A DNA stretch of 64,000 bases from Piscinibacter gummiphilus. GTDB taxonomy: Bacteria > Pseudomonadota > Gammaproteobacteria > Burkholderiales > Burkholderiaceae_C. This document shows, piece after piece, positions 1 to 64,000 of this stretch (its first letter is position 1; each line of letters begins with the position of its first letter). The stretch covers positions 5,381,001-5,445,000 of the forward strand of contig NZ_CP136336.1 in NCBI RefSeq assembly GCF_032681285.1, written 5' to 3'. The position numbers and the translations under genes are program-made. Under the pieces are notes generated by a model. The model had not been told where the DNA came from. It made no database searches and saw only the letters and a list, made by a program, of their open reading frames with translations.

Positions 1-3000
1 GAAGCGACTACCGGCAGGTGCTGCTGATCGGCCGGCTGCGCCAGGCGATCAACCTGCTGAACCCTGGCGTGCCGCAAGCGGCGCGTGAAGATGCGCTGAA
101 GCAGGTGCTCGACCTCGGTACGCCTTCGCCGCTGGCCGCGAATCGGCAGTTCCACAAGCTGTTGCTGAACGGCGTGCCGGTGCAGTACCAGCATGACAGC
201 GAGACGCGGGGCGACTTCGTGCGCCTGATCGACTGGGCCACGCCGGCGCGCAACGAGTGGCTGGCGGTGAACCAGTTTTCCATCAAGGGTGAGCGCCACA
301 CGCGGCGGCCCGACATCGTGCTGTTCGTCAACGGCCTGCCGCTCGCGCTGCTGGAGCTGAAGAACCCGGCCGACCTGAACGCCGATGTGTGGAAGGCCTT
401 CGAGCAGATCGAGACCTACAAGGAACAGATCGCCGACATCTTTCAGTACAACGAGGTGCTGGTGATCACCGATGGCAGCGATGCGCTGCTGGGCTCGCTC
501 TCGGCCGACCGCGAGCGCTACATGGCGTGGCGCACGATTGATGGCGTGGCGATCGACCCGCTGGGGCCGTTCGGCGGGCTGGAGACGCTGGTGCGTGGTG
601 TGCTGGCGCCGGCCTACCTGCTCGACTACCTGCGCTTCTTCGTGCTGTTTGAAGACGACGGGCGATTGATCAAGAAGATCGCCGGCTACCACCAGTTCCA
701 TGCGGTGCGCTCGGCCATTGCGCAGGTGGTTGCCGTCTCGCAGCCCGGCAGCACACCGGCCATAAAGGGCAAGGGCGGCGTGGTCTGGCACACGCAAGGC
801 AGCGGCAAGAGCATCACCATGACCTGCTTTGCGGCACGGGTGATGCAGGAACCGCTGCTTGCGAACCCGACCATCGTGGTGATCACCGACCGCAACGATC
901 TCGATGGCCAGTTGTTCGGCGTGTTCTCGCTCGCGCAAGACCTGTTGCGCGAGCAGCCGGTGCAGGCCGGCACGCGGCAACAGCTGCGCTCGTTGCTGGG
1001 CAACCGGCCTTCAGGCGGCATCTTGTTTGCCACGATTCAGAAGTTCATGCCGGGTGAGGACGAAGATGCGTTTCCGCTGCTGTCGGATCGTCACAACATC
1101 GTGGTGATCGCCGACGAGGCGCACCGTACGCAGTACGGCTTCGAGGCCAAGTTGAAGACTGTCAAGCCGCGCAGCACGGCGGCATTGAATACAGGCCCAA
1201 GCAAGCCGCTTGCATTCACCGCCGATCTGGCGCCGGCAAGCTACAGCGTCGACCGCTACCAGGTGGGCTACGCGCAGCACCTGCGCGACGCACTGCCGAA
1301 TGCCACCTTCGTGGCCTTCACCGGCACGCCGGTTTCGGGCGACGACCGCGACACGCGCGCCGTGTTCGGCGACTACATCAGCGTGTACGACATGCAGCAG
1401 GCCAAGGAAGATGGCGCCACGGTGGCCATCTACTACGAGAGCCGGCTGGCCAAGCTGGGCCTGAAGGCCGACGAGATGGCGACCATCGACGACGAGGTGG
1501 ACGAGCTCGCCGAAGACGAGGAAGAGAGCCAACAGGCCAAGCTCAAGAGCCGCTGGGCCGCACTGGAAAAGGTGGTGGGTGCCGAACCGCGTATCGCCCG
1601 CGTGGCGGCCGACCTTGTCGCGCACTTCGAAGAGCGCGACAAGGCTCAGAACGGCAAGGCCATGATCGTGGCGATGAGCCGCGAGATCTGCGTGCATCTG
1701 TACGACGAGATCGTGCGCCTGCGGCCAGACTGGCACAGCACCGACCCAGAGCAAGGGGCAATCAAGATCGTGATGACGGGCTCGGCCAGCGACAAGGCGC
1801 TCCTGCGCCCGCACATCTACAACGGCCAGACCAAGAAGCGGCTGGAGAAACGCTTCAAGGATGCGGCCGACCCGCTGCGCCTGGTGATCGTGCGCGACAT
1901 GTGGCTCACCGGCTTCGACGCCCCGTGCGTGCACACGCTGTATGTCGACAAGCCGATGAAGGGCCACAACCTGATGCAGGCCATCGCCCGCGTGAACCGA
2001 GTCTTCAAGGACAAGGAAGGCGGGTTGGTGGTCGACTACATCGGCATCGCCAACGAGCTGAAGTCGGCGCTGAAGGAATACACGGCCAGCCAGGGCCGGG
2101 GCCGGCCGACGGTGGATGCCCAAGAGGCCTACAGCGTGCTGATGGAGAAGCTGGATGCGCTGCGCGGCATGCTGGCCGGCACCAACGGCCACGGCTATGA
2201 CTACAGCGGCTTTCTCACGGGTGGCTACAAGACGATCGCGGGCGCGGCCAATCATGTGCTCGGCGCCAAGGACGGCAAGAAGCGATTCGCCGACCTGGCG
2301 CTCACCATGGGCAAGGCCTTCACGCTGTGCTGCACGCTCGACGAAGCCAAGGCGGTGCGCGAAGAAGTGGCCTTCTTTCAGGCTGTGAAGGTGCTGCTGA
2401 CCAAGCGCGAGATCGTGGCTGCCAAACGCAAGGATGAAGACCGCGAAGTGGCCATCCGCCAAATCATCAGCTCGGCCGTGGTGTCGGAAGAAGTGGTCGA
2501 CATCTTCGATGCCGTGGGGCTGGACAAGCCCAACATCGGCATCCTCGATGAGGCCTTTCTTGCCGAGGTGCGCAACCTCCCCGAACGCAACCTGGCGGTG
2601 GAATTGCTGGAACGCTTGCTTGAAGGCGAGATCAAATCCCGCTTCGCCAGCAACGTGGTGCAGAACAAGCGCTTCTCCGACATGCTGAACGATGTGGTCC
2701 TGCGCTACCAGAACCGCTCCATCGAAGCCGCGCAGGTGATGGAGGAGCTGGTGCAGATGGCGCGCAAGTTCCGTGAGGCTGCCGGTCGCGGCGAAGAGTT
2801 GGGCCTGACCGATGACGAGGTGCGCTTCTACGACGCGCTGGCCGACAACGAATCGGCTGTGCGCGAGCTGGCCGACGAAACGCTGAAGAAGATCGCGCAG
2901 GAGCTGACCGAAAGCCTTCGCAAGAACCTGAGCGTCGACTGGTCGCAACGCGAGAGCGTGCAGGCGAAGCTCCGCTTGCTGGTCAAGCGCATCTTGCGCA

Positions 3001-3086
3001 AGTACAAGTACCCGCCAGACAAACAGGATGCGGCGGTGGAACAGGTGCTGAAGCAGGCCAAGGCACTGGCTGAAGCGTGGGCGTGA
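1..3086 (+). CDS. hsdR: Type I restriction enzyme, R subunit (5' end cut by window edge)
   Basis: Endonuclease and DNA-translocase subunit of a type I restriction-modification complex, which cuts unmodified foreign DNA. The reading frame is open from base 3, and family members have residues before this point, so the true start lies left of the window. Counting from the GTG at 18, a PD-(D/E)xK nuclease motif is seen (P98-D99 and E113-L-K115). Next come Walker A GSGKS near 262, a DEAH box near 366, TGTP, and a helicase motif VI (QAIARVNR) near 655. The C-terminal third is the helical part that contacts the methylase. The hsdM and hsdS partners are not in view. The stop is one base before rlpA, suggesting the edge of an acquired block. 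Identity is secure; only completeness is unknown. Confidence 0.96.
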
Positions 3087-3087
3087 T

Positions 3088-3951
3088 ATGACCCTTCTTC
3101 TACTCAGACAAACATCGGGAGCTGTGGCCGTCGCCCTTGCATTGCTCCTCGCCGCCTGCAGCTCCACGCCGACGCGCGACGGCCCCGAGGCCAAGCCGCC
3201 GGCCGGCCTCGACAAGACGCCTGACGCCCAGCCGCGGGTCGAGCCCATCCGCACCGGTGGCCCCAACAAGCCGTACACGGTGAACGGCCGCAGCTACAGC
3301 CCCGTCACCTCCGACAAGCCGATGGCCGAGAAGGGCCTCGCGTCCTGGTACGGGCGCAAGTTCCACGGCCGGCCCACGGCCAGCGGCGAGCCCTACGACA
3401 TGTATGCGATGAGCGCGGCGCACAAGACCATGCCGCTGCCGAGCTACGCCCGCGTGCGCAACCCGGCCAACGGGCGCGAGGTGATCGTGCGCGTCAACGA
3501 CCGCGGGCCCTTTCACCAGGATCGCGTGATCGACCTCAGCTACACCGCGGCCATGCGGCTGGGCGTGCTGAACGGCGTGGCGCCGGTGGAGGTGGAGCGG
3601 CTCACGCACGAGCAGATCCGAAGCGGCGCCTGGAAGGGCGGCGGTGCGGTGGAAGTGCCCGCCGCCGCGGTGGCCGAGGTGGCGGCGCGCAGCGGTGACA
3701 GCGCCGAGCCGCCCGCCCCGGGCTTCTGGGTGCAGCTGGGCGCCTTCCGCCAGCGCGACGGTGCCGAGCAGTTCCAGCGCCAGGTGGGCGCCGAGCTCGA
3801 CTGGCTGGCCCCGCTGCTGGCGGTGGTCGGCGAGCCCCAGCTCTTCCGGCTGCAGGCGGGGCCCTTCTCTTCGCGGGGCGAGGCGCAGGACGCCGCCTCG
3901 CGCATCCGCGAGGCGCTCAAGCTGGTGCCGGTGGTCGTCGAACGGCGCTGA
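3088..3951 (+). CDS. rlpA: RlpA-family septal-ring lipoprotein (SPOR-domain lytic transglycosylase)
   Basis: Outer-membrane lipoprotein of the RlpA family; characterised members cleave naked glycan strands in peptidoglycan during daughter-cell separation. The 287-residue product starts with a lipoprotein signal peptide ending in the lipobox LAAC about residues 22-25. A double-psi beta-barrel follows (ASWYGRKFHGRPTASGE near residue 90 and VNDRGPF near 137, containing the usual Asp). A C-terminal SPOR domain (FWVQLGAFRQRDGAE onward) is expected to bind denuded glycan. The start is fixed by the signal peptide and lies one base after the hsdR stop, so any private promoter must be inside hsdR. The usual rod/mre neighbours of rlpA are absent here. 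Confidence 0.93.
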   Translation: MTLLLLRQTSGAVAVALALLLAACSSTPTRDGPEAKPPAGLDKTPDAQPRVEPIRTGGPNKPYTVNGRSYSPVTSDKPMAEKGLASWYGRKFHGRPTASGEPYDMYAMSAAHKTMPLPSYARVRNPANGREVIVRVNDRGPFHQDRVIDLSYTAAMRLGVLNGVAPVEVERLTHEQIRSGAWKGGGAVEVPAAAVAEVAARSGDSAEPPAPGFWVQLGAFRQRDGAEQFQRQVGAELDWLAPLLAVVGEPQLFRLQAGPFSSRGEAQDAASRIREALKLVPVVVERR

Positions 3952-4032
3952 GTCACGGCAAATTGCACGACCGCCGAATATTGGATGGCGGCTTTGTGCG
4001 CCGCACCGTTGAAAACCTCCGCAAGCCCTCAC

Positions 4033-4056
4033 AAACCAAGGGCTTACCCGTGGTTT
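4033..4056 (+). terminator. Hairpin downstream of rlpA
   Basis: Arms AAACCA-A-GGG and CCC-G-TGGTTT enclose a CTTA loop, giving about nine pairs with one mismatch, and end in a short T run. It lies 82 bases after rlpA in a relatively AT-rich gap of 262 bases that holds no other gene. A weak intrinsic terminator is the simplest reading. Confidence 0.4.
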
Positions 4057-4213
4057 TGGGCTTCGTGTGACAAGAAGTACACGAACGAAATGAAAACCCG
4101 GAAGCGAAAGTTGGACCCCCGTGCAACATTGACTCCACCCTGAACTGTCTCAGGGCAACAAAAGGGCGGAAGCCAGAGACGCCGCCCACCCACCTCAAAT
4201 GGAGATCGTTGCC

Positions 4214-5071
4214 ATGCACTCTCGACTGATCCGCATCGCCGCCATCGCGACCGCTCTGCTGGGCACCGCAACCGCCTGGGCCGGCAACTTCACCAGCTCC
4301 TACTCGGCTGGCCTGAGCACCTACTCGATCAAGGGCACGGAGCCTGCCTCGGGCAAGCACCCGGTCTTCATCTACACGGTGGGCACCACCGAGAACTACG
4401 ACAACGCCCAGGCCATGGGCGCCGTGGCCGAGATGGCCGCCAAGGGCTTCGTCGCCGCCGCCGTGCAGTACGACAGCTCGCTCTTCGGTACCTGCTCGCA
4501 GATCCTCTCGAAGGCCCGCTACATCTACAACAGCGGCTCAACCACCAGCGCCGTCTCTAAGCTGTGCGCCCGCGCCACCGCCGACTGCAGCAAGGGCGTC
4601 GTCGTGGCCGGCTTCAGCCAGGGCTCGGTGATCGCGATCAACGCGAAGAACTACGACAGCCGCGTGCGTGCCGCCTACGGCATGGGCGCCCACACGCTGT
4701 ACACCACCTACGTGATGAACTCGTGCATGACGCCGGGCAACTACACGATCTCGAAGGACAACGTGCGCATCGTCAACGGCCAGAGCGACATCTTCCCGGG
4801 CGGCACCGCCACGGTGGTGCGCTCGTCGTCGGAGAACGTGGCCGGCCGCAGCTGCGGCGCGCTCGCCTACGAGTGCCTGGCCACCAACGGCGCCGGCTGG
4901 ATCATGATCCGCGACAGCGCCGTGGGCGACGGCTCGGCCGACCACTGCTACCAGCGTGTCGGCGGCTGCCTCGGCCTGCAGAGCACCACCGACAACACCT
5001 GGCGCAACGGCAGCACCAACTGGGGCCTGAAGGCCAACCTCACGTGGCTCAACGGCTTCGTGACGCACTGA
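4214..5071 (+). CDS. Secreted disulfide-rich alpha/beta hydrolase
   Basis: A 285-residue exported serine hydrolase. A Sec signal peptide (about residues 1-23, ending ATAWA) is followed by a core with the nucleophile elbow GFSQGS. Candidate acid and base are the Asp of NGQSDIF and the His of SADHCYQ, in the expected order. Eight cysteines lie in the mature part (for example FGTC, KLCAR, ADCSKG, DHCYQ), enough for four disulfides, which fits periplasmic or extracellular folding. I chose the ATG at 4214 because GGAG lies nine bases before it and the signal peptide then starts MHSRLIR; an ATG at 4199 would add five residues. The substrate is unknown: an ester or polyester is plausible. The next gene resembles a lipase foldase. 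Confidence 0.75.
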   Translation: MHSRLIRIAAIATALLGTATAWAGNFTSSYSAGLSTYSIKGTEPASGKHPVFIYTVGTTENYDNAQAMGAVAEMAAKGFVAAAVQYDSSLFGTCSQILSKARYIYNSGSTTSAVSKLCARATADCSKGVVVAGFSQGSVIAINAKNYDSRVRAAYGMGAHTLYTTYVMNSCMTPGNYTISKDNVRIVNGQSDIFPGGTATVVRSSSENVAGRSCGALAYECLATNGAGWIMIRDSAVGDGSADHCYQRVGGCLGLQSTTDNTWRNGSTNWGLKANLTWLNGFVTH

Positions 5072-5105
5072 TCCGAAAGAGTCCGTGAGGGAAGGAGACC
5101 CGGGA

Positions 5106-5138
5106 CCCGCGTCACGCTGCCCAGCAGGGTGACGCGGG
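5106..5138 (+). terminator. Perfect 10-bp hairpin after the hydrolase gene
   Basis: CCCGCGTCAC and GTGACGCGGG form a perfect ten-pair stem with a 13-base loop, 34 bases after the hydrolase stop. No T run follows, so it is either a Rho-associated or attenuating hairpin, or an mRNA 3'-end stabiliser between the hydrolase and the foldase-like gene. Confidence 0.5.
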
Positions 5139-5150
5139 CATAACCGGCCC

Positions 5151-5176
5151 CTCCTTCACACCATCTCCTTCACACC
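5151..5176. repeat. Tandem copy of CTCCTTCACACC
   Basis: The 12-mer CTCCTTCACACC occurs at 5151-5162 and 5165-5176, period 14, just before the foldase-like gene. It may be a chance duplication or a binding-site pair; nothing further supports a function. Confidence 0.5.
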
Positions 5177-5197
5177 GCTGCCGCACAGGATCCGCAC

Positions 5198-6199
5198 GTG
5201 GCCGCCTTCACCACCCCCTTCTGGATCGCCCTGGCTGGCGTGACAGCCGTCGCCAGCAGCGTGGCGTACCTGTCCCTCCCGCAGCCCGACGCGACGCCGG
5301 GCAGCTTCGCCCGCACGATGGCCGCGATCGAGCGCAACACCCCGGCGCTGGCCGACGTGGCCGTGCGCGAACCCGACGAAGACCGCGTGCCGACCGTCGG
5401 CACGCTGCCCGCGGGCAGCCCCTTCAGCATCGACGCGCTCGGCCGCCTGCTGGTGAGCGCGAAGACCCTCCCCGTGCTCGACAGCTGGCTGGCCCTGGCC
5501 GGCCGCGGCCAGCCGCTCGCGCCGCTCGAACCCCGGCTGCGCAGCCAGCTGCCCGCGCTGGCCGCCGAGCGGGCCTTCGGGCTGCTGCAGCGCTACGCCG
5601 CCTACCGCGAGGACGAGCGCGAGCTGCTGAAGCAGCTGAAGACACAACACCCGCTCTCCGCAAGCGAGCTGCTCGACCGCCAGATGGCGCTGCGCCGCCG
5701 GCATTTCGATTCGGTGTCGGTGCAGGAGCTCTTCGGCGTGCAGGAGGCGCGTGGCCTCTATGCCTCGGAAGTGGCGCGCATCTTTGCCGACCCCTCCTTG
5801 AGCGAAGCGCAGCAACACCAGCGCCTGCTCGCGCTGCGCATGAGCCTGCCGCCCGAGGTGGCGGCGCAGGAATTCGGCGGAACCGAGTTCTCGTTTGCGA
5901 TGGAAAAGCAGGTGGCCGAGATGCGCGCACGTGGCGAGAGCGATGCCGAGGTGACCTTCCTGCGCCGCCAGTTCGTCGACACCGAGGGCATGAAGTCTGC
6001 CGTCGAAATCGAGCGCGAGAAGCTCGACGCGGAACGCCAGGCCTGGGAGCTGCGCCACGCGAGCTTCATCCGCGAGCGCGACCAGATCTTCGCGTCCGAC
6101 CTCGACGTGCCCGACAAGCAGCAGCGGCTGGAGCGCCTGCTGCAGGCCCACTTCGGCTCGGCCGAGCGCGAGCGCGCGCGGCTGCTGGCCGGCCTCTGA
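5198..6199 (+). CDS. Lipase-specific foldase-like protein (LifO/LipB family)
   Basis: A 333-residue protein with an N-terminal membrane anchor (about residues 7-27), an acidic, Pro/Ala-rich linker, and a long all-helical domain. That is the layout of steric chaperones that fold secreted lipases in the periplasm of Burkholderia and Pseudomonas. Family-like features include FSIDALGRLLVSAKTLPVLD in the place of the foldase signature, alternating QLKTQHPLS- and EVARIFADPSLS-type helices, a RMSLPPE segment and a charged C-terminal helix. The signature Arg-x-x-Phe-Asp-Tyr is not intact. Start is GTG with AGGA seven bases upstream. It follows the secreted hydrolase in the same direction, so the hydrolase is the obvious client, although its GFSQGS elbow is not that of classical foldase-dependent lipases. 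Family assignment is good; partner assignment is inference. Confidence 0.72.
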   Translation: MAAFTTPFWIALAGVTAVASSVAYLSLPQPDATPGSFARTMAAIERNTPALADVAVREPDEDRVPTVGTLPAGSPFSIDALGRLLVSAKTLPVLDSWLALAGRGQPLAPLEPRLRSQLPALAAERAFGLLQRYAAYREDERELLKQLKTQHPLSASELLDRQMALRRRHFDSVSVQELFGVQEARGLYASEVARIFADPSLSEAQQHQRLLALRMSLPPEVAAQEFGGTEFSFAMEKQVAEMRARGESDAEVTFLRRQFVDTEGMKSAVEIEREKLDAERQAWELRHASFIRERDQIFASDLDVPDKQQRLERLLQAHFGSAERERARLLAGL

Positions 6200-6212
6200 C
6201 GCCGACGGCGGC

Positions 6213-6980
6213 TCAGCGGCCGCCGGTCACGTCGAGGATGGCGCCGGTGGTGTAGCTCGCCTCGCCGGAGAGCAGCCACACGATCGCATTCGCAACCTCC
6301 TCGGCGGTGCCCGGCCGCTGCATCGGGATCAGCGCCGCCGACTGGTGCGCCCGGTCGGGCAGGCCACCGGAGGCGTGAATCTCGGTGTCGATGATGCCGG
6401 GGCGCACGCCGTTCACCCGCACGCCTTCCATCGCCACTTCCTTGGCGAGGCCGAGGGTGAAGGTGTCGATGGCCCCCTTGGCCGCCGCGTAGTCGACGTA
6501 CATGCCGGGCGAGCCGATGCGCGCCGCGGCCGACGACAGGTTGACGATGGCCCCGCCCGTGCCGCCGTGTTTCGTCGACATCCGCCGCAACGCTTCGCGC
6601 GCGCAGAGGAAGCTGCCGAGGATGTTGATGTCGAACATGCGGCGCAGCCGGGCCACGCTCATCGCGTCGACCCGCGCGCCCACATCGATCACCCCGGCGT
6701 TGTTGACCAGGCCGGCGAGCGGCGGCAGCTCGGCATCGATGCGGGCGTACATCCCGAGCACCTGGGCTTCATCGGCCACGTCGGCCTGCACCGCCAGCGC
6801 ACGCCCACCGGCCTGCGCGATGGCCTCGCACACCGCCTCGGCCGCGGCGGCATCGCGTGCGTAGTTGACGGCCACCGCGTAACCGCGGGCGGCGCAGAGG
6901 CGGGCGGTGGCGGCGCCGATGCCACGGCTGCCGCCGGTCACGAGCACGGTCCGTGCGTTGGGGGAATCAATCTTCTGCAT
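6213..6980 (-). CDS. SDR-family NAD(P)-dependent oxidoreductase
   Basis: Short-chain dehydrogenase/reductase of 255 residues. It has the dinucleotide-binding TGGSRGIG near the N-terminus, NNAG in the core, a catalytic Ser in VNLSS and the YxxxK pair in DYAAAKG. The C-terminal half shows the GASYTTGAILDVTGGR ending common in 3-ketoacyl-ACP/sugar reductase-like SDRs. The substrate cannot be told. The ATG at 6980 is preferred over an upstream one because the Rossmann motif then starts at a normal distance. It overlaps the FHA gene stop by 14 bases, so it is the third gene of the protease-FHA-SDR run. Confidence 0.88.
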   Translation of the reverse strand: MQKIDSPNARTVLVTGGSRGIGAATARLCAARGYAVAVNYARDAAAAEAVCEAIAQAGGRALAVQADVADEAQVLGMYARIDAELPPLAGLVNNAGVIDVGARVDAMSVARLRRMFDINILGSFLCAREALRRMSTKHGGTGGAIVNLSSAAARIGSPGMYVDYAAAKGAIDTFTLGLAKEVAMEGVRVNGVRPGIIDTEIHASGGLPDRAHQSAALIPMQRPGTAEEVANAIVWLLSGEASYTTGAILDVTGGR

Positions 6981-7953
6981 CGGTCTTCTTCGCCTTCGCA
7001 TCGACGCGGGTCTGCAGCTCGGCCGCACCCTGCATGAAGTCCGTCAACTCCACCGGCTTGGCCACCCGCAGCGCGGGCGGGAAGAGGTGGTTCATGTAGA
7101 GCTCGCTGCCGGCGCGGTCGGTCGCCTGCACGTTGAACCAGAGGCTGAGCGCCAGCCCGGTGAGCGCGCTGCCCACCGCAAAGCCGAGCGTGCGCCGCGG
7201 GTGCAGCGGCTCCACCGCCTGCAGGTGGAAATACAGCATCGCCCCGAGGATGGCGTAGGCCGGCACGAAATTGAAGTCGGTGATCCAGGGCCACGAGAAG
7301 GCGAAGGCCAGCAGCGAGGTGCCGGCCATCAGGGCCTCCCAGGCGATCACGGCCAGCAGCATCACCCGCAGGTGCCAGCCGAAATGGGCCTGGTGGGTGA
7401 AGACCTTGGAGAGCAACGTCCACACGCCCGCCCAGCCGAAGCCGATGGCGAGCGCCGAGATCGCAAACGAGGCGAGCGACTTGGTCAGCAGGTCGGGCTC
7501 GCTTTCGAGCCAGGTGTTGAAGCCCAGCACCAGCGCGGCGGCCAGCGCCAGCACGAGCAGCGTCGGCAGGCCCTGCGTGAGCACACGCGCCGTGCCCAAG
7601 CGCTGCTCGGGCGCAAGCCGCTGCGTGGCCAGGCGCAGGCGCAGGTGGGTGCGGCCGAGCACGAGCAGCAGCGGCTTGTCGTGCGGCCCTGCGGGCAGCG
7701 GCACCTGCTCGCCGGCCGCGAGCGTGCGGCCGTTGAGGTGCAGGCCGTTGACGCTGTCGCCGACGGTCAGGGCCAGCTGGCCCGTATCGTCACGCGCGAT
7801 GCGCAGGTGCTCGGGCGCGGTGTAGGGGTCGTCGAGCACCAGATCGTTGTCGAACGCCCGGCCCACGCGCAGCGGCCACGCGCCGACCTTCAGGCTCTGG
7901 CGCACCACGCCGTCGCGGTCGAGCACCTCCAGCAGGGCGAGGGTCGAACTCAT
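6967..7953 (-). CDS. FHA-domain polytopic membrane protein
   Basis: A 328-residue protein with two parts. Residues about 1-115 form a forkhead-associated domain (RVGRAFDNDLVLDDPYTAPEH, then SVNGLHLNGR), the fold that reads phosphothreonine. Residues about 130-300 contain some five hydrophobic segments (for example LLVLALAAALVLGF and VMLLAVIAWEALMAG), followed by a charged tail. The FHA domain should face the cytoplasm. The start codon overlaps the protease stop as ATGA, so the two are translationally coupled. No Ser/Thr kinase or phosphatase is encoded nearby. The function is unknown; a link between cytoplasmic phospho-signals and the periplasmic protease is inference. Confidence 0.82.
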   Translation of the reverse strand: MSSTLALLEVLDRDGVVRQSLKVGAWPLRVGRAFDNDLVLDDPYTAPEHLRIARDDTGQLALTVGDSVNGLHLNGRTLAAGEQVPLPAGPHDKPLLLVLGRTHLRLRLATQRLAPEQRLGTARVLTQGLPTLLVLALAAALVLGFNTWLESEPDLLTKSLASFAISALAIGFGWAGVWTLLSKVFTHQAHFGWHLRVMLLAVIAWEALMAGTSLLAFAFSWPWITDFNFVPAYAILGAMLYFHLQAVEPLHPRRTLGFAVGSALTGLALSLWFNVQATDRAGSELYMNHLFPPALRVAKPVELTDFMQGAAELQTRVDAKAKKTDAED

Positions 7954-9299
7954 TTCACCCATGCGTAAGCCTCGATGTAGTGCTGCGCGAGTTTCATCGC
8001 GCTGGCGTAGCTCACACCCTGGGCGTCGAAGCGGCCCTGCACGCCGGCCTGCGGCTGGTCGAGCGTGGCCACGAGCACCGCCACGTCGTACAGCTTGGGC
8101 AGTTTCTTGTAGGCGCGCACGCAGACCACCGCGCGCAGCACGAGGCCCTTGCGGTCGACGAAGTTCTCGTGGCACTGCGGCTTGGTCTGGTGCTGCGGGC
8201 CGAGGCGGCCGAAGCCTTCGTTGCGGAAGCTCGCCGAATACTGCGCGGCGAAGCGCAGCGTGCCGAGATTGCTGCCGTCGTAGGCCTCGTGGCGCGTGGC
8301 GATGGTGCCGGTGTTGAACTCGCCGACGAAGATGCGGGTGTCCATCACGCAGTCGGAGCGCTCGAAGTCGAGCCCGCCGGTGCGCGAGGGTTCGCTCGAG
8401 CCCCAGCAGCGCATGAAACGGTCGGGCGGTACCGGCACGCTGTAGCGTGGGTGCGTGCCGGGTTTCCAGCCCTGGGCGATGAAGCGCTCGGTGAGCACGT
8501 CTTGATGCGCGGTGAGCTGCGCCGCGACGATGGGCCAAGCGTCGCCCTTGAGCGGCGCCGCGTCGCGCCCGCGTGCCAGCAGCGCGCTCGCGAACGAGGC
8601 CGGCACGAGGAAGCTCACCTGCTCGCCGTCGACCCGACGCGCCACGTTGATGCCGATCACACGCCCGGCCTGGTCGAGCGCCGGGCCGCCACTCATGCCG
8701 CCGCTCAGCGAGCCGGCGAAGAAGATCTGCGGGTAGAAGCTGCGCTCGACGAGCCCGTTGTAGTTGCCCTCGATCACCGCGAAGCCCACGTCGAGCGGGT
8801 TGCCGAGCGAATACATGCGCTCGCCCTGGGCGAGCTTGTCGGTGTCGGGGCGGAAGGTGAGCGCGTCGAAACCGCCTGTCTTCTTCGGGTCGGCCACCTT
8901 GAGCAGCGCGAGGTCGTGCAGCACGTCGAGCATCAGGATCTGCGCCGGTGTCTCGCGGCCATCGGCCGTGACGAGCACCAGCTCGTGCCGCTCCGGCTTG
9001 AGCGCGGCCTCGCTGACGACGTGGAAATTGGTGATGAGGTGGCCGTCCTTGCTGACGACGAAGCCGGAGCCCACCGAGGTCTGGCTGGCCTGGCCCTTGA
9101 GCACGGTGCGGATCTGCACCAGCTGCGAGCGGGCCTGCTCGTAGACCTTGCGTGCCGAGAGCGACACCGGGGCCGAGGCGGCCGGGTCGGCAGCCGGCGC
9201 CACGAGCGGCACCGGTGGGGGCGAAGGGGCGGCGTGCACGCCGCCTGCCACGCTCGCCAACATCAGCAGCGCAGCCAGGTGCCTCAGGTAGGTGCTCAT
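7950..9299 (-). CDS. Exported trypsin-like serine protease (S1C type)
   Basis: A 449-residue protein with a Sec signal peptide (MSTYLRHLAALLMLASVAGG) and a proline-rich linker. The chymotrypsin-fold domain has its triad in order: His in ITNFHVV, Asp in LHDLALLKV and Ser in GGMSGGPALD. There is no recognisable PDZ domain. The C-terminal half (from about residue 250) is an uncharacterised region with paired cysteines (DRFMRCW, SDCVMD, PQCHE, AVVCVRAY). The start at 9299 is chosen for the signal peptide; the frame stays open further upstream without one. It probably acts in the periplasm and is first in the run with the FHA protein. Confidence 0.85.
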   Translation of the reverse strand: MSTYLRHLAALLMLASVAGGVHAAPSPPPVPLVAPAADPAASAPVSLSARKVYEQARSQLVQIRTVLKGQASQTSVGSGFVVSKDGHLITNFHVVSEAALKPERHELVLVTADGRETPAQILMLDVLHDLALLKVADPKKTGGFDALTFRPDTDKLAQGERMYSLGNPLDVGFAVIEGNYNGLVERSFYPQIFFAGSLSGGMSGGPALDQAGRVIGINVARRVDGEQVSFLVPASFASALLARGRDAAPLKGDAWPIVAAQLTAHQDVLTERFIAQGWKPGTHPRYSVPVPPDRFMRCWGSSEPSRTGGLDFERSDCVMDTRIFVGEFNTGTIATRHEAYDGSNLGTLRFAAQYSASFRNEGFGRLGPQHQTKPQCHENFVDRKGLVLRAVVCVRAYKKLPKLYDVAVLVATLDQPQAGVQGRFDAQGVSYASAMKLAQHYIEAYAWVK

Positions 9300-9375
9300 T
9301 GCGGCCGATTCTAGGGTTGCAGCTTTTGCGCGCGTGCGCGGGTAAAGTGATCCCACAAAAGAGACAGGAGACAGC

Positions 9376-10398
9376 ATGCAACGCCGCACCTTCACGCTGG
9401 CAGCACTCGCGCTGCCGGCTCTGGCCCACAGCCAGGCCCCCGCCCCCGAAAAGCCGCAGGTCACCCTCGCGGTGGGCGGCAAGAACCTCCTCTACTACCT
9501 CCCGCTCACCATCGCCGAGAGCCTCGGCTACTTCAAGGCCGAAGGGCTGGAGGTCACCATCGTCGACTTCGCCGGCGGCTCGCGCGCCCTGCAGGCGGTG
9601 ATCGGCGGCAGCGCCGACGTGGTCTCGGGCGCCTTCGAGCACACGATCAACATGCAGGCGAAGGGCCAGAAGCTGCGCGCCTTCGTGCTGCAGGGCCGCG
9701 CCCCGCAGATCGTGCTGGGCGTGAACCCGAAGACGATGCCCGGCTTCAAGACCGTGGCCGACCTGAGGGGCAAGAAGATCGGCGTCACTGCGCCCGGCTC
9801 GAGCACCAACGTGATGGTGAACTTCGTGCTGACCAAGGCGGGGCTCAAGCCGAGCGACGTGTCGATCATCGGCGTGGGCGCCGGCAACGGCGCGGTGGCG
9901 GCGATGCGCGCCGGCCAGATCGATGCGATGTCCAACCTCGACCCGGTGATCACGCTCCTGCAGCGCAGCGGCGACCTGAAGATCGTGTCCGACACGCGCG
10001 TGGTCGCCGAGGCCGACCGGGTGTTCGGCGGGCCGATGCCGGCCGGTTGCCTCTATGCGCCGCAGGCCTTCATCGACAAGCACCCACGCACCGTGCAGGC
10101 GCTGACCAACGCCATCGTGCGCGCCGACAAATGGATCCAGGCCGCGGGCCCGAGCGAGATCGTCAAGGCCGTGCCCGAGAGCTACCTGCTCGGCGACCGG
10201 GCCGTCTACATCGACGCCTTCCTCGCGAGCCGCGGCGCCCTCTCGCCCGACGGCAGCGTGCCCGACGCCGGCGCCACCACCGCGCTGCGCGCGCTGCTGA
10301 GCGTCGACGAGAGCCTGAAGAGCGTGAACTTCGACCTCGGCGCGGTCTACACCAACGACTTCGTGAAGAAGGCCAACGCGAGATACCCCAAGGGTTAG
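9376..10398 (+). CDS. NitT/TauT-type ABC transporter, substrate-binding protein
   Basis: Periplasmic binding protein of 340 residues for the importer encoded downstream. It has a signal peptide with paired arginines (MQRRTFTLAALALPALA). The SsuA/NMT1-like core follows: the PLTIAESLGYFKAEGLEV opening, the GGSRALQAVIGGSADV helix, and GKKIGVTAPGS lining the second lobe. Ligands of this class include alkanesulfonates, taurine, nitrate and pyrimidine precursors; the sequence does not decide which. AGGAG lies just before the ATG. It begins an operon with the TRIC, ATPase and permease genes. Confidence 0.9.
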   Translation: MQRRTFTLAALALPALAHSQAPAPEKPQVTLAVGGKNLLYYLPLTIAESLGYFKAEGLEVTIVDFAGGSRALQAVIGGSADVVSGAFEHTINMQAKGQKLRAFVLQGRAPQIVLGVNPKTMPGFKTVADLRGKKIGVTAPGSSTNVMVNFVLTKAGLKPSDVSIIGVGAGNGAVAAMRAGQIDAMSNLDPVITLLQRSGDLKIVSDTRVVAEADRVFGGPMPAGCLYAPQAFIDKHPRTVQALTNAIVRADKWIQAAGPSEIVKAVPESYLLGDRAVYIDAFLASRGALSPDGSVPDAGATTALRALLSVDESLKSVNFDLGAVYTNDFVKKANARYPKG

Positions 10399-10408
10399 GG
10401 CACCACCC

Positions 10409-11017
10409 TTGCTGCTCTACGTCCTCGACCTCTTCGGCGTCGCCGTCTTCGCCGCCAGCGGCGCGCTGGCCGGCATCGCCTCGCGACTCGACCTGCTCGG
10501 CATCATCGTGCTGGCCTCCATCACCGCCATCGGCGGCGGCACGCTGCGCGACGTGCTGCTCAACCGGCATCCGATCTTCTGGATGCACGACAGCGGGCCG
10601 ATCTGGACCATCCTCGCCGCGACCGCAGCCACGCTGCTGTGGGTGCAGGTGCTGCCCGTGCCGACCGATGCACTGCTCATCGCCGATGCGATCGGCCTCG
10701 CGGTGTTTGCCATCTCCGGCGCGCAGGTGGCCGAGAAGGCCGGCTGCCGGCCGATGGTGACGGTGCTGATGGGCACGCTCACCGGCTCGGGCGGCGGGGT
10801 GCTGCGCGACGTGCTGTCGGCCAAGGTGCCCCTCATCCTGCGGCAGGACATCTACGCCACCGCCGCCATCGCGGGCATCGCGGTGTACCTGCTGGCCCGT
10901 GCGGCCAAGGTCTCCACCGCGTGGGCCTTCGCGGCGGGCGCGGTCACGGTGGCGGGCACACGGCTGGCCGCGATCGCCTACGACCTGAAGCTGCCCGTGT
11001 TCTCCGCCGTCTCCTGA
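10409..11017 (+). CDS. TRIC/UPF0126-family membrane channel protein
   Basis: A 202-residue protein of the trimeric intracellular cation channel family (YicG-like). It is an internal repeat of three-helix units: DLFGVAVFAASGAL...GGGTLRDVLLNR in the first half and DAIGLAVFAISGAQVA...GSGGGVLRDVLS in the second. The two glycine-rich GGGxxRDVL segments are the family signature that lines the pore. The start is TTG, ten bases after the binding-protein stop. It sits between the binding protein and ATPase of an ABC importer, an uncommon position for this family. Bacterial members conduct monovalent cations in reconstitution; the physiological role is unclear. Confidence 0.88.
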   Translation: MLLYVLDLFGVAVFAASGALAGIASRLDLLGIIVLASITAIGGGTLRDVLLNRHPIFWMHDSGPIWTILAATAATLLWVQVLPVPTDALLIADAIGLAVFAISGAQVAEKAGCRPMVTVLMGTLTGSGGGVLRDVLSAKVPLILRQDIYATAAIAGIAVYLLARAAKVSTAWAFAAGAVTVAGTRLAAIAYDLKLPVFSAVS

Positions 11018-11028
11018 GCCCCGAACCG

Positions 11029-11829
11029 ATGACCCCTGCCCTGCAACTCGACGCGGTGAGCTGCACCTTCGTCTCGCGCGACGACCCCGCGCAGCGCTAC
11101 ACCGCGGTGAGCGAGGTGTCGCTCACCGTCGGGGCCGGCGAGTTCGTCTCGGTGGTGGGGCCGACCGGTTGCGGCAAGAGCACCTTGCTCAACGTGGCGG
11201 CCGGCCTGCTCGCGCCGAGCCGCGGCACGGTGCGCGTCTTCGGCGAGCCGCTCGCCGGGCTCAACCGCCGCGCCGGCTACATGTTCCAGACCGAGTCGCT
11301 GATGCCCTGGCGCACCGCACGCGCCAACGTGATGGCGGGGCTCGAATTCCGCGGCGTCGCCGATGCGCGGGCGCAGGCCGACGAATGGCTCAAACGCGTG
11401 GGCCTCGGCGGCTTCGGCGACCGTTACCCGCACCAGCTTTCGGGTGGCATGCGGAAGCGCGTGAGCCTCGCCCAGACCCTGGTGCTCGACCCCGACATCA
11501 TCCTGATGGACGAGCCCTTCTCGGCGCTCGACATCCAGACGCGGCAGCTGATGGAGAACGAGGTGCTGGCCCTGTGGGCCGCCAAGCGCAAAGCGGTGTT
11601 GTTCATCACCCACGACTTGGATGAAGCCATCGCCATGAGCGACCGCGTCGTCGTGCTGAGCGCCGGGCCGTCCTCGCACCCGATCGGCGAGTTCCACATC
11701 GACCTGCCGCGCCCGCGCGACGTGGCCGAGGTGCGGGTGACGCCACGCTTCGTGGAGCTGCACCAGGCGATCTGGTCGGTGCTGCGCGACGAAGTGCTCA
11801 AGGGCTACCGCCAGCAGCTCGCCGCATGA
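11029..11829 (+). CDS. NitT/TauT-type ABC transporter, ATP-binding protein
   Basis: Cytoplasmic ATPase of 266 residues that powers the importer. It shows Walker A GPTGCGKST, the Q-loop in YMFQTESLMPW, signature LSGGMRKR, Walker B ILMDEPFSALD and the switch His in FITHDLDEA. The C-terminal segment with IGEFHIDLPRPRD is typical of the SsuB/TauB subfamily. The ATG at 11029 comes 11 bases after the TRIC stop. Its stop overlaps the permease start as ATGA. Confidence 0.95.
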   Translation: MTPALQLDAVSCTFVSRDDPAQRYTAVSEVSLTVGAGEFVSVVGPTGCGKSTLLNVAAGLLAPSRGTVRVFGEPLAGLNRRAGYMFQTESLMPWRTARANVMAGLEFRGVADARAQADEWLKRVGLGGFGDRYPHQLSGGMRKRVSLAQTLVLDPDIILMDEPFSALDIQTRQLMENEVLALWAAKRKAVLFITHDLDEAIAMSDRVVVLSAGPSSHPIGEFHIDLPRPRDVAEVRVTPRFVELHQAIWSVLRDEVLKGYRQQLAA

Positions 11830-12638
11830 AGAACACCCTCACGCTTCGGCTCGCGCAGCTCGCCCTGCTGGTGGCAGTGTTCGTCTTGTGGCATGTGCTC
11901 ACCACGCCCGGCCTCGTGCCGCCCTTCCTCTTCGCCGACGACCGGCAGGCGGCCTTCTTCTTCGGCGAGCCGGTGAAGATCTTCGGCCGCATCTGGGCCT
12001 GGTTCGTCACCAACGCCGACATCTACCAGCACCTGGGCGTGACCCTGCTGGAGACGGTGCTGGCCTTCGGCATCGGCACCGTGCTCGGCCTCGCCTGCGG
12101 CATGTGGCTCGCGCTGAGCCCGCTCGCTGCGGCCATCTGCGACCCCTACATCAAGGCGCTGAACTCGATGCCCCGCGTGATCCTCGCGCCCATCTTCGCG
12201 GTGTGGTTCGGGCTCGGCGTGGCGAGCAAGGTGGCGCTGGGCGTGACGCTCGTCTTCTTCATCGTCTTCTTCAACGTCTACCAGGGCGTGAAGGAGGTGA
12301 GCCCCATCGTGCTGGCGAACGCGCGCATGCTGGGCGCGAGCCCGCGGCAGCTGCTGCGCCATGTGTACCTGCCGAGTGCGATGAGCTGGGTCTTCAGCTC
12401 GCTGCACACGAGCGTGGGGCTGGCCTTCGTGGGCGCCGTGGTGGGCGAGTACCTCGGTTCGGCACGCGGCGTGGGCTACCTGATCCTGCAGGCCGAGGGG
12501 GCGTTCGACATCAACACGGTGATGGCGGGCATCCTCGTGCTCACGGTGTTTGCGCTGCTGCTCGACATGCTGGTCGGCCAGGTGGAGCGCCGGCTGATGA
12601 AGTGGCAGCCGAAGAGCGGCGAAACCGAGAAGCTCTAG
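11826..12638 (+). CDS. NitT/TauT-type ABC transporter, permease
   Basis: Inner-membrane subunit of 270 residues with about six transmembrane helices. The conserved EAA loop that docks on the ATPase is seen around ARMLGASPRQLLRHVYLPSA. The last membrane segments (GILVLTVFALLLDMLV) and KWQPK tail match the SsuC/TauC family. It overlaps the ATPase gene by four bases. Its TAG stop shares a CTAG tetramer with the stop of the convergent DUF3237 gene. Confidence 0.94.
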   Translation: MKNTLTLRLAQLALLVAVFVLWHVLTTPGLVPPFLFADDRQAAFFFGEPVKIFGRIWAWFVTNADIYQHLGVTLLETVLAFGIGTVLGLACGMWLALSPLAAAICDPYIKALNSMPRVILAPIFAVWFGLGVASKVALGVTLVFFIVFFNVYQGVKEVSPIVLANARMLGASPRQLLRHVYLPSAMSWVFSSLHTSVGLAFVGAVVGEYLGSARGVGYLILQAEGAFDINTVMAGILVLTVFALLLDMLVGQVERRLMKWQPKSGETEKL

Positions 12639-13105
12639 GTGATGCGGAAGTAGTCGAGGATGACCAGGCGCGCCTCGCGGCGGCCCGAGGCGATGGCCAT
12701 CACCTTGTTGAGGTGCAGCCACGCCGGGGCGCCGGCCTGGAAGCGGATCAGCGTGCGGAAGAAATACTCCTTCGGGTCGACCGATTCGCCACGCGCCAGG
12801 CGCTCCATCACCGCCGGTTCGGCGTGGCGCATGCCCACGCTCGTGACCTCGATCAGCGCGCCGTCGTCGGCCTGGATCACGTAGTGGGCCGAGATGTCGA
12901 GCACGCCGTCGCCGCGGTTGATCTGCCAGTCGACACCGCCGTCGACCAGCGTGCCGTTGAGTTCGGGGCCCCGCACCGTGCCGCCCTTGAGCGGGATGTA
13001 GCGGCGTTCGCCATACGGGCCACCGCCGAGCGTGACGAGTTTCTCCACCTCGCAGCGGACCTGGCACATGGGAACGAGGGCGGGCGGCGGGGCGATGTCG
13101 GTCAT
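12635..13105 (-). CDS. DUF3237 domain protein
   Basis: A 156-residue soluble protein that is one DUF3237 domain. It carries the GGPYGERRYIPLKGGTVRGP start, GGVDWQINRGDGVLDISAHY in the middle, and YFFRTLIRFQAG...LNKVMAIASGRR at the end, the usual order for this beta-barrel family. No enzymatic activity is firmly known for the family. The start at 13105 is preferred because the conserved domain begins soon after it. It is convergent with the ABC permease and transcribed away from the Bug-type gene. Confidence 0.87.
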   Translation of the reverse strand: MTDIAPPPALVPMCQVRCEVEKLVTLGGGPYGERRYIPLKGGTVRGPELNGTLVDGGVDWQINRGDGVLDISAHYVIQADDGALIEVTSVGMRHAEPAVMERLARGESVDPKEYFFRTLIRFQAGAPAWLHLNKVMAIASGRREARLVILDYFRIT

Positions 13106-13162
13106 GGCAGCGGGTCGAGGCGGACGATGGCGCCACGATACGCGCGCCCTGGCGTTCACCCG

Positions 13163-13206
13163 GTCATCCCAGAAGATGACGCCGCGTTGTCGTCCTCAGG
13201 GATGAC
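13163..13206. repeat. Long imperfect palindrome (REP-like element)
   Basis: GTCATCCCAGAAGATGAC and GTCGTCCTCAGGGATGAC are inverted copies separated by eight bases; they pair over about 18 positions with two mismatches and one wobble. It lies between the divergently read DUF3237 and Bug-type genes. Sequences of this form are often dispersed intergenic repeats in Burkholderiales; a role as hairpin or terminator is also possible. Confidence 0.6.
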
Positions 13207-13257
13207 ACGCCGGGCCACCCGGCCGGCCCACACTCCACCCCCAAGGAGACACTCAAC

Positions 13258-14247
13258 ATGCGCACCGTTCACCTCGTCACCCGCCGTGCCCTGATCGCCG
13301 CCGCGAGCCTTGCCGCGCTCGCCTCGCCCACGCTGGGCCTCGCCCAGGCCTACCCGACGCAGCCGGTCAAGCTGGTGGTCGGCTTCCCGCCGGGCACCGG
13401 GCCCGACATCGTGACGCGCCTCGTCGGGCAGAAGCTGGAGACGAGCCTCAAGCAGTCGGTCGTGGTCGACAACCGCGCCGGTGCCGGCGGCCAGATCGCC
13501 ACGCAAGCTGTGGCCAAGAGCGCCCCCGATGGCTACACGCTGCTGATCGGCGAGGTGGGCTCGATCAGCATCGCGCCGCCCGCGTTCAGCAAGCTGCCGT
13601 ATGACCCGGCGAAGGAGCTGGCGGTGGTGGCGGAGCTCGTGCGCTCGGACTTCCTGCTCGTCGTGCCGGTGCAGTCACCGCACAAGACGGTGGCCGATTT
13701 TGTGAAGGCCGGCAAGGCCAACAAGGACCGCGTCAATTTCGCCACCTTCGGCGCCGGCACCCCGGGCCACTTCGGCGGCGAGATGCTGGCCGAACAGGGC
13801 GGCTTCAAGGTCGAGCCGATCCACTACCGCGCCACCGGCGACGCCATCACCGCCATCGTCGGCGGCCAGGTGGAAGGCGCCTTCGTGTCGACCGCCCTCG
13901 GCTCGGCCCAGATCAAGGCCGGCAAGATGCGCGCGCTGGCCACCACCGCCCACGCCCGCTCGCCGCTGCTGCCCGACGTGCCCACCTTCACCGAAGCCGG
14001 CCTGCCCAAGGTCGATTTCTCCGCCTGGTTCGCCCTCTTCGCGCCCGCGGGCACGCCGGCCGCCGTGCTCGACACCCTGAGCAAGCAGGCCGTGGCCGCC
14101 GTGCAATCGGCCGACGTGAAACAAAAACTCATCGACGCCGGCTTCACCGTGACCGGCACCTCGCGTGCCGACGCCGAGAAGATGGTCAAGGCCGAAGCCC
14201 CGCGCTGGGCGGCGATCGTCAAGCAGAGCGGCTTCAAGGGCGACTGA
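13258..14247 (+). CDS. Bug-family (TctC-like) tripartite tricarboxylate transporter binding protein
   Basis: Periplasmic solute-binding protein of 329 residues. After a signal peptide (RRALIAAASLAALASPTLGLAQA) comes YPTQPVKLVVGFPPGTGPDIVTR. Other Bug-family hallmarks are VDNRAGAGGQIA, KSAPDGYTLL, LLPDVPTFTEAGLP and the AAVLDTLSKQ helix. Ligands in this family are mostly carboxylates. No TctA/TctB membrane genes are next to it, as is common for the many orphan Bug proteins of Burkholderiales. AAGGAG lies nine bases before the ATG. Confidence 0.93.
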   Translation: MRTVHLVTRRALIAAASLAALASPTLGLAQAYPTQPVKLVVGFPPGTGPDIVTRLVGQKLETSLKQSVVVDNRAGAGGQIATQAVAKSAPDGYTLLIGEVGSISIAPPAFSKLPYDPAKELAVVAELVRSDFLLVVPVQSPHKTVADFVKAGKANKDRVNFATFGAGTPGHFGGEMLAEQGGFKVEPIHYRATGDAITAIVGGQVEGAFVSTALGSAQIKAGKMRALATTAHARSPLLPDVPTFTEAGLPKVDFSAWFALFAPAGTPAAVLDTLSKQAVAAVQSADVKQKLIDAGFTVTGTSRADAEKMVKAEAPRWAAIVKQSGFKGD

Positions 14248-14355
14248 CGCTCGGCGGCGGCTGCGCCGCCCGGGTCACAGATTGACAAGAATCGGGCCGC
14301 GCAGGTGCACTATGCTGCGCTGTCCCAGATCCTCACGTCATCCCGGAGCTGCACG

Positions 14356-14835
14356 ATGAAGTCCACCCGTCTCGCCCCCGCCCTGGCCGCCGCCGCTGCC
14401 CTTGCCCTCGGCAGCGCCGCGCTGCCCGTCTTCGCCAGCTCGACCGCCGCGTCGTCGGCCTCCGAAGGGGTTTCCGCCTCGGTCGGCAGCGTGTCCACCT
14501 CGTTCGAGAAGTCGAGCGATGGTTCGTCGAAGAAAGACAAGACCGCCGCCGGCGACTACAAGGTGACCGAGGTCGCCGAAGTGGCCGAGCGCCCCGGCAC
14601 CGTGCGCCTGACGCTCGCCCCCGTGGCCGCCGATGCCAAGGCCGATGACAGCTTCATGCTTTACGTGCCGGCCCAGGTCGTCGCGCGCGACCCGGTTGCC
14701 GCCGGCCAGGTGATCACCGCCAAACAACGCGTCTATGGCGTCGAGTTCACCAAGGCCGACACCGGCCGTGCCTTCTTCCTCGTGATGCATGACGCCTGGC
14801 ACCGCGAGCTGCAGTCCACCGCCGTCACGCTTTGA
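14356..14835 (+). CDS. Small exported protein, upstream partner of DUF2145 (copy 1)
   Basis: A 159-residue protein of no family I recognise. It has a signal peptide (residues about 1-25, ending PVFAS) and a Ser-rich stretch to about residue 65. A compact domain follows, with TEVAEVAERPGTVRLTLAPV and VAAGQVITAKQRVYGVEF, ending VMHDAWHRELQSTAVTL. The ATG at 14356 starts the signal peptide. Its TGA overlaps the next gene's TTG as TTGA, indicating coupling. The C-terminal pattern (V-x-x-G-x-V-x-T, then G, then A-x-x-G-x-A, then L) recurs in the protein encoded at 41500-41925, which also precedes a DUF2145 gene. The two therefore look like distant relatives. Confidence 0.75.
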   Translation: MKSTRLAPALAAAAALALGSAALPVFASSTAASSASEGVSASVGSVSTSFEKSSDGSSKKDKTAAGDYKVTEVAEVAERPGTVRLTLAPVAADAKADDSFMLYVPAQVVARDPVAAGQVITAKQRVYGVEFTKADTGRAFFLVMHDAWHRELQSTAVTL

Positions 14836-15737
14836 TTTCACGCTGGGTCGCGCGGGCAGCGGTGCTGCTCGCGCTGTGCGGCGCCGTGTTCGCCGCCCAA
14901 GCAAGCAGCTACCGGTTCTGCGACAAGCCGCTCGACCTCGACGCCGCCCAGAAAGACCGCCTCTTCCGCCTGGGCGGTGTCATCAAGACCGCCCTTGAGG
15001 AGCACGCCGCAGGCGGTGTGGCGCTGATGTCGCGCTCGGGGCTCGACCTCGCTCGCTTCGGCCACCGCTACTCGCATGCCGGGGTGAGCTTGAAGGCCAA
15101 CACCGACATTCCCTGGGCGGTGCGCCAGCTCTACTACGCCTGCGACGAAGGGCGGCCGCGCCTCTACGACCAGGGCATCTCCGGGTTCCTGCTCGGCACC
15201 GAAGACCCGAAAGAAGGCTACGTCTCGATCGTCTTCCTGCCCGAGGCGGATGCGCGCCGGCTGGAGGCCGCTGCGCTCGACAAGCACGGCGCCCTCTCGC
15301 TGCTGGCCGGGGTCTACAGCGCCAACGCATTCGCCTTCAGCGACCAGTACCAGAACTGCAACCAGTGGGTGGCCGAGTTGCTGGCCGGCGCCTGGTCAGA
15401 CACGCCCATCGGCTCACGCCGCGAGGCGCAGCAGTGGCTCGCGCAGCACGACTACCAGCCGAGCCGCTTCGACATCCACCACCGCTGGATGCTCTCGCTC
15501 GCGATGGTGTTCGTGCCCTGGCTGCACCGTGACGATCACCCGATCGACGACCTCCGCGAGGCGAGCCTGCGCATCAGCATGCCGGTGGCCATCGAAGCCT
15601 TCGTGCGCCAGCAGGTGCCGGGCGCGACGCGCATGGAGTTCTGCCACAACGAGCGGCACATGGTCGTGCGCCGTGGGTGGGAGCCCATCGCCGAAGGCTG
15701 CACGCCCGGCGACGGGGACACGGTGGTCCCCTACTGA
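14832..15737 (+). CDS. DUF2145 protein, copy 1 (possible permuted papain-like enzyme, Cys intact)
   Basis: A 301-residue exported protein with a signal peptide to about residue 25. Conserved family elements are SRSGLDLARFGHRYSHAG (His82), YDQGISGFL, DQYQNCNQWVAELLA (Cys176), EAQQWLAQHDYQPSRF and a DDHP motif. The order His in a Ser-His-x-Gly strand, then Cys opening a helix, resembles circularly permuted NlpC/P60 (YiiX-type) papain-like enzymes; that is inference, not an established assignment. A C-terminal extension with two more cysteines (MEFCHNERH, EGCTPGDG) is absent from the copy at 41922. The start is TTG overlapping the upstream stop; no better start precedes the signal peptide. Confidence 0.82.
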   Translation: MISRWVARAAVLLALCGAVFAAQASSYRFCDKPLDLDAAQKDRLFRLGGVIKTALEEHAAGGVALMSRSGLDLARFGHRYSHAGVSLKANTDIPWAVRQLYYACDEGRPRLYDQGISGFLLGTEDPKEGYVSIVFLPEADARRLEAAALDKHGALSLLAGVYSANAFAFSDQYQNCNQWVAELLAGAWSDTPIGSRREAQQWLAQHDYQPSRFDIHHRWMLSLAMVFVPWLHRDDHPIDDLREASLRISMPVAIEAFVRQQVPGATRMEFCHNERHMVVRRGWEPIAEGCTPGDGDTVVPY

Positions 15738-15784
15738 CTAGCGCGCGCCGGCCGAGCGCCGGGCCGCCCCAAGCCGGCCGGCAT

Positions 15785-15822
15785 CCCCTCGGGGGATCGG
15801 CCGTGTACTCACGGCCGAGGGG
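15785..15822. repeat. GC-rich nested hairpin element
   Basis: CCCCTC (15785) pairs with GAGGGG (15817), and inside it CGGCCGTG pairs with CACGGCCG around TACT. It occupies the gap between convergent DUF2145 copy 1 and mmsA. The GGCCGCCCCAAGCC-type flank at about 15761 resembles the dispersed intergenic mosaic elements of Burkholderiales genomes. It may also work as a bidirectional terminator. Confidence 0.55.
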
Positions 15823-15825
15823 CAG

Positions 15826-17346
15826 TCATTTGGACGTCGGCATCACGAACTCGGCGCCCTTGCCGATGCTCGCGGGCCAGCGCTGCATCACGCTCTTCTG
15901 CTTGGTGTAGAAGCGCACGCCCTCTTCGCCATAGGCGTGCATGTCGCCGAAGAGGCTCTTCTTCCAGCCGCCGAAGCCATGCCACGCCATCGGCACGGGG
16001 ATCGGCACGTTGATGCCCACCATGCCGACCTGGATGCGCCGCGCGAACTCGCGCGCCACGTTGCCGTCGCTGGTGAAGCACGACACGCCGTTGCCGAACT
16101 CGTGGTCGTTGATGAGCTTCACCGCGGCGGCGAAGTCGGGCACGCGCACCACGCCGAGCACCGGGCCGAAGATCTCTTCCTTGTAGATCTTCATCTCGGG
16201 CGTCACGTGGTCGAAGAGCGTGCCGCCGAGCCAGAAGCCCTGTTCATGGCCGGGCACCGTGAAGCCTCTGCCATCGACGACGAGCGTCGCACCTTCGGTC
16301 ACACCGTGCTCGATGTAGCCGGCGATGCGCTGCTGCGCCTCGCGCGTGACGATGGGGCCCATCTCCGCGTCGAGCGACATGCCGTTCTTGATCTTGAGCG
16401 TCTTCGCACGCGCGGCAAGCGCGGGCACGAGCTTGTCGGCCACGTCGCCCACCGCCACCGCCACGCTGATCGCCATGCAGCGCTCGCCGGCCGAGCCGTA
16501 GCCGGCGCCGATGAGCGCATCCACCGCCTGGTCGAGGTCGGCATCGGGCATCACCACCATGTGGTTCTTCGCGCCGCCCAGCGCCTGCACCCGCTTGCCG
16601 TGGCGGGCGCCCGTCTCGTAGATGTATTGCGCGATGGGGGTGGAGCCGACAAAGCTGATGGCCTTCACGTCGGGGTGCGTGAGCAGCGTGTCGACGGCGA
16701 GCTTGTCGCCCTGGACCACGTTGAACACACCGTCGGGCAAGCCGGCATCTTTCAGCAGCTGCGCCATGAAGATCGAAGGCGACGGATCGCGCTCGCTCGG
16801 CTTCAACACGAAGCTGTTGCCGGCGGCGATCGCGACCGGGAACATCCAGCACGGCACCATGCACGGGAAGTTGAACGGCGTGATGCCCGCCACCACGCCG
16901 AGCGGCTGGCGCAGCGTCCAGTTGTCGATGCCGGTGGAGACCTGTTCGGTGTAGTCGCCCTTCAGGAGCTGCGGAATGCCGCAGGCGAATTCGATGATGT
17001 CGATGCCGCGGCTCACCTCGCCTTGCGCGTCGGTAAACACCTTGCCGTGCTCGGCGGTGATCATCGCGGCCAGCGTGTCGCGGTGCTGGTTCATGAGCTC
17101 GAGGAACTTGAACATCACGCGCGCCCGGCGCAGCGGCGGGGTGTCGGCCCAGGCGGGGAAGGCGGCCTGCGCCGACGCCACCGCCGCGTTCACCTCGTCG
17201 ACGCTCGCCAGCGTGAGCTGTCGCGCCACCTGGCCGGTCGCCGGGTTGTAGATCGCCTGGCGCCGCCCGCTGCTGCCGGCCACCGGCTCGCCGTGGATGA
17301 AGTGGCCCACGTCGTGGGCAGTGGTGAAGGCTTCGGGTGCGCCCAT
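15826..17346 (-). CDS. mmsA: Methylmalonate-semialdehyde dehydrogenase (CoA-acylating)
   Basis: Converts methylmalonate semialdehyde plus CoA and NAD+ to propionyl-CoA, CO2 and NADH in valine and thymine breakdown; also acts on malonate semialdehyde. The 506-residue length is normal. Signature parts are the [14 protein letters not shown] start, [19 protein letters not shown], the cofactor-binding [26 protein letters not shown], and the catalytic Cys in [12 protein letters not shown] LysR gene lies divergently 100 bases away with two palindromes between them, which is the usual arrangement for inducible control. No other valine-pathway gene is present in the window. Confidence 0.95.
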
Positions 17347-17400
17347 GGGAGTCTCCAGCGTCGTGTTGCTGAAACCAGTCTAGGCGCCGGCCAGGCGCTT

Positions 17401-17443
17401 GCCAATGCGATTGGCCTGACTTCATTGTTCGATAAACTGAACA
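17401..17443. promoter_or_regulatory. Two palindromes between mmsA and its divergent LysR gene
   Basis: GCCAAT-GCG-ATTGGC (17401-17415) is a perfect 6-3-6 palindrome. TGTTC-N8-GAACA (17426-17443) follows at once and ends three bases before the LysR start. Both are candidate LysR operator half-site pairs. The second would let the regulator repress its own gene. Confidence 0.55.
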
Positions 17444-17446
17444 CTG

Positions 17447-18388
17447 ATGGCGACCCTCGATCCCCGCGTCGACCTGCTCTGGCCGCAGGTGCACACCCTG
17501 GTGCTGCTCGCGCAGACCGCGAGCTACACGCAGGTGGCGCAGCGCCTGGGCTTGTCGAAAGCGGCGGTGAGCCAGCGCATCAGCGACCTCGAGCGCACCG
17601 TGGGCCAAACGCTGGTGCAGCGCACCACCCGCTCGGTGCGCCTCACCGAAGCCGGCCAGCGCCTGGCCGAGCAGACGACCGAGAGCTTCGCGCTCATCGC
17701 GCGAAGCGTCGGGGAAGCGCGCGACCTCGCCACACAGCCGCGCGGCCTGGTGCGCATGACGGCCCCCGTCGCCCTCGGGCGCCAGCACCTTGCGCCGCAA
17801 CTCGAGACCTTCCTGCGCGCGCAACCCGAGGTGCGCGTCGAACTCGACCTGTCCGACCGTTTCGCCACCCTCGCCCACGAGGGCTACGACCTCGCCGTGC
17901 GACACACCAGCGCGCCGCCCGACAACCACGTCGCGTGGAAGTTGTGCAACTCGCGTGCGCTGCTGGTGGCGAGCCACGCCTATCTCAAACGCCACGGCAC
18001 GCCCACGCACCCGAGTGAGCTCGCGCAGCACGCGTGCCTGGCCTATCTGCGCCCGGGGCCGACGGTGTGGCAACTGGAGAGGGCCGCGCGCAGCGGCCCC
18101 GAGCGAGTGAACGTGACGGTGCAGGGCCCCTTGCGCGCGGGCAACAGCGAGGTGCTGCGCGACGCCGCGCTCTCCGGCCTGGGCATCGCCCTCGTGCCCG
18201 ATTTCAGCGCCGTCGCCGCGCTGCGCGCGAGGCGCCTGCGCGTGGTGTTGCCGGCGTGGCGGCCGGTGGGCGCCTTCGGCGATGCCCTTTACGCGCTGCA
18301 CCCGTGGAGCCCCACCACGCCGAAGGCGGTGCAGGCGCTGGTGGCACACCTGAAGCAGGGTTTCAGCGCTGGCTTCCCGAGCGAGTGA
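17447..18388 (+). CDS. LysR-family transcriptional regulator (mmsA-divergent)
   Basis: A 313-residue regulator. The N-terminal helix-turn-helix reads YTQVAQRLGLSKAAVSQRIS, and residues about 95-300 are the LysR effector-binding domain (VRMTAPVALGRQHLAPQLE). It belongs to the large CrgA/AaeR-like group whose ligands are often small organic acids. Divergence from mmsA suggests that it controls that gene, possibly sensing an intermediate of valine or beta-alanine breakdown; the ligand is not readable from sequence. Confidence 0.92.
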   Translation: MATLDPRVDLLWPQVHTLVLLAQTASYTQVAQRLGLSKAAVSQRISDLERTVGQTLVQRTTRSVRLTEAGQRLAEQTTESFALIARSVGEARDLATQPRGLVRMTAPVALGRQHLAPQLETFLRAQPEVRVELDLSDRFATLAHEGYDLAVRHTSAPPDNHVAWKLCNSRALLVASHAYLKRHGTPTHPSELAQHACLAYLRPGPTVWQLERAARSGPERVNVTVQGPLRAGNSEVLRDAALSGLGIALVPDFSAVAALRARRLRVVLPAWRPVGAFGDALYALHPWSPTTPKAVQALVAHLKQGFSAGFPSE

Positions 18389-18696
18389 CGATGACGTGAC
18401 AACGGCGAAAAAAATAGCCCACCCGGTGAAGGGTGGGCTGTTCAAGTCCTCTAGAGGACGTCGTTGGGACCGTTGCGGGTTCTCTCGTTTCTTTGTGCGG
18501 GCGTCGCGTTGTTGTTCTTCGGCGCTCTGTCGAGTGGAACCGTTGTACGTGGTGGTCAAAAGACCCCGTGTGACAGCACCGGCGCACTGTAGTCGGGCCT
18601 CACAAACACACTCCATCCCCAATACGAGGGACGGATCGAAGTGCTTTGTAGCAAGCCATTTCCTCCACCCTCTTTTGGGGGGCGCGACAATGCACC
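18389..18696. other. 308-base gap without a protein gene; candidate minus-strand small RNA
   Basis: Besides the terminator, the gap holds a perfect 14-base palindrome GTCCTCTAGAGGAC at about 18446-18459 and a short GGTC(N)GACC hairpin near 18556. It is visibly less GC-rich than the neighbouring genes and has no convincing coding frame. The terminator orientation suggests a small RNA read from right to left, ending near 18408. I could not place a convincing promoter, so the 5' end is open. Confidence 0.3.
18408..18439 (-). terminator. Strong intrinsic terminator facing the minus strand
   Basis: AGCCCACCC (18416) pairs perfectly with GGGTGGGCT (18431) around a six-base loop. On the minus strand the stem is followed by A and then seven T residues; on the plus strand no T run follows. 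It therefore ends a minus-strand transcript that reads through 18440-18696, where no minus-strand protein gene is evident. Confidence 0.75.
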
Positions 18697-19374
18697 ATGC
18701 CCACACCGCCTTCTTCGTCCCGTCACATCTCGAACGACGCCCCACCACTTGGGGAACGCGAGATCGACGAGCTGCAAACCCTGCTCGACCGTGTGCCCGC
18801 ACCGCTGGAGCCGCTGGACGTCAGCATGCTCGACGGCTACCTCTGCGGCGTGCTGGTGCAGCCGGTGCGCGTGCCGGCGAGTCGCTGGTTGCAGCACATC
18901 ACCGATGCCGACGGCCGCGCCCTGCCTGCAGGCTTCGACGCGACCCGTTTGCATGCGCTGGCGCAACGCCGACACGCCGAGCTGAACGATGCGATCGCGC
19001 GCCGCCAATGGTTCGACCCATGGGTGTTCGAGCTGGAAAGCGATGACGAAGACGAGCCGGCCGCGCCCGACGCGGTGTACCCGTGGGTGGCCGGCTTCGC
19101 GCTCGCGATGGAATGTTTCCCCGAGCTGATGCAACGTGACGAAGCGGTGCTCACCGAGCCGCTCGCGCTGCTGTACCGCCACCTCGACCCCGACGACCTG
19201 GAAGACGCCGAGGCGCTGCTCGCCGAGATCGACACGCTCGAGCCGCCTGAAGACCTGAGCGCCGCGGTGGAAGAACTCGTGCGCGCCACGCTGCTGCTGG
19301 CCGACGTCGGCCGCCCCCTGCCTGCCGCGCCCAAGCCGAAACGCCCGGGCCCGCCGCCGCGCCGCCGGCACTGA
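18697..19374 (+). CDS. YecA/UPF0149-family protein lacking the SEC-C zinc tail
   Basis: A 225-residue protein with the UPF0149 core: SMLDGYLCGVLVQPV near residue 48, RQWFDPWVFELE, VYPWVAGFALAMECFPEL and LLYRHL. It is a paralogue of the protein encoded at 27555-28301, which has the same blocks in the same order. Unlike that copy it has no SEC-C motif; the C-terminus is instead a proline/arginine run (KPKRPGPPPRRRH). The ATG at 18697 has only a weak ribosome site. The family's function is poorly defined. Confidence 0.85.
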   Translation: MPTPPSSSRHISNDAPPLGEREIDELQTLLDRVPAPLEPLDVSMLDGYLCGVLVQPVRVPASRWLQHITDADGRALPAGFDATRLHALAQRRHAELNDAIARRQWFDPWVFELESDDEDEPAAPDAVYPWVAGFALAMECFPELMQRDEAVLTEPLALLYRHLDPDDLEDAEALLAEIDTLEPPEDLSAAVEELVRATLLLADVGRPLPAAPKPKRPGPPPRRRH

Positions 19375-19378
19375 GGCT

Positions 19379-20665
19379 TCAGCGCGCGCGCTCGAACCAG
19401 CGCTGCGCGTAGAGCGCGAGCCCGGTCGCGACGCTCGCGAACCGATCGCCGCGCACCGCCCGCGCCTGGGGAAAGGCCGCCGCGATCTGCTGGGCCAGCA
19501 GGCGCAGGCCGGTCGAGCCGCCGGTGAAATAGAGCGCATCCACCTGTGAGGGCTGCAGGCCCGCCTGCGCCACCGTCACCCGCGCCGCGTCGACGATGCG
19601 CGCGAGGTCGCCTTCGATCGCCTCGACCGCCTGCGGCTCGCTCAGGGTCGAGGCCAGCTTGTGCTCGACGTGGCTGAGGTCGATGCGCACCTCGCCGCCA
19701 TCGGCCACCGCGATCTTGGCCGCTTCGGCGCGCGACGCGAGTTCGTGCCCGAGCCGCTCGGTCACGACCGTCATCAGCCGCTGGTGGTGCTTCGGCTCGG
19801 CGTAGAAGCTGCGCATCTGCCGCAGCTCGGCCACGCGCGCCGGGTTGTAGACGGTGTTGATGAGGTGCCAGGTGGCGAGGTCGAAGTACACGCCACTCGG
19901 CACTTCGCGCGCCGGGGCGCCGTTCACGCTCGGGCCGAGCGCGCCGTAGCCGAACTCGCCGAGGATGCTTGCGAGCTCGATGCGCCGGTCGAAGTCGGTG
20001 CCGGCGATGTGCACACCGTGGTTGGCCAGGATGTCGCGCTTGCGCTCCAGCTGCGCGGCCCGCTCGGGGCCCACGCGCACGAGCGAGAAGTCGGAGGTGC
20101 CGCCGCCGATGTCGGCCACCAGCACGATCTCCTCGCGTGAGGTGCTGCGTTCGTAGTCGAACGCGGCGGCGATCGGCTCGTATTGGAAGTGCACCTCGCG
20201 AAAACCCACCGCACGCGCCGCCGACTCGAGCGAGGCCTGCGCCTGCGCATCACGCTCGGGCTCGTCGTCGACGAAATACACCGGCCGGCCCATCACCACC
20301 TGCTCGATGCGCGTGCCGGCCTGGCGTTCGGCCGCGGTCTTCAGGTGGAGCAGGTAGCCGCCAATGATGTCGAGGTACTTGGCGCCACGACCACCGCCCA
20401 CGTCGGTGGTCTGGTCGACGAGGCTGCTGCCGAGGATGCTCTTCATCGAGCGCATCAGCCGCCCGTCCACGCCGTCGACATACGCGGCCAGCGCGGCGCG
20501 GCCGAAGGCGCGCGGCGGGCCATTCGTCTCGGGCCCTTCGGCGTAATAGAACACCGCCGTCGGCATGGTCGGGTGGCCCGCTTCCAGCTCGACCAGCTGC
20601 ATCGTGCCGCCGGCCGGAATGGCAATCGCGGAGTTGGACGTGCCGAAGTCGATGGCGCAGTACAT
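19379..20665 (-). CDS. Hsp70-family protein (YegD-like, no substrate-binding domain)
   Basis: A 428-residue actin-fold ATPase. Phosphate-binding loops are AIDFGTSNSAIA at the N-terminus and VADIGGGTSDFSLV in the middle. Adenosine contacts include YFTGGSTGLRLLAQQI, and EPIAAAFDYE is the connecting motif. It matches YegD-type proteins, which have the Hsp70 nucleotide-binding half but lack the peptide-binding domain and lid, so the protein need not be a general chaperone. It is read divergently from the ECF sigma gene across a 74-base gap that holds a perfect palindrome. Confidence 0.9.
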   Translation of the reverse strand: MYCAIDFGTSNSAIAIPAGGTMQLVELEAGHPTMPTAVFYYAEGPETNGPPRAFGRAALAAYVDGVDGRLMRSMKSILGSSLVDQTTDVGGGRGAKYLDIIGGYLLHLKTAAERQAGTRIEQVVMGRPVYFVDDEPERDAQAQASLESAARAVGFREVHFQYEPIAAAFDYERSTSREEIVLVADIGGGTSDFSLVRVGPERAAQLERKRDILANHGVHIAGTDFDRRIELASILGEFGYGALGPSVNGAPAREVPSGVYFDLATWHLINTVYNPARVAELRQMRSFYAEPKHHQRLMTVVTERLGHELASRAEAAKIAVADGGEVRIDLSHVEHKLASTLSEPQAVEAIEGDLARIVDAARVTVAQAGLQPSQVDALYFTGGSTGLRLLAQQIAAAFPQARAVRGDRFASVATGLALYAQRWFERAR

Positions 20666-20694
20666 GGAAGGGGTCGCAAAAGGGGGGCGCGATT

Positions 20695-20728
20695 CTAGGG
20701 CCTGCTCATCTGGCGCGACAGGCCCTAG
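20695..20728. promoter_or_regulatory. Perfect 10-bp inverted repeat between the Hsp70-like and ECF sigma genes
   Basis: CTAGGGCCTG (20695-20704) and CAGGCCCTAG (20719-20728) form a perfect inverted repeat with a 14-base centre. Lying in the only space between two divergent starts, it is well placed to be an operator for either gene. A hairpin in either leader is the alternative. Confidence 0.55.
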
Positions 20729-20739
20729 ACTCGGCCGCC

Positions 20740-21321
20740 ATGCCCACCGACGCCCCCGGCCACGACCTGCCCGCGCTGCTCTCGCGCGTGGCGCTGCGCG
20801 ACCGCGCCGCCTTCGAGCGTCTTTATGGGGCCACCTGTGCGCATCTGTTGAGCGTCGCGTTTCGTATCTTGAACAACCGAGACCGCGCCGAAGAGGTGCT
20901 GCAGGAAGCCTTCATGAACGTGTGGCACAGCGCCGCCAGCTACAACCCGGTCGTGGCCACGCCCATGACCTGGCTGATCAACATCGTGCGCAACAAGGCG
21001 ATCGACATGCTGCGCGCCGGTCGCAGCGAGCGCGCGAGCACCGTGCCGCTCGACGACGACACGCTCGACGCCGCGCAAGACGAGCTCCCGCAACCGCAGC
21101 AGCTGCTCGCCACCAGCCTGGCCAAGGCGCGCATCGACACCTGCATGGGCACGCTCACCGCGTCGCAACGCCAGGCCCTGGCGCTCGCGTACTACCGCGG
21201 CATGGTGCACACCGAGATCGCCACCTCTCTGAATGCGCCGCTCGGCACCGCCAAGGCCTGGGTGCGCCAAGGGCTCGACAAGCTCAAGGAATGCCTTGAA
21301 GCGCGCGGGGTCTCGGCATGA
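20740..21321 (+). CDS. ECF sigma factor
   Basis: A 193-residue group-4 sigma factor. Region 2 is seen as AFERLYGATCAHLLSVAFRI, then DRAEEVLQEAFMNVWHSAAS and TWLINIVRNKAIDMLR; region 4 as LTASQRQALALAYYRGMVH with the HTH EIATSLNAPLGTAKAWVRQG. It is followed, with ATGA overlap, by an anti-sigma gene that presumably holds it inactive. The type resembles SigK/ECF19-like factors paired with RskA-like proteins. The inducing signal is unknown. Confidence 0.93.
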   Translation: MPTDAPGHDLPALLSRVALRDRAAFERLYGATCAHLLSVAFRILNNRDRAEEVLQEAFMNVWHSAASYNPVVATPMTWLINIVRNKAIDMLRAGRSERASTVPLDDDTLDAAQDELPQPQQLLATSLAKARIDTCMGTLTASQRQALALAYYRGMVHTEIATSLNAPLGTAKAWVRQGLDKLKECLEARGVSA

Positions 21322-22025
21322 ACTACCTGCAGCCACCCGAGCGCCTGGACAAGCTGGCGAGGGAATACGCGCTGGGCACGCTGAGCGGCGGCGCACGGCG
21401 GCGTTTCGAGCAGGTGCTGCGCCAGTCGCCGCAGGCCGAGCGCGCGGTGGCCGGTTGGCAGGAGCGTTATGCCGTGCTTGCCGAAGGCCTGCCACCGATG
21501 GCGCCGCGACCCGACGTGTGGCACGGACTGCAGCAGCGGCTCTTCCCGTCCCCGGTGAAGCGCAAGACCGGGTGGTGGCAACTTCTCGGCGGCGCCTTGG
21601 CGGGTGTGATGCTGTGCACCGTGGTGCTGCGCCTGGAACCAGGCCTGGTTGGCCTGGAGCCGCGCGCCGAAGCCCTGCCGGCGAGCTACGTGGGCCTGCT
21701 GACCGATGCGGCCGGCACGCCGTCGGTGCTCGCCAGCTCACGCCGCCACGGGCGCCAGTTGACCGTGAAGCTGCTGAAGCCGCTGGCCGTGCCGAGCGGC
21801 CGTGTCGCGCAGCTGTGGGCCTACCCGCAAGACGGCGGCGCCGCATTCCCGGTGGGCGTGTTGCCTGCCAGCGGCACCGCCACCGTCGCGCTGGCCGACA
21901 CCTCGGAGAAGCTCTTCTTCAAGGTGTCGCGCCTGGCGGTGAGCTACGAGAACGCCCCCGCCACCGCCGGCCAGTCGCCCACCGGCCCGCTCGTGCTGAG
22001 CGGCCATTGCGTCAAGCTCTGGTAG
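21318..22025 (+). CDS. Anti-sigma factor, RskA-like
   Basis: A 235-residue single-pass membrane protein. The N-terminal cytoplasmic part (LAREYALGTLSGGARRRFEQ) is a short sigma-binding helical domain without the zinc-ligating HxxxCxxC of many anti-sigmas. One membrane helix follows at about residues 91-112. The periplasmic RskA domain carries QLWAYPQDGGAAFPVGVLPASGTATV. Release of the sigma factor probably involves regulated proteolysis of this protein, as in the RskA family. The pairing rests on the four-base overlap with the sigma gene. Confidence 0.88.
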   Translation: MNYLQPPERLDKLAREYALGTLSGGARRRFEQVLRQSPQAERAVAGWQERYAVLAEGLPPMAPRPDVWHGLQQRLFPSPVKRKTGWWQLLGGALAGVMLCTVVLRLEPGLVGLEPRAEALPASYVGLLTDAAGTPSVLASSRRHGRQLTVKLLKPLAVPSGRVAQLWAYPQDGGAAFPVGVLPASGTATVALADTSEKLFFKVSRLAVSYENAPATAGQSPTGPLVLSGHCVKLW

Positions 22026-22028
22026 GCG

Positions 22029-22055
22029 TGAGAATTTTTTTCATCGCCCTGCGTC
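22029..22055 (+). promoter_or_regulatory. Candidate ECF-type promoter of the TPR gene
   Basis: TGAGAAT (22029-22035) and CGTC (22052-22055) are separated by 16 bases, the spacing and -10 core common to ECF promoters. The T-rich spacer stands out in GC-rich DNA. Initiation here would give a leader of about 65 bases before the TPR gene. No matching pair is seen before the sigma gene itself. Confidence 0.4.
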
Positions 22056-22128
22056 CGCCGCGGGGCAAGCTCTCGTAAGTGCCGGCATGTCGCCGATCTC
22101 CGGCGGCAACCCAAGAGGAACCACCACC

Positions 22129-22608
22129 ATGAACGCACTCTCCCGCCTTCTCGGCTTCGGCCTGTTCGCCCTCGCCCTGTCGGCCGCCCACGCCGCGGCT
22201 GACATGAGCGCCGCCTCGACCGACTCCGACAAGCTCGCCCCCGTTCGCGCGCAGATCGCCGCACGCAACTGGAGCGGTGCCATCGACGAGCTCAAGCGCA
22301 TCAACGACACCGGCAGCGCCGAGTGGAACAACCTGATGGGCTACAGCCTGCGCAAGGCGAAGACACCCGACCTGGCGGGCTCGGAGAAGTTCTACAACGA
22401 GGCGCTGCGCATCGACCCCAAGCACCTGGGCACGCTCGAGTACTCGGGCGAGCTGTACCTGATGAAGGGTGAGCTGCCCAAGGCCGAGCAGCGCCTGGCC
22501 GCGCTCGATGCGGCCTGCCACAAGACCTGCAGCGAGTACGCTGACCTCAAGCGCGCGATCGAGCGCTATAAGGCCGCCGGGCAGAAGTACGTCGCCAGCG
22601 ACTACTGA
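22129..22608 (+). CDS. Exported TPR protein
   Basis: A 159-residue protein with a signal peptide (residues about 1-23, ending AHAAA) and two or three tetratricopeptide-like repeats (NWSGAIDELKRIND, AGSEKFYNEALRIDPKHLGTL, GELPKAEQRLAAL). A CHKTCSEY pair of cysteines near residue 135 could form a disulfide. AAGAGGAA lies 10 bases before the ATG. It follows the anti-sigma gene by about 100 bases that contain a likely ECF promoter, so it is probably a regulon member rather than simply a third operon gene. Confidence 0.82.
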   Translation: MNALSRLLGFGLFALALSAAHAAADMSAASTDSDKLAPVRAQIAARNWSGAIDELKRINDTGSAEWNNLMGYSLRKAKTPDLAGSEKFYNEALRIDPKHLGTLEYSGELYLMKGELPKAEQRLAALDAACHKTCSEYADLKRAIERYKAAGQKYVASDY

Positions 22609-23907
22609 TCAAGCCGCGGCTTCACGCAGCCGCGCCTCGTCCGAGTCGCCGCAGAAGCCGAAGGCCAGCGCCGGCCGCTGGCCGCTCATCAGTTCGGCGA
22701 GCGCGCGGCCCGAGCCGGCGCCGTGCGTCCAGCCGAGCGTGCCGTGGCCCGCGTTGACCCACAGCCGCCCGATGCGCGTGCGGCCGATGTACGGAATGTT
22801 GTTTGGCGTGCTGGGTCGCAGGCCGGCCCAGAAGTTCGGCTCGCGCGTGTCGGCCACGCCGGGGAAGATCTCCTCGTAGCGCTTCACGAGCGCCGCACAG
22901 CGCACCTGCGCGGTGGCGGTGTCGAGGCTGGTGTCGTAGCCCGCCATCTCGGCGGTGCCGGCCACGCGCACCGTGTCGCCCAGGCGGCTGATGGCGATCT
23001 TGCGGGTGTCGTCGATCATGCTCACCACGCTCGCGCGTTCGGGGTGGCGCAGCTTGAAGGTCGCCGAGTAACCCTTGGCCGGGTAGATGTTGAGGTACAC
23101 GCCCAGCGGCCGCAGCAGCGGCGCGGTGTGGCTGCCGAGCGCGGCCACGAAGGCATCGGCCCTGAGGGTGCGCGACTCATGGCGCTGGCGCACACGCACC
23201 GCCTGGAGCTCGCCGCCAGCGACGTCGAAACCGGCCACGTCGTGCTCATAGAGGAACGTGGCGCCGCGCGCTTCGCAGCGGCGCGCGAGCTGTTGCGTGA
23301 AGCTGCGCGCATCGCCCGATTCATCGCTCGCGGTGAAGGTGCCGCCGACGATGTGCCCGGCGAAACCGCGCAGGGCCGGCTCGACCTGCAGCACCTCGTC
23401 GCGCGAGAGGATGCGCCGGCCCACGCCATGCCGGCGCATGATCTCGGCGCCGGCCGCGGCCCCGTCGAAGTCTTTCGCGTTGCAGAAGAAATGCAGGATG
23501 CCGCGCTCCAGCCGGTCGTACTCGATGCCGGTCTGCGCGACGAGCGCCTTCAGCGACTCGTGGCTGTAGCGGCCGAGCGCCACCAATTGCGCCACGTTGC
23601 GCTCGAAGGCTGCATGGGTGCAGTTGGCGAGGAAGCTCAAGCCCCAGCGCCACTGGTGCACGTCGAGCTTGGGGCGAAAGAGCAGCGGTGAGTCGTCGTG
23701 CGCCAGCCACTTGATGACCTTGAGCGGCGCGCTCGGGTGGGCCCAGGGCTCGCAGTAGCTCACCGAGATCTGCGCGCCGTTGGCGAAGCTCGTCTCCAGC
23801 GCGGCGTCAAGCTGGCGGTCGACGACCGTGACCTCGTGGCCTTGCTCCAACAAGTACCACGCGGTGCTGATGCCGACGATTCCCGCTCCGAGCACGACGA
23901 CCTTCAT
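22609..23907 (-). CDS. dadA: D-amino acid dehydrogenase small subunit
   Basis: FAD-dependent oxidative deamination of D-amino acids, chiefly D-alanine, at the inner face of the membrane with electrons passed to the respiratory chain. The 432-residue product has the Rossmann start VVVLGAGIVGISTAWYLLEQGHEVTVVDRQ broken into GAGIVG and the acidic VVD cap. It continues with SFANGAQISVSYCEPWAHPS, FLCG-type core helices and the FAD-closing WVNAGHGTLGWTHGAGSG, as in DadA. Its ATG overlaps the argO stop (ATGA), so it is read after the exporter. No alanine racemase gene adjoins. Confidence 0.9.
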   Translation of the reverse strand: MKVVVLGAGIVGISTAWYLLEQGHEVTVVDRQLDAALETSFANGAQISVSYCEPWAHPSAPLKVIKWLAHDDSPLLFRPKLDVHQWRWGLSFLANCTHAAFERNVAQLVALGRYSHESLKALVAQTGIEYDRLERGILHFFCNAKDFDGAAAGAEIMRRHGVGRRILSRDEVLQVEPALRGFAGHIVGGTFTASDESGDARSFTQQLARRCEARGATFLYEHDVAGFDVAGGELQAVRVRQRHESRTLRADAFVAALGSHTAPLLRPLGVYLNIYPAKGYSATFKLRHPERASVVSMIDDTRKIAISRLGDTVRVAGTAEMAGYDTSLDTATAQVRCAALVKRYEEIFPGVADTREPNFWAGLRPSTPNNIPYIGRTRIGRLWVNAGHGTLGWTHGAGSGRALAELMSGQRPALAFGFCGDSDEARLREAAA

Positions 23908-24521
23908 GACACACCTCCGATGAGCAACTGCCCCGCGACCGTGAACATCACCACCGCCACCGTGGCGTCGATCGCGCGCCAGATGGCCGGGCGCTGCAGC
24001 CAGCGCGAGGCCGCGGCCGCGCCATAGCCGAGGGTCGCGAACCACATCGTCGACGCGAAGCCCGCGCCGGTGGCGAATGCAATACGCCCGGTGTCACCGT
24101 GCTGAGCGCCGACGCTGCCGAGCAGCACCACGGTGTCGAGGTAGACGTGGGGGTTGAGGTAGGTCAGCGCCAGCGTGGTGGCGAGCGTGGCGCCCAGGCT
24201 CGCAGCACGCGGCCCGGCCTGCACCAGCTGGCCGTGGCCGCGCCACGCCTGCACCGCCGAGCGCGCGCCGTAGGCCAGCAGGAAGGCGGCGCCGCCGAAG
24301 CGGAAGACCTGCAACACCCCCGGCGACGACTGGATCACGGAGCCCAGGCCGAACACGCCGAGCGCGATCAGCAGCCAGTCGGACACCGTGCACAGCAGCA
24401 CCACCGGCCCCACGTGCGCACGCTGCAAGCCCTGGCGCAGCACCAGCGCGTTCTGCGCGCCGATCGCGACGATGAGCCCGGCGGTCATCAGCCAGCCCTG
24501 GAGGAATGCAGCGCCTGTCAT
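23904..24521 (-). CDS. argO: LysE/ArgO-family amino acid exporter
   Basis: A 205-residue inner-membrane protein with about six helices that exports basic amino acids. Family marks are LIVAIGAQNALVLRQGL in helix 1, the AFLLAYGARSA loop, and ALTYLNPHVYLDTVVLLGSVG with the conserved Asn-Pro. The divergent neighbour is an ArgP-type LysR regulator, the classical control gene of argO, with 74 bases between them. Coupling to dadA links export of L-amino acids with D-amino acid oxidation. Confidence 0.92.
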   Translation of the reverse strand: MTGAAFLQGWLMTAGLIVAIGAQNALVLRQGLQRAHVGPVVLLCTVSDWLLIALGVFGLGSVIQSSPGVLQVFRFGGAAFLLAYGARSAVQAWRGHGQLVQAGPRAASLGATLATTLALTYLNPHVYLDTVVLLGSVGAQHGDTGRIAFATGAGFASTMWFATLGYGAAAASRWLQRPAIWRAIDATVAVVMFTVAGQLLIGGVS

Positions 24522-24573
24522 GCAGGGGATTTTCGGGAGCGCTTGCGCCGAAGTGAAGCGTCATTCATATTTC

Positions 24574-24591
24574 TCAGAGTTCATCAGAGTT
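24574..24591. promoter_or_regulatory. Tandem TCAGAGTT repeats before argP
   Basis: TCAGAGTT occurs at 24574-24581 and again at 24584-24591, a period of exactly ten bases, about one helical turn. The second copy ends four bases before the argP start. Same-face spacing favours a protein-binding site that could repress argP or sit downstream of the argO promoter. Confidence 0.45.
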
Positions 24592-24595
24592 GCTT

Positions 24596-25540
24596 ATGAA
24601 AGACCTCGATCCGGCAGGACTCGATTGCCTGGCGGCGCTGGCCGACGACGGCCACTTCGAACGGGCGGCCCGCCGCCTCTCGATCACCCAGTCGGCCGTG
24701 TCGCAGCGGCTGCGCACGCTGGAAGCGCAGGTGGGCCAACTGCTGGTGGTGCGCTCGCGACCGCTGCGCCTCACCGACGCCGGCAAGGTGCTGCTGCGCT
24801 TCGCCCGCCAGCTGCAGGCCATGCGCGCCGATGTGGCGCTCGAACTCGGCACCGGCTCAGGCCCCGACAGCGGCCAGCGCCTGCCGATCGCCGTCAATGC
24901 CGACAGCCTCGCCACCTGGGTGCTGCCGGCGCTCGACCCGGTGGTGCAGGCCGGCGCGTCGCTGGAGCTGGTGGTCGACGACCAGAACTTCACGCACGAC
25001 TGGCTGCGCCAGGGCGCGGTGCTCGGCTGCGTGAGCACGGTCAGCGAGGCGCTGCGCGGCTGCCGCGTGGTGCCGCTGGGCAGCATGCGCTACACGGCCG
25101 TCGCCAGCCCCGCGTTCATCGCACAGCGGCTGCCCAAGGGGCTCGACCGCGGCAACTTCTCGCAGGTGCCCTTCCTCGTCTTCAATCGGAAAGACGACAT
25201 GCAGACGCAATGGGTGTCGCGCGCCTTCGGCGTGCGCTCGCCCCGCCTGCAAGAGAGTTTCGTGCCCTCGTCGGAGGCCTACGTTCGCGCTGCGCTGATG
25301 GGCTGGGGGGTGGGCGTGGTGCCGCTCGTGCAGGTGAGCGGCCTGATGGCGCGTGGCGACCTCGTCGCCCTGCGCCCCGAGGTGGAGCTGAACGTGAAGC
25401 TTTACTGGCACCAGTGGCGGTTGGGGCCCGACGGCGCGCCACCGTCGGAAGGGGTCGCGCTGCTCGACCGCATCGGCGATGCGCTGGCGGCCGGCGCCCG
25501 CGTCGCGCTCGGCACGGCCCGCGCTCAGCGCGCCGGCTGA
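24596..25540 (+). CDS. argP: LysR-family regulator, ArgP type
   Basis: A 314-residue LysR regulator. The N-terminal HTH is FERAARRLSITQSAVSQRLRTLE, and the effector domain begins near residue 90 (LPIAVNADSLATWVLPAL), as in ArgP/IciA. In enterobacteria ArgP activates argO with arginine and is held inactive by lysine; the same divergent argP-argO order here supports the same job. The ATG at 24596 is favoured over a TTG two codons upstream. The 3' end overlaps a small minus-strand gene by 16 bases. Confidence 0.9.
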   Translation: MKDLDPAGLDCLAALADDGHFERAARRLSITQSAVSQRLRTLEAQVGQLLVVRSRPLRLTDAGKVLLRFARQLQAMRADVALELGTGSGPDSGQRLPIAVNADSLATWVLPALDPVVQAGASLELVVDDQNFTHDWLRQGAVLGCVSTVSEALRGCRVVPLGSMRYTAVASPAFIAQRLPKGLDRGNFSQVPFLVFNRKDDMQTQWVSRAFGVRSPRLQESFVPSSEAYVRAALMGWGVGVVPLVQVSGLMARGDLVALRPEVELNVKLYWHQWRLGPDGAPPSEGVALLDRIGDALAAGARVALGTARAQRAG

Positions 25541-25665
25541 AGCACCTGCGCGCCCGTGCGCGCCAGCTCGGGCAAGGCGGTGTCCTCCGAGGCCAGGAGC
25601 AGCGCGCTGAACAGCGCGGCCAGCACCGTCAGCCAGGTGAGCGCTCGAATCGACAGCCGGTTCAC
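25525..25665 (-). CDS. Small single-span membrane protein (46 aa)
   Basis: The frame encodes 46 residues starting MNRLSIRALTWLTVLAALFS, with one hydrophobic helix at about residues 9-26 and a short polar tail. It starts with GTG and has a near-consensus ribosome site, GAGGAGG, five bases upstream, the strongest such signal in this part of the window. The basic N-terminus predicts an N-in orientation or an uncleaved signal anchor. No homologue is recognised and no function can be given. Its tail overlaps the convergent argP end. Confidence 0.65.
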   Translation of the reverse strand: MNRLSIRALTWLTVLAALFSALLLASEDTALPELARTGAQVLQPAR

Positions 25666-25888
25666 GACAACCTCCTCACGCGACGTTCGCGTGACGCGAT
25701 GGTGACGGTTCTTCTTGCATTGCAGCAATCGTGTCGGAAACGGCCCTGTGCCGGATGGGGGCAAGGCCGCGCCGCGGCGGGCGCTGCACATAACCGTCAA
25801 TTGCGTGGTTTGGTCACCGCAAATCGTCCCATCGGGATGGCCTCGGCGCGTCACACTGCCTCTCAGGCGACCCATGCAAGAGGGCATC

Positions 25889-26092
25889 ATGAATCTGCTT
25901 CCCCGTTGGATGAGATCAGACGCAACCCAGCGTGAGGAGCGCAGCGCCGAGCCCGACCCGGGAGACATGGGCACCGCCTTCGGGCTCGATGCGAGCCTCG
26001 GGCCGCTGGATGAGGAACCGGAGGCGCAGTCTTCCGCGAAGCCCGACGACCGCTTCTGGCAACAGCGGCTCGACCGCCGCCCGCAGCGCTGA
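25889..26092 (+). CDS. Small hypothetical protein (67 aa), acidic
   Basis: A 67-residue protein (MNLLPRWMRSDATQREER...) with an aromatic/basic N-terminus, an acidic proline-containing middle (LGPLDEEPEAQ) and a basic end (FWQQRLDRRPQR). AAGAGGG lies four to five bases before the ATG at 25889; an ATG at 25874 would add five residues. No signal peptide or family is recognised. The 223 bases upstream are gene-free and contain the palindrome ACGCGA-CGT-TCGCGT at 25678-25692. Confidence 0.5.
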   Translation: MNLLPRWMRSDATQREERSAEPDPGDMGTAFGLDASLGPLDEEPEAQSSAKPDDRFWQQRLDRRPQR

Positions 26093-26188
26093 AGCAACGC
26101 GCGGCAACTTCGCGGTAACTCGCTGCACAGCGGAGTCCTTTTGCGACTGCCTCGTCCAGGCACGGCCCTGGCTGACTAGAATCGCCCC

Positions 26189-26830
26189 ATGGCCAAGGTG
26201 TCGTTCAAAGAGCAGGTGCTTCGTGCACGCGAGGATGCGATCGTCGCGTCGGTCAACCGTCTGCTGGCCGAAAAGGGCTACGACATCATGACGGTGGACG
26301 AGGTGGCCGCCGACGTCGGCATCGCCAAGGCCAGCCTCTACAAGCACTTCAGCTCCAAGGAAGAACTCGCCGGCGCGGCGATGGTGCGGGTGTTGCAACG
26401 CGCGCAGGCGTTCATGGAAACGCTGCCCGCCGATGCGCCGGCCGTGGACCAGCTCAAGGCCGTGGCCCGCTGGACCATGCAGGTGCAACTGGCCGGCGAG
26501 ATGCCGTCGCTGCCGGCGCAGAACTCGGCGCTGCGCTCGTCGCTGATGGCCAACAAGCCCTACCTCGACCGGCTGATGGACGTGAGCGACCAGCTGGGCG
26601 AATGGATCGTCGCCGCACAGCAGGCCGGCGACCTGAACCCGGCACTGCCCTCGGAAGTGGTGCTCTACACCCTGTTCGCCCGCGCCTGCGACCCGGTGCT
26701 CGGCCTCCTGAAGGTGAGCGGCCAGCACAGCGACGAACGCATCATCGAGATGCTGATGTCGACCTGCTTCGACGGCCTCGCCGGGCGCACCCCGGCCGCT
26801 CAGACGTCCAGCACGAAGAGCGGGTCGTAG
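26189..26830 (+). CDS. TetR-family transcriptional regulator
   Basis: A 213-residue regulator. The N-terminal HTH domain reads IVASVNRLLAEKGYDIMTVD, then EVAADVGIAKASLYKHFSSK. The C-terminal helical domain is the ligand and dimer part and follows no family I can name. The last 31 bases overlap the convergent phosphoesterase gene. The target is not evident; the operator would be expected in the 96 bases upstream. Confidence 0.92.
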   Translation: MAKVSFKEQVLRAREDAIVASVNRLLAEKGYDIMTVDEVAADVGIAKASLYKHFSSKEELAGAAMVRVLQRAQAFMETLPADAPAVDQLKAVARWTMQVQLAGEMPSLPAQNSALRSSLMANKPYLDRLMDVSDQLGEWIVAAQQAGDLNPALPSEVVLYTLFARACDPVLGLLKVSGQHSDERIIEMLMSTCFDGLAGRTPAAQTSSTKSGS

Positions 26831-27558
26831 CCCTCGGCCTCGCCTCGGCGCGCATGGCCGCGGGCATTGCACACGACGCGCGTGCGACCCACGGTGTAGT
26901 CGTGGCGGCAATGCAGGTGGCCGTGGATCCACACATCGGCGAGCGGCAGCAGCTCGTCGTCGGCGTTGCAGAAGCTGGCGGTGCCCGACTGGTGGCCGTA
27001 GCGCGGGTCGGCGCTGCGCAGGCTGGGGGCGAAGTGCGTGAGCGCGACGGTGGTATCCCAGGCCGTCGGCTGCTGGGCCAGCGCTTGCGCCAGCCAGGCC
27101 TTGCAGGCCAGCGCCTCTTCACGAACGAGCGCGGCGTCGAAGGGCTGGCCGCCGAACGTGGAGCGTTGCACGCGCATGAAGTAGTGGCCGGCGCGCATCG
27201 ACTTCTCGCGCTGGGCTTCGCCGAAGGCGTCGAAATCGCACCAACGCACGGTCGAGACGAAGCGGATGCGGCGGCCCTGCGCGTCGCTGAGCACGAGGCT
27301 TTCGCGTTCGAGTAAGCGGATGCCGAGCGCCTCGCAATGGGCGCGCAGCACGGGCCAGGTATCGGCCACGTCGCGATCGTCGAACTCGTGGTTGCCCGCG
27401 ACCATCAACACCGGCACCGGCCAATCACGGAAATGCGCGAGGCCTTGCCAGGTGCTGTCGATGTCGCCCCCGAGGATCAGCAACTCGGCGCCTGGCGCCG
27501 GCAGCGGCTGGAAGTCCTCGGTCTCGAGGTGCAGGTCGGAGAGGAGCTGGACTCTCAA
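26800..27558 (-). CDS. Calcineurin-like metallophosphoesterase
   Basis: A 252-residue cytoplasmic phosphoesterase with the five-block signature of dinuclear metal enzymes: SDLHLE, GGDID, GNHEFDD, LTHFAPS and [10 protein letters not shown]. Proteins of this group act on phosphodiesters or nucleotides; the exact substrate is unknown. The start is TTG overlapping the upstream yecA stop as TTGA, because the first beta strand ([12 protein letters not shown]) begins right there. It is third in a LysR-yecA-phosphoesterase run. Confidence 0.88.
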
Positions 27559-28301
27559 GTTCCGGTGGCCCCGTGGCACTGCTTGAACTTCTTGCCGCTG
27601 CCACACGGGCAGGGGTCGTTGCGACCGACCTTGGGCACCTCGCGGCGCACCGTCTCCACCTTGTAGCGCCGGTCGGTCGTGAGGTCGTAGAGGTCGGCGA
27701 CAGCCGACACCATGTCGGTGATCGCGTCCTCAAGCGTGGGCAGCGGGTGCTCGCGGTCGAGCGTGGCGACCACTTCTTTCTCCTGCTCGGTCTCGGTCGG
27801 CAGGTGGCGGTAGAGGCGCGCCAGGGCGGCCATCACCGCGTCGTCGGGGATCTCCGACAGGTCGGGGAAACACAGCGCGGCGTGCTGGAAGCCGGCCACC
27901 CAGGGCATCAGCGCCTGCGAGACCTCGCTCAAGTCGGCCAGCGGGTCGGGCTCGCCTTCGGGCGGTAGCTCGCGCGGGTGCTCTTCGTCGAACTCGAGCA
28001 CGAAAGGGTCGAACCAACCGTCTTCGGCCAACGCGCGGTTGAGGGCGTCGTGGCGGCGCTGGATGAGCTCGCGGGTGCGGGCGAGCCAGGCCGGGTCGAC
28101 GTCGTCGGGCAGCGGCTGGCCGTCGAAATCGAACACATGCGGCAGCCAGGCGTCGGTCTCGAGCAGCACCGGCTGCACGATCACGCCGCACAGGAAGCCG
28201 TCGAGCATCACCCCGTCGAGTGGCGTCAGGGGCTCGGGCGTGTCGGCGAGCAGGTCGTCGAGTTCGGCGAACTCTTCATCGGTCAGGTCGGCGTGGGCCA
28301 T
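27555..28301 (-). CDS. YecA/UPF0149-family protein with SEC-C zinc motif
   Basis: A 248-residue protein. The UPF0149 domain ([56 protein letters not shown]) is followed by the C-terminal SEC-C motif [19 protein letters not shown], a zinc finger like that of SecA. The start lies one base after the LysR stop, so it is probably co-transcribed with it, and its stop overlaps the phosphoesterase start. It is the intact paralogue of the protein encoded at 18697. Family function is not established; SecA-type contacts are suggested only by the motif. Confidence 0.9.
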
Positions 28302-28302
28302 G

Positions 28303-29271
28303 TCAGGAATCAGGGTGAGGTGAAGCCGGGATTGTCACGCCAGGGCGTGGCCGCGAGGCGTCGACCAGCCGCTCGCGCAGCCACTGGTGCGCGCTGACGC
28401 TGTCGTGCCGCATGTGCCACATGGCCTCAACGTGGATTCGCGCCATCGGCATTGGCAAGGGGCGCTCCACCAGTTGAGATTGGTAGCCGGTGGCGACGAC
28501 GAAGGAGGCCGGCAGCACCGTCAGCAAGTCGCTGCGTGCCACCACGCGGCCGGCGGTGAAGAACTGGTTGACCGTGAGCACGATCCGGCGCGTCCGGTTG
28601 AGCGACGCCAGGGCCTGGTCGACGAAACCGTGCGGCCGGCCGGAGAAGCTCACGAGCAGGTGGTGGGCCTGGCAGAAGGCGTCGAGCGTCAGCTCGCCCT
28701 CGGCCAGCGGGTGGCCGCTGCGCATCACGCAGACGTATTCGCTTTCGTTCAGGCGCTGGTGACGCAACGCGCTCTCGGCGCCCTGCGATACCAGCTCGGC
28801 GATCGCCTCGGGGAAGTAGCCCACGGCCACGTCGATCTCGCCCCGCTCGACCAGCGCGCGGGGGTCGCGGGTGGTGAGCGGGATCACGCGCAGGTTGACC
28901 AGCGCCTGCTCCGCTTCGATGTGGTCGATGAGCGGCGGTAGCAACACCGCGGCGGTCGCGTCGGCCATCGCGAGGCGGAAGCTGACCGCATCGCGGTGAG
29001 GGTCGAATTCGCCCGGGTCGAGGGCGGCCCGCAGCTGGTCGAGGGCGGCGCGCACCTGCGGCCACAGCTTCTCGGCAAAGGGTGTCGGCACCACGCCGTG
29101 GGTGGCGCGGGTCAGCAGCTCCTCCCCCACCGATTCTCGAAAGCGCCGCAGCGCATTGCTCACCGCGGGCTGGGTGAGCGCCAGCCTTGCCGCGGCGCGC
29201 GTCAGGTTGCGCTCGGCCATGACGGCGTCGAAGACCCGCAGCAGGTTCAGGTCCAGCGTCTTGAAGTTCAT
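28303..29271 (-). CDS. LysR-family regulator (NodD/SyrM-like group)
   Basis: A 322-residue regulator with [23 protein letters not shown] (read through [19 protein letters not shown]) and the opening [20 protein letters not shown], typical of the LysR branch that includes NodD and LinR. The effector domain contains [20 protein letters not shown]. It leads a minus-strand run with yecA and the phosphoesterase and is divergent from a small plus-strand gene across 142 bases with palindromes. Confidence 0.92.
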
Positions 29272-29301
29272 GGTTCGTGATTTTGTCCCGACATGCGCTT
29301 C

Positions 29302-29354
29302 GTGAATATCACGGATTCACATTCTTGATTGGACGCGCATTAGGGGTTTCCCTA
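29302..29354. promoter_or_regulatory. Two inverted repeats in the LysR upstream region
   Basis: GTGAAT-N7-ATTCAC (29302-29320) lies 31 bases before the LysR start and fits a LysR-type half-site pair. TAGGG-GTTT-CCCTA (29341-29354) lies closer to the divergent small gene and has a different symmetry, so another factor may read it. Confidence 0.45.
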
Positions 29355-29413
29355 GGATTCACACCAATGCGGACTCTTAGTGAGTTGCAGAAGTTGCCCC
29401 GAAGGAGCACACC

Positions 29414-29659
29414 ATGACTGCTACGACCATCAGCCTCCAGATTCCGCAAACCCGCACGGCGCCTCGTTTGGCCGCTGTGATCGGCGAATGGGTTGCCGCC
29501 CTGCTGAACGCGCTGCCCTCGGGCACGCCGGCACCGCGCTACCCCTCTCGCGAAGCGGCTCGGGTGCGCGCCATGGCTCACCGCTACGAGAGCAGCGATC
29601 CCCGCTTTGCCTCGGAGCTGTATGCCGCGGCCGACCGCCACGAGATGCTGTACCGCTGA
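29414..29659 (+). CDS. Small hypothetical protein (81 aa)
   Basis: An 81-residue soluble protein, MTATTISLQIPQTRTAPRLA to DRHEMLYR. The C-terminal half (ARVRAMAHRYESSDPRFASE, then LYAAADRHEM) looks like a helical pair; no family is recognised. GAAGGAG lies 8 bases before the ATG and a strong intrinsic terminator starts 23 bases after the stop, so it is a free-standing, probably well-expressed unit. The position suggests control through the palindromes shared with the LysR gene. Confidence 0.72.
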   Translation: MTATTISLQIPQTRTAPRLAAVIGEWVAALLNALPSGTPAPRYPSREAARVRAMAHRYESSDPRFASELYAAADRHEMLYR

Positions 29660-29681
29660 TCCCCGCCGCAAGGCACCCCTG

Positions 29682-29708
29682 AAAAAGCCCGCGCCTGCGG
29701 GCTTTTTT
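29682..29708 (+). terminator. Intrinsic terminator of the 81-aa gene
   Basis: GCCCGC and GCGGGC form a six-pair stem around GCCT, extended by A-T pairs and followed by six T residues. It is a textbook Rho-independent terminator for the plus strand and, with its leading A run, could act both ways. Confidence 0.88.
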
Positions 29709-29726
29709 GTTGACCGCCGGAAAGTG

Positions 29727-29751
29727 AAAAGGCGCCTCGAGGGCGCCTTTT
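29727..29751 (-). terminator. Intrinsic terminator of pckG
   Basis: AAAAGGCGCC and GGCGCCTTTT form a ten-pair stem with a five-base loop, 22 bases after the pckG stop on the minus strand. Its symmetry means it can stop transcripts from both sides. Confidence 0.85.
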
Positions 29752-29773
29752 CTCTCCGGGCAGCCTGCCTTGA

Positions 29774-31636
29774 TCAGGCGGCCAGACGGGCTTCGAGCTT
29801 GGCCTTGGTGGCGGTCAGCTCGGCCGGCAGGTGGTAGGCCAACTGCTTGAAGAGTTCGTCGTGCAGGCCGAGTTCGGTCTGCCAGGCGGCCTTGTCGATG
29901 TTGGTGACCTGCTCGTACTGCTCGGCGGTGAAGTCGAGGCCGGTCCAGGTGAGATCCTGGTAGCGCGGCGTGACACCGAAGATGTTCTCGACGCCCTGAC
30001 CTTTGCCTTCCACGCGGTCGAGCACCCACTTCAGCACGCGCATGTTCTCGCCATAGCCCGGCCAGATGAACTTGCCATCGGCACCCTTGCGGAACCAGTT
30101 GACGCAGAAGATCTTGGGCAGCTTGGCGCCTTGGGCCTGCAGCTTGGCGCCAAGGTCGAGCCAGTGCTGGAAGTAGTCGCTCATGTTGTAGCCCATGAAC
30201 GGCAGCATGGCGAACGGGTCGCGGCGCACCACGCCCTGCTGGCCGAAGGCCGCGGCGGTGGTTTCCGAGCCCATCGTGGCGGCCATGTAGACGCCTTCGG
30301 TCCAATCACGCGCTTCGGTCACGAGCGGCACGGTGGTCGAGCGGCGGCCGCCGAAGATGAAGGCATCGATCTTCACGCCGGCGGGGTTGTCCCATTCGGA
30401 GTCCAGCGCCGGGTTGTTGGTGGCCGCAACCGTGAAACGGGCATTGGGGTGGGCGGCCTTGGCGCCGGTTTCCTTGGCGAGCTGGGGCGTCCAGTCCTTG
30501 CCTTGCCAGTCGATGCAGTGGGCGGGGGCGTCGCCCATACCTTCCCACCACACGTCGCCGTCGTCGGTCAGCGCCACGTTCGTGAAGATCACGTCGCGGT
30601 TCAGGCTGGCCATGCAGTTGGGGTTGGTCAGCGTGTTGGTGCCGGGGGCCACGCCGAAGTAGCCGGCTTCCGGGTTGATGGCGCGCAGCGAGCCGTCGGC
30701 TTGCGGCTTCACCCAGGCGATGTCGTCACCGATGGTGGTGACCTTCCAGCCGTTGAATCCGGCCGGCGGGATCAGCATCGCGAAATTGGTCTTGCCACAG
30801 GCACTCGGGAAGGCGGCGCCCACGTGGTACTTCTTGCCCTCGGGCGAGGTCACGCCGAGGATCAGCATGTGTTCGGCCAGCCAGCCCTGGGCGCGGCCCA
30901 TGGTGGACGCGATGCGCAACGCGAAGCACTTCTTGCCCAGGAGCGCGTTGCCGCCGTAACCCGAGCCGTAGGACCAGATTTCCTGCGTCTGCGGGTAGTG
31001 GACGATGTACTTCGTCTCGTTGCAGGGCCACGAGACATCCTTCTGGCCGGCCTCCAGCGGGGCGCCGACCGTGTGCACGCAGGGCACGAAGTGGCCGTCT
31101 TCGCCCAGCACGTCGAGCACGGCACGGCCCATGCGGGTCATGATCTTCATGTTGACGGCCACGTAGGGGCTGTCGGACAGCTCGACGCCGATGTGCGCGA
31201 TCGGCGAGCCCAGCGGGCCCATGCTGAACGGCACGACGTAGAGCGTGCGGCCCTTCATGGCGCCCTTGAACAGGGCCTTCTCGCCGGTCTGGAGCAACTC
31301 GCGCATTTCGGCCGGGGCCATCCAGTTGTTGGTGGGGCCGGCGTCTTCCTTCTTTTCACTGCAGATGAAGGTGCGGTCTTCGACACGCGCCACGTCGCTC
31401 GGGCTGCTGCAGGCGAGGTAGCTGTTGGGGCGCAACTCGGGGTTGAGTTTCTTGAAGGTACCGGCGGCCACGAGCTGGGCGCACAGGCGGTCGTACTCCT
31501 CCTTGCTGCCGTCGCACCAGTAAACGTCTTTGGCTTCGGTGAGCGCCGCGATCTCGGCCACCCAGGCAATCAGCCGTGAGTGTTTGACATAGGCCGGTAC
31601 GTTCAGGCGCAAGCCTTCCATGACGGGTCGGTTCAT
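29774..31636 (-). CDS. pckG: Phosphoenolpyruvate carboxykinase (GTP)
   Basis: Gluconeogenic enzyme converting oxaloacetate and GTP to phosphoenolpyruvate, CO2 and GDP. The 620-residue length fits the GTP-using class. Recognisable parts are [20 protein letters not shown] near the start, [13 protein letters not shown], the kinase-1 loop [13 protein letters not shown] with the reactive Cys, [10 protein letters not shown] with metal-binding Asp, [10 protein letters not shown] and [19 protein letters not shown] prefer the ATG at 31636; a TTG at 31654 would add six residues. The gene is monocistronic between its terminator and a 308-base upstream gap carrying a TTTGCAT palindrome. Confidence 0.97.
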
Positions 31637-31839
31637 CGTGGGTCCAATCTGCAAAGTTGATAAAGCGGAATCGGGCGAATCTCATGCACCGGGAGATGCC
31701 GGTGCCGGGGGCTCGCCCCATGCCGCTTGGGCTACCGCTGTTGGCGGAGCAATCGACGTGCGACCCAGGGGTGAAACAGGACGCGAAATGATTGTCTTGC
31801 CAATGTAATCCGGCGGTAACCACCGGGTCGCAGGGGGTC

Positions 31840-31866
31840 ATGCAAAGTTTGCATTGCGCCATGCAA
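31840..31866. promoter_or_regulatory. ATGCAAA palindrome with a third half-site, pckG/binding-protein gap
   Basis: ATGCAAA-G-TTTGCAT (31840-31854) is a perfect 7-1-7 palindrome, and a further ATGCAA lies at 31861-31866. It is the only clear structure in the 308 gene-free bases at 31637-31944. It lies about 200 bases before pckG and about 80 before the plus-strand gene; either could be the target. The rest of the gap shows nothing I can name. Confidence 0.55.
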
Positions 31867-31944
31867 CCCGCATGTGAACTTGTTCCGCAGCGTCGAACGT
31901 GCGTGCAGTTACTTCGCGGGCACATGGCTTTTAAGATGCGCGGC

Positions 31945-32745
31945 ATGACGACCTCACGCCGCCTCCTCCTCGCCGCGTTGGCTTCTGCGGGGTGGCCCGC
32001 CGCCCAGGCTGTGCAGCGCAAATCGCTCAGCGACCCGCTTCGGCTGGGGGCCGAGCAGGCCTTGATCGAGTCGGGACTCGCGCCGCAGTTTCAGAAGGCC
32101 TTCGGGCGTGACACGGGCGTGGCCGTCCAACTGGTGCCGGGTCGCAGCGCCGAGTTGCTCGAGTCGCTCGAGCGCGGCGAGGTCGACGCGGCGATGACCA
32201 ACGCCCCCGAGCTCGAAACCGCACTCGAAAAGAAGGGCCTGGCGCACGACCGGCGACAGCTGGCCCTCGGCGACTTCGTGCTGGTCGGCCCGATGGAAGG
32301 CACCGGCAAAAAGGCCAAGGACCCGGTCGGCATTGCGGGTGAACGCGACGTGGCCGTAGCGCTCGCGCGCATCGCCGAGGCCAAGGCTCGCTTCATCGGC
32401 GCCCCCATGGGTTGCGGCGCCCAGATCGGCAGCCTGAAGTTGTGGCACGCGGCCAAGGTCTCGCCGGCAGCGCCCTGGTTTGTGGAAGCGAAAGGCAGCC
32501 CGCTCGACCAGGCCTTCGCGGAAGGCGCCTACACGCTGGTGGAGCGTGGCGTGTGGCTCGCCAAGGCGCGCAAGCCCTTCGCCCTGATGGTCGAGGGCGA
32601 CCCGCGCCTCGCGACCGAGGTGCACGTGATGCGCTCCTTCCGGGTCAACCACCCGGCGGCCAAGCTCTTCAGTCAGTGGGTCGGCGGCCCGCAGGGCGCG
32701 CGGGTGGCCGCGAGCGTGCGCGGCTGGAAGGCCGCAACGCGCTGA
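31945..32745 (+). CDS. Exported substrate-binding protein (tungstate/molybdate-like)
   Basis: A 266-residue periplasmic binding protein. A signal peptide (SRRLLLAALASAGWPAAQA) is followed by LRLGAEQALIESGLAPQFQK, VQLVPGRSAELLESLERGEVDAAMTNAPELE, the DFVLVGP strand and a SFRVNHPAAKLFSQWV end. This is the TupA/oxyanion-binding pattern, although the usual Ser/Thr ligand loop is degenerate (GAEQALIESG). There is no ABC permease or ATPase beside it. Several upstream ATGs are in frame, but only the one at 31945 gives a compact signal peptide. A MOSC gene follows by 32 bases. Confidence 0.7.
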   Translation: MTTSRRLLLAALASAGWPAAQAVQRKSLSDPLRLGAEQALIESGLAPQFQKAFGRDTGVAVQLVPGRSAELLESLERGEVDAAMTNAPELETALEKKGLAHDRRQLALGDFVLVGPMEGTGKKAKDPVGIAGERDVAVALARIAEAKARFIGAPMGCGAQIGSLKLWHAAKVSPAAPWFVEAKGSPLDQAFAEGAYTLVERGVWLAKARKPFALMVEGDPRLATEVHVMRSFRVNHPAAKLFSQWVGGPQGARVAASVRGWKAATR

Positions 32746-32777
32746 CCGGCCGCCGGCATGCGGCATGATGCGCGCCC

Positions 32778-33356
32778 ATGCCGACCCTGCTCAGCGTCAA
32801 TGTGAGCCTCGCCCGCGAGGTGGAGATCGCCGGCCGGCGCGTGATGACCGGCATCGGCAAGCGCCCCGTGCCGCACGCCGTGGCGGTCAAGCCACTCGGG
32901 CTCGACGGTGATGAACAGGCCGACCTCTCCGTGCACGGGGGGCTGCCGAAGGCGGTCTACGCCTACCCCGTCGAGCACTACCCCTTCTGGCAGACGGTGC
33001 GCGCCCAGGCCAAGGTGTCGGCGTGGGACGAGCCCCTGCCACCCGGCTCGATCGGCGAGAACCTGACGATCCGCGGCCTGCTCGAGCATCAGGTCTGGGT
33101 CGGCGACGTGCTGCGCTTCCCCGACTGCGAACTCGCCGTCAGCGAGCCGCGCTTCCCCTGCTTCAAGTTCAACCACGCGATGGGCTTCAACCAGGCAACG
33201 AAGCTGATGGGGCAGAACGGCTGGTGCGGCTTCTACCTCGCGGTGCGGGTGGCGGGCACGCTGCAGGCCGGGCAGGACTTCGAGCTCGTCCCCGGCCCGC
33301 GCGAAGTGGGCATCCGGGAGCTGTTCCTCTCCCGGCTGCACCGCAACAAGCTCTAG
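32778..33356 (+). CDS. MOSC-domain protein (YiiM-like)
   Basis: A 192-residue protein that is essentially one MOSC domain, the beta-barrel found in molybdenum-cofactor sulfurases and in enzymes that use molybdenum cofactor. It shows DLSVHGGLPKAVYAYPVEHY, PPGSIGENLTIRGL and SEPRFPCFKFNHAMG with the conserved Cys that binds the cofactor or sulfur. YiiM-type members reduce N-hydroxylated compounds. It follows the oxyanion-binding-like gene, suggesting a shared link to Mo/W. Its stop shares CTAG with the next, convergent gene. Confidence 0.9.
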   Translation: MPTLLSVNVSLAREVEIAGRRVMTGIGKRPVPHAVAVKPLGLDGDEQADLSVHGGLPKAVYAYPVEHYPFWQTVRAQAKVSAWDEPLPPGSIGENLTIRGLLEHQVWVGDVLRFPDCELAVSEPRFPCFKFNHAMGFNQATKLMGQNGWCGFYLAVRVAGTLQAGQDFELVPGPREVGIRELFLSRLHRNKL

Positions 33357-34360
33357 AAGCCCTCGAGCACCACCTTGCCGCGCGCCGTGCCGCTTTCGAT
33401 GAAGGCGTGGGCACGTTTCAGGTTGGCCGCGTTGATGGGGCCGAAGTGCTCGGCCAGCGTGGTGCGCACCTGGCCGTCTTCCACCAGCTGCGCCACACGC
33501 TCCAGCAGCTCGTGCTGGGCCTGCATGTCGGGCGTCTGGAACATCGAGCGGGTGAACATCGACTCCCAGCGCAGAGAGAGGCTCTTGCCCTTGAGCAGCA
33601 TCACGTCAAGCGGCTGGGCCGGGTCGTCGATCAGGCTCAGCCGACCCTGCGGCGCCAGCGCCTTCACGATCTCGGCGTAGTGCAGATGGGTCTGCGTGAG
33701 GCTGGCCACATGGCTCACCGCCGGCACACCGATGCGCGCCAGCTCCTCCGACAAGGGCTTGGTGTGGTCGATCACGTGGTGGGCGCCGAGCTCCTTCACC
33801 CAGGCCTGCGTCTCGGGCCGCGACGCGGTGCCGATCACGGTGAGCCCGGTCAGCTGGCGTGCCAGCTGCGTCATGATCGAACCGACCCCGCCCGCCGCGC
33901 CCACGATGAGCAGCGCGCCTCGCGTGTCGAGATCGATCTCGAGGCGGTCGAACAGCACCTCCCATGCGGTGATCGCCGTCAGCGGCAACGCCGCCCCTTG
34001 CGCGAACGACAGGCCCTTGGGCAGGTGGCCGACGATGCGCTCGTCCACACACTGCAGCTCGGCATTGCTGCCGGGGCGGGTGATGTCACCGGCGTACCAG
34101 ACCTTGTCGCCCGGCTTGAAGAGCGAGACCTGCGCGCCGACCGCCTTCACCACGCCCGCCGCGTCCCAGCCCAGCACCTTCACCTCGCCGGCCAACGGGG
34201 CGGCGCGCTTGCGCACCTTGGTGTCGACCGGGTTGACCGAGACGGCCTTCACCTCGACCAGCAGGTCGCGCGGGCCGGGTGTCGGCTCGGGGAGGGTCAC
34301 GTCGAGCAGCGACTCGGCGTGCTCGATGGGCAGGGACTGGCGGTAGGCAACGGCTTTCAT
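33353..34360 (-). CDS. Zinc-type alcohol dehydrogenase-like quinone oxidoreductase (ZADH)
   Basis: A 335-residue medium-chain dehydrogenase/reductase. The GroES-like half (VSVNPVDTKVRKR, LGWDAAGVVKAVG) is followed by a Rossmann half with IVGAAGGVGSIMTQLARQL and GTASRPETQAWV. The zinc ligands of true alcohol dehydrogenases are missing, placing it with NADPH:quinone or enone reductases. The ATG at 34360 starts MKAVAYRQSLPI. A LysR gene lies divergently 103 bases away, a common arrangement for this family in proteobacteria. Confidence 0.92.
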   Translation of the reverse strand: MKAVAYRQSLPIEHAESLLDVTLPEPTPGPRDLLVEVKAVSVNPVDTKVRKRAAPLAGEVKVLGWDAAGVVKAVGAQVSLFKPGDKVWYAGDITRPGSNAELQCVDERIVGHLPKGLSFAQGAALPLTAITAWEVLFDRLEIDLDTRGALLIVGAAGGVGSIMTQLARQLTGLTVIGTASRPETQAWVKELGAHHVIDHTKPLSEELARIGVPAVSHVASLTQTHLHYAEIVKALAPQGRLSLIDDPAQPLDVMLLKGKSLSLRWESMFTRSMFQTPDMQAQHELLERVAQLVEDGQVRTTLAEHFGPINAANLKRAHAFIESGTARGKVVLEGF

Positions 34361-34463
34361 GGTGGCTCCGGCGAAAGGAAATGAGAGTTCAGGCACTGTA
34401 GAAGTGCGGCCTGGATTTGATAATCCATCTCGAATCACAATCAGCTTCAACTCACATTTGAAG

Positions 34464-35402
34464 ATGAACCTGCCGCCCGACCTTCAGCTATCGCAACTGC
34501 AGCTCTTCGTGCGCCTCGCCAACGCCGGCACGCTGAGCGCGGCCGCGCGCCAGCTGCAGCTGACCCCGGCCGCCGCCAGCGCAGCGCTCAAGCGGCTGGA
34601 AGCGGCGCTCTCGGTGCGCCTCGTCGAACGCTCGACCCGCTCGATGCGCCTCACGCCCGAGGGTGAGCTGCTGCGCGAGCACGCCGAGCGGGCCCTGGGC
34701 GTGCTCGACGACGCCCGCTCGCTGCTCGGCGCCCAGCGCGAGACGCTGGAAGGCGAGGTGCACCTCGCCGCCCCCGCCGACCTGGGCCGCCAGGTGCTGA
34801 GCCCGATGCTCGACGACATCCTCGCCCGCCACCCCGGCCTGCGCATCGCGCTGCAGGTGAGCGACGTGCGCCAGGACCTGCTGCGCGACCGCGTCGACAT
34901 CGCCGTGCGCTACGGCGAGCTGCACGACTCCAGCCTCGTCGCACGCCGCCTGCATGTGACGCAGTCGACGCTCGTCGCCTCGCCCGCCTACCTGGCGCGC
35001 CACGGCACGCCGCAGCACCCGCGCGAGCTGGCCCAGCACAACTGCCTCGCGCTGCACCGCGCCGAGCGGCCACACACGCAGTGGGTGTTTCAGCGCGACG
35101 GTGCCGAGATCACGGTCAAGGTGGCCGGGAATCGCCGCGCCGACGACGGCGGCCTGGTGCGTGAGTGGGCGGTGCAAGGCCTCGGCATCGCGCAGAAGGC
35201 CCGACTCGACGTTCTGGCCGACTTGCGCGCCGGGCGTCTGGTCGAAGTCCTGCCGCAGTGGCAGGGCCTGCGCTACCCGCTGCACGCCATCGTCACCGCG
35301 CAGCGCCACCTGCCGCTGCGGGTGCGGCGCCTGCTCGACGAGCTGGTGGTTCAGTTCGCGGAGATCGATGAGGCCGACAATAGGGCGTCCACCCCAGCCT
35401 GA
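34464..35402 (+). CDS. LysR-family regulator (quinone-reductase-divergent)
   Basis: A 312-residue LysR regulator with HTH LSAAARQLQLTPAAASAALKR and effector domain starting EGEVHLAAPADLGRQVLSPM. It probably controls the divergent ZADH gene; the inducer may be an electrophile or quinone, by analogy with similar pairs. The intervening 103 bases are AT-rich near the LysR start (TTTGATAATCC, CGAATCACAATC) but hold no perfect palindrome. The stop is six bases from rlmJ, so it may be co-transcribed with it. Confidence 0.91.
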   Translation: MNLPPDLQLSQLQLFVRLANAGTLSAAARQLQLTPAAASAALKRLEAALSVRLVERSTRSMRLTPEGELLREHAERALGVLDDARSLLGAQRETLEGEVHLAAPADLGRQVLSPMLDDILARHPGLRIALQVSDVRQDLLRDRVDIAVRYGELHDSSLVARRLHVTQSTLVASPAYLARHGTPQHPRELAQHNCLALHRAERPHTQWVFQRDGAEITVKVAGNRRADDGGLVREWAVQGLGIAQKARLDVLADLRAGRLVEVLPQWQGLRYPLHAIVTAQRHLPLRVRRLLDELVVQFAEIDEADNRASTPA

Positions 35403-35408
35403 ACCACC

Positions 35409-36263
35409 ATGCTCGCCTACCGACACGCCTTCCATGCGGGCAACCACGCCGATGTGCTCAAGCACATCGTCCTCATGCGCGTGCTGCGCTACCTGAACCA
35501 GAAAGACAAGCCTTACCGACTGGTCGACACCCACGCGGGTGCGGGCGGCTACTCGCTCGAAGGCCAGTACGCGCAGAAGAAGAACGAATACGTCGAAGGC
35601 ATCGGCCGGCTCTGGGAGAAGGAAAAGAGCGGCGAGGAGCTGCCCGAAGCCGTGGCCGACTACCTCGCCGCCGTGCGCCAGTTCAACCCCGACGGCAAGC
35701 TCACGCAGTACCCCGGCTCGCCGGCCTTCGCGCAGATGCTGCTGCGCCCGCAAGATCAGTTGCGCCTCTTCGAGCTGCACAACACCGACCACCGCATCCT
35801 TGCGTCCTACGTCGGCGACGCGAAAGGCGTGCAGGTCTTCAACGCTGACGGCTTCGATGGCCTCAAGGGCCAGCTGCCCCCGCCCTCGCGCCGCGGCGCG
35901 GTGCTGATGGACCCGAGCTACGAAGGCCACCACGACTACGGACGTGTGATCGCCTCGCTGCGCGAAGCACTGCTGCGCTTCGCCGAAGGCGTCTACATGG
36001 TCTGGTACCCGCAGGTCACCAAGCTCGAAGCGGCCCAGCTGCCGCGGCGGCTGGAGGCGCTCGCGCCCAAGGGCTTCCTGCATGTGCGGCTCACGGTGCA
36101 GCCGCTCGACTCGCAGGGCTTCGGCCTCGCGGGTAGCGGCATGTTCATCCTCAATCCGCCCTACACACTGCACGACGAGATGGCGGCATTGCTGCCGTGG
36201 CTGGTGGAAGCGCTCGGGCAGTACGACGGGGCCAACTATTTGATAGAACAGCGGGCCGCCTGA
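35409..36263 (+). CDS. rlmJ: 23S rRNA (adenine2030-N6)-methyltransferase
   Basis: Methylates A2030 of 23S rRNA with S-adenosylmethionine. The 284-residue protein opens with the invariant MLAYRHAFHAGNHADVLKH, continues with the SAM-binding LVDTHAGAGGY, and has a motif IV of the form MDPSYE. The second proline of the classical DPPY is Ser here. KGFLHVRLTVQ and SGMFILNPPYTL close the domain. It is a housekeeping gene without functional link to its neighbours. Confidence 0.95.
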   Translation: MLAYRHAFHAGNHADVLKHIVLMRVLRYLNQKDKPYRLVDTHAGAGGYSLEGQYAQKKNEYVEGIGRLWEKEKSGEELPEAVADYLAAVRQFNPDGKLTQYPGSPAFAQMLLRPQDQLRLFELHNTDHRILASYVGDAKGVQVFNADGFDGLKGQLPPPSRRGAVLMDPSYEGHHDYGRVIASLREALLRFAEGVYMVWYPQVTKLEAAQLPRRLEALAPKGFLHVRLTVQPLDSQGFGLAGSGMFILNPPYTLHDEMAALLPWLVEALGQYDGANYLIEQRAA

Positions 36264-36282
36264 TTCTTCGACGATCCTTCCC

Positions 36283-37481
36283 ATGTCTTCCGACACCCCC
36301 TCCGCTGGCCCGCTGTCTGGGTTGAAAGTGCTGGAGATGGGCCAGCTCATCGCCGGCCCCTTCGCCGCCAAGACACTGGCCGACTTCGGCGCCGAGGTCA
36401 TCAAGATCGAGCCACCCGGCAGCGGCGACCCGCTGCGCCAATGGCGGCTGCTGCACAACGGCACCAGCGTCTGGTGGCAGGTGCAATCGCGCAACAAGAA
36501 GAGCCTGACGCTCGACCTCAAGCAGCCCGAAGCCCGCGAGATCGTGAAGAAGCTCGCCGCCGAGTGCGACGTGCTGATCGAGAACTTCAAGCCCGGCGTG
36601 ATGGAGGCCTGGGGCCTGTCGTACGAAACGCTGGCCGAGGCCAACCCCAAGCTCATCATGCTGCGCATCAGCGGCTACGGGCAGACGGGGCCCTACAAGG
36701 ACCGGCCGGGCTTCGGCGTCGTGGCCGAAGCGATGGGCGGCCTGCGCTACCTCACCGGCGAGCCGGGCCGGGTGCCAGTGCGCGTGGGCGTGAGCATCGG
36801 CGACACGCTGGCCTCGCTTCATGGGGTGATCGGCATCCTGATGGCGCTGCACCACCGGCAGGCCTCCGGCAAAGGGCAAGTGGTCGACGTCGCGCTCTAC
36901 GAAGCGGTCTTCAATTGCATGGAGAGCCTGCTGCCCGAGTACAGCGCCTTCGGCGCGGTGCGCGAGGCAGCCGGCTCCGCCCTGCCCGGCATCGCTCCCA
37001 GCAACGCCTACCCCTGCACCGACGGCTGGGTGCTGGTCGCCGGCAACGGCGACAGCATCTTCACGCGCCTCATGCGCACCATCGGACGCCCCGACTGGGC
37101 CGACGACCCCTCGCTCGTTGGCAACGCTGCCCGCGTGAAACGTGTCGACGAGATCGACGCCGCCATCGGCGCCTGGACGCAGACCCGCAGCGTCACCGAG
37201 GTGCTCACCGCCCTCAACGCCGCCCAGGTGCCCGCCGGCCGCCTCTACACCGCCCGCGACATCGCCGAAGACCCGCACTACCGCGCCCGCGGCATGGTCG
37301 AAACCGTGACCTCGGCCGACGGCCTCACGCTCGACGTGCCCGGCATCGTGCCCAAGCTCTCGGCCACGCCGGGGCGCATCACCCGCCGCGCGCCGACGCT
37401 CGGCGAAGACACGAGCGCCGTGCTGCGCGAGATCGGCATCACGCCCGAGCAGGAAGCCCGCCTGCGCGAACGCGGCGTGCT

Positions 37482-37485
<4 letters not shown>
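36283..37485 (+). CDS. CaiB/BaiF-family CoA-transferase
   Basis: Class III CoA-transferase of 400 residues. It has GLKVLEMGQLIAGPFAAKTL and DFGAEVIKIEPPGSGDP at the start, RNKKSLTLDLK, the gate segment GYGQTGPYKDRPGFG, and the catalytic Asp in QVVDVALYEAVF. Sequence resemblance to formyl-CoA and succinyl-CoA:carboxylate transferases is clear, but donor and acceptor cannot be assigned. Its stop overlaps the kinase gene as GTGA, an unusual metabolic-sensor coupling. Confidence 0.92.
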
Positions 37486-39116
<1,631 letters not shown>

Positions 39117-39212
39117 CCGGCCGCGGCGCCGCGGGTAAACCCCGCCGCGCCCGGCTCAAAAACGACAAGCCCGTACAAGTGGCCGCCGCGAGCCGGGCGA
39201 AGAATCCGTTCG

Positions 39213-39230
39213 TGTGCACGAGCGTGCACA
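39213..39230. promoter_or_regulatory. Perfect 7-4-7 palindrome upstream of the AraC gene
   Basis: TGTGCAC-GAGC-GTGCACA is perfectly symmetric and is followed by five more A residues. It lies in the 242-base gap after the kinase gene. It may be an operator for the mini-ORF/AraC transcript, or a weak terminator hairpin on the minus strand. Confidence 0.5.
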
Positions 39231-39268
39231 AAAAAGAGACAAGAAACACAAATCCGATTGGAGACGTC

Positions 39269-39325
39269 GTGAACCTGTCAACGCGCGCCCTGGTGCGGGC
39301 CCTCAGCCCCTTCGTCACCCCCTGA
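39269..39325 (+). CDS. 18-codon mini-ORF (possible leader peptide)
   Basis: A GTG-initiated frame of 18 codons (MNLSTRALVRALSPFVTP) has GGAG six bases upstream and stops 33 bases before the AraC start. The arginine/leucine content is not extreme, so attenuation by a single amino acid is not obvious. It could be a translated leader that sets AraC expression, or chance; no more can be said from one sequence. Confidence 0.3.
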   Translation: MNLSTRALVRALSPFVTP

Positions 39326-39358
39326 GGCTTAGTCCTCGCACACGCCCCAGGATCTGCC

Positions 39359-40246
39359 GTGGACCGCCTGGCCAATTCCCGCCACGCCGCTGCATCGCCC
39401 CGGGGGCGCATGCGTCTTTTCGAAGACGGTTTCCTCTACACCAGCACCGGCACCGATTCGCAGAGCGCGCGCCACAGCGCATCGCTCCTCCTGGCGCTCA
39501 CCAACGCCGACTTCGAGATCGACGTCGGCGGCCAGACGCAGCGCGTGCGTGCGGTCGCGGTGCGCCCCTTCGCTGCCAAGCACCTGCGAGCCTGTGGCGT
39601 GCCCTTCGCGTGCATCGATGCCTCGACCGAGCACCCGCTGTACCGTGCCTTCGCCTTCCTGCCCGACCCGGGCTACAAGGTGCTGCCGCCCGAAGCCTTC
39701 GAGCCGGCGATGCCGGCCCTCGACGCCTTCCGCCGCGGCGAGATGAGCTCGCGTTCGAGCCGCCTGCTGTACCGCCGCATCTTCGAGCTGGCGCGCGACC
39801 TGCTGCCGCCGCCCCCGAAGATCGACCCGCGCGTGGAGCGTGTGATCGCCTTGCTCGACGCCGACCACACGCTGGGCGTGGCCGAGCTGGCCAATGCGGT
39901 GTGCGTGTCGCGCGACCGCCTGTCGCACCTCTTCACGCAGGAGATGGGGCTGCCGCTGCGCAAGTACTGCCAGTCGCTCAAGATCCGCGCCGCCGCGCGC
40001 CTGCTCGGCTCGGGCATGAACTTCACCCAGATCGCCGCCGCCGCCGGCTTCACCGACTCGGCGCACTTCTCGAAGATCTGGGCCCACGCCTATGGCGCCT
40101 CGCCCGCCTACTTCTACACGAGCGGTGCGGTCACCGTTCACCCGCCGCGCGCCGTGCGGATCGAAGGCAGCAGCGCCGTGTCGTCGCGCTTCAGGTCGCG
40201 GAACGCCGCAAACAGCCACGACCTCATCCCCACCACCAAGGTGTAG
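39359..40246 (+). CDS. AraC-family transcriptional regulator
   Basis: A 295-residue regulator. The N-terminal half is a variable ligand or oligomerisation domain with no recognised match. The C-terminal AraC domain has two HTH units: VAELANAVCVSRDRLSHLF, then FTQIAAAAGFTDSAHFSKI. About 36 residues follow the second HTH, more than usual, and are encoded over the 3' end of the opposite-strand XRE gene. The start is GTG with AGGA nearby. An 18-codon frame and a GTGCAC palindrome lie upstream. Target unknown. Confidence 0.88.
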   Translation: MDRLANSRHAAASPRGRMRLFEDGFLYTSTGTDSQSARHSASLLLALTNADFEIDVGGQTQRVRAVAVRPFAAKHLRACGVPFACIDASTEHPLYRAFAFLPDPGYKVLPPEAFEPAMPALDAFRRGEMSSRSSRLLYRRIFELARDLLPPPPKIDPRVERVIALLDADHTLGVAELANAVCVSRDRLSHLFTQEMGLPLRKYCQSLKIRAAARLLGSGMNFTQIAAAAGFTDSAHFSKIWAHAYGASPAYFYTSGAVTVHPPRAVRIEGSSAVSSRFRSRNAANSHDLIPTTKV

Positions 40247-40914
40247 GGCCGCTTCTGGTCGGGCGGCAGCTTCTGGTCAGCCAGGTGCTGCTGGGCGAAG
40301 TCCTGCCCCACGCGCTGCAGGCGCTCCATGAAGGTGGCCGCGAGGCTCTTGCCGACTTGGCCGTGCACCAGCATCAGCATCTCGCCTTCGCCGTCGAAGC
40401 CGCCGCTGAAGTAGTCGTCGACCACGTGCTCGCGGAAGAAGGCCATCACCGGCCCGTCCGGCCGCCAGCGGAAGGTCTTGGCCAGCTGCAGGCGGTAGCG
40501 GTTGAGCGGGCGCAGCTCGATGATGCCGATCCTGTCGAGCTGGGTCAGGTACTTCACGCACTCGGCCTCGGTGAGCGTGTAGGTGGCGACCACCTGCTCG
40601 AAGGTCCACTGGCTCATGCAGCAGATGGCCATCAGCAGCAGGCGCTTGTCGGCGACCACCGCCTTCTCTTGCTCCAGCGTGAGCTCGCGGCGCAGCGGCT
40701 GCGCATCGGCCACCTTGCGGGCGAGTTCGGCGAAATCCATCTTCAAGACACGCAGCACGTCGTCGATGCGTGAGAGCGGCATGTCGGCCTTGGCAAAGAT
40801 GCGCTTGATGCTCGACTCCGACATGTCGAGGTGCTCGGCCAGTTCGGCGTAGGTGATGCCGGCGGCCTTGAGTTCGGCCTTCAGCGCCGTGACCAGGTCC
40901 TGCGTCGTGCTCAT
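40138..40914 (-). CDS. XRE-type helix-turn-helix regulator
   Basis: A 258-residue protein. The N-terminal XRE HTH reads TYAELAEHLDMSESSIKRIF. The rest is an alpha-helical domain with a winged-helix-like section (TEAECVKYLTQLDRIGIIEL) and a C-terminal part of unknown type (VVDDYFSGGFDGEGEMLMLV). It resembles conserved Burkholderiales and Pseudomonas regulators of unknown target. Its last 109 bases overlap the AraC gene tail on the other strand. It is divergent from yiaA. Confidence 0.85.
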   Translation of the reverse strand: MSTTQDLVTALKAELKAAGITYAELAEHLDMSESSIKRIFAKADMPLSRIDDVLRVLKMDFAELARKVADAQPLRRELTLEQEKAVVADKRLLLMAICCMSQWTFEQVVATYTLTEAECVKYLTQLDRIGIIELRPLNRYRLQLAKTFRWRPDGPVMAFFREHVVDDYFSGGFDGEGEMLMLVHGQVGKSLAATFMERLQRVGQDFAQQHLADQKLPPDQKRPYTLVVGMRSWLFAAFRDLKRDDTALLPSIRTARGG

Positions 40915-41044
40915 CGAGAAGCCCTCCCAAAGTATCGGCAAACGATACCAGCCAGCCGGAGCCGCGCAACCCCTCCTGGAACGCTTGAACCGGATCGGCC
41001 GGGTGCAGATCATCCGCCCCGTGTTCAACGTCACCGAGGATTTC

Positions 41045-41503
41045 ATGCACACCCCCGCCGCCCCCCGCCCCGACACCAAGGCCTGGAAGCTCCAGGTGTG
41101 GGTCTCGTTCGGCATCGCCGCCACGCTGTGCGGCACGGGCCTCGCCTACCTGCCCGGCGCCGACCTCGACCGCGCGTTCATGGTGATGGGCTACGTGTTC
41201 TGCCTGTCCACCGCCTTCGCGCTCGCCAAGTACGTGCGTGACAACGAAGGCCGCCGCGTCGACACGCCGATGTGGGGCAGCGTGGTCTGGGGCGGCTTCG
41301 CGCTCGCGATGGCGCTCACCGGCTGGGGCCTCTACCGCATGGAGATCAACCCGACCTACAAGGCCTACCTCGGCGTGTGCTGGCTGTTCCTGATCTCGAG
41401 CGTGTTCACGCTGGCCAAGACGCTGCGCGACGCGCACGAGGTGCTGATCGCCCAGGCCCGCCGCGGCGGCATGGCGATGCGCGGCGCACGGGACACCGAA
41501 TGA
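41045..41503 (+). CDS. yiaA: YiaA/YiaB-type inner-membrane protein
   Basis: A 152-residue protein with four predicted helices arranged as two YiaAB two-helix units: WVSFGIAATLCGTGLAYLPG with GYVFCLSTAFALAKYVRD, then VVWGGFALAMALTGWGLYRM with LGVCWLFLISSVFTLAKTLRD. The KYVRD and KTLRD repeat is the family sign. GAGG lies just before the ATG. The stop overlaps the next gene's ATG as ATGA, so it leads the run that contains DUF2145 copy 2. Function in any organism is unknown. Confidence 0.88.
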   Translation: MHTPAAPRPDTKAWKLQVWVSFGIAATLCGTGLAYLPGADLDRAFMVMGYVFCLSTAFALAKYVRDNEGRRVDTPMWGSVVWGGFALAMALTGWGLYRMEINPTYKAYLGVCWLFLISSVFTLAKTLRDAHEVLIAQARRGGMAMRGARDTE

Positions 41504-41925
41504 GACGCCAGACCATGAAACGACTCGTCCTGCCCCTGCTGCTCTCGGCCCTGCTCGCGGTGAACCCCGCACGGGCCCACCCGCCCAACGCGTCGGATGC
41601 GAGCGCCTTGTCGATGCTGCCGATCGCGGTGTCGGTTGCCGCGCCGGCCGTGCTGCTGTCGGCCGGCGCGATGCTCACCGTCGTCGCCGTCGAAGCCTCG
41701 GCCGCTGGCGTGGTGTGCATCCTGGAGCGTGCGTCAGACGGCGCACGGGCCAGCGTCACACTCAGCACGCAAGGCGCGGCGGCCTTGTCGGTCGGCGTCG
41801 GCACGGTGGTCACCGTGAGCGCCTTCAGTGCCGGCTGGGTGCTCTCGGCCGCCGGCCGCGCCATCGCCTACATCCCCAACGAGATCGGCGCGGCGCTGCT
41901 CTACAACGAGCGGGTGACACGATGA
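41500..41925 (+). CDS. Small exported protein, upstream partner of DUF2145 (copy 2)
   Basis: A 141-residue protein; starting at 41515 instead would remove five residues. A signal peptide (KRLVLPLLLSALLAVNPARA) is followed by an Ala/Ser/Val-rich domain: SVAAPAVLLSAGAMLTVVAV, EASAAGVVCILERASDGARA, VGVGTVVTVSAFSAGWVL and a conserved-looking AIAYIPNEIGAALLYNERV. It overlaps yiaA before it and DUF2145 after it, each by ATGA. The C-terminal pattern matches that of the protein encoded at 14356-14835. The hydrophobic content suggests membrane association after export. Confidence 0.75.
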   Translation: MRRQTMKRLVLPLLLSALLAVNPARAHPPNASDASALSMLPIAVSVAAPAVLLSAGAMLTVVAVEASAAGVVCILERASDGARASVTLSTQGAAALSVGVGTVVTVSAFSAGWVLSAAGRAIAYIPNEIGAALLYNERVTR

Positions 41926-42695
41926 GCCGGAGATGGGCTACCGCCCTGGTGCTGTCGGCACTCACCACCCTCGCCCACGCCGGCCGCACCTGCGAGCCCA
42001 AGCCGCCCGAGGCGCGCAACATCGAGCGGGCGATGGTGCTCGCCGAGCGCACCGCGCGTGCGCTCGATGCCAGCGGCGCGCAGGTGGTGGTGCTGGCCCG
42101 CGCCGGGCAGGACCTGAGCGAGTACGGCCTGCGCTACTCGCACCTGGGCCTCGCCTACCGCGACAGCGGCAAGTGGCGCGTGGCCCACAAGCTCAACCAG
42201 TGCGGCACCGCGCACGCGGCCGTCTACCGCCAAGGCCTGGGCGAGTTCTTCCTCGACGACCTGCACGACTTCCAGGCCGGCGTGGTGGTGCTGCGCGCCG
42301 ACGTGCAGGCCCGCCTGCTGCCCGTGCTGCGCGACAACCCGCGCCTCGCGCAGCTGCACACCGAGCGCTACAACATGGTCGCCTACCCGTGGGCGCAGCG
42401 GTACCAGCAGTCGAACCAGTGGGCCATCGAGACGCTGGCGATGGCGATGGACCCGGGCGCGGTGACCCGTGAGCGGGCCCAGGTCTGGCTGCAGCGCGAG
42501 GGCTACCAGCCGACCACGCTGCGCCTCTCGCCCTTCAAGCGCCTGGGCGCACGGGTGACGGCGGCCAACGTCGCCTTCGACGACCACCCCGACGAGAAAC
42601 GCTTCCGCGACCGCATCGAGACCGTGACGGTCGACTCGGTGTTCTCGTGGCTCGTGAGAACTGGCATGGGAAACCCCGTGCAAGTCATGCGCTGA
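41922..42695 (+). CDS. DUF2145 protein, copy 2 (Cys replaced by Ser)
   Basis: A 257-residue exported paralogue of the protein encoded at 14832. It shows the signal peptide (ATALVLSALTTLAHA), ARAGQDLSEYGLRYSHLGLA (His74), VYRQGLGEFF, AYPWAQRYQQSNQWAIETLA, RAQVWLQREGYQP and DDHP. At the position of the first copy's Cys176 it has Ser164 (QSNQW instead of NCNQW). It also lacks the Cys-containing C-terminal extension. If the family is a thiol enzyme, this copy is inactive or works differently. It is third in the yiaA run. Confidence 0.83.
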   Translation: MSRRWATALVLSALTTLAHAGRTCEPKPPEARNIERAMVLAERTARALDASGAQVVVLARAGQDLSEYGLRYSHLGLAYRDSGKWRVAHKLNQCGTAHAAVYRQGLGEFFLDDLHDFQAGVVVLRADVQARLLPVLRDNPRLAQLHTERYNMVAYPWAQRYQQSNQWAIETLAMAMDPGAVTRERAQVWLQREGYQPTTLRLSPFKRLGARVTAANVAFDDHPDEKRFRDRIETVTVDSVFSWLVRTGMGNPVQVMR

Positions 42696-42726
42696 GCCTG
42701 CGTGCGCGCCTGCACAATCGCCCACC

Positions 42727-43419
42727 ATGTCTGTCGTCCGCTCCCCTTTCTTCATCGCCACCACCGCGTCGGCACTGGTGCTCGGCGCCGCCGCGCTGAT
42801 GGCGCGCCCCGCACCCACCGAGTCTCCGCTTGCCCGCCTGAAAGACGCCTGCGCCTCGAAAGACGTCACCCTGCGTGGCGAGCCACACCGCCTGCTGGCG
42901 ATGTGCACCCGCAGCGCCCGCGAGTCGGCCCCCAACGACCCCGGCCGCATCGACCTCTACCTGCTCAAGCGCGATGCCGAAGGCTGGCAGCCGGTCGCGC
43001 AGCAGCTGGGCCTGGAAAGCGGTCAGATGGGCCGGCCCGGCGAGGTCAACGTGCTGCAGCTCGGCGCGAACCTCTACGGCTTCGAGATCAGCGAAACCTC
43101 GGTGAGCCAGGGTTACCTGCTGGGCGGCACCCGCCTGTATGTGCCGCGCGAGGCGGGCTTCCAGGTCGCGCTCGACATCACCTCCACCGTGCGCAACACC
43201 GGCACCCACGAGTGCGCCCATGCCACGCCCGCGGTGTGCAGCGATTTCTCGCGCCGCCTGAAGCTCGAGGTACGCGAGGGCGCGGCGGCCTACCCGCTGC
43301 GCATCACGAGCCTTGGCCATTTCCGCGGCGCGCCGGTGTCGGCCACGCACGTGCTGAGCTTCGATGCCAAACGCGCGCAGTACAAGCTGCCGGCCGGCTT
43401 CGAAGCGCAAGTCGAATAA
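42727..43419 (+). CDS. Exported protein of unknown function (230 aa)
   Basis: No family recognised. The N-terminus has a hydrophobic signal segment (FFIATTASALVLGAAALMA). The mature part has four cysteines (KDACASK, AMCTRS, HECAHA, AVCSDF), a stretch RIDLYLLKRDAEGWQPVAQQ, and a beta-rich second half (GANLYGFEISETSVSQGYLL). The layout is that of a periplasmic beta-sandwich protein. It lies 31 bases after DUF2145 copy 2, reads the same way, and may belong to the same transcript. Confidence 0.7.
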   Translation: MSVVRSPFFIATTASALVLGAAALMARPAPTESPLARLKDACASKDVTLRGEPHRLLAMCTRSARESAPNDPGRIDLYLLKRDAEGWQPVAQQLGLESGQMGRPGEVNVLQLGANLYGFEISETSVSQGYLLGGTRLYVPREAGFQVALDITSTVRNTGTHECAHATPAVCSDFSRRLKLEVREGAAAYPLRITSLGHFRGAPVSATHVLSFDAKRAQYKLPAGFEAQVE

Positions 43420-43437
43420 CGATCGCGAGGGATCTCC

Positions 43438-46744
<3,307 letters not shown>

Positions 46745-46768
46745 TCCCTCAGCGCTGACACCCTTGCG

Positions 46769-46790
46769 ACGGCCCCTCCGGGGCCGTTTG
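46769..46790 (+). terminator. Intrinsic terminator of argG
   Basis: ACGGCCCC and GGGGCCGT form a perfect eight-pair stem with a TCC loop, followed by TTGCTT. It stands between argG and the crotonase gene. Confidence 0.8.
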
Positions 46791-46825
46791 CTTAAGAATC
46801 GTCGCCTCAGCCTGAGGAGACGAAC

Positions 46826-50575
<3,750 letters not shown>

Positions 50576-50600
50576 GTGTGTTTGCTCCGTTGAATGCATG

Positions 50601-50664
50601 ACTCGTGACGAGTGACGGCAGCTTGCCGGTCGAGGGTCCGTGGAGGCTTCGACCAAACAGCCGA
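50601..50664. promoter_or_regulatory. Palindrome and 16-bp motif between the lipoprotein and response-regulator genes
   Basis: ACTCGT-G-ACGAGT (50601-50613) is a 6-1-6 palindrome 26 bases before the lipoprotein start. TCGACCAAACAGCCGA (50649-50664) recurs with one change at 55078 before the other lipoprotein gene. Both sit in the 178-base divergent gap. Confidence 0.5.
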
Positions 50665-50753
50665 TGGCCGACGCCGTCATGCGCAACAGATCACGCTCGC
50701 ACATCACTTGATGCGGGCGCTTGGGCTGCAGGGCGGGGCAGAATCGTTCGGCC

Positions 50754-51389
50754 ATGCAGTACCCCATGAAGACGCTTCTCATCGACGACCACCCGCTCTT
50801 CCGCGAAGGCCTCGCGCTCCTGATGGCCAGTGCCTTTCCCCAACTCGACATCCGCCAGGCCGACAGCATCGGCCAGGCCCTGGAGCGGCTGCAGGGCGAG
50901 GCCGACATCCGCCTCGTGCTGCTCGACCTGGGCCTGCCCGACAGCAGCGGCACGCTGAGCCTGCGCCGCCTGCGCGAGGCGGCACCCGAGGTGACGGTGG
51001 TGGTGCTTTCGGCCGACGAGACGCCCGAGACGGTGCTCGGTGCCATCGACGAAGGCGCGGCCGGTTTCATCCCCAAGACCTCGCAGCCGGGCGCGATGCG
51101 TGCGGCGCTGGAGACGGTGCTGGCCGGGGGCGTCTACCTCCCGCCGCGCGTGCTGGGCCTGCGCACCGAGGCGCCTCCCGTCGAGACGGTGCTCGGCCTG
51201 TCGCCGCGCCAGCTCGACGTGCTCAAGCTCCTGATCCACGGCAAGTCGAACAAGGTGATCTGCCGCGAGCTGGAGCTGTCGGAATCGACGGTGAAGACAC
51301 ACCTGGGCGCGATCTTCCGCAAGCTCGACGCCAACTCGCGCACGCAGGCCGTGGTGGCCGCGGCGCGGTTGGGGCTGCGGCTCAGCTGA
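50754..51389 (+). CDS. LuxR/NarL-family response regulator
   Basis: A 211-residue regulator. The receiver domain has acidic residues in LLIDDHPLF, phospho-acceptor Asp in LVLLDLGLPDSSG and Lys in IPKTSQPG. The C-terminal LuxR HTH reads LSPRQLDVLKLLIHGKSNKV, then ICRELELSESTVKTHLGAI. Two in-frame ATGs (50754, 50766) are possible; neither has a strong ribosome site. It converges on the hybrid kinase gene, overlapping it by eight bases, and is its probable partner. Confidence 0.92.
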   Translation: MQYPMKTLLIDDHPLFREGLALLMASAFPQLDIRQADSIGQALERLQGEADIRLVLLDLGLPDSSGTLSLRRLREAAPEVTVVVLSADETPETVLGAIDEGAAGFIPKTSQPGAMRAALETVLAGGVYLPPRVLGLRTEAPPVETVLGLSPRQLDVLKLLIHGKSNKVICRELELSESTVKTHLGAIFRKLDANSRTQAVVAAARLGLRLS

Positions 51390-53754
51390 GTTCGCTCAGC
51401 TCGAACACGCCGAGCCCGGCGATGCGCCCGATCGCGGCGAGCAGCTGTTCGGCCGGGAAGGGCTTGTGCAGCACCGGGATGCCGCTCGCGCTGAAGGTGG
51501 CGATGTCTTCGGGCGCGGTGTTGCCGGTGACCATCAGCACCGGGATCGGCCCGCAGGCCGCCCGCACTGCGTCGATGACCTGAAGGCCGTTGCCCACCGG
51601 CAGGCGGTGGTCGGTGAGCAGCAGATCGGGCAGGAAAGGCCGGTCGGCCAGCCACTGCTGCACGGCGGGCAGGCCGTCGAGCGCGGTGACCTCGGCGCCC
51701 CATGCCTCCAGACGCGAGCTGAGCGCGACCCGCACGGTCTCGTCGTCGTCGACCAGCAACACCCGCTGGCGGACGAGCGGGCGCACCGCGCCCGGCCTCA
51801 CCGCTGCCGCCGGCAGCGCGGGCGCGGCGGGCAGGAGCAGGCCGAAGCACGAGCCGCGGCCCGGCTCGGAGCGCAGCTCGATGCGGCTGCCGAGCAGGTG
51901 CGCGCAGCGGGCCACGATGGCCAGGCCCAGGCCGAGGCCGAGCGAGCGGTCGCGGCCGGGGTTGTCGAGCTGCACGAATTCCTCGAACACCTCGGCCTGG
52001 CGCTCGCGTGCGATGCCGCGGCCGGTGTCCCACACCTGCACGCAGACCTGGCCGGCCTGTCGGCGCGCGGCGATCAGCACACCGCCGCGGTCGGTGTAGC
52101 GCAGCGCGTTGGCCACCAGGTTGCGCAGCAGCTGGTCGAGCAGCAGCGGGTCGGCGCGCACGCTGAGAGTCGTGGGGTGCACCCGCAAGCGCAGCCCCTT
52201 GGCCTGCGCGGTGGCGGCCTCGGTGGCGGCGATGGCGTCGAACACGCCCTGCAGGCCCACGCCTTCGAAGCGCGGCTTCACCACGCCGGAGTCGAGGCGC
52301 GAGAGATCGAGCAGGCCTTGCAGCAGCTTTTCCATCGCCATCACGGCGTCGTGTGCGCGGTCGATCAGGCGCCGCACGTCGAGGGCCTGCACCTGCTCGC
52401 GCACGAGGCCGATCAAAAGGCCGATGGCCACCACCGGCTGGCGCAGGTCGTGGCTGGCGGCCGCGAGGAAACGGGTCTTGGCCGCGTTGGCCGCCTGCAG
52501 CGCGGCGGTGCGGTCGGCCACCCGCTGCTCCAGCTCGGCGTTGAGGCGCGACAGGCCCTGCTGCGCATTCACCAGCCGCGCCACCAGCCCCCATGCGGCC
52601 GACACCAGCAGCAGCACGCCGCTGTAGTGCGACAGGTAGTAGGCCTCGTAGGGCAGGCGGCTGCCGAGCAGCAGCCCGTCGCGCGCCGACAAGGCGAGGA
52701 AGGTGAGCGCGGTGGCCGCCATCAACGCCGACTCGGTGCTGCCATCGCGCCAGCCCTTGCGCAGCAAGAGCCACAGCAGCGGGAAGTAGAGCGCGAAGCC
52801 GGGCAGCGCGAGCCAGCGCAGCATGGGTTCCACGAAGCCGGCCGAGGGCAGGCTGTTGGCCAGCGCATAGACAACCAGCGCCACCTTGAAGCCGCGCCAC
52901 GAGGTGCCGGTGAAGCGCAGCACGAAGAGCCCGAAGAAGGCCGCGAACCACGCATGGCCGCCGCGCACGAGCGTGGCCCAGGCGTCGATCGGCACCGGCA
53001 GCTCGTTGAGGTAGAGATTGCTGTTGCGCGCCGCCCAGGCGAGGGTCGCGAGTGCGAACCAGAGGTACATCGGGTCGCGCCGTGTGCGCACCCACAGCAG
53101 CAGCATCAGCAGGCCGCCCACCAGTGAGACCACGCTGGAGATCAGCGCCCCATCCTTCTGCCACAGGTTGCGCCAGGTGTAGATGGGCACCAGCGCGTGC
53201 TGCGGCGCGAGCTGAACATGCGACAGGCCGGCGCGGTAGCGCGGCAGGCCCTGCACCTGGATCTCGAGCAGGTTGCCCTCGGCGCGGAGCAGGCCGCTCG
53301 GCAGCACGAGCAGCAGCGGCGCGTTCCAGCTGAAGGTGTCCTGCGGGCGGGTGCTGCGCCCGTCCCACAGGCGCGAGCCGTTGAGCCACACCTGCCCGCT
53401 CGTCGCGAGACGCGGGATGAGCACCGCCGGGTCGTCCACCGCCGCCGCGCTGAAGGGCACGCGGTACCAGACGGCGGGCGGGCCGTCGGGTCGCGTCTCT
53501 TTCCAGTTGTCGGGCAGGCGGGTGGGCTGCCACCCGCTCGCCTGGGCCGGCGGGCGCTCGCTCGTCGACACGAGCGACTCGGCCACGTCGAGCCGCTGGC
53601 CGGGCCAGCGCTTCACGTCATGCGTCAACGCATCGGCCCACCAGAGCGAGAGCAGCAGCAGCCCGAGGCAGGTGAGAGGCAGCAGCGCGCGGCGCCACGC
53701 GTGGCGCAGGGGAGAGATCGGTGCGGTGTCGGCAGGCAAGGGCGAAAGGCTCAT
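51382..53754 (-). CDS. Hybrid sensor histidine kinase with 7TM sensor and receiver domain
   Basis: A 790-residue kinase. After a first membrane helix (about 22-41) comes a periplasmic jelly-roll of the 7TMR-DISM extracellular type (about 60-200; WYRVPFSAAAVDDPAVLIP). A block of seven membrane helices (about 205-400) and a coiled coil (NAELEQRVADRTAALQAAN) follow. Then come HisKA with AASHDLRQPVVAIG, an HATPase with VANALRYTD and VWDTGRGI, and a receiver with LLVDDDETVR and LLTDHRLPVGNG. The DISM sensors bind carbohydrates or similar ligands in some relatives. It lies directly downstream of the RCC1 lipoprotein on the same strand (45-base gap). Confidence 0.93.
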   Translation of the reverse strand: MSLSPLPADTAPISPLRHAWRRALLPLTCLGLLLLSLWWADALTHDVKRWPGQRLDVAESLVSTSERPPAQASGWQPTRLPDNWKETRPDGPPAVWYRVPFSAAAVDDPAVLIPRLATSGQVWLNGSRLWDGRSTRPQDTFSWNAPLLLVLPSGLLRAEGNLLEIQVQGLPRYRAGLSHVQLAPQHALVPIYTWRNLWQKDGALISSVVSLVGGLLMLLLWVRTRRDPMYLWFALATLAWAARNSNLYLNELPVPIDAWATLVRGGHAWFAAFFGLFVLRFTGTSWRGFKVALVVYALANSLPSAGFVEPMLRWLALPGFALYFPLLWLLLRKGWRDGSTESALMAATALTFLALSARDGLLLGSRLPYEAYYLSHYSGVLLLVSAAWGLVARLVNAQQGLSRLNAELEQRVADRTAALQAANAAKTRFLAAASHDLRQPVVAIGLLIGLVREQVQALDVRRLIDRAHDAVMAMEKLLQGLLDLSRLDSGVVKPRFEGVGLQGVFDAIAATEAATAQAKGLRLRVHPTTLSVRADPLLLDQLLRNLVANALRYTDRGGVLIAARRQAGQVCVQVWDTGRGIARERQAEVFEEFVQLDNPGRDRSLGLGLGLAIVARCAHLLGSRIELRSEPGRGSCFGLLLPAAPALPAAAVRPGAVRPLVRQRVLLVDDDETVRVALSSRLEAWGAEVTALDGLPAVQQWLADRPFLPDLLLTDHRLPVGNGLQVIDAVRAACGPIPVLMVTGNTAPEDIATFSASGIPVLHKPFPAEQLLAAIGRIAGLGVFELSELS

Positions 53755-53799
53755 GGCGGCACGCAGTATCCGGCGCGTGCCGCGAGGCTGATCGATGGA

Positions 53800-54993
53800 T
53801 CAGAACACCGATTTGGTGAAGGTCGTGGTGGGCGCGTACTGCTGGTAGCCCGTGCCGAGGCTGCCCCAGTAGTTGTAGCCCACGCCGTAGATCTCGCCGG
53901 CTGCGTTGGCGACGAGCGTGATGCCCGCGCCCGCAGCCACCATCGTCCAGGCGGCGCTGCTCACCTGATGGGGCGACCAGGCATCGACGGTCGTGCCGTC
54001 GGCCAGCTGGCCGAAGTTGTTGTGCCCCCAGGTCCACAGCGTGCCGTTGGCCTTGGTCGCGGCCACGTGGTTGTCGCCGGCCGAGATGTGGGTGTAGAGC
54101 CCGGGGATCTGCACCGGCGCCGGGCGCGAGGTGGTGGTGCCATCGCCGAGCTGGCCCTTGTCGTTGCTGCCCCAGGCCCACAGCGTGCCGTCGGTCTTGA
54201 GGGCGTAGCTGGACTGGAAGCCGGTCGCGATCTGCGCCACGCCGGTCATCACCTGCACCGGCGTCTGCGCGTCGCTGCCGGAGGGTGTGGACTGCACCGT
54301 GCGGCCGAGCTGGCCGGCCGTGTTCTGCCAGCCCCAGGTCCACACGCTGCCGTCCTGACCGAGCGCCAGCGCATGGGCGTAGCCCATTGCGACCTTGCTG
54401 AAGCCGCTGCCGACGTTCTGCGGCCGGTAGTACGGCGCGGCGGCGTTGATGCGCGAGCCCCAGTGCCACAGCGTGCCATCGGAGCGCACCGCGGTCGTGA
54501 AGCTGCCCGACGCGAGCGAGGTGAAGCCGCCCACCACCGCCACCTGCGTGGGTGTGGTGCGAGCGGTGGTGGAGTTGTCGCCGAGCACGCCGGAGGTGTT
54601 GTCGCCCCAGCCGTAGGCGTACACACCCGGGCCGTAGGCGAAGCTCGTCTTGTAGCCCACGGCGACGCGGTCGAAGTCGGTGCCGAGCGCGCTCACCTCC
54701 ATCGGCGTGAAGACGATGCTGTAGCCCGTGGCCTGCGGGCCGAGCTGGCCGATGTCGTTCAGGCCCCAGCTCCACACGGTGTTGTCGGTCTTCACCACGA
54801 CCACGTGGGCCGCGTTGGGGCTGGTGTGGATGGCCTTGATCTGCGAGACGGGCGGTGGGGGTGGCGGGGGCGGTGTGCCAGCGCCACCCGAGCCACCACC
54901 GCCGCCCGATGACCCCCCGCAACCGGCCAGCACCAGGGGCACCAGCGCCATCAGCGCCACGACGCGGCGGCGCACCGCAGGGGTTGTGTTCAT
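53800..54993 (-). CDS. RCC1-repeat lipoprotein (seven-bladed propeller)
   Basis: A 397-residue lipoprotein: signal peptide with lipobox LAGC near residue 24, a Gly/Ser run, a run of eight prolines, then RCC1-type repeats. Seven W/Y-x-W-G-type blades can be counted (WSWGLNDIGQLG, YGWGDNTSGVLG, WHWGSRIN, WTWGWQNTAGQLG, WAWGSNDKGQLG, WTWGHNNFGQLA, YGVGYNYWGSLG), enough for a closed propeller. It is probably displayed on the outer membrane as a binding platform. The start at 54993 gives the signal peptide. It is followed 45 bases later by the hybrid kinase. Confidence 0.9.
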   Translation of the reverse strand: MNTTPAVRRRVVALMALVPLVLAGCGGSSGGGGGSGGAGTPPPPPPPPVSQIKAIHTSPNAAHVVVVKTDNTVWSWGLNDIGQLGPQATGYSIVFTPMEVSALGTDFDRVAVGYKTSFAYGPGVYAYGWGDNTSGVLGDNSTTARTTPTQVAVVGGFTSLASGSFTTAVRSDGTLWHWGSRINAAAPYYRPQNVGSGFSKVAMGYAHALALGQDGSVWTWGWQNTAGQLGRTVQSTPSGSDAQTPVQVMTGVAQIATGFQSSYALKTDGTLWAWGSNDKGQLGDGTTTSRPAPVQIPGLYTHISAGDNHVAATKANGTLWTWGHNNFGQLADGTTVDAWSPHQVSSAAWTMVAAGAGITLVANAAGEIYGVGYNYWGSLGTGYQQYAPTTTFTKSVF

Positions 54994-55077
54994 CTCAGCT
55001 TCATCCTCAGCGTGAATGCGGGCGGCACCTGCGCGCCTGCTGCAATTCATTCTGGAGAGAGCCGCTTGCCGCACCCA

Positions 55078-55093
55078 TCGACCAAACGGCCGA
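55078..55093. promoter_or_regulatory. 16-bp motif shared with the other lipoprotein promoter
   Basis: TCGACCAAACGGCCGA matches the sequence at 50649-50664 in 15 of 16 positions. It lies about 85 bases before the RCC1 lipoprotein start, close to the 74-base distance at the other site, and in the same orientation relative to the gene. Confidence 0.5.
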
Positions 55094-55131
55094 AGCGGCG
55101 CCATGCCGCACGCGCAAGCGTGACGCAGTGC

Positions 55132-56187
55132 TCAGCGTGCGAGCAGCATCGCGTCGCCGTAGCTGAAGAAGCGGTAGCGCTCGGCGACTGCATGGCGGTA
55201 GAGCGCCATCACCCGCTCGTGGCCGGCGAAGGCACTGACCAGCATCAAGAGCGTGCTCTTGGGCAGGTGAAAGTTGGTGACGAGCACGTCGACCACGCGG
55301 AACGTGAAGCCCGGGGTGATGAAGATGTCGGTGTCGCGGCTGCCGGCTTGCAGCGTGCCGCCGCGCGCGGCCGATTCGAGCGCACGCAAGGTGGTGGTGC
55401 CGACCGAGACGACACGGCCGCCGGCAGCGTGCGTCGCGTGGATCGCATCCACCGTCGCCTGCGGCACCTCGAACCACTCGCTGTGCATCTTGTGCTCGGC
55501 GATGTTGTCGACGCGCACCGGCTGGAAGGTGCCGGCGCCCACGTGCAGCGTGACACTCGCGCTGCCCACACCACGCTCGCGCAACGCGGCCAACACACCC
55601 TCGTCGAAGTGCAGCGCTGCGGTCGGTGCGGCGGCGGCGCCGGGCTTGGCGGCAAACACCGTCTGATAGCGGCGCTCGTCTTCCGCATCGTCGGCATGCG
55701 TGATGTAGGGCGGCAGCGGCACGTGGCCGTGGCGCTCGATCAGCGCGAAGGGCTCGGACGGAAAGCGCAGGTGGAAGAGCGAATCCTCCGGCCCGCCGCG
55801 GCCCAGCATCTCGGCCTCGAAGTGGCTGGCGCCATCGCCGCTGGTGAATCGCACGACCGCGCCGGCCTTCGGCGACTTGCTCGCGCGCAGGTGCACGAGC
55901 ACCTCATGGTTCGGCAGCACGCGCTCGACCAAGGCCTCGACCGCCCCGCCGGTGGCCTTGGCGCCGAGCAGGCGTGCCTTGATGACGCGGGTGTCGTTGA
56001 ACACCAGCAGGTCGCCTGCCTTCAGCAGCGAGGGCAGCTCGCGAAAGATGCGGTCGACGGGCGGCGTGTGCGTGCCATCGAGCAGGCGCGAAGCGCTGCG
56101 TTCGGGCGCGGGGTGTTGCGCGATCAGCTCGGGCGGCAGCTCGAAGTCGAAATCGGCGAGTCGCAGGGAAGATGAGGCGGAAGACAT
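55132..56187 (-). CDS. queA: tRNA preQ1(34) S-adenosylmethionine ribosyltransferase-isomerase
   Basis: Transfers and rearranges the ribosyl part of S-adenosylmethionine onto preQ1-tRNA to give epoxyqueuosine. The 351-residue product shows [55 protein letters not shown]-type core ([20 protein letters not shown]), [11 protein letters not shown] and [20 protein letters not shown]. Its ATG is almost back to back with recG. Together with tgt it completes the last shared steps of queuosine formation in this window. Confidence 0.96.
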
Positions 56188-56205
56188 ATGCCGCAAAATT
56201 GTCCC

Positions 56206-58260
56206 ATGCCCCCCGCCACCACCACGCCCGCACGCCAGGAGAAATCGGCTCCGCAGCGGGCGATGGAAAAGCTGGGCCTGGTGCGCGACATCGACCTCGC
56301 GCTGCACCTGCCGCTGCGCTACGAAGACGAGACCAAGCTCACCGCCATCGCCGACCTGCGCGACGGCATGACGGCGCAGGTGGAAGGCATCATCACCGAA
56401 TGCCAGGTGCAGTTCCGCCCGCGGCGGCAGCTGGTGGTCAAGCTGAACGATGGCGGCGACGAACTCTTCCTGCGCTTCCTGCACTTCTATCCCAACCACC
56501 AGAAGACCCTCGCCGCCGGCAACCGGGTGCGCGTGCGCGGCGAGGCGCGAGGCGGCTTCTTCGGGCTGGAGATGGTGCACCCGGGCTTCAAAGGCGTGGA
56601 CGAAGAAACGCCTCTCGCCACCGCGCTGACGCCGGTCTACCCGACCAGCGCCTCGCTGCCACAGGCCTACCTGCGCAAGGCGGTGGCCTCGGGCCTGAAA
56701 CGCGCCGACCTCTCGGAGCTGGTGCCGCCGGCGCTGCTGCCGCGCGGCAGCTGGGCGCTGAAGGAGGCGCTGAACTTCCTGCACCACCCGGCACCCGACG
56801 TGAGCCTCGCCACGCTCGAAGACAAGACCCACCCCGCGTGGCAGCGGCTCAAGTTCGAGGAGCTGCTGGCGCAGCAGATCTCGCAGCTGGAAGCGAAGAA
56901 CGAGCGGGCGCTGCAACGCGCGCCGCGTTTTGCGGTGCAGCGCGGTGGGCTGCAGGAGCGGCTGCTGGCCGCCCTGCCCTTCGCGCTGACGAGCGCGCAG
57001 CACCGCGTGGTCGAAGAGATTGCGCAGGACCTGCAGCGCGAGATCCCCATGCACCGGCTGCTGCAAGGCGATGTGGGTTCGGGCAAGACGGTGGTGGCCG
57101 CGCTCGCCGCCGCCATCGCCATGCACAACGGCTGGCAGTGCGCGCTGATGGCGCCCACCGAGATCCTCGCCGAGCAGCACTTCCGCAAGCTGGTGCAGTG
57201 GCTGGAGCCGCTGGGCATCCAGACCGCGTGGCTGACCGGCAGCCGCAAGGGCAAGGGCCGCCGCGAGATGCTGGCGCGCGTGGCGTCGGGCGAGGCGCAG
57301 CTCGTGGTGGGCACGCACGCCGTCATCCAGGACGAGGTGCAGTTCGCCAAGCTCGGCCTCGCGATCATCGACGAGCAGCACCGCTTCGGCGTCGCGCAGC
57401 GGCTCGCCCTGCGCGAGAAGCTGCAGGCGCAGTCGCTCGAGCCACACCTCCTGATGATGAGCGCCACGCCCATTCCGCGCACGCTCGCGATGACGCTCTT
57501 CGCCGACCTCGACATCAGCACCATCGACGAGCTGCCGCCCGGCCGCACGCCCATCGTCACCAAGGTGTTCAGCGATGCCAAGCGCGACAACGTCATCGCC
57601 ACCATCGCCGATGAAGCCGCGCGCGGCCGGCAGGTCTACTGGGTCTGCCCCTTGATCGAAGAGAGCGAGAAGCTCGACCTGCAGAACGCGACGGCCACGC
57701 ACGAGCAGCTGAGCGCGGCGCTCGCCGGCCACCACGTCGGCCTGCTGCACGGCCGCATGCCGGCCGCCGACAAGACGGCGGTGATGGATCAGTTCAAGGC
57801 AGGGGCGATGCAGGTGCTGGTGAGCACGACGGTGATCGAAGTCGGTGTCGACGTGCCCAACGCCAGCCTGATGGTGATCGAGCATGCCGAGCGCTTCGGC
57901 CTCTCGCAGCTGCACCAGTTGCGCGGGCGCGTGGGGCGCGGCTCGGTGGCGAGCGTGTGCGTGCTGCTCTACACCTCGCCGCTGTCGGACACCGGCAAGT
58001 CGCGCCTGAAGGCGATGGCCGAGACGCAGGACGGCTTCGAGATCGCGCGGCGCGACCTCGAGATCCGCGGGCCGGGCGAATTCCTCGGCGCACGCCAGTC
58101 GGGCGCCCCGCTGCTGCGTTTTGCCGACCTCAACGAAGACGCGCACCTCGTGCCACCCGCCCGTGCCGCCGCCGAGCGCTGGCTCGCGAGCGAGCCACAG
58201 CGCGCCCGCCAGCACGTGGCGCGCTGGCTGGGCAGCAAGGCCGAATACCTGAAGGCCTAG
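56206..58260 (+). CDS. recG: ATP-dependent DNA helicase RecG
   Basis: Branch-migrating helicase that reverses stalled replication forks. The 684-residue product has the N-terminal wedge domain ([16 protein letters not shown], then an OB fold around [13 protein letters not shown]). Motor motifs are [12 protein letters not shown], the DEQH box ([13 protein letters not shown]), [13 protein letters not shown], and the C-terminal [11 protein letters not shown]. Starts at 56188, 56206 and 56263 are in frame; 56206 is preferred because 56188 would abut the queA start codon. All leave almost no space for a separate promoter. Confidence 0.96.
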
Positions 58261-58360
58261 AGAGCCGCCTCGGCGTCGATGTGACGTTGGTCCTTAGGCA
58301 AAGCCGCGCACGGGGACTAGATTTCCGCTCGCGCCGTCGTGTGGCGCTTTGGAGTCACGC

Positions 58361-59596
58361 ATGAACCTCGTCCAACGTGTGCAGGACATCCTGCTGCGCC
58401 CCACCACCACCTGGCCGGCCATCGAGCAGGAGCCGGCCGACGTGGCCTCGCTCTACACCCGCTACGTGCTGATCCTCGCCGCCATCCCCGCGGTGGCCGG
58501 TTTCATCGGCATGACGCTCATCGGCGTGGGCGGCTTCGGCATGCACATCCGCGTGCCCTTCATGTGGGGCCTCACGAACATGGTGGTGAGCTACGTGCTC
58601 TCGCTGGTGATGGTGTTCGTGATCGCGCTGATCGTCGACGCGCTCGCCCCCAACTTCGGCGGCACCAAGAGCCAGATCAACGCGCTCAAGCTCGTGGCCT
58701 ATGGCGCGACCGCCGGCTTCGTGGGCGGCATCTTCGGGCTGATCCCGTCGCTCTCGGTGCTGGGGCTGCTGGCGGCGCTCTATTCGATCTACCTCGTCTA
58801 CACCGGCTTGCCGGTGCTGATGAAGTGCCCGCCCGGGAAGGCGGCGGGCTACACCGCGGTGGTGGTGGTGTGCGGCATCGTCGCAGGCATCGTGATCGGT
58901 GCGATCTCGGCGGCCGTCACGCCCTCGCGCGGCCTCGGCCGCATGGGTGGCATGCACGGCGAGCGCGACGTGACCATCACCACGCCCAAGGGCGAGGTGA
59001 CGCTCGACACGAGCAAGCTCGACGAGATGGCCAAACGCATGGAAGAGGCCGGCAAGCGCATGGAAGCGGCGCAGAAATCAGGTGACAGCGCCGCGGCCGG
59101 CAAGGCGATGTCGGAGATGGTGGGGGCGATGGCTGGCGCCACCGGCGAAGCACTACCGCCGCAAGAGCTGAAGGCCTTGCTGCCGGAAAGCCTGGGCTCC
59201 CTGCGACGTGATTCGATCGAGGCGCAAAGCAACCAGGCGATGGGCGTGGCCGGCTCGTCCGCCAAGGCGCGCTACACGGATGGCTCGCAGCGGGTGGACC
59301 TCAGCATCACCGACCTCGGTGGCATGGCCGGGATCGCGGCGCTGGCCGGCTGGGCCGGCACCACGCTCGACAAGGAAACCGACACCGCCATCGAGCGTGT
59401 CTACAAGCAAGGCAACCGCACCGTGCGCGAGAAGCACCGCAAGGACGGCAGCCACGGCGAAGTGACGGTGCTGCTGGCCAATGGCGTGGTGGTCGAGGCC
59501 GATGGCCGCAAGGTGGAGCCCGCCGCGCTCAAGGCCATCGTCGAAGGGCTGGACCTGGCGCGGCTCGAATCCATGAAGCGCCCCGCCAAGTCCTGA
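58361..59596 (+). CDS. Yip1-domain membrane protein with soluble C-terminal domain
   Basis: A 411-residue protein. Residues about 1-190 match the Yip1/DUF1282 type: VQDILLRPTTTWPAIEQEPA, then five or so hydrophobic helices (YVLILAAIPAVAGFIGMTLI, WGLTNMVVSYVLSLVMVFVI). Residues about 205-411 form a soluble part with a Lys/Glu/Met-rich helix (LDEMAKRMEEAGKRMEAAQ), then a beta-rich stretch (SAKARYTDGSQRVDLSITDL) and a terminal GEVTVLLANGVVVEADGRK. GGAG lies six bases before the ATG. No partner gene is evident and the function is unknown. Confidence 0.82.
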   Translation: MNLVQRVQDILLRPTTTWPAIEQEPADVASLYTRYVLILAAIPAVAGFIGMTLIGVGGFGMHIRVPFMWGLTNMVVSYVLSLVMVFVIALIVDALAPNFGGTKSQINALKLVAYGATAGFVGGIFGLIPSLSVLGLLAALYSIYLVYTGLPVLMKCPPGKAAGYTAVVVVCGIVAGIVIGAISAAVTPSRGLGRMGGMHGERDVTITTPKGEVTLDTSKLDEMAKRMEEAGKRMEAAQKSGDSAAAGKAMSEMVGAMAGATGEALPPQELKALLPESLGSLRRDSIEAQSNQAMGVAGSSAKARYTDGSQRVDLSITDLGGMAGIAALAGWAGTTLDKETDTAIERVYKQGNRTVREKHRKDGSHGEVTVLLANGVVVEADGRKVEPAALKAIVEGLDLARLESMKRPAKS

Positions 59597-59602
59597 AGCG
59601 GC

Positions 59603-60151
59603 TCAGCCGCCGAAGTGCATCTGGTACTTCGCGCCGTCGGAGAAGAGGCACGCGCCGGTGCCCATCATCGGGCCGGTGATCAGGTATTCGCACTGCACGT
59701 TGACGCCCTTGGCGCCGTAGGCATTCGCGATGCCGCGCCGGCCGCTGAAGCTGCGCTGCGGGTTGGCACCCAGCACCTCGGTGTGCACACGGCCGAAGGC
59801 GGCGTAGCCGGCATCCACGCGCGAAGCTTCGCCCTGCAGCGCGTCGCCCAGGTAGCTCAGGGTGAAGGTGCCGCGGCCGGTGTTGTTGTCCATCACCACG
59901 GCGGTCAGCATGCCGCCCTTGTTGGCTTGAGGGTTGAGGGGGTAGAGCCGGGCGCTCAGGACCGTGGGCTGGGGTGGTGCCGGTGACGCGGGTGGGGTGA
60001 TGATGGCCACGCTGGCCGGCTGCGAAGCGTCGCGCGGCACCGGGTAGGGCTGGCCGGTGCGCGGGTCGATCGGCACCACGTAGCAGGCCGACAGGGTGGC
60101 GGCCGCCAGGGCGGCCACGGTGGCAGAGACGAGAAAGCGCGCTTGACTCAT
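59603..60151 (-). CDS. Lipoprotein of unknown function (182 aa)
   Basis: A lipoprotein signal peptide (ARFLVSATVAALAAATLSAC) puts the lipidated Cys at about residue 22. A proline-rich linker leads to a domain with VLSARLYPLNPQANKGGMLT, VVMDNNTGRGTFTLSYLGDA and ANAYGAKGVNVQCEYLITGP. Two or three further cysteines (VQCEYL, GACLFSD) could form a disulfide. Similar small lipoproteins with this C-terminal block occur in Burkholderiales, but no function is known to me. It converges with the Yip1-like gene (six-base gap). Confidence 0.8.
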   Translation of the reverse strand: MSQARFLVSATVAALAAATLSACYVVPIDPRTGQPYPVPRDASQPASVAIITPPASPAPPQPTVLSARLYPLNPQANKGGMLTAVVMDNNTGRGTFTLSYLGDALQGEASRVDAGYAAFGRVHTEVLGANPQRSFSGRRGIANAYGAKGVNVQCEYLITGPMMGTGACLFSDGAKYQMHFGG

Positions 60152-60295
60152 ACGGTTTTTCCAGGCGCGGCACATGCCGCGGCGGGAGAATCCGCGAAGC
60201 GCCCTCGCCCCTCAAGCGGGAAGTGATGCGGTATCGCAAGGCGATCCCAAGGGGCGCATGACGCGGCACATCGGCTCCGCTATCCTGCGCACCAT

Positions 60296-61216
60296 ATGAC
60301 CCTCACCGAGCTTCGCTACATCGTGGCCGTCGCCAGAGAGAAGCACTTCGGCCGTGCCGCCGAAGCCTGCTTTGTGTCGCAGCCCACGCTGAGCGTGGCC
60401 ATCAAGAAGCTGGAAGAAGAGCTCGACGTGAAGCTCTTCGAGCGCGGCGCCAACGAGGTCAGCGTGACGCCGCTTGGCGAAGAGATCGTGCGCCAGGCGC
60501 AGTCGGTGATCGAGCAGGCGGCCAGCATCAAGGAGATCGCCAAGCGCGGCAAGGATCCGGTCTCGGGGCCACTGCGGCTGGGCGTGATCTACACCATCGG
60601 CCCCTATCTCCTGCCCGACCTGGTGAAGGCCGCCATCGAGCGGGTGCCGCAGATGCCGCTCATGCTGCAGGAGAACTTCACCGTCAAGCTGCTCGACATG
60701 CTGCGCACCGGCGAACTCGACTGCGCGATCATCGCCGAGCCCTTCCCCGACACCGGCCTCGCGGTCGCCCCGCTCTACGACGAGCCGTTCATGGTGGCGG
60801 TGCCCGTTTCGCACCCGCTCGCCAAGCGCCAGCAGATCGCCGCCGAAGAGCTGAAGAAGGAGACCATGCTGCTGCTCGGCACCGGGCACTGCTTCCGCGA
60901 CCACGTGCTCGAGGTCTGCCCCGAATACGCGCGCTTCTCGAGCAACGCCGAAGGCATCCGCAAGAGCTTCGAAGGCTCGTCGCTCGAGACCATCAAGTAC
61001 ATGGTGGCCTCGGGCATGGGGGTCACGGTGGTGCCGCAGCTGAGCGTGCCGAAAGACCCGCAGCCGCATGTGCACTACGTGCCCTTCAGCGAGCCGGTGC
61101 CCACACGCCGCGTGGTGCTCGCGTGGCGGCGCACCTTCACCCGCTACGAGGCCATTGCCGCGCTGCGCAACGCCATCTATGCCTGCCCGCTCGAAGGCGT
61201 GCAGCGCGTGTCCTGA
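60296..61216 (+). CDS. oxyR: Peroxide-sensing LysR regulator OxyR
   Basis: Thiol-switch activator of peroxide defence genes. The 306-residue protein has a LysR HTH ([20 protein letters not shown]) and the OxyR redox motif [14 protein letters not shown], with cysteines at 199 and 208, the same numbers as in E. coli OxyR. A GTATCG-like imperfect inverted repeat at about 60230-60248 lies in the upstream gap and could serve autoregulation. The peroxide-protective dps follows 25 bases downstream, supporting the assignment. Confidence 0.95.
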
Positions 61217-61241
61217 CCCCTCCCGTCCACCCACCACGACC

Positions 61242-61769
61242 ATGGCCAAGAAGACCAAGACCCCCACCCCTCCTTCGGCAAAGAGCGCGAGCGCGCCGCA
61301 GATCAACATCGGCATCGGCGAGAAGGACCGCAAGGCCATCGCCGACGGCCTGTCGAAGCTGCTGGCCGACACCTACACGCTCTACCTCACCACGCACAAC
61401 TTCCACTGGAACGTGACGGGGCCGATGTTCAACACGCTGCACCAGATGTTCATGCTGCAGTACACCGAGCTGTGGAATGCGGTCGACCCGGTCGCCGAGC
61501 GCATCCGCTCGCTGGGCTTCGCCGCGCCGGGCTCGTATGCCCAGTTCGGCGCGCTCGCCTCGATCAAGGATGCGCCGGCCACGCCACCCAAGGCGATGGA
61601 CATGGTGCGCATCCTCGTCACCGGCCACGAGGCCGTGGCGCGCACCGCGCGCAGCATCTTCCCGCTCGCCGACAAGGCCGGCGACGAGCCCACCGCCGAC
61701 CTGCTCACCCAGCGCCTCACGGTGCACGAGCAGACGGCGTGGATGCTGCGCAGCCTGCTGGAAGAGTGA
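61242..61769 (+). CDS. dps: Dps-family DNA-binding ferritin
   Basis: A mini-ferritin that oxidises Fe(II) with peroxide and coats DNA. The 175-residue protein carries a Lys-rich N-terminal tail ([18 protein letters not shown]), as in DNA-binding members. Ferroxidase ligands are His55, His67, Asp82 and Glu86, with the spacing 12-15-4 found in E. coli Dps. Being directly after oxyR, it is likely in the same transcript and under OxyR control. Confidence 0.94.
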
Positions 61770-61774
61770 CCCGC

Positions 61775-62431
61775 ATGGCCGCGCCGATTCCCGTGACCAC
61801 CCGGGTGGCCATCGTCACCTTCGATGGCTTCAACGAGCTTGACTCGTTCATCGCGCTCGGCCTGCTCAACCGGCTGCGGCCCCACGGCTTCACCGCCGAG
61901 ATCACCGGCCCCGGGCTCAAGCTGACCTCGATGAACGGGGTGACGGTGGATGTGCAGCAGCCGCTCGAGTTCGCCAACGAAGCCGAGGTCGTGCTCTTCG
62001 GCAGCGGCATCTACACCCGCGCCATCGCCGAGAACGCCGCGCTGATGGACCGCCTCACGCTCGACCCGCTGCGCCAGCTGATCGGCGCGCAGTGCTCGGG
62101 CACGCTGCTGCTCGCGCGGCTCGGCCTCATCGGCAACATGCCGGCCTGCACCGACCTCACCACCAAGCCCTGGGTGGTGCAGGCGGGCGTGCGCGTGGTC
62201 GACGAACCCTTCCACGCGCGCGGCCCGGTGGCCACCGCCGGCGGCTGCATGGCCTCGCAGTACCTGGCCACCTGGGTGATGCTGCTGCGAGCCGGCCAGC
62301 AGGCCACCGAACAGGCGCTGCACTACGTGGCGCCCGTCGGCGAGAAAGAGGCTTACGTGCAGAAGCTGATCAGCGTGGTGCAGCCCTTCGTCGCCGAGCC
62401 GCTGCGCCCCGATACCCCGCTGACCCCCTAG
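61775..62431 (+). CDS. DJ-1/PfpI-family protein
   Basis: A 218-residue class I glutamine-amidotransferase-like protein with the nucleophile-elbow Cys107 (GAQCSGTLLL) and the partner Glu21 (FNELDSF) typical of the DJ-1 superfamily. The subgroup resembles AraC-type regulators' sensor domains and isonitrile-hydratase-like proteins; the activity is not decided by sequence. It starts five bases after dps and probably belongs to the oxyR-dps transcript. Its TAG stop lies inside the first of three CCCCCTAGA repeats. Confidence 0.87.
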   Translation: MAAPIPVTTRVAIVTFDGFNELDSFIALGLLNRLRPHGFTAEITGPGLKLTSMNGVTVDVQQPLEFANEAEVVLFGSGIYTRAIAENAALMDRLTLDPLRQLIGAQCSGTLLLARLGLIGNMPACTDLTTKPWVVQAGVRVVDEPFHARGPVATAGGCMASQYLATWVMLLRAGQQATEQALHYVAPVGEKEAYVQKLISVVQPFVAEPLRPDTPLTP

Positions 62432-62469
62432 AACACGCATTCCCCCTAGAACCGCGTGATCCCCCTAGA
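62424..62469. repeat. Three CCCCCTAGA direct repeats
   Basis: CCCCCTAGA starts at 62424, 62442 and 62461, with periods of 18 and 19 bases. The first two copies extend to CCCCCTAGAAC. They sit 93-138 bases before the next gene's start, a normal distance for activator sites. A fourth, partial TTCCTAGAC lies at about 62507. Confidence 0.7.
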
Positions 62470-62561
62470 TCACATGAGGATCGCAGGTTAGGCGCTTCCT
62501 AGACTGACTCTGCGTGCCCTGTCGAATGGCAGCGCGCGGTCACCAGCCACAGGGAGACTCC

Positions 62562-64000
62562 ATGACCACCTTCACCCGTTCATTGGCCGGCTTGCTGTCG
62601 GTCATCGCACTGTCGGCCATCACCACCAGCGGGGCACGGGCCCAGGCGGTGACCAAGCAACCGCCGAGCTTCACGCCCTTGCCCACCGAGCTCATCGGCG
62701 TGAGCCCGAGCGACCCGAGGCTCACGCCGATCCAGCGCGACAACGTGCTGCGCTTCAACATCGTCGACAAGCTCGACCTGCTCGACCGCGACTTCAACGT
62801 CAAGGTGTGCCTGCCCTCGCCGCCCACCTCGCCCGCCGACATCGACCCGCACCGCTCGCTGATGGTCCACGACCTGTCGACACTCACGGCGCGCGACTTC
62901 TCGCTCAAGCGCACGATGGACCAGCTGGCCTCGCAGGTGGTGGCGCAGGTGCCAGGCACCACGGGCGCATCGATCTTCCGGCAGTTCTGGGACACGCAGA
63001 ACCCGGCCGCGCAGGCGCTCACCACCAGCCCGCGCTGCAGCGATGCGGGGGGCACGCTCAACGGCCTGCCGCACGCCTGCCGGCCGCGCAACTCGGGCGA
63101 GGAAGGCAACGAGGCCGTGGGCAGCGATGCCACCATCAACAACCGCATGAACGGCTCCTTCGACCGCTTCAGCGGCTACGTGCCCCTCGCGCTCGTCAAC
63201 CGCCTCGACCTTGCGCACGAAGGCTGGCGCAATTGCGGCGAGTACCGCATCGTCTACGGCGAGCTGCTGGCCCTGCCCGGCGCGCGCAACCTCATCATCT
63301 TCGAAGGCGTGCTGCCCAACCCCACGCCCGGTTGTCGCAGCGGCTGCAAGCCGGTGATGCAGATGTGGAAGTCGCTCTCGGCGATGAGCTCGGCAAGCGA
63401 CCGCGCCACCAAGCTCGAAGAGTTCTTCTACACCGGCCTGCCCGGCTTCCGGCCAGTGGTGCACGTGGACCACTACAGCAGCAAGGGCGTGACCGGCACC
63501 TATGGCGGCTCGGGCAGCGGGCAGATCCGCACCAACCAGTTCGCGACGACCTCGCGCTGGATGCTCAAGGAATTCAAGACCGTGCTCAACTGCAGCAGCA
63601 CGCCGTGCAAGTTCGAGATCGTGCCGATCCCGGTGAAGGTCAACCCCTGGGGCACGCTGTGGAACGAGGACATCACCAACACGCCAGCCAACCCCTTGAG
63701 CCCGGCGGCCCTGGCCTTCCAGAACAGCGCCCTCGGGCAGACCGCCCTGCTCGGCGACCCGACGTTGATGCGCATTGGCTACTCCGTCTCGCCGACGCAC
63801 AACGCGCCACAGAGCTTCTCGCAGGCGCCGGCCTCGCCCTTCCTCGCCACGCCCTCGTCGCTGCCGCCGTTCGACGTGTGGCATGACCAGTACCTGACGC
63901 AGTTCAACGCCGCAGTCGGGCCGATCAACACCTTCCGCACCGGCTTGCAGGGCGGCGCTGCCGTGCACGGCCTCACGGCCACCCAACTGGTGAAGCGCGC
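62562..64000 (+). CDS. Large exported protein of unknown function (3' end beyond window)
   Basis: The frame is open from the ATG at 62562 to the window end, giving at least 479 residues. A signal peptide (SLAGLLSVIALSAITTSGARA) is followed by a cysteine-bearing globular region. Notable segments are SGYVPLALVNRLDLAHEGWR, NCGEYRIVYGELL, NLIIFEGVLPNP, PGCRSGCKPVMQMWKSL and EFKTVLNCSSTPCKFEI. The NRLDLA...NCGEYR block looks conserved, but I cannot name the family. AGGGAG lies six bases before the ATG. The upstream triple repeat suggests dedicated control. Confidence 0.78.
   Translation, partial: MTTFTRSLAGLLSVIALSAITTSGARAQAVTKQPPSFTPLPTELIGVSPSDPRLTPIQRDNVLRFNIVDKLDLLDRDFNVKVCLPSPPTSPADIDPHRSLMVHDLSTLTARDFSLKRTMDQLASQVVAQVPGTTGASIFRQFWDTQNPAAQALTTSPRCSDAGGTLNGLPHACRPRNSGEEGNEAVGSDATINNRMNGSFDRFSGYVPLALVNRLDLAHEGWRNCGEYRIVYGELLALPGARNLIIFEGVLPNPTPGCRSGCKPVMQMWKSLSAMSSASDRATKLEEFFYTGLPGFRPVVHVDHYSSKGVTGTYGGSGSGQIRTNQFATTSRWMLKEFKTVLNCSSTPCKFEIVPIPVKVNPWGTLWNEDITNTPANPLSPAALAFQNSALGQTALLGDPTLMRIGYSVSPTHNAPQSFSQAPASPFLATPSSLPPFDVWHDQYLTQFNAAVGPINTFRTGLQGGAAVHGLTATQLVKR

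Follow-up and report, generated by a model that had tools for sequence, protein, structure and literature searches.

A conserved two-gene module of DUF2145 and a type-matched small exported partner in Burkholderiales

Why should a gene for a small exported protein overlap a DUF2145 gene by four bases twice within one stretch of a single genome? In the window, by which we mean the whole 64,000-nucleotide stretch of Piscinibacter gummiphilus DNA analysed here, copy 1 encodes a 159-residue partner (14356..14835; recognized as an ORF, by homology to other C-type partners, and from an AlphaFold model) followed by a 301-residue Cys-type DUF2145 protein with a TTG start (14832..15737; Pfam, model, and residue class), a predicted exported papain-like protein. 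The two genes are joined by the sequence TTGA, which contains the partner stop and the DUF2145 start (14832..14835). Copy 2 encodes a 141-residue S-type partner (41500..41925; ORF and profile), for which an alternative internal start is possible at 41515, and a 257-residue Ser-type DUF2145 protein with an ATG start (41922..42695; Pfam and residue class), overlapping at ATGA (41922..41925). Both modules are on the plus strand, spaced by 27 kb, and were correctly recognized in a preliminary description of this DNA. When the complete genome was searched with PF09916, exactly these two DUF2145 genes were found and no third. Both are members of the Pfam family (copy 1, 1.2e-47, 162.5 bits; copy 2, 1e-83, 280.3 bits; curated cut-off 25 bits), and neither small protein of the window reaches a Pfam cut-off. 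All four proteins have a signal-peptide-like N-terminus, a basic followed by a hydrophobic stretch when read by eye, with a cleavage-like A-x-A site in three and V-x-A in the copy 1 partner.

Over 236 aligned positions, the two enzymes share 30% identity. The motifs that the preliminary description noted in both are real, but the middle one is YQNCNQW in copy 1 and YQQSNQW in copy 2; rendering it as YQxxNQW masks the main difference between the copies because the predicted nucleophile falls there. To place this difference in the family, DUF2145 genes were gathered with PF09916 from three overlapping samples, in which 54/399 genomes of the order, 39/398 of the phylum, and 87/150 of the window's family were positive. 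Most, not all, matches were taken as loci; the 170 loci correspond to 170 distinct matches, and 167 of these span over 60% of the profile. Three short fragments (L061-L063) were left out of the 167, and 22 Ser-type family-sample matches (part of the tabulation of 109 matches below) as well as G210, G539, and G755 from the other samples also lie outside it.

Across the 167 genes the nucleophile column contains Ser in 84, Cys in 82, and Asp in one, and the third triad column tracks it: Ser occurs with His (84/84), one set of Cys genes with Gln (51) or Glu (1 of 52), and the other with Asn (30/30). These combinations define three clean types, Ser-His-His (S-type, 84 genes, including copy 2), Cys-His-Gln/Glu (C-type, 52, including copy 1), and Cys-His-Asn (T-type, 30). 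In copy 1 the alignment predicts His82 as the catalytic histidine (15075..15077), Gln99 as the third triad residue (15126..15128), and Cys176 as the nucleophile (15357..15359), the latter being the first residue of helix 176-188 in the model; a conserved tyrosine is found at position 162 (15315..15317). The aligned residues of copy 2 are His74 (42141..42143), His89 (42186..42188), Ser164 (42411..42413), and Tyr150 (42369..42371). The copies thus appear to use different active-site chemistry, cysteine in copy 1 and serine in copy 2.

The tyrosine is conserved in 166/167 genes, the exception being L060, and the catalytic histidine is present in all others except L152, where there is a gap. In L060 (genome G190; minus strand, 3724-4657 in strand coordinates), the nucleophile column contains Asp, His is replaced by Gln, the third residue is Ala, and Tyr is replaced by Phe. 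As these four residues are far apart in sequence, their joint loss in what is likely a natural inactive copy is good evidence, albeit from a single case, that nucleophile, histidine, third residue, and tyrosine would function together. Ser-type and Cys-type proteins also have two cysteines in common (134/136), as expected for a putative disulfide in an exported protein, and T-type proteins contain one cysteine after residue 30 (24/24 with an assigned start).

Is the small neighbour as constant as the enzyme? With partner profiles, a same-strand upstream partner ORF was found at 154/167 distinct DUF2145 genes (78/84 Ser-type, 52/52 Cys-type, and 24/31 T-type), lying no more than 30 bases from the enzyme start in 126 of the 154. 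This count takes in L166, with the partner about 390 bases away, L170, with a gene between the two, and L038, scored as paired with a short partner frame and an unassigned enzyme start. The gene inserted in L170 resembles, by eye, a putative sterol desaturase/fatty acid hydroxylase. Four-base overlaps occur in up to 31/78 S-type, 22/52 C-type, and 1/24 T-type pairs, upper figures because the script favoured the overlap-giving start among several (all but one of the 22 C-type cases start with TTG or GTG); the overlap that the preliminary description regarded as conserved is therefore frequent but not universal.

The partner is also matched to the enzyme in kind. By best profile, enzyme and partner are of the same type in 78/78 S-type, 52/52 C-type, and 24/24 T-type pairs. 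As the profiles were built from these same classes, a later class sample is the cleaner test: 11/274 genomes were DUF2145-positive, and 5/5 new complete genes had a partner of the matching type according to the pre-built profiles, with none found for the partial gene L314. In the family sample, the partner profile matched 82/150 genomes, all within the 87 positive for DUF2145, and none of the 63 DUF2145-less genomes at E 1e-3 (up to 26 candidates were scored per genome). A same-strand upstream partner accompanies 104/109 DUF2145 matches in this sample, a count that leaves out one 35-residue fragment (G893). The five unpaired genes are in G843 (at a contig start), G350 (a relic), G840 (T-type, with a partner family outside the reach of the family-sample profile), and G825 and G791 (caspase-neighbour genes, see below); two partner matches are not beside DUF2145, one being at a contig end and one weak (1.1e-4). 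Likewise, when the window is added to 80 named Cys-type loci, a partner is present in 79/79 with room upstream, L187 and L189 being cut by contig ends. Of these, 75 were called by script and L190, L192, L205, and L210 were read from the listed matches, the script having taken a nearby Ser-type gene; in each of these four loci, no more than about 5 kb separates a Ser-type from a Cys-type DUF2145 gene.

Thirteen of the 167 genes lack an upstream partner. In L065-L068, all from one family, the order is swapped and partner homologues are 3' of the enzyme, overlapping DUF2145 by four bases in L068 and 555 or 556 bases downstream in L065-L067, where another exported partner-like ORF lies between (by eye). 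In L113 and L114, an exported caspase-like gene (by eye) takes the partner's place, again sharing four bases with the DUF2145 gene, which is Ser-type. L047, L049, and L051 are second tandem copies, and the sister copy at the same locus has a partner. No partner was found by the profiles for the dead copy L060 or for L080, L136, and L165. Relics retaining only the C-terminal part of DUF2145 were also seen (L168, L169, L063, and L314), and the genome of L168, G350, has no partner match. The pairing is near-strict and otherwise upheld, so "obligate", as the preliminary description had it, is slightly too strong; its main contention, that these are not chance neighbours, is borne out by the pairing counts, the negative genomes, and the new genes, which support a real exported pair.

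A tree was built from 80 of the 167 genes after masking the alignment columns of the triad, the motifs, and the disulfide. In it, the 26 C-type rows and the 20 T-type rows each fall on one side of a branch with SH-aLRT 100 (quick method), and a single S-type clade (34 rows) is not rejected (p 0.52). Among the 87 positive family genomes, 43 have only S-type, 20 only C-type, 22 both, one T-type, and one a relic, the types being assigned from bit scores for genes not taken as loci (G821 was moved from S to C, as its locus L153 is C-type). The tree and the recurrence of both types across genera rule out a recent duplication in this genome; what the preliminary description called a duplication is an ancient subfamily split, each branch being present in many genera, and the pairing is old.

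The two window partners have no direct BLAST similarity (E 1.7), but the faint C-terminal pattern previously noted between them proves by profile to be true homology. The S-type partner profile finds 34/52 C-type partners at E<1e-3 (best 4.6e-12), and the C-type profile finds 7/78 S-type partners (best 7.3e-7). With the first 40 residues removed to exclude a signal-peptide artefact, these become 9/52 (best 2.8e-7) and 3/78 (best 8.8e-6); the C-type partner of copy 1 then matches the S-type profile at 0.0083 only. Profile-profile comparison aligns the barrel regions of the two types at E 1.2e-5 and 1.4e-5 (probability about 80%), and one alignment covers both. By these comparisons, S-type and C-type partners are homologous and share a predicted plan of signal peptide, Ser/Ala-rich segment, and small beta-barrel. 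Profiles found no relation between T-type partners and the other two types. In the AlphaFold model of the copy 1 partner, a Ser-rich conserved segment (about residues 27-60) is of low confidence and is followed by a confident six-strand barrel (about 61-150). Since this segment is nevertheless the better conserved part of C-type partners (see below), it may fold upon binding in that type.

Partners diverge only slightly faster than enzymes within a subfamily, a more modest difference than the preliminary description implied: median identity to the window is 46% for partners and 51% for enzymes of C-type, and 49% and 58%, respectively, for S-type. The C-type partner of the window gives dN/dS of 0.81 and 0.92 against distant relatives at about 50% identity; we regard this as a weak result and did not adopt relaxed selection, as close pairs give 0.12 to 0.14 (three C-type) and 0.11 to 0.34 (nine S-type).

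The partner barrel resembles known small barrels only faintly. Its structural matches are OB-like with weak scores; Pfam searches of 67 partners returned TOBE_3 in three, DUF7765 in one (8.9e-9), and two weak single matches; and the partner profile weakly matches the Cdc48 double-psi barrel and designed proteins of this type among solved structures (best E 0.054). The defence library gave no match, and the phage library gave one weak match, between the copy 1 partner and a virion protein (E 0.021). A protein database search with the partner alignment, scoring the best 7996 candidates sharing most words, found 126 proteins, and among the 120 listed none has a Pfam domain; their names are "hypothetical protein" or empty.

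The gene neighbourhood was surveyed separately for the two window types. Upstream of copy 2, a YiaA/YiaB-domain membrane protein (41045..41503, plus strand, PF05360) overlaps the partner start by four bases, so that yiaAB, partner, and DUF2145 are chained by two successive four-base overlaps (41045-42695). Downstream, on the same strand, is an MFS transporter fused to a PlsC-type acyltransferase (43438..45363, Pfam), which we take to be LplT-Aas-like. A 230-residue protein without a Pfam match at E 0.001 is encoded between (42727-43416). Among 41 S-type loci (40 hand-chosen plus the window), a YiaA/YiaB gene often precedes the module (24/41 loci, in two families), and the MFS-acyltransferase fusion is nearby on the same strand in 17/41, 16 of them from one family. 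For C-type modules, clustering of ORFs of at least 110 residues found no neighbour other than the partner in more than 9/81 loci, many of them on short contigs. On a Mitsuaria plasmid (L303), the gene that comes after a Cys-type pair encodes a glycerophosphodiester phosphodiesterase, which links this neighbour to lipids.

What might such a pair do? We consider it probable that the module encodes an exported two-protein system, comprised of an enzyme that cleaves or transfers an acyl group and a dedicated controlling subunit cognate to it by type. DUF2145 would most likely act through an acyl-enzyme, with envelope lipids or lipid-modified proteins as the substrate. The small protein, exported in parallel with the enzyme, may bind it through the Ser/Ala-rich segment and the beta-barrel, and could either hold it inactive or position it until substrate is met. 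Each type (Ser-His-His, Cys-His-Gln, and Cys-His-Asn) would then have its own cognate partner type. More tentatively, a papain-fold family may have switched between cysteine and serine chemistry with a matched third residue (Gln, Asn, or His), each version being locked to a coevolved binding protein and working as a regulated envelope acyl-hydrolase or acyltransferase.

Ser-type proteins such as copy 2 could instead be pseudo-enzymes that bind without catalysing, only the Cys types being active. A change of Cys to Ser usually disables papain-like enzymes. A DUF2145 model in the available part of PMC10318531 has a rather positively charged pocket, and activity is there called speculative, which also counts in favour of this reading. 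However, Ser-type proteins keep the third His and the Tyr in 84/84 and the first His in 83/84 (one gap), whereas the dead L060 lost all four residues, and the third residue changes along with the nucleophile, which is what retuned chemistry would predict. We therefore judge this alternative unlikely, although it deserves consideration.

A different role for the small protein, which we consider improbable, is that of substrate, with DUF2145 processing or modifying it, for example by cutting or acylating the Ser-rich segment. The two are encoded one to one, and in C-type partners the segment is more conserved than the barrel (mean 0.63 vs 0.54) despite its low model confidence. In S-type partners, however, the segment has no such lead over the barrel (0.53 vs 0.56). 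The segment also differs between types, which fits docking equally well, and no cleavage motif common to the three types was seen by eye.

There is a similarly small chance that the two proteins are only co-regulated, both serving one envelope process and never touching. Linkage by itself is no proof of binding, and the swapped order in L065-L068 and the inserted gene in L170 show that the arrangement can be loosened. Nevertheless, complete type matching in all three classes and absence of the partner where the enzyme is absent (0/63) exceed what shared regulation usually gives. Finally, a toxin-immunity pair is very unlikely. In that reading, which follows the pattern of type VI effector modules containing permuted NlpC/P60 domains, DUF2145 would poison the envelope and the small protein would protect against it. 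It draws on the tight two-gene linkage, on TseH as the nearest solved fold, and on a table of Morganella genes related to type VI secretion in the accessible part of PMC13129497, where STM0539 family proteins are entered as being of unknown function. Against it stand the export-type N-termini on both proteins, the failure of any flanking gene, secretion-related or other, to recur in more than 9/81 Cys-type loci by ORF clustering, the recurrence of the same types over many genera, and purifying selection on the partner in close pairs (dN/dS 0.11 to 0.34, 12 pairs).

With an exported enzyme and a dedicated subunit, a so far nameless domain and the equally nameless small proteins beside it would become a two-protein system that is defined and open to testing, present in many Burkholderiales and in a Salmonella record. 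The same fold offers three active sites for comparison, Ser-His-His, Cys-His-Gln, and Cys-His-Asn, and the dead copy found in nature can serve as a control; if the switch of chemistry is true, the three sites form a natural series for a cysteine enzyme becoming a serine enzyme. As far as the literature searched shows, three things are new: the family of partners, the near-strict coupling of its types to those of DUF2145, and the division of the triad into three forms.

Several enzymes of the permuted papain-like group (LRAT/YiiX/TseH) act on lipids. They provide the best structural matches of the copy 1 DUF2145 model (pLDDT 95), TseH, a type VI effector, being the nearest solved fold; a sequence search of DUF2145 against solved structures returned nothing meaningful. 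As in DUF2145, a His and a polar residue precede the nucleophile, a Tyr is conserved, and the Cys is at a helix start. Their Cys nucleophile is present in copy 1 (Cys176) and replaced by Ser164 in copy 2, and the DUF2145 tyrosine, Tyr162 in copy 1, may be the equivalent of the permuted-enzyme signature Tyr described in the available section of PMC3142127. Unlike these enzymes, DUF2145 contains two further conserved cysteines, a Ser nucleophile in half of the sampled genes, and a partner gene nearly always attached, and the GD motif is absent (by eye) from both window enzymes, near which position an Arg-x-Gly is nearly invariant in the DUF2145 family.

That DUF2145 (PF09916) is papain-like, with serine replacing cysteine, is already known from PMC10318531, in the portion available, and the window enzymes are members with the predicted papain-like fold and active site. 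In contrast to that serine-bearing description, 82/167 genes here contain cysteine and fall into two subfamilies distinguished by the third residue, adding cysteine forms to the family, and a cognate exported partner is described. For the partner, OB-fold small barrels (TOBE, molbindin, PmrD, and arcadin-1) likely represent a similar small beta-barrel, from which it differs in being exported, in its weak structural scores, and in having no identified ligand-binding motif.

A nearer counterpart is found in a Salmonella enterica record (L305), where a gene of the STM0539 family (NCBIfam NF033820; 199.1 bits, curated cut-off 50 bits) overlaps a Ser-type DUF2145 gene by four bases. The DUF2145 neighbour is probably STM0540, a tag inferred from gene order. 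Although labelled a plasmid, the record has folD, cysS, ppiB, lpxH, and purEK around the pair and therefore probably represents a stretch of chromosome. The literature searched gives no function for the STM0539 family; the visible part of PMC2784778 includes these Salmonella genes in a list with signs of recombination, and COG4727 also appears in part of a root-microbiome paper. NF033820 had no match over cut-off and two weak matches in the 274 class genomes, and a distant DNA search of E. coli genomes with the Salmonella pair found no match. The window partners have no NCBIfam match up to E 1 and hence are not NF033820 members. The C-type partner profile does not find the Salmonella protein (0.22), and the S-type profile detects it at 8.2e-8 once shortened by its 40 N-terminal columns. 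By this profile similarity, the STM0539 family is a relative of the window partners, with which it has in common a signal peptide and, as in copy 2, a gene end that overlaps a Ser-type DUF2145 gene by four bases.
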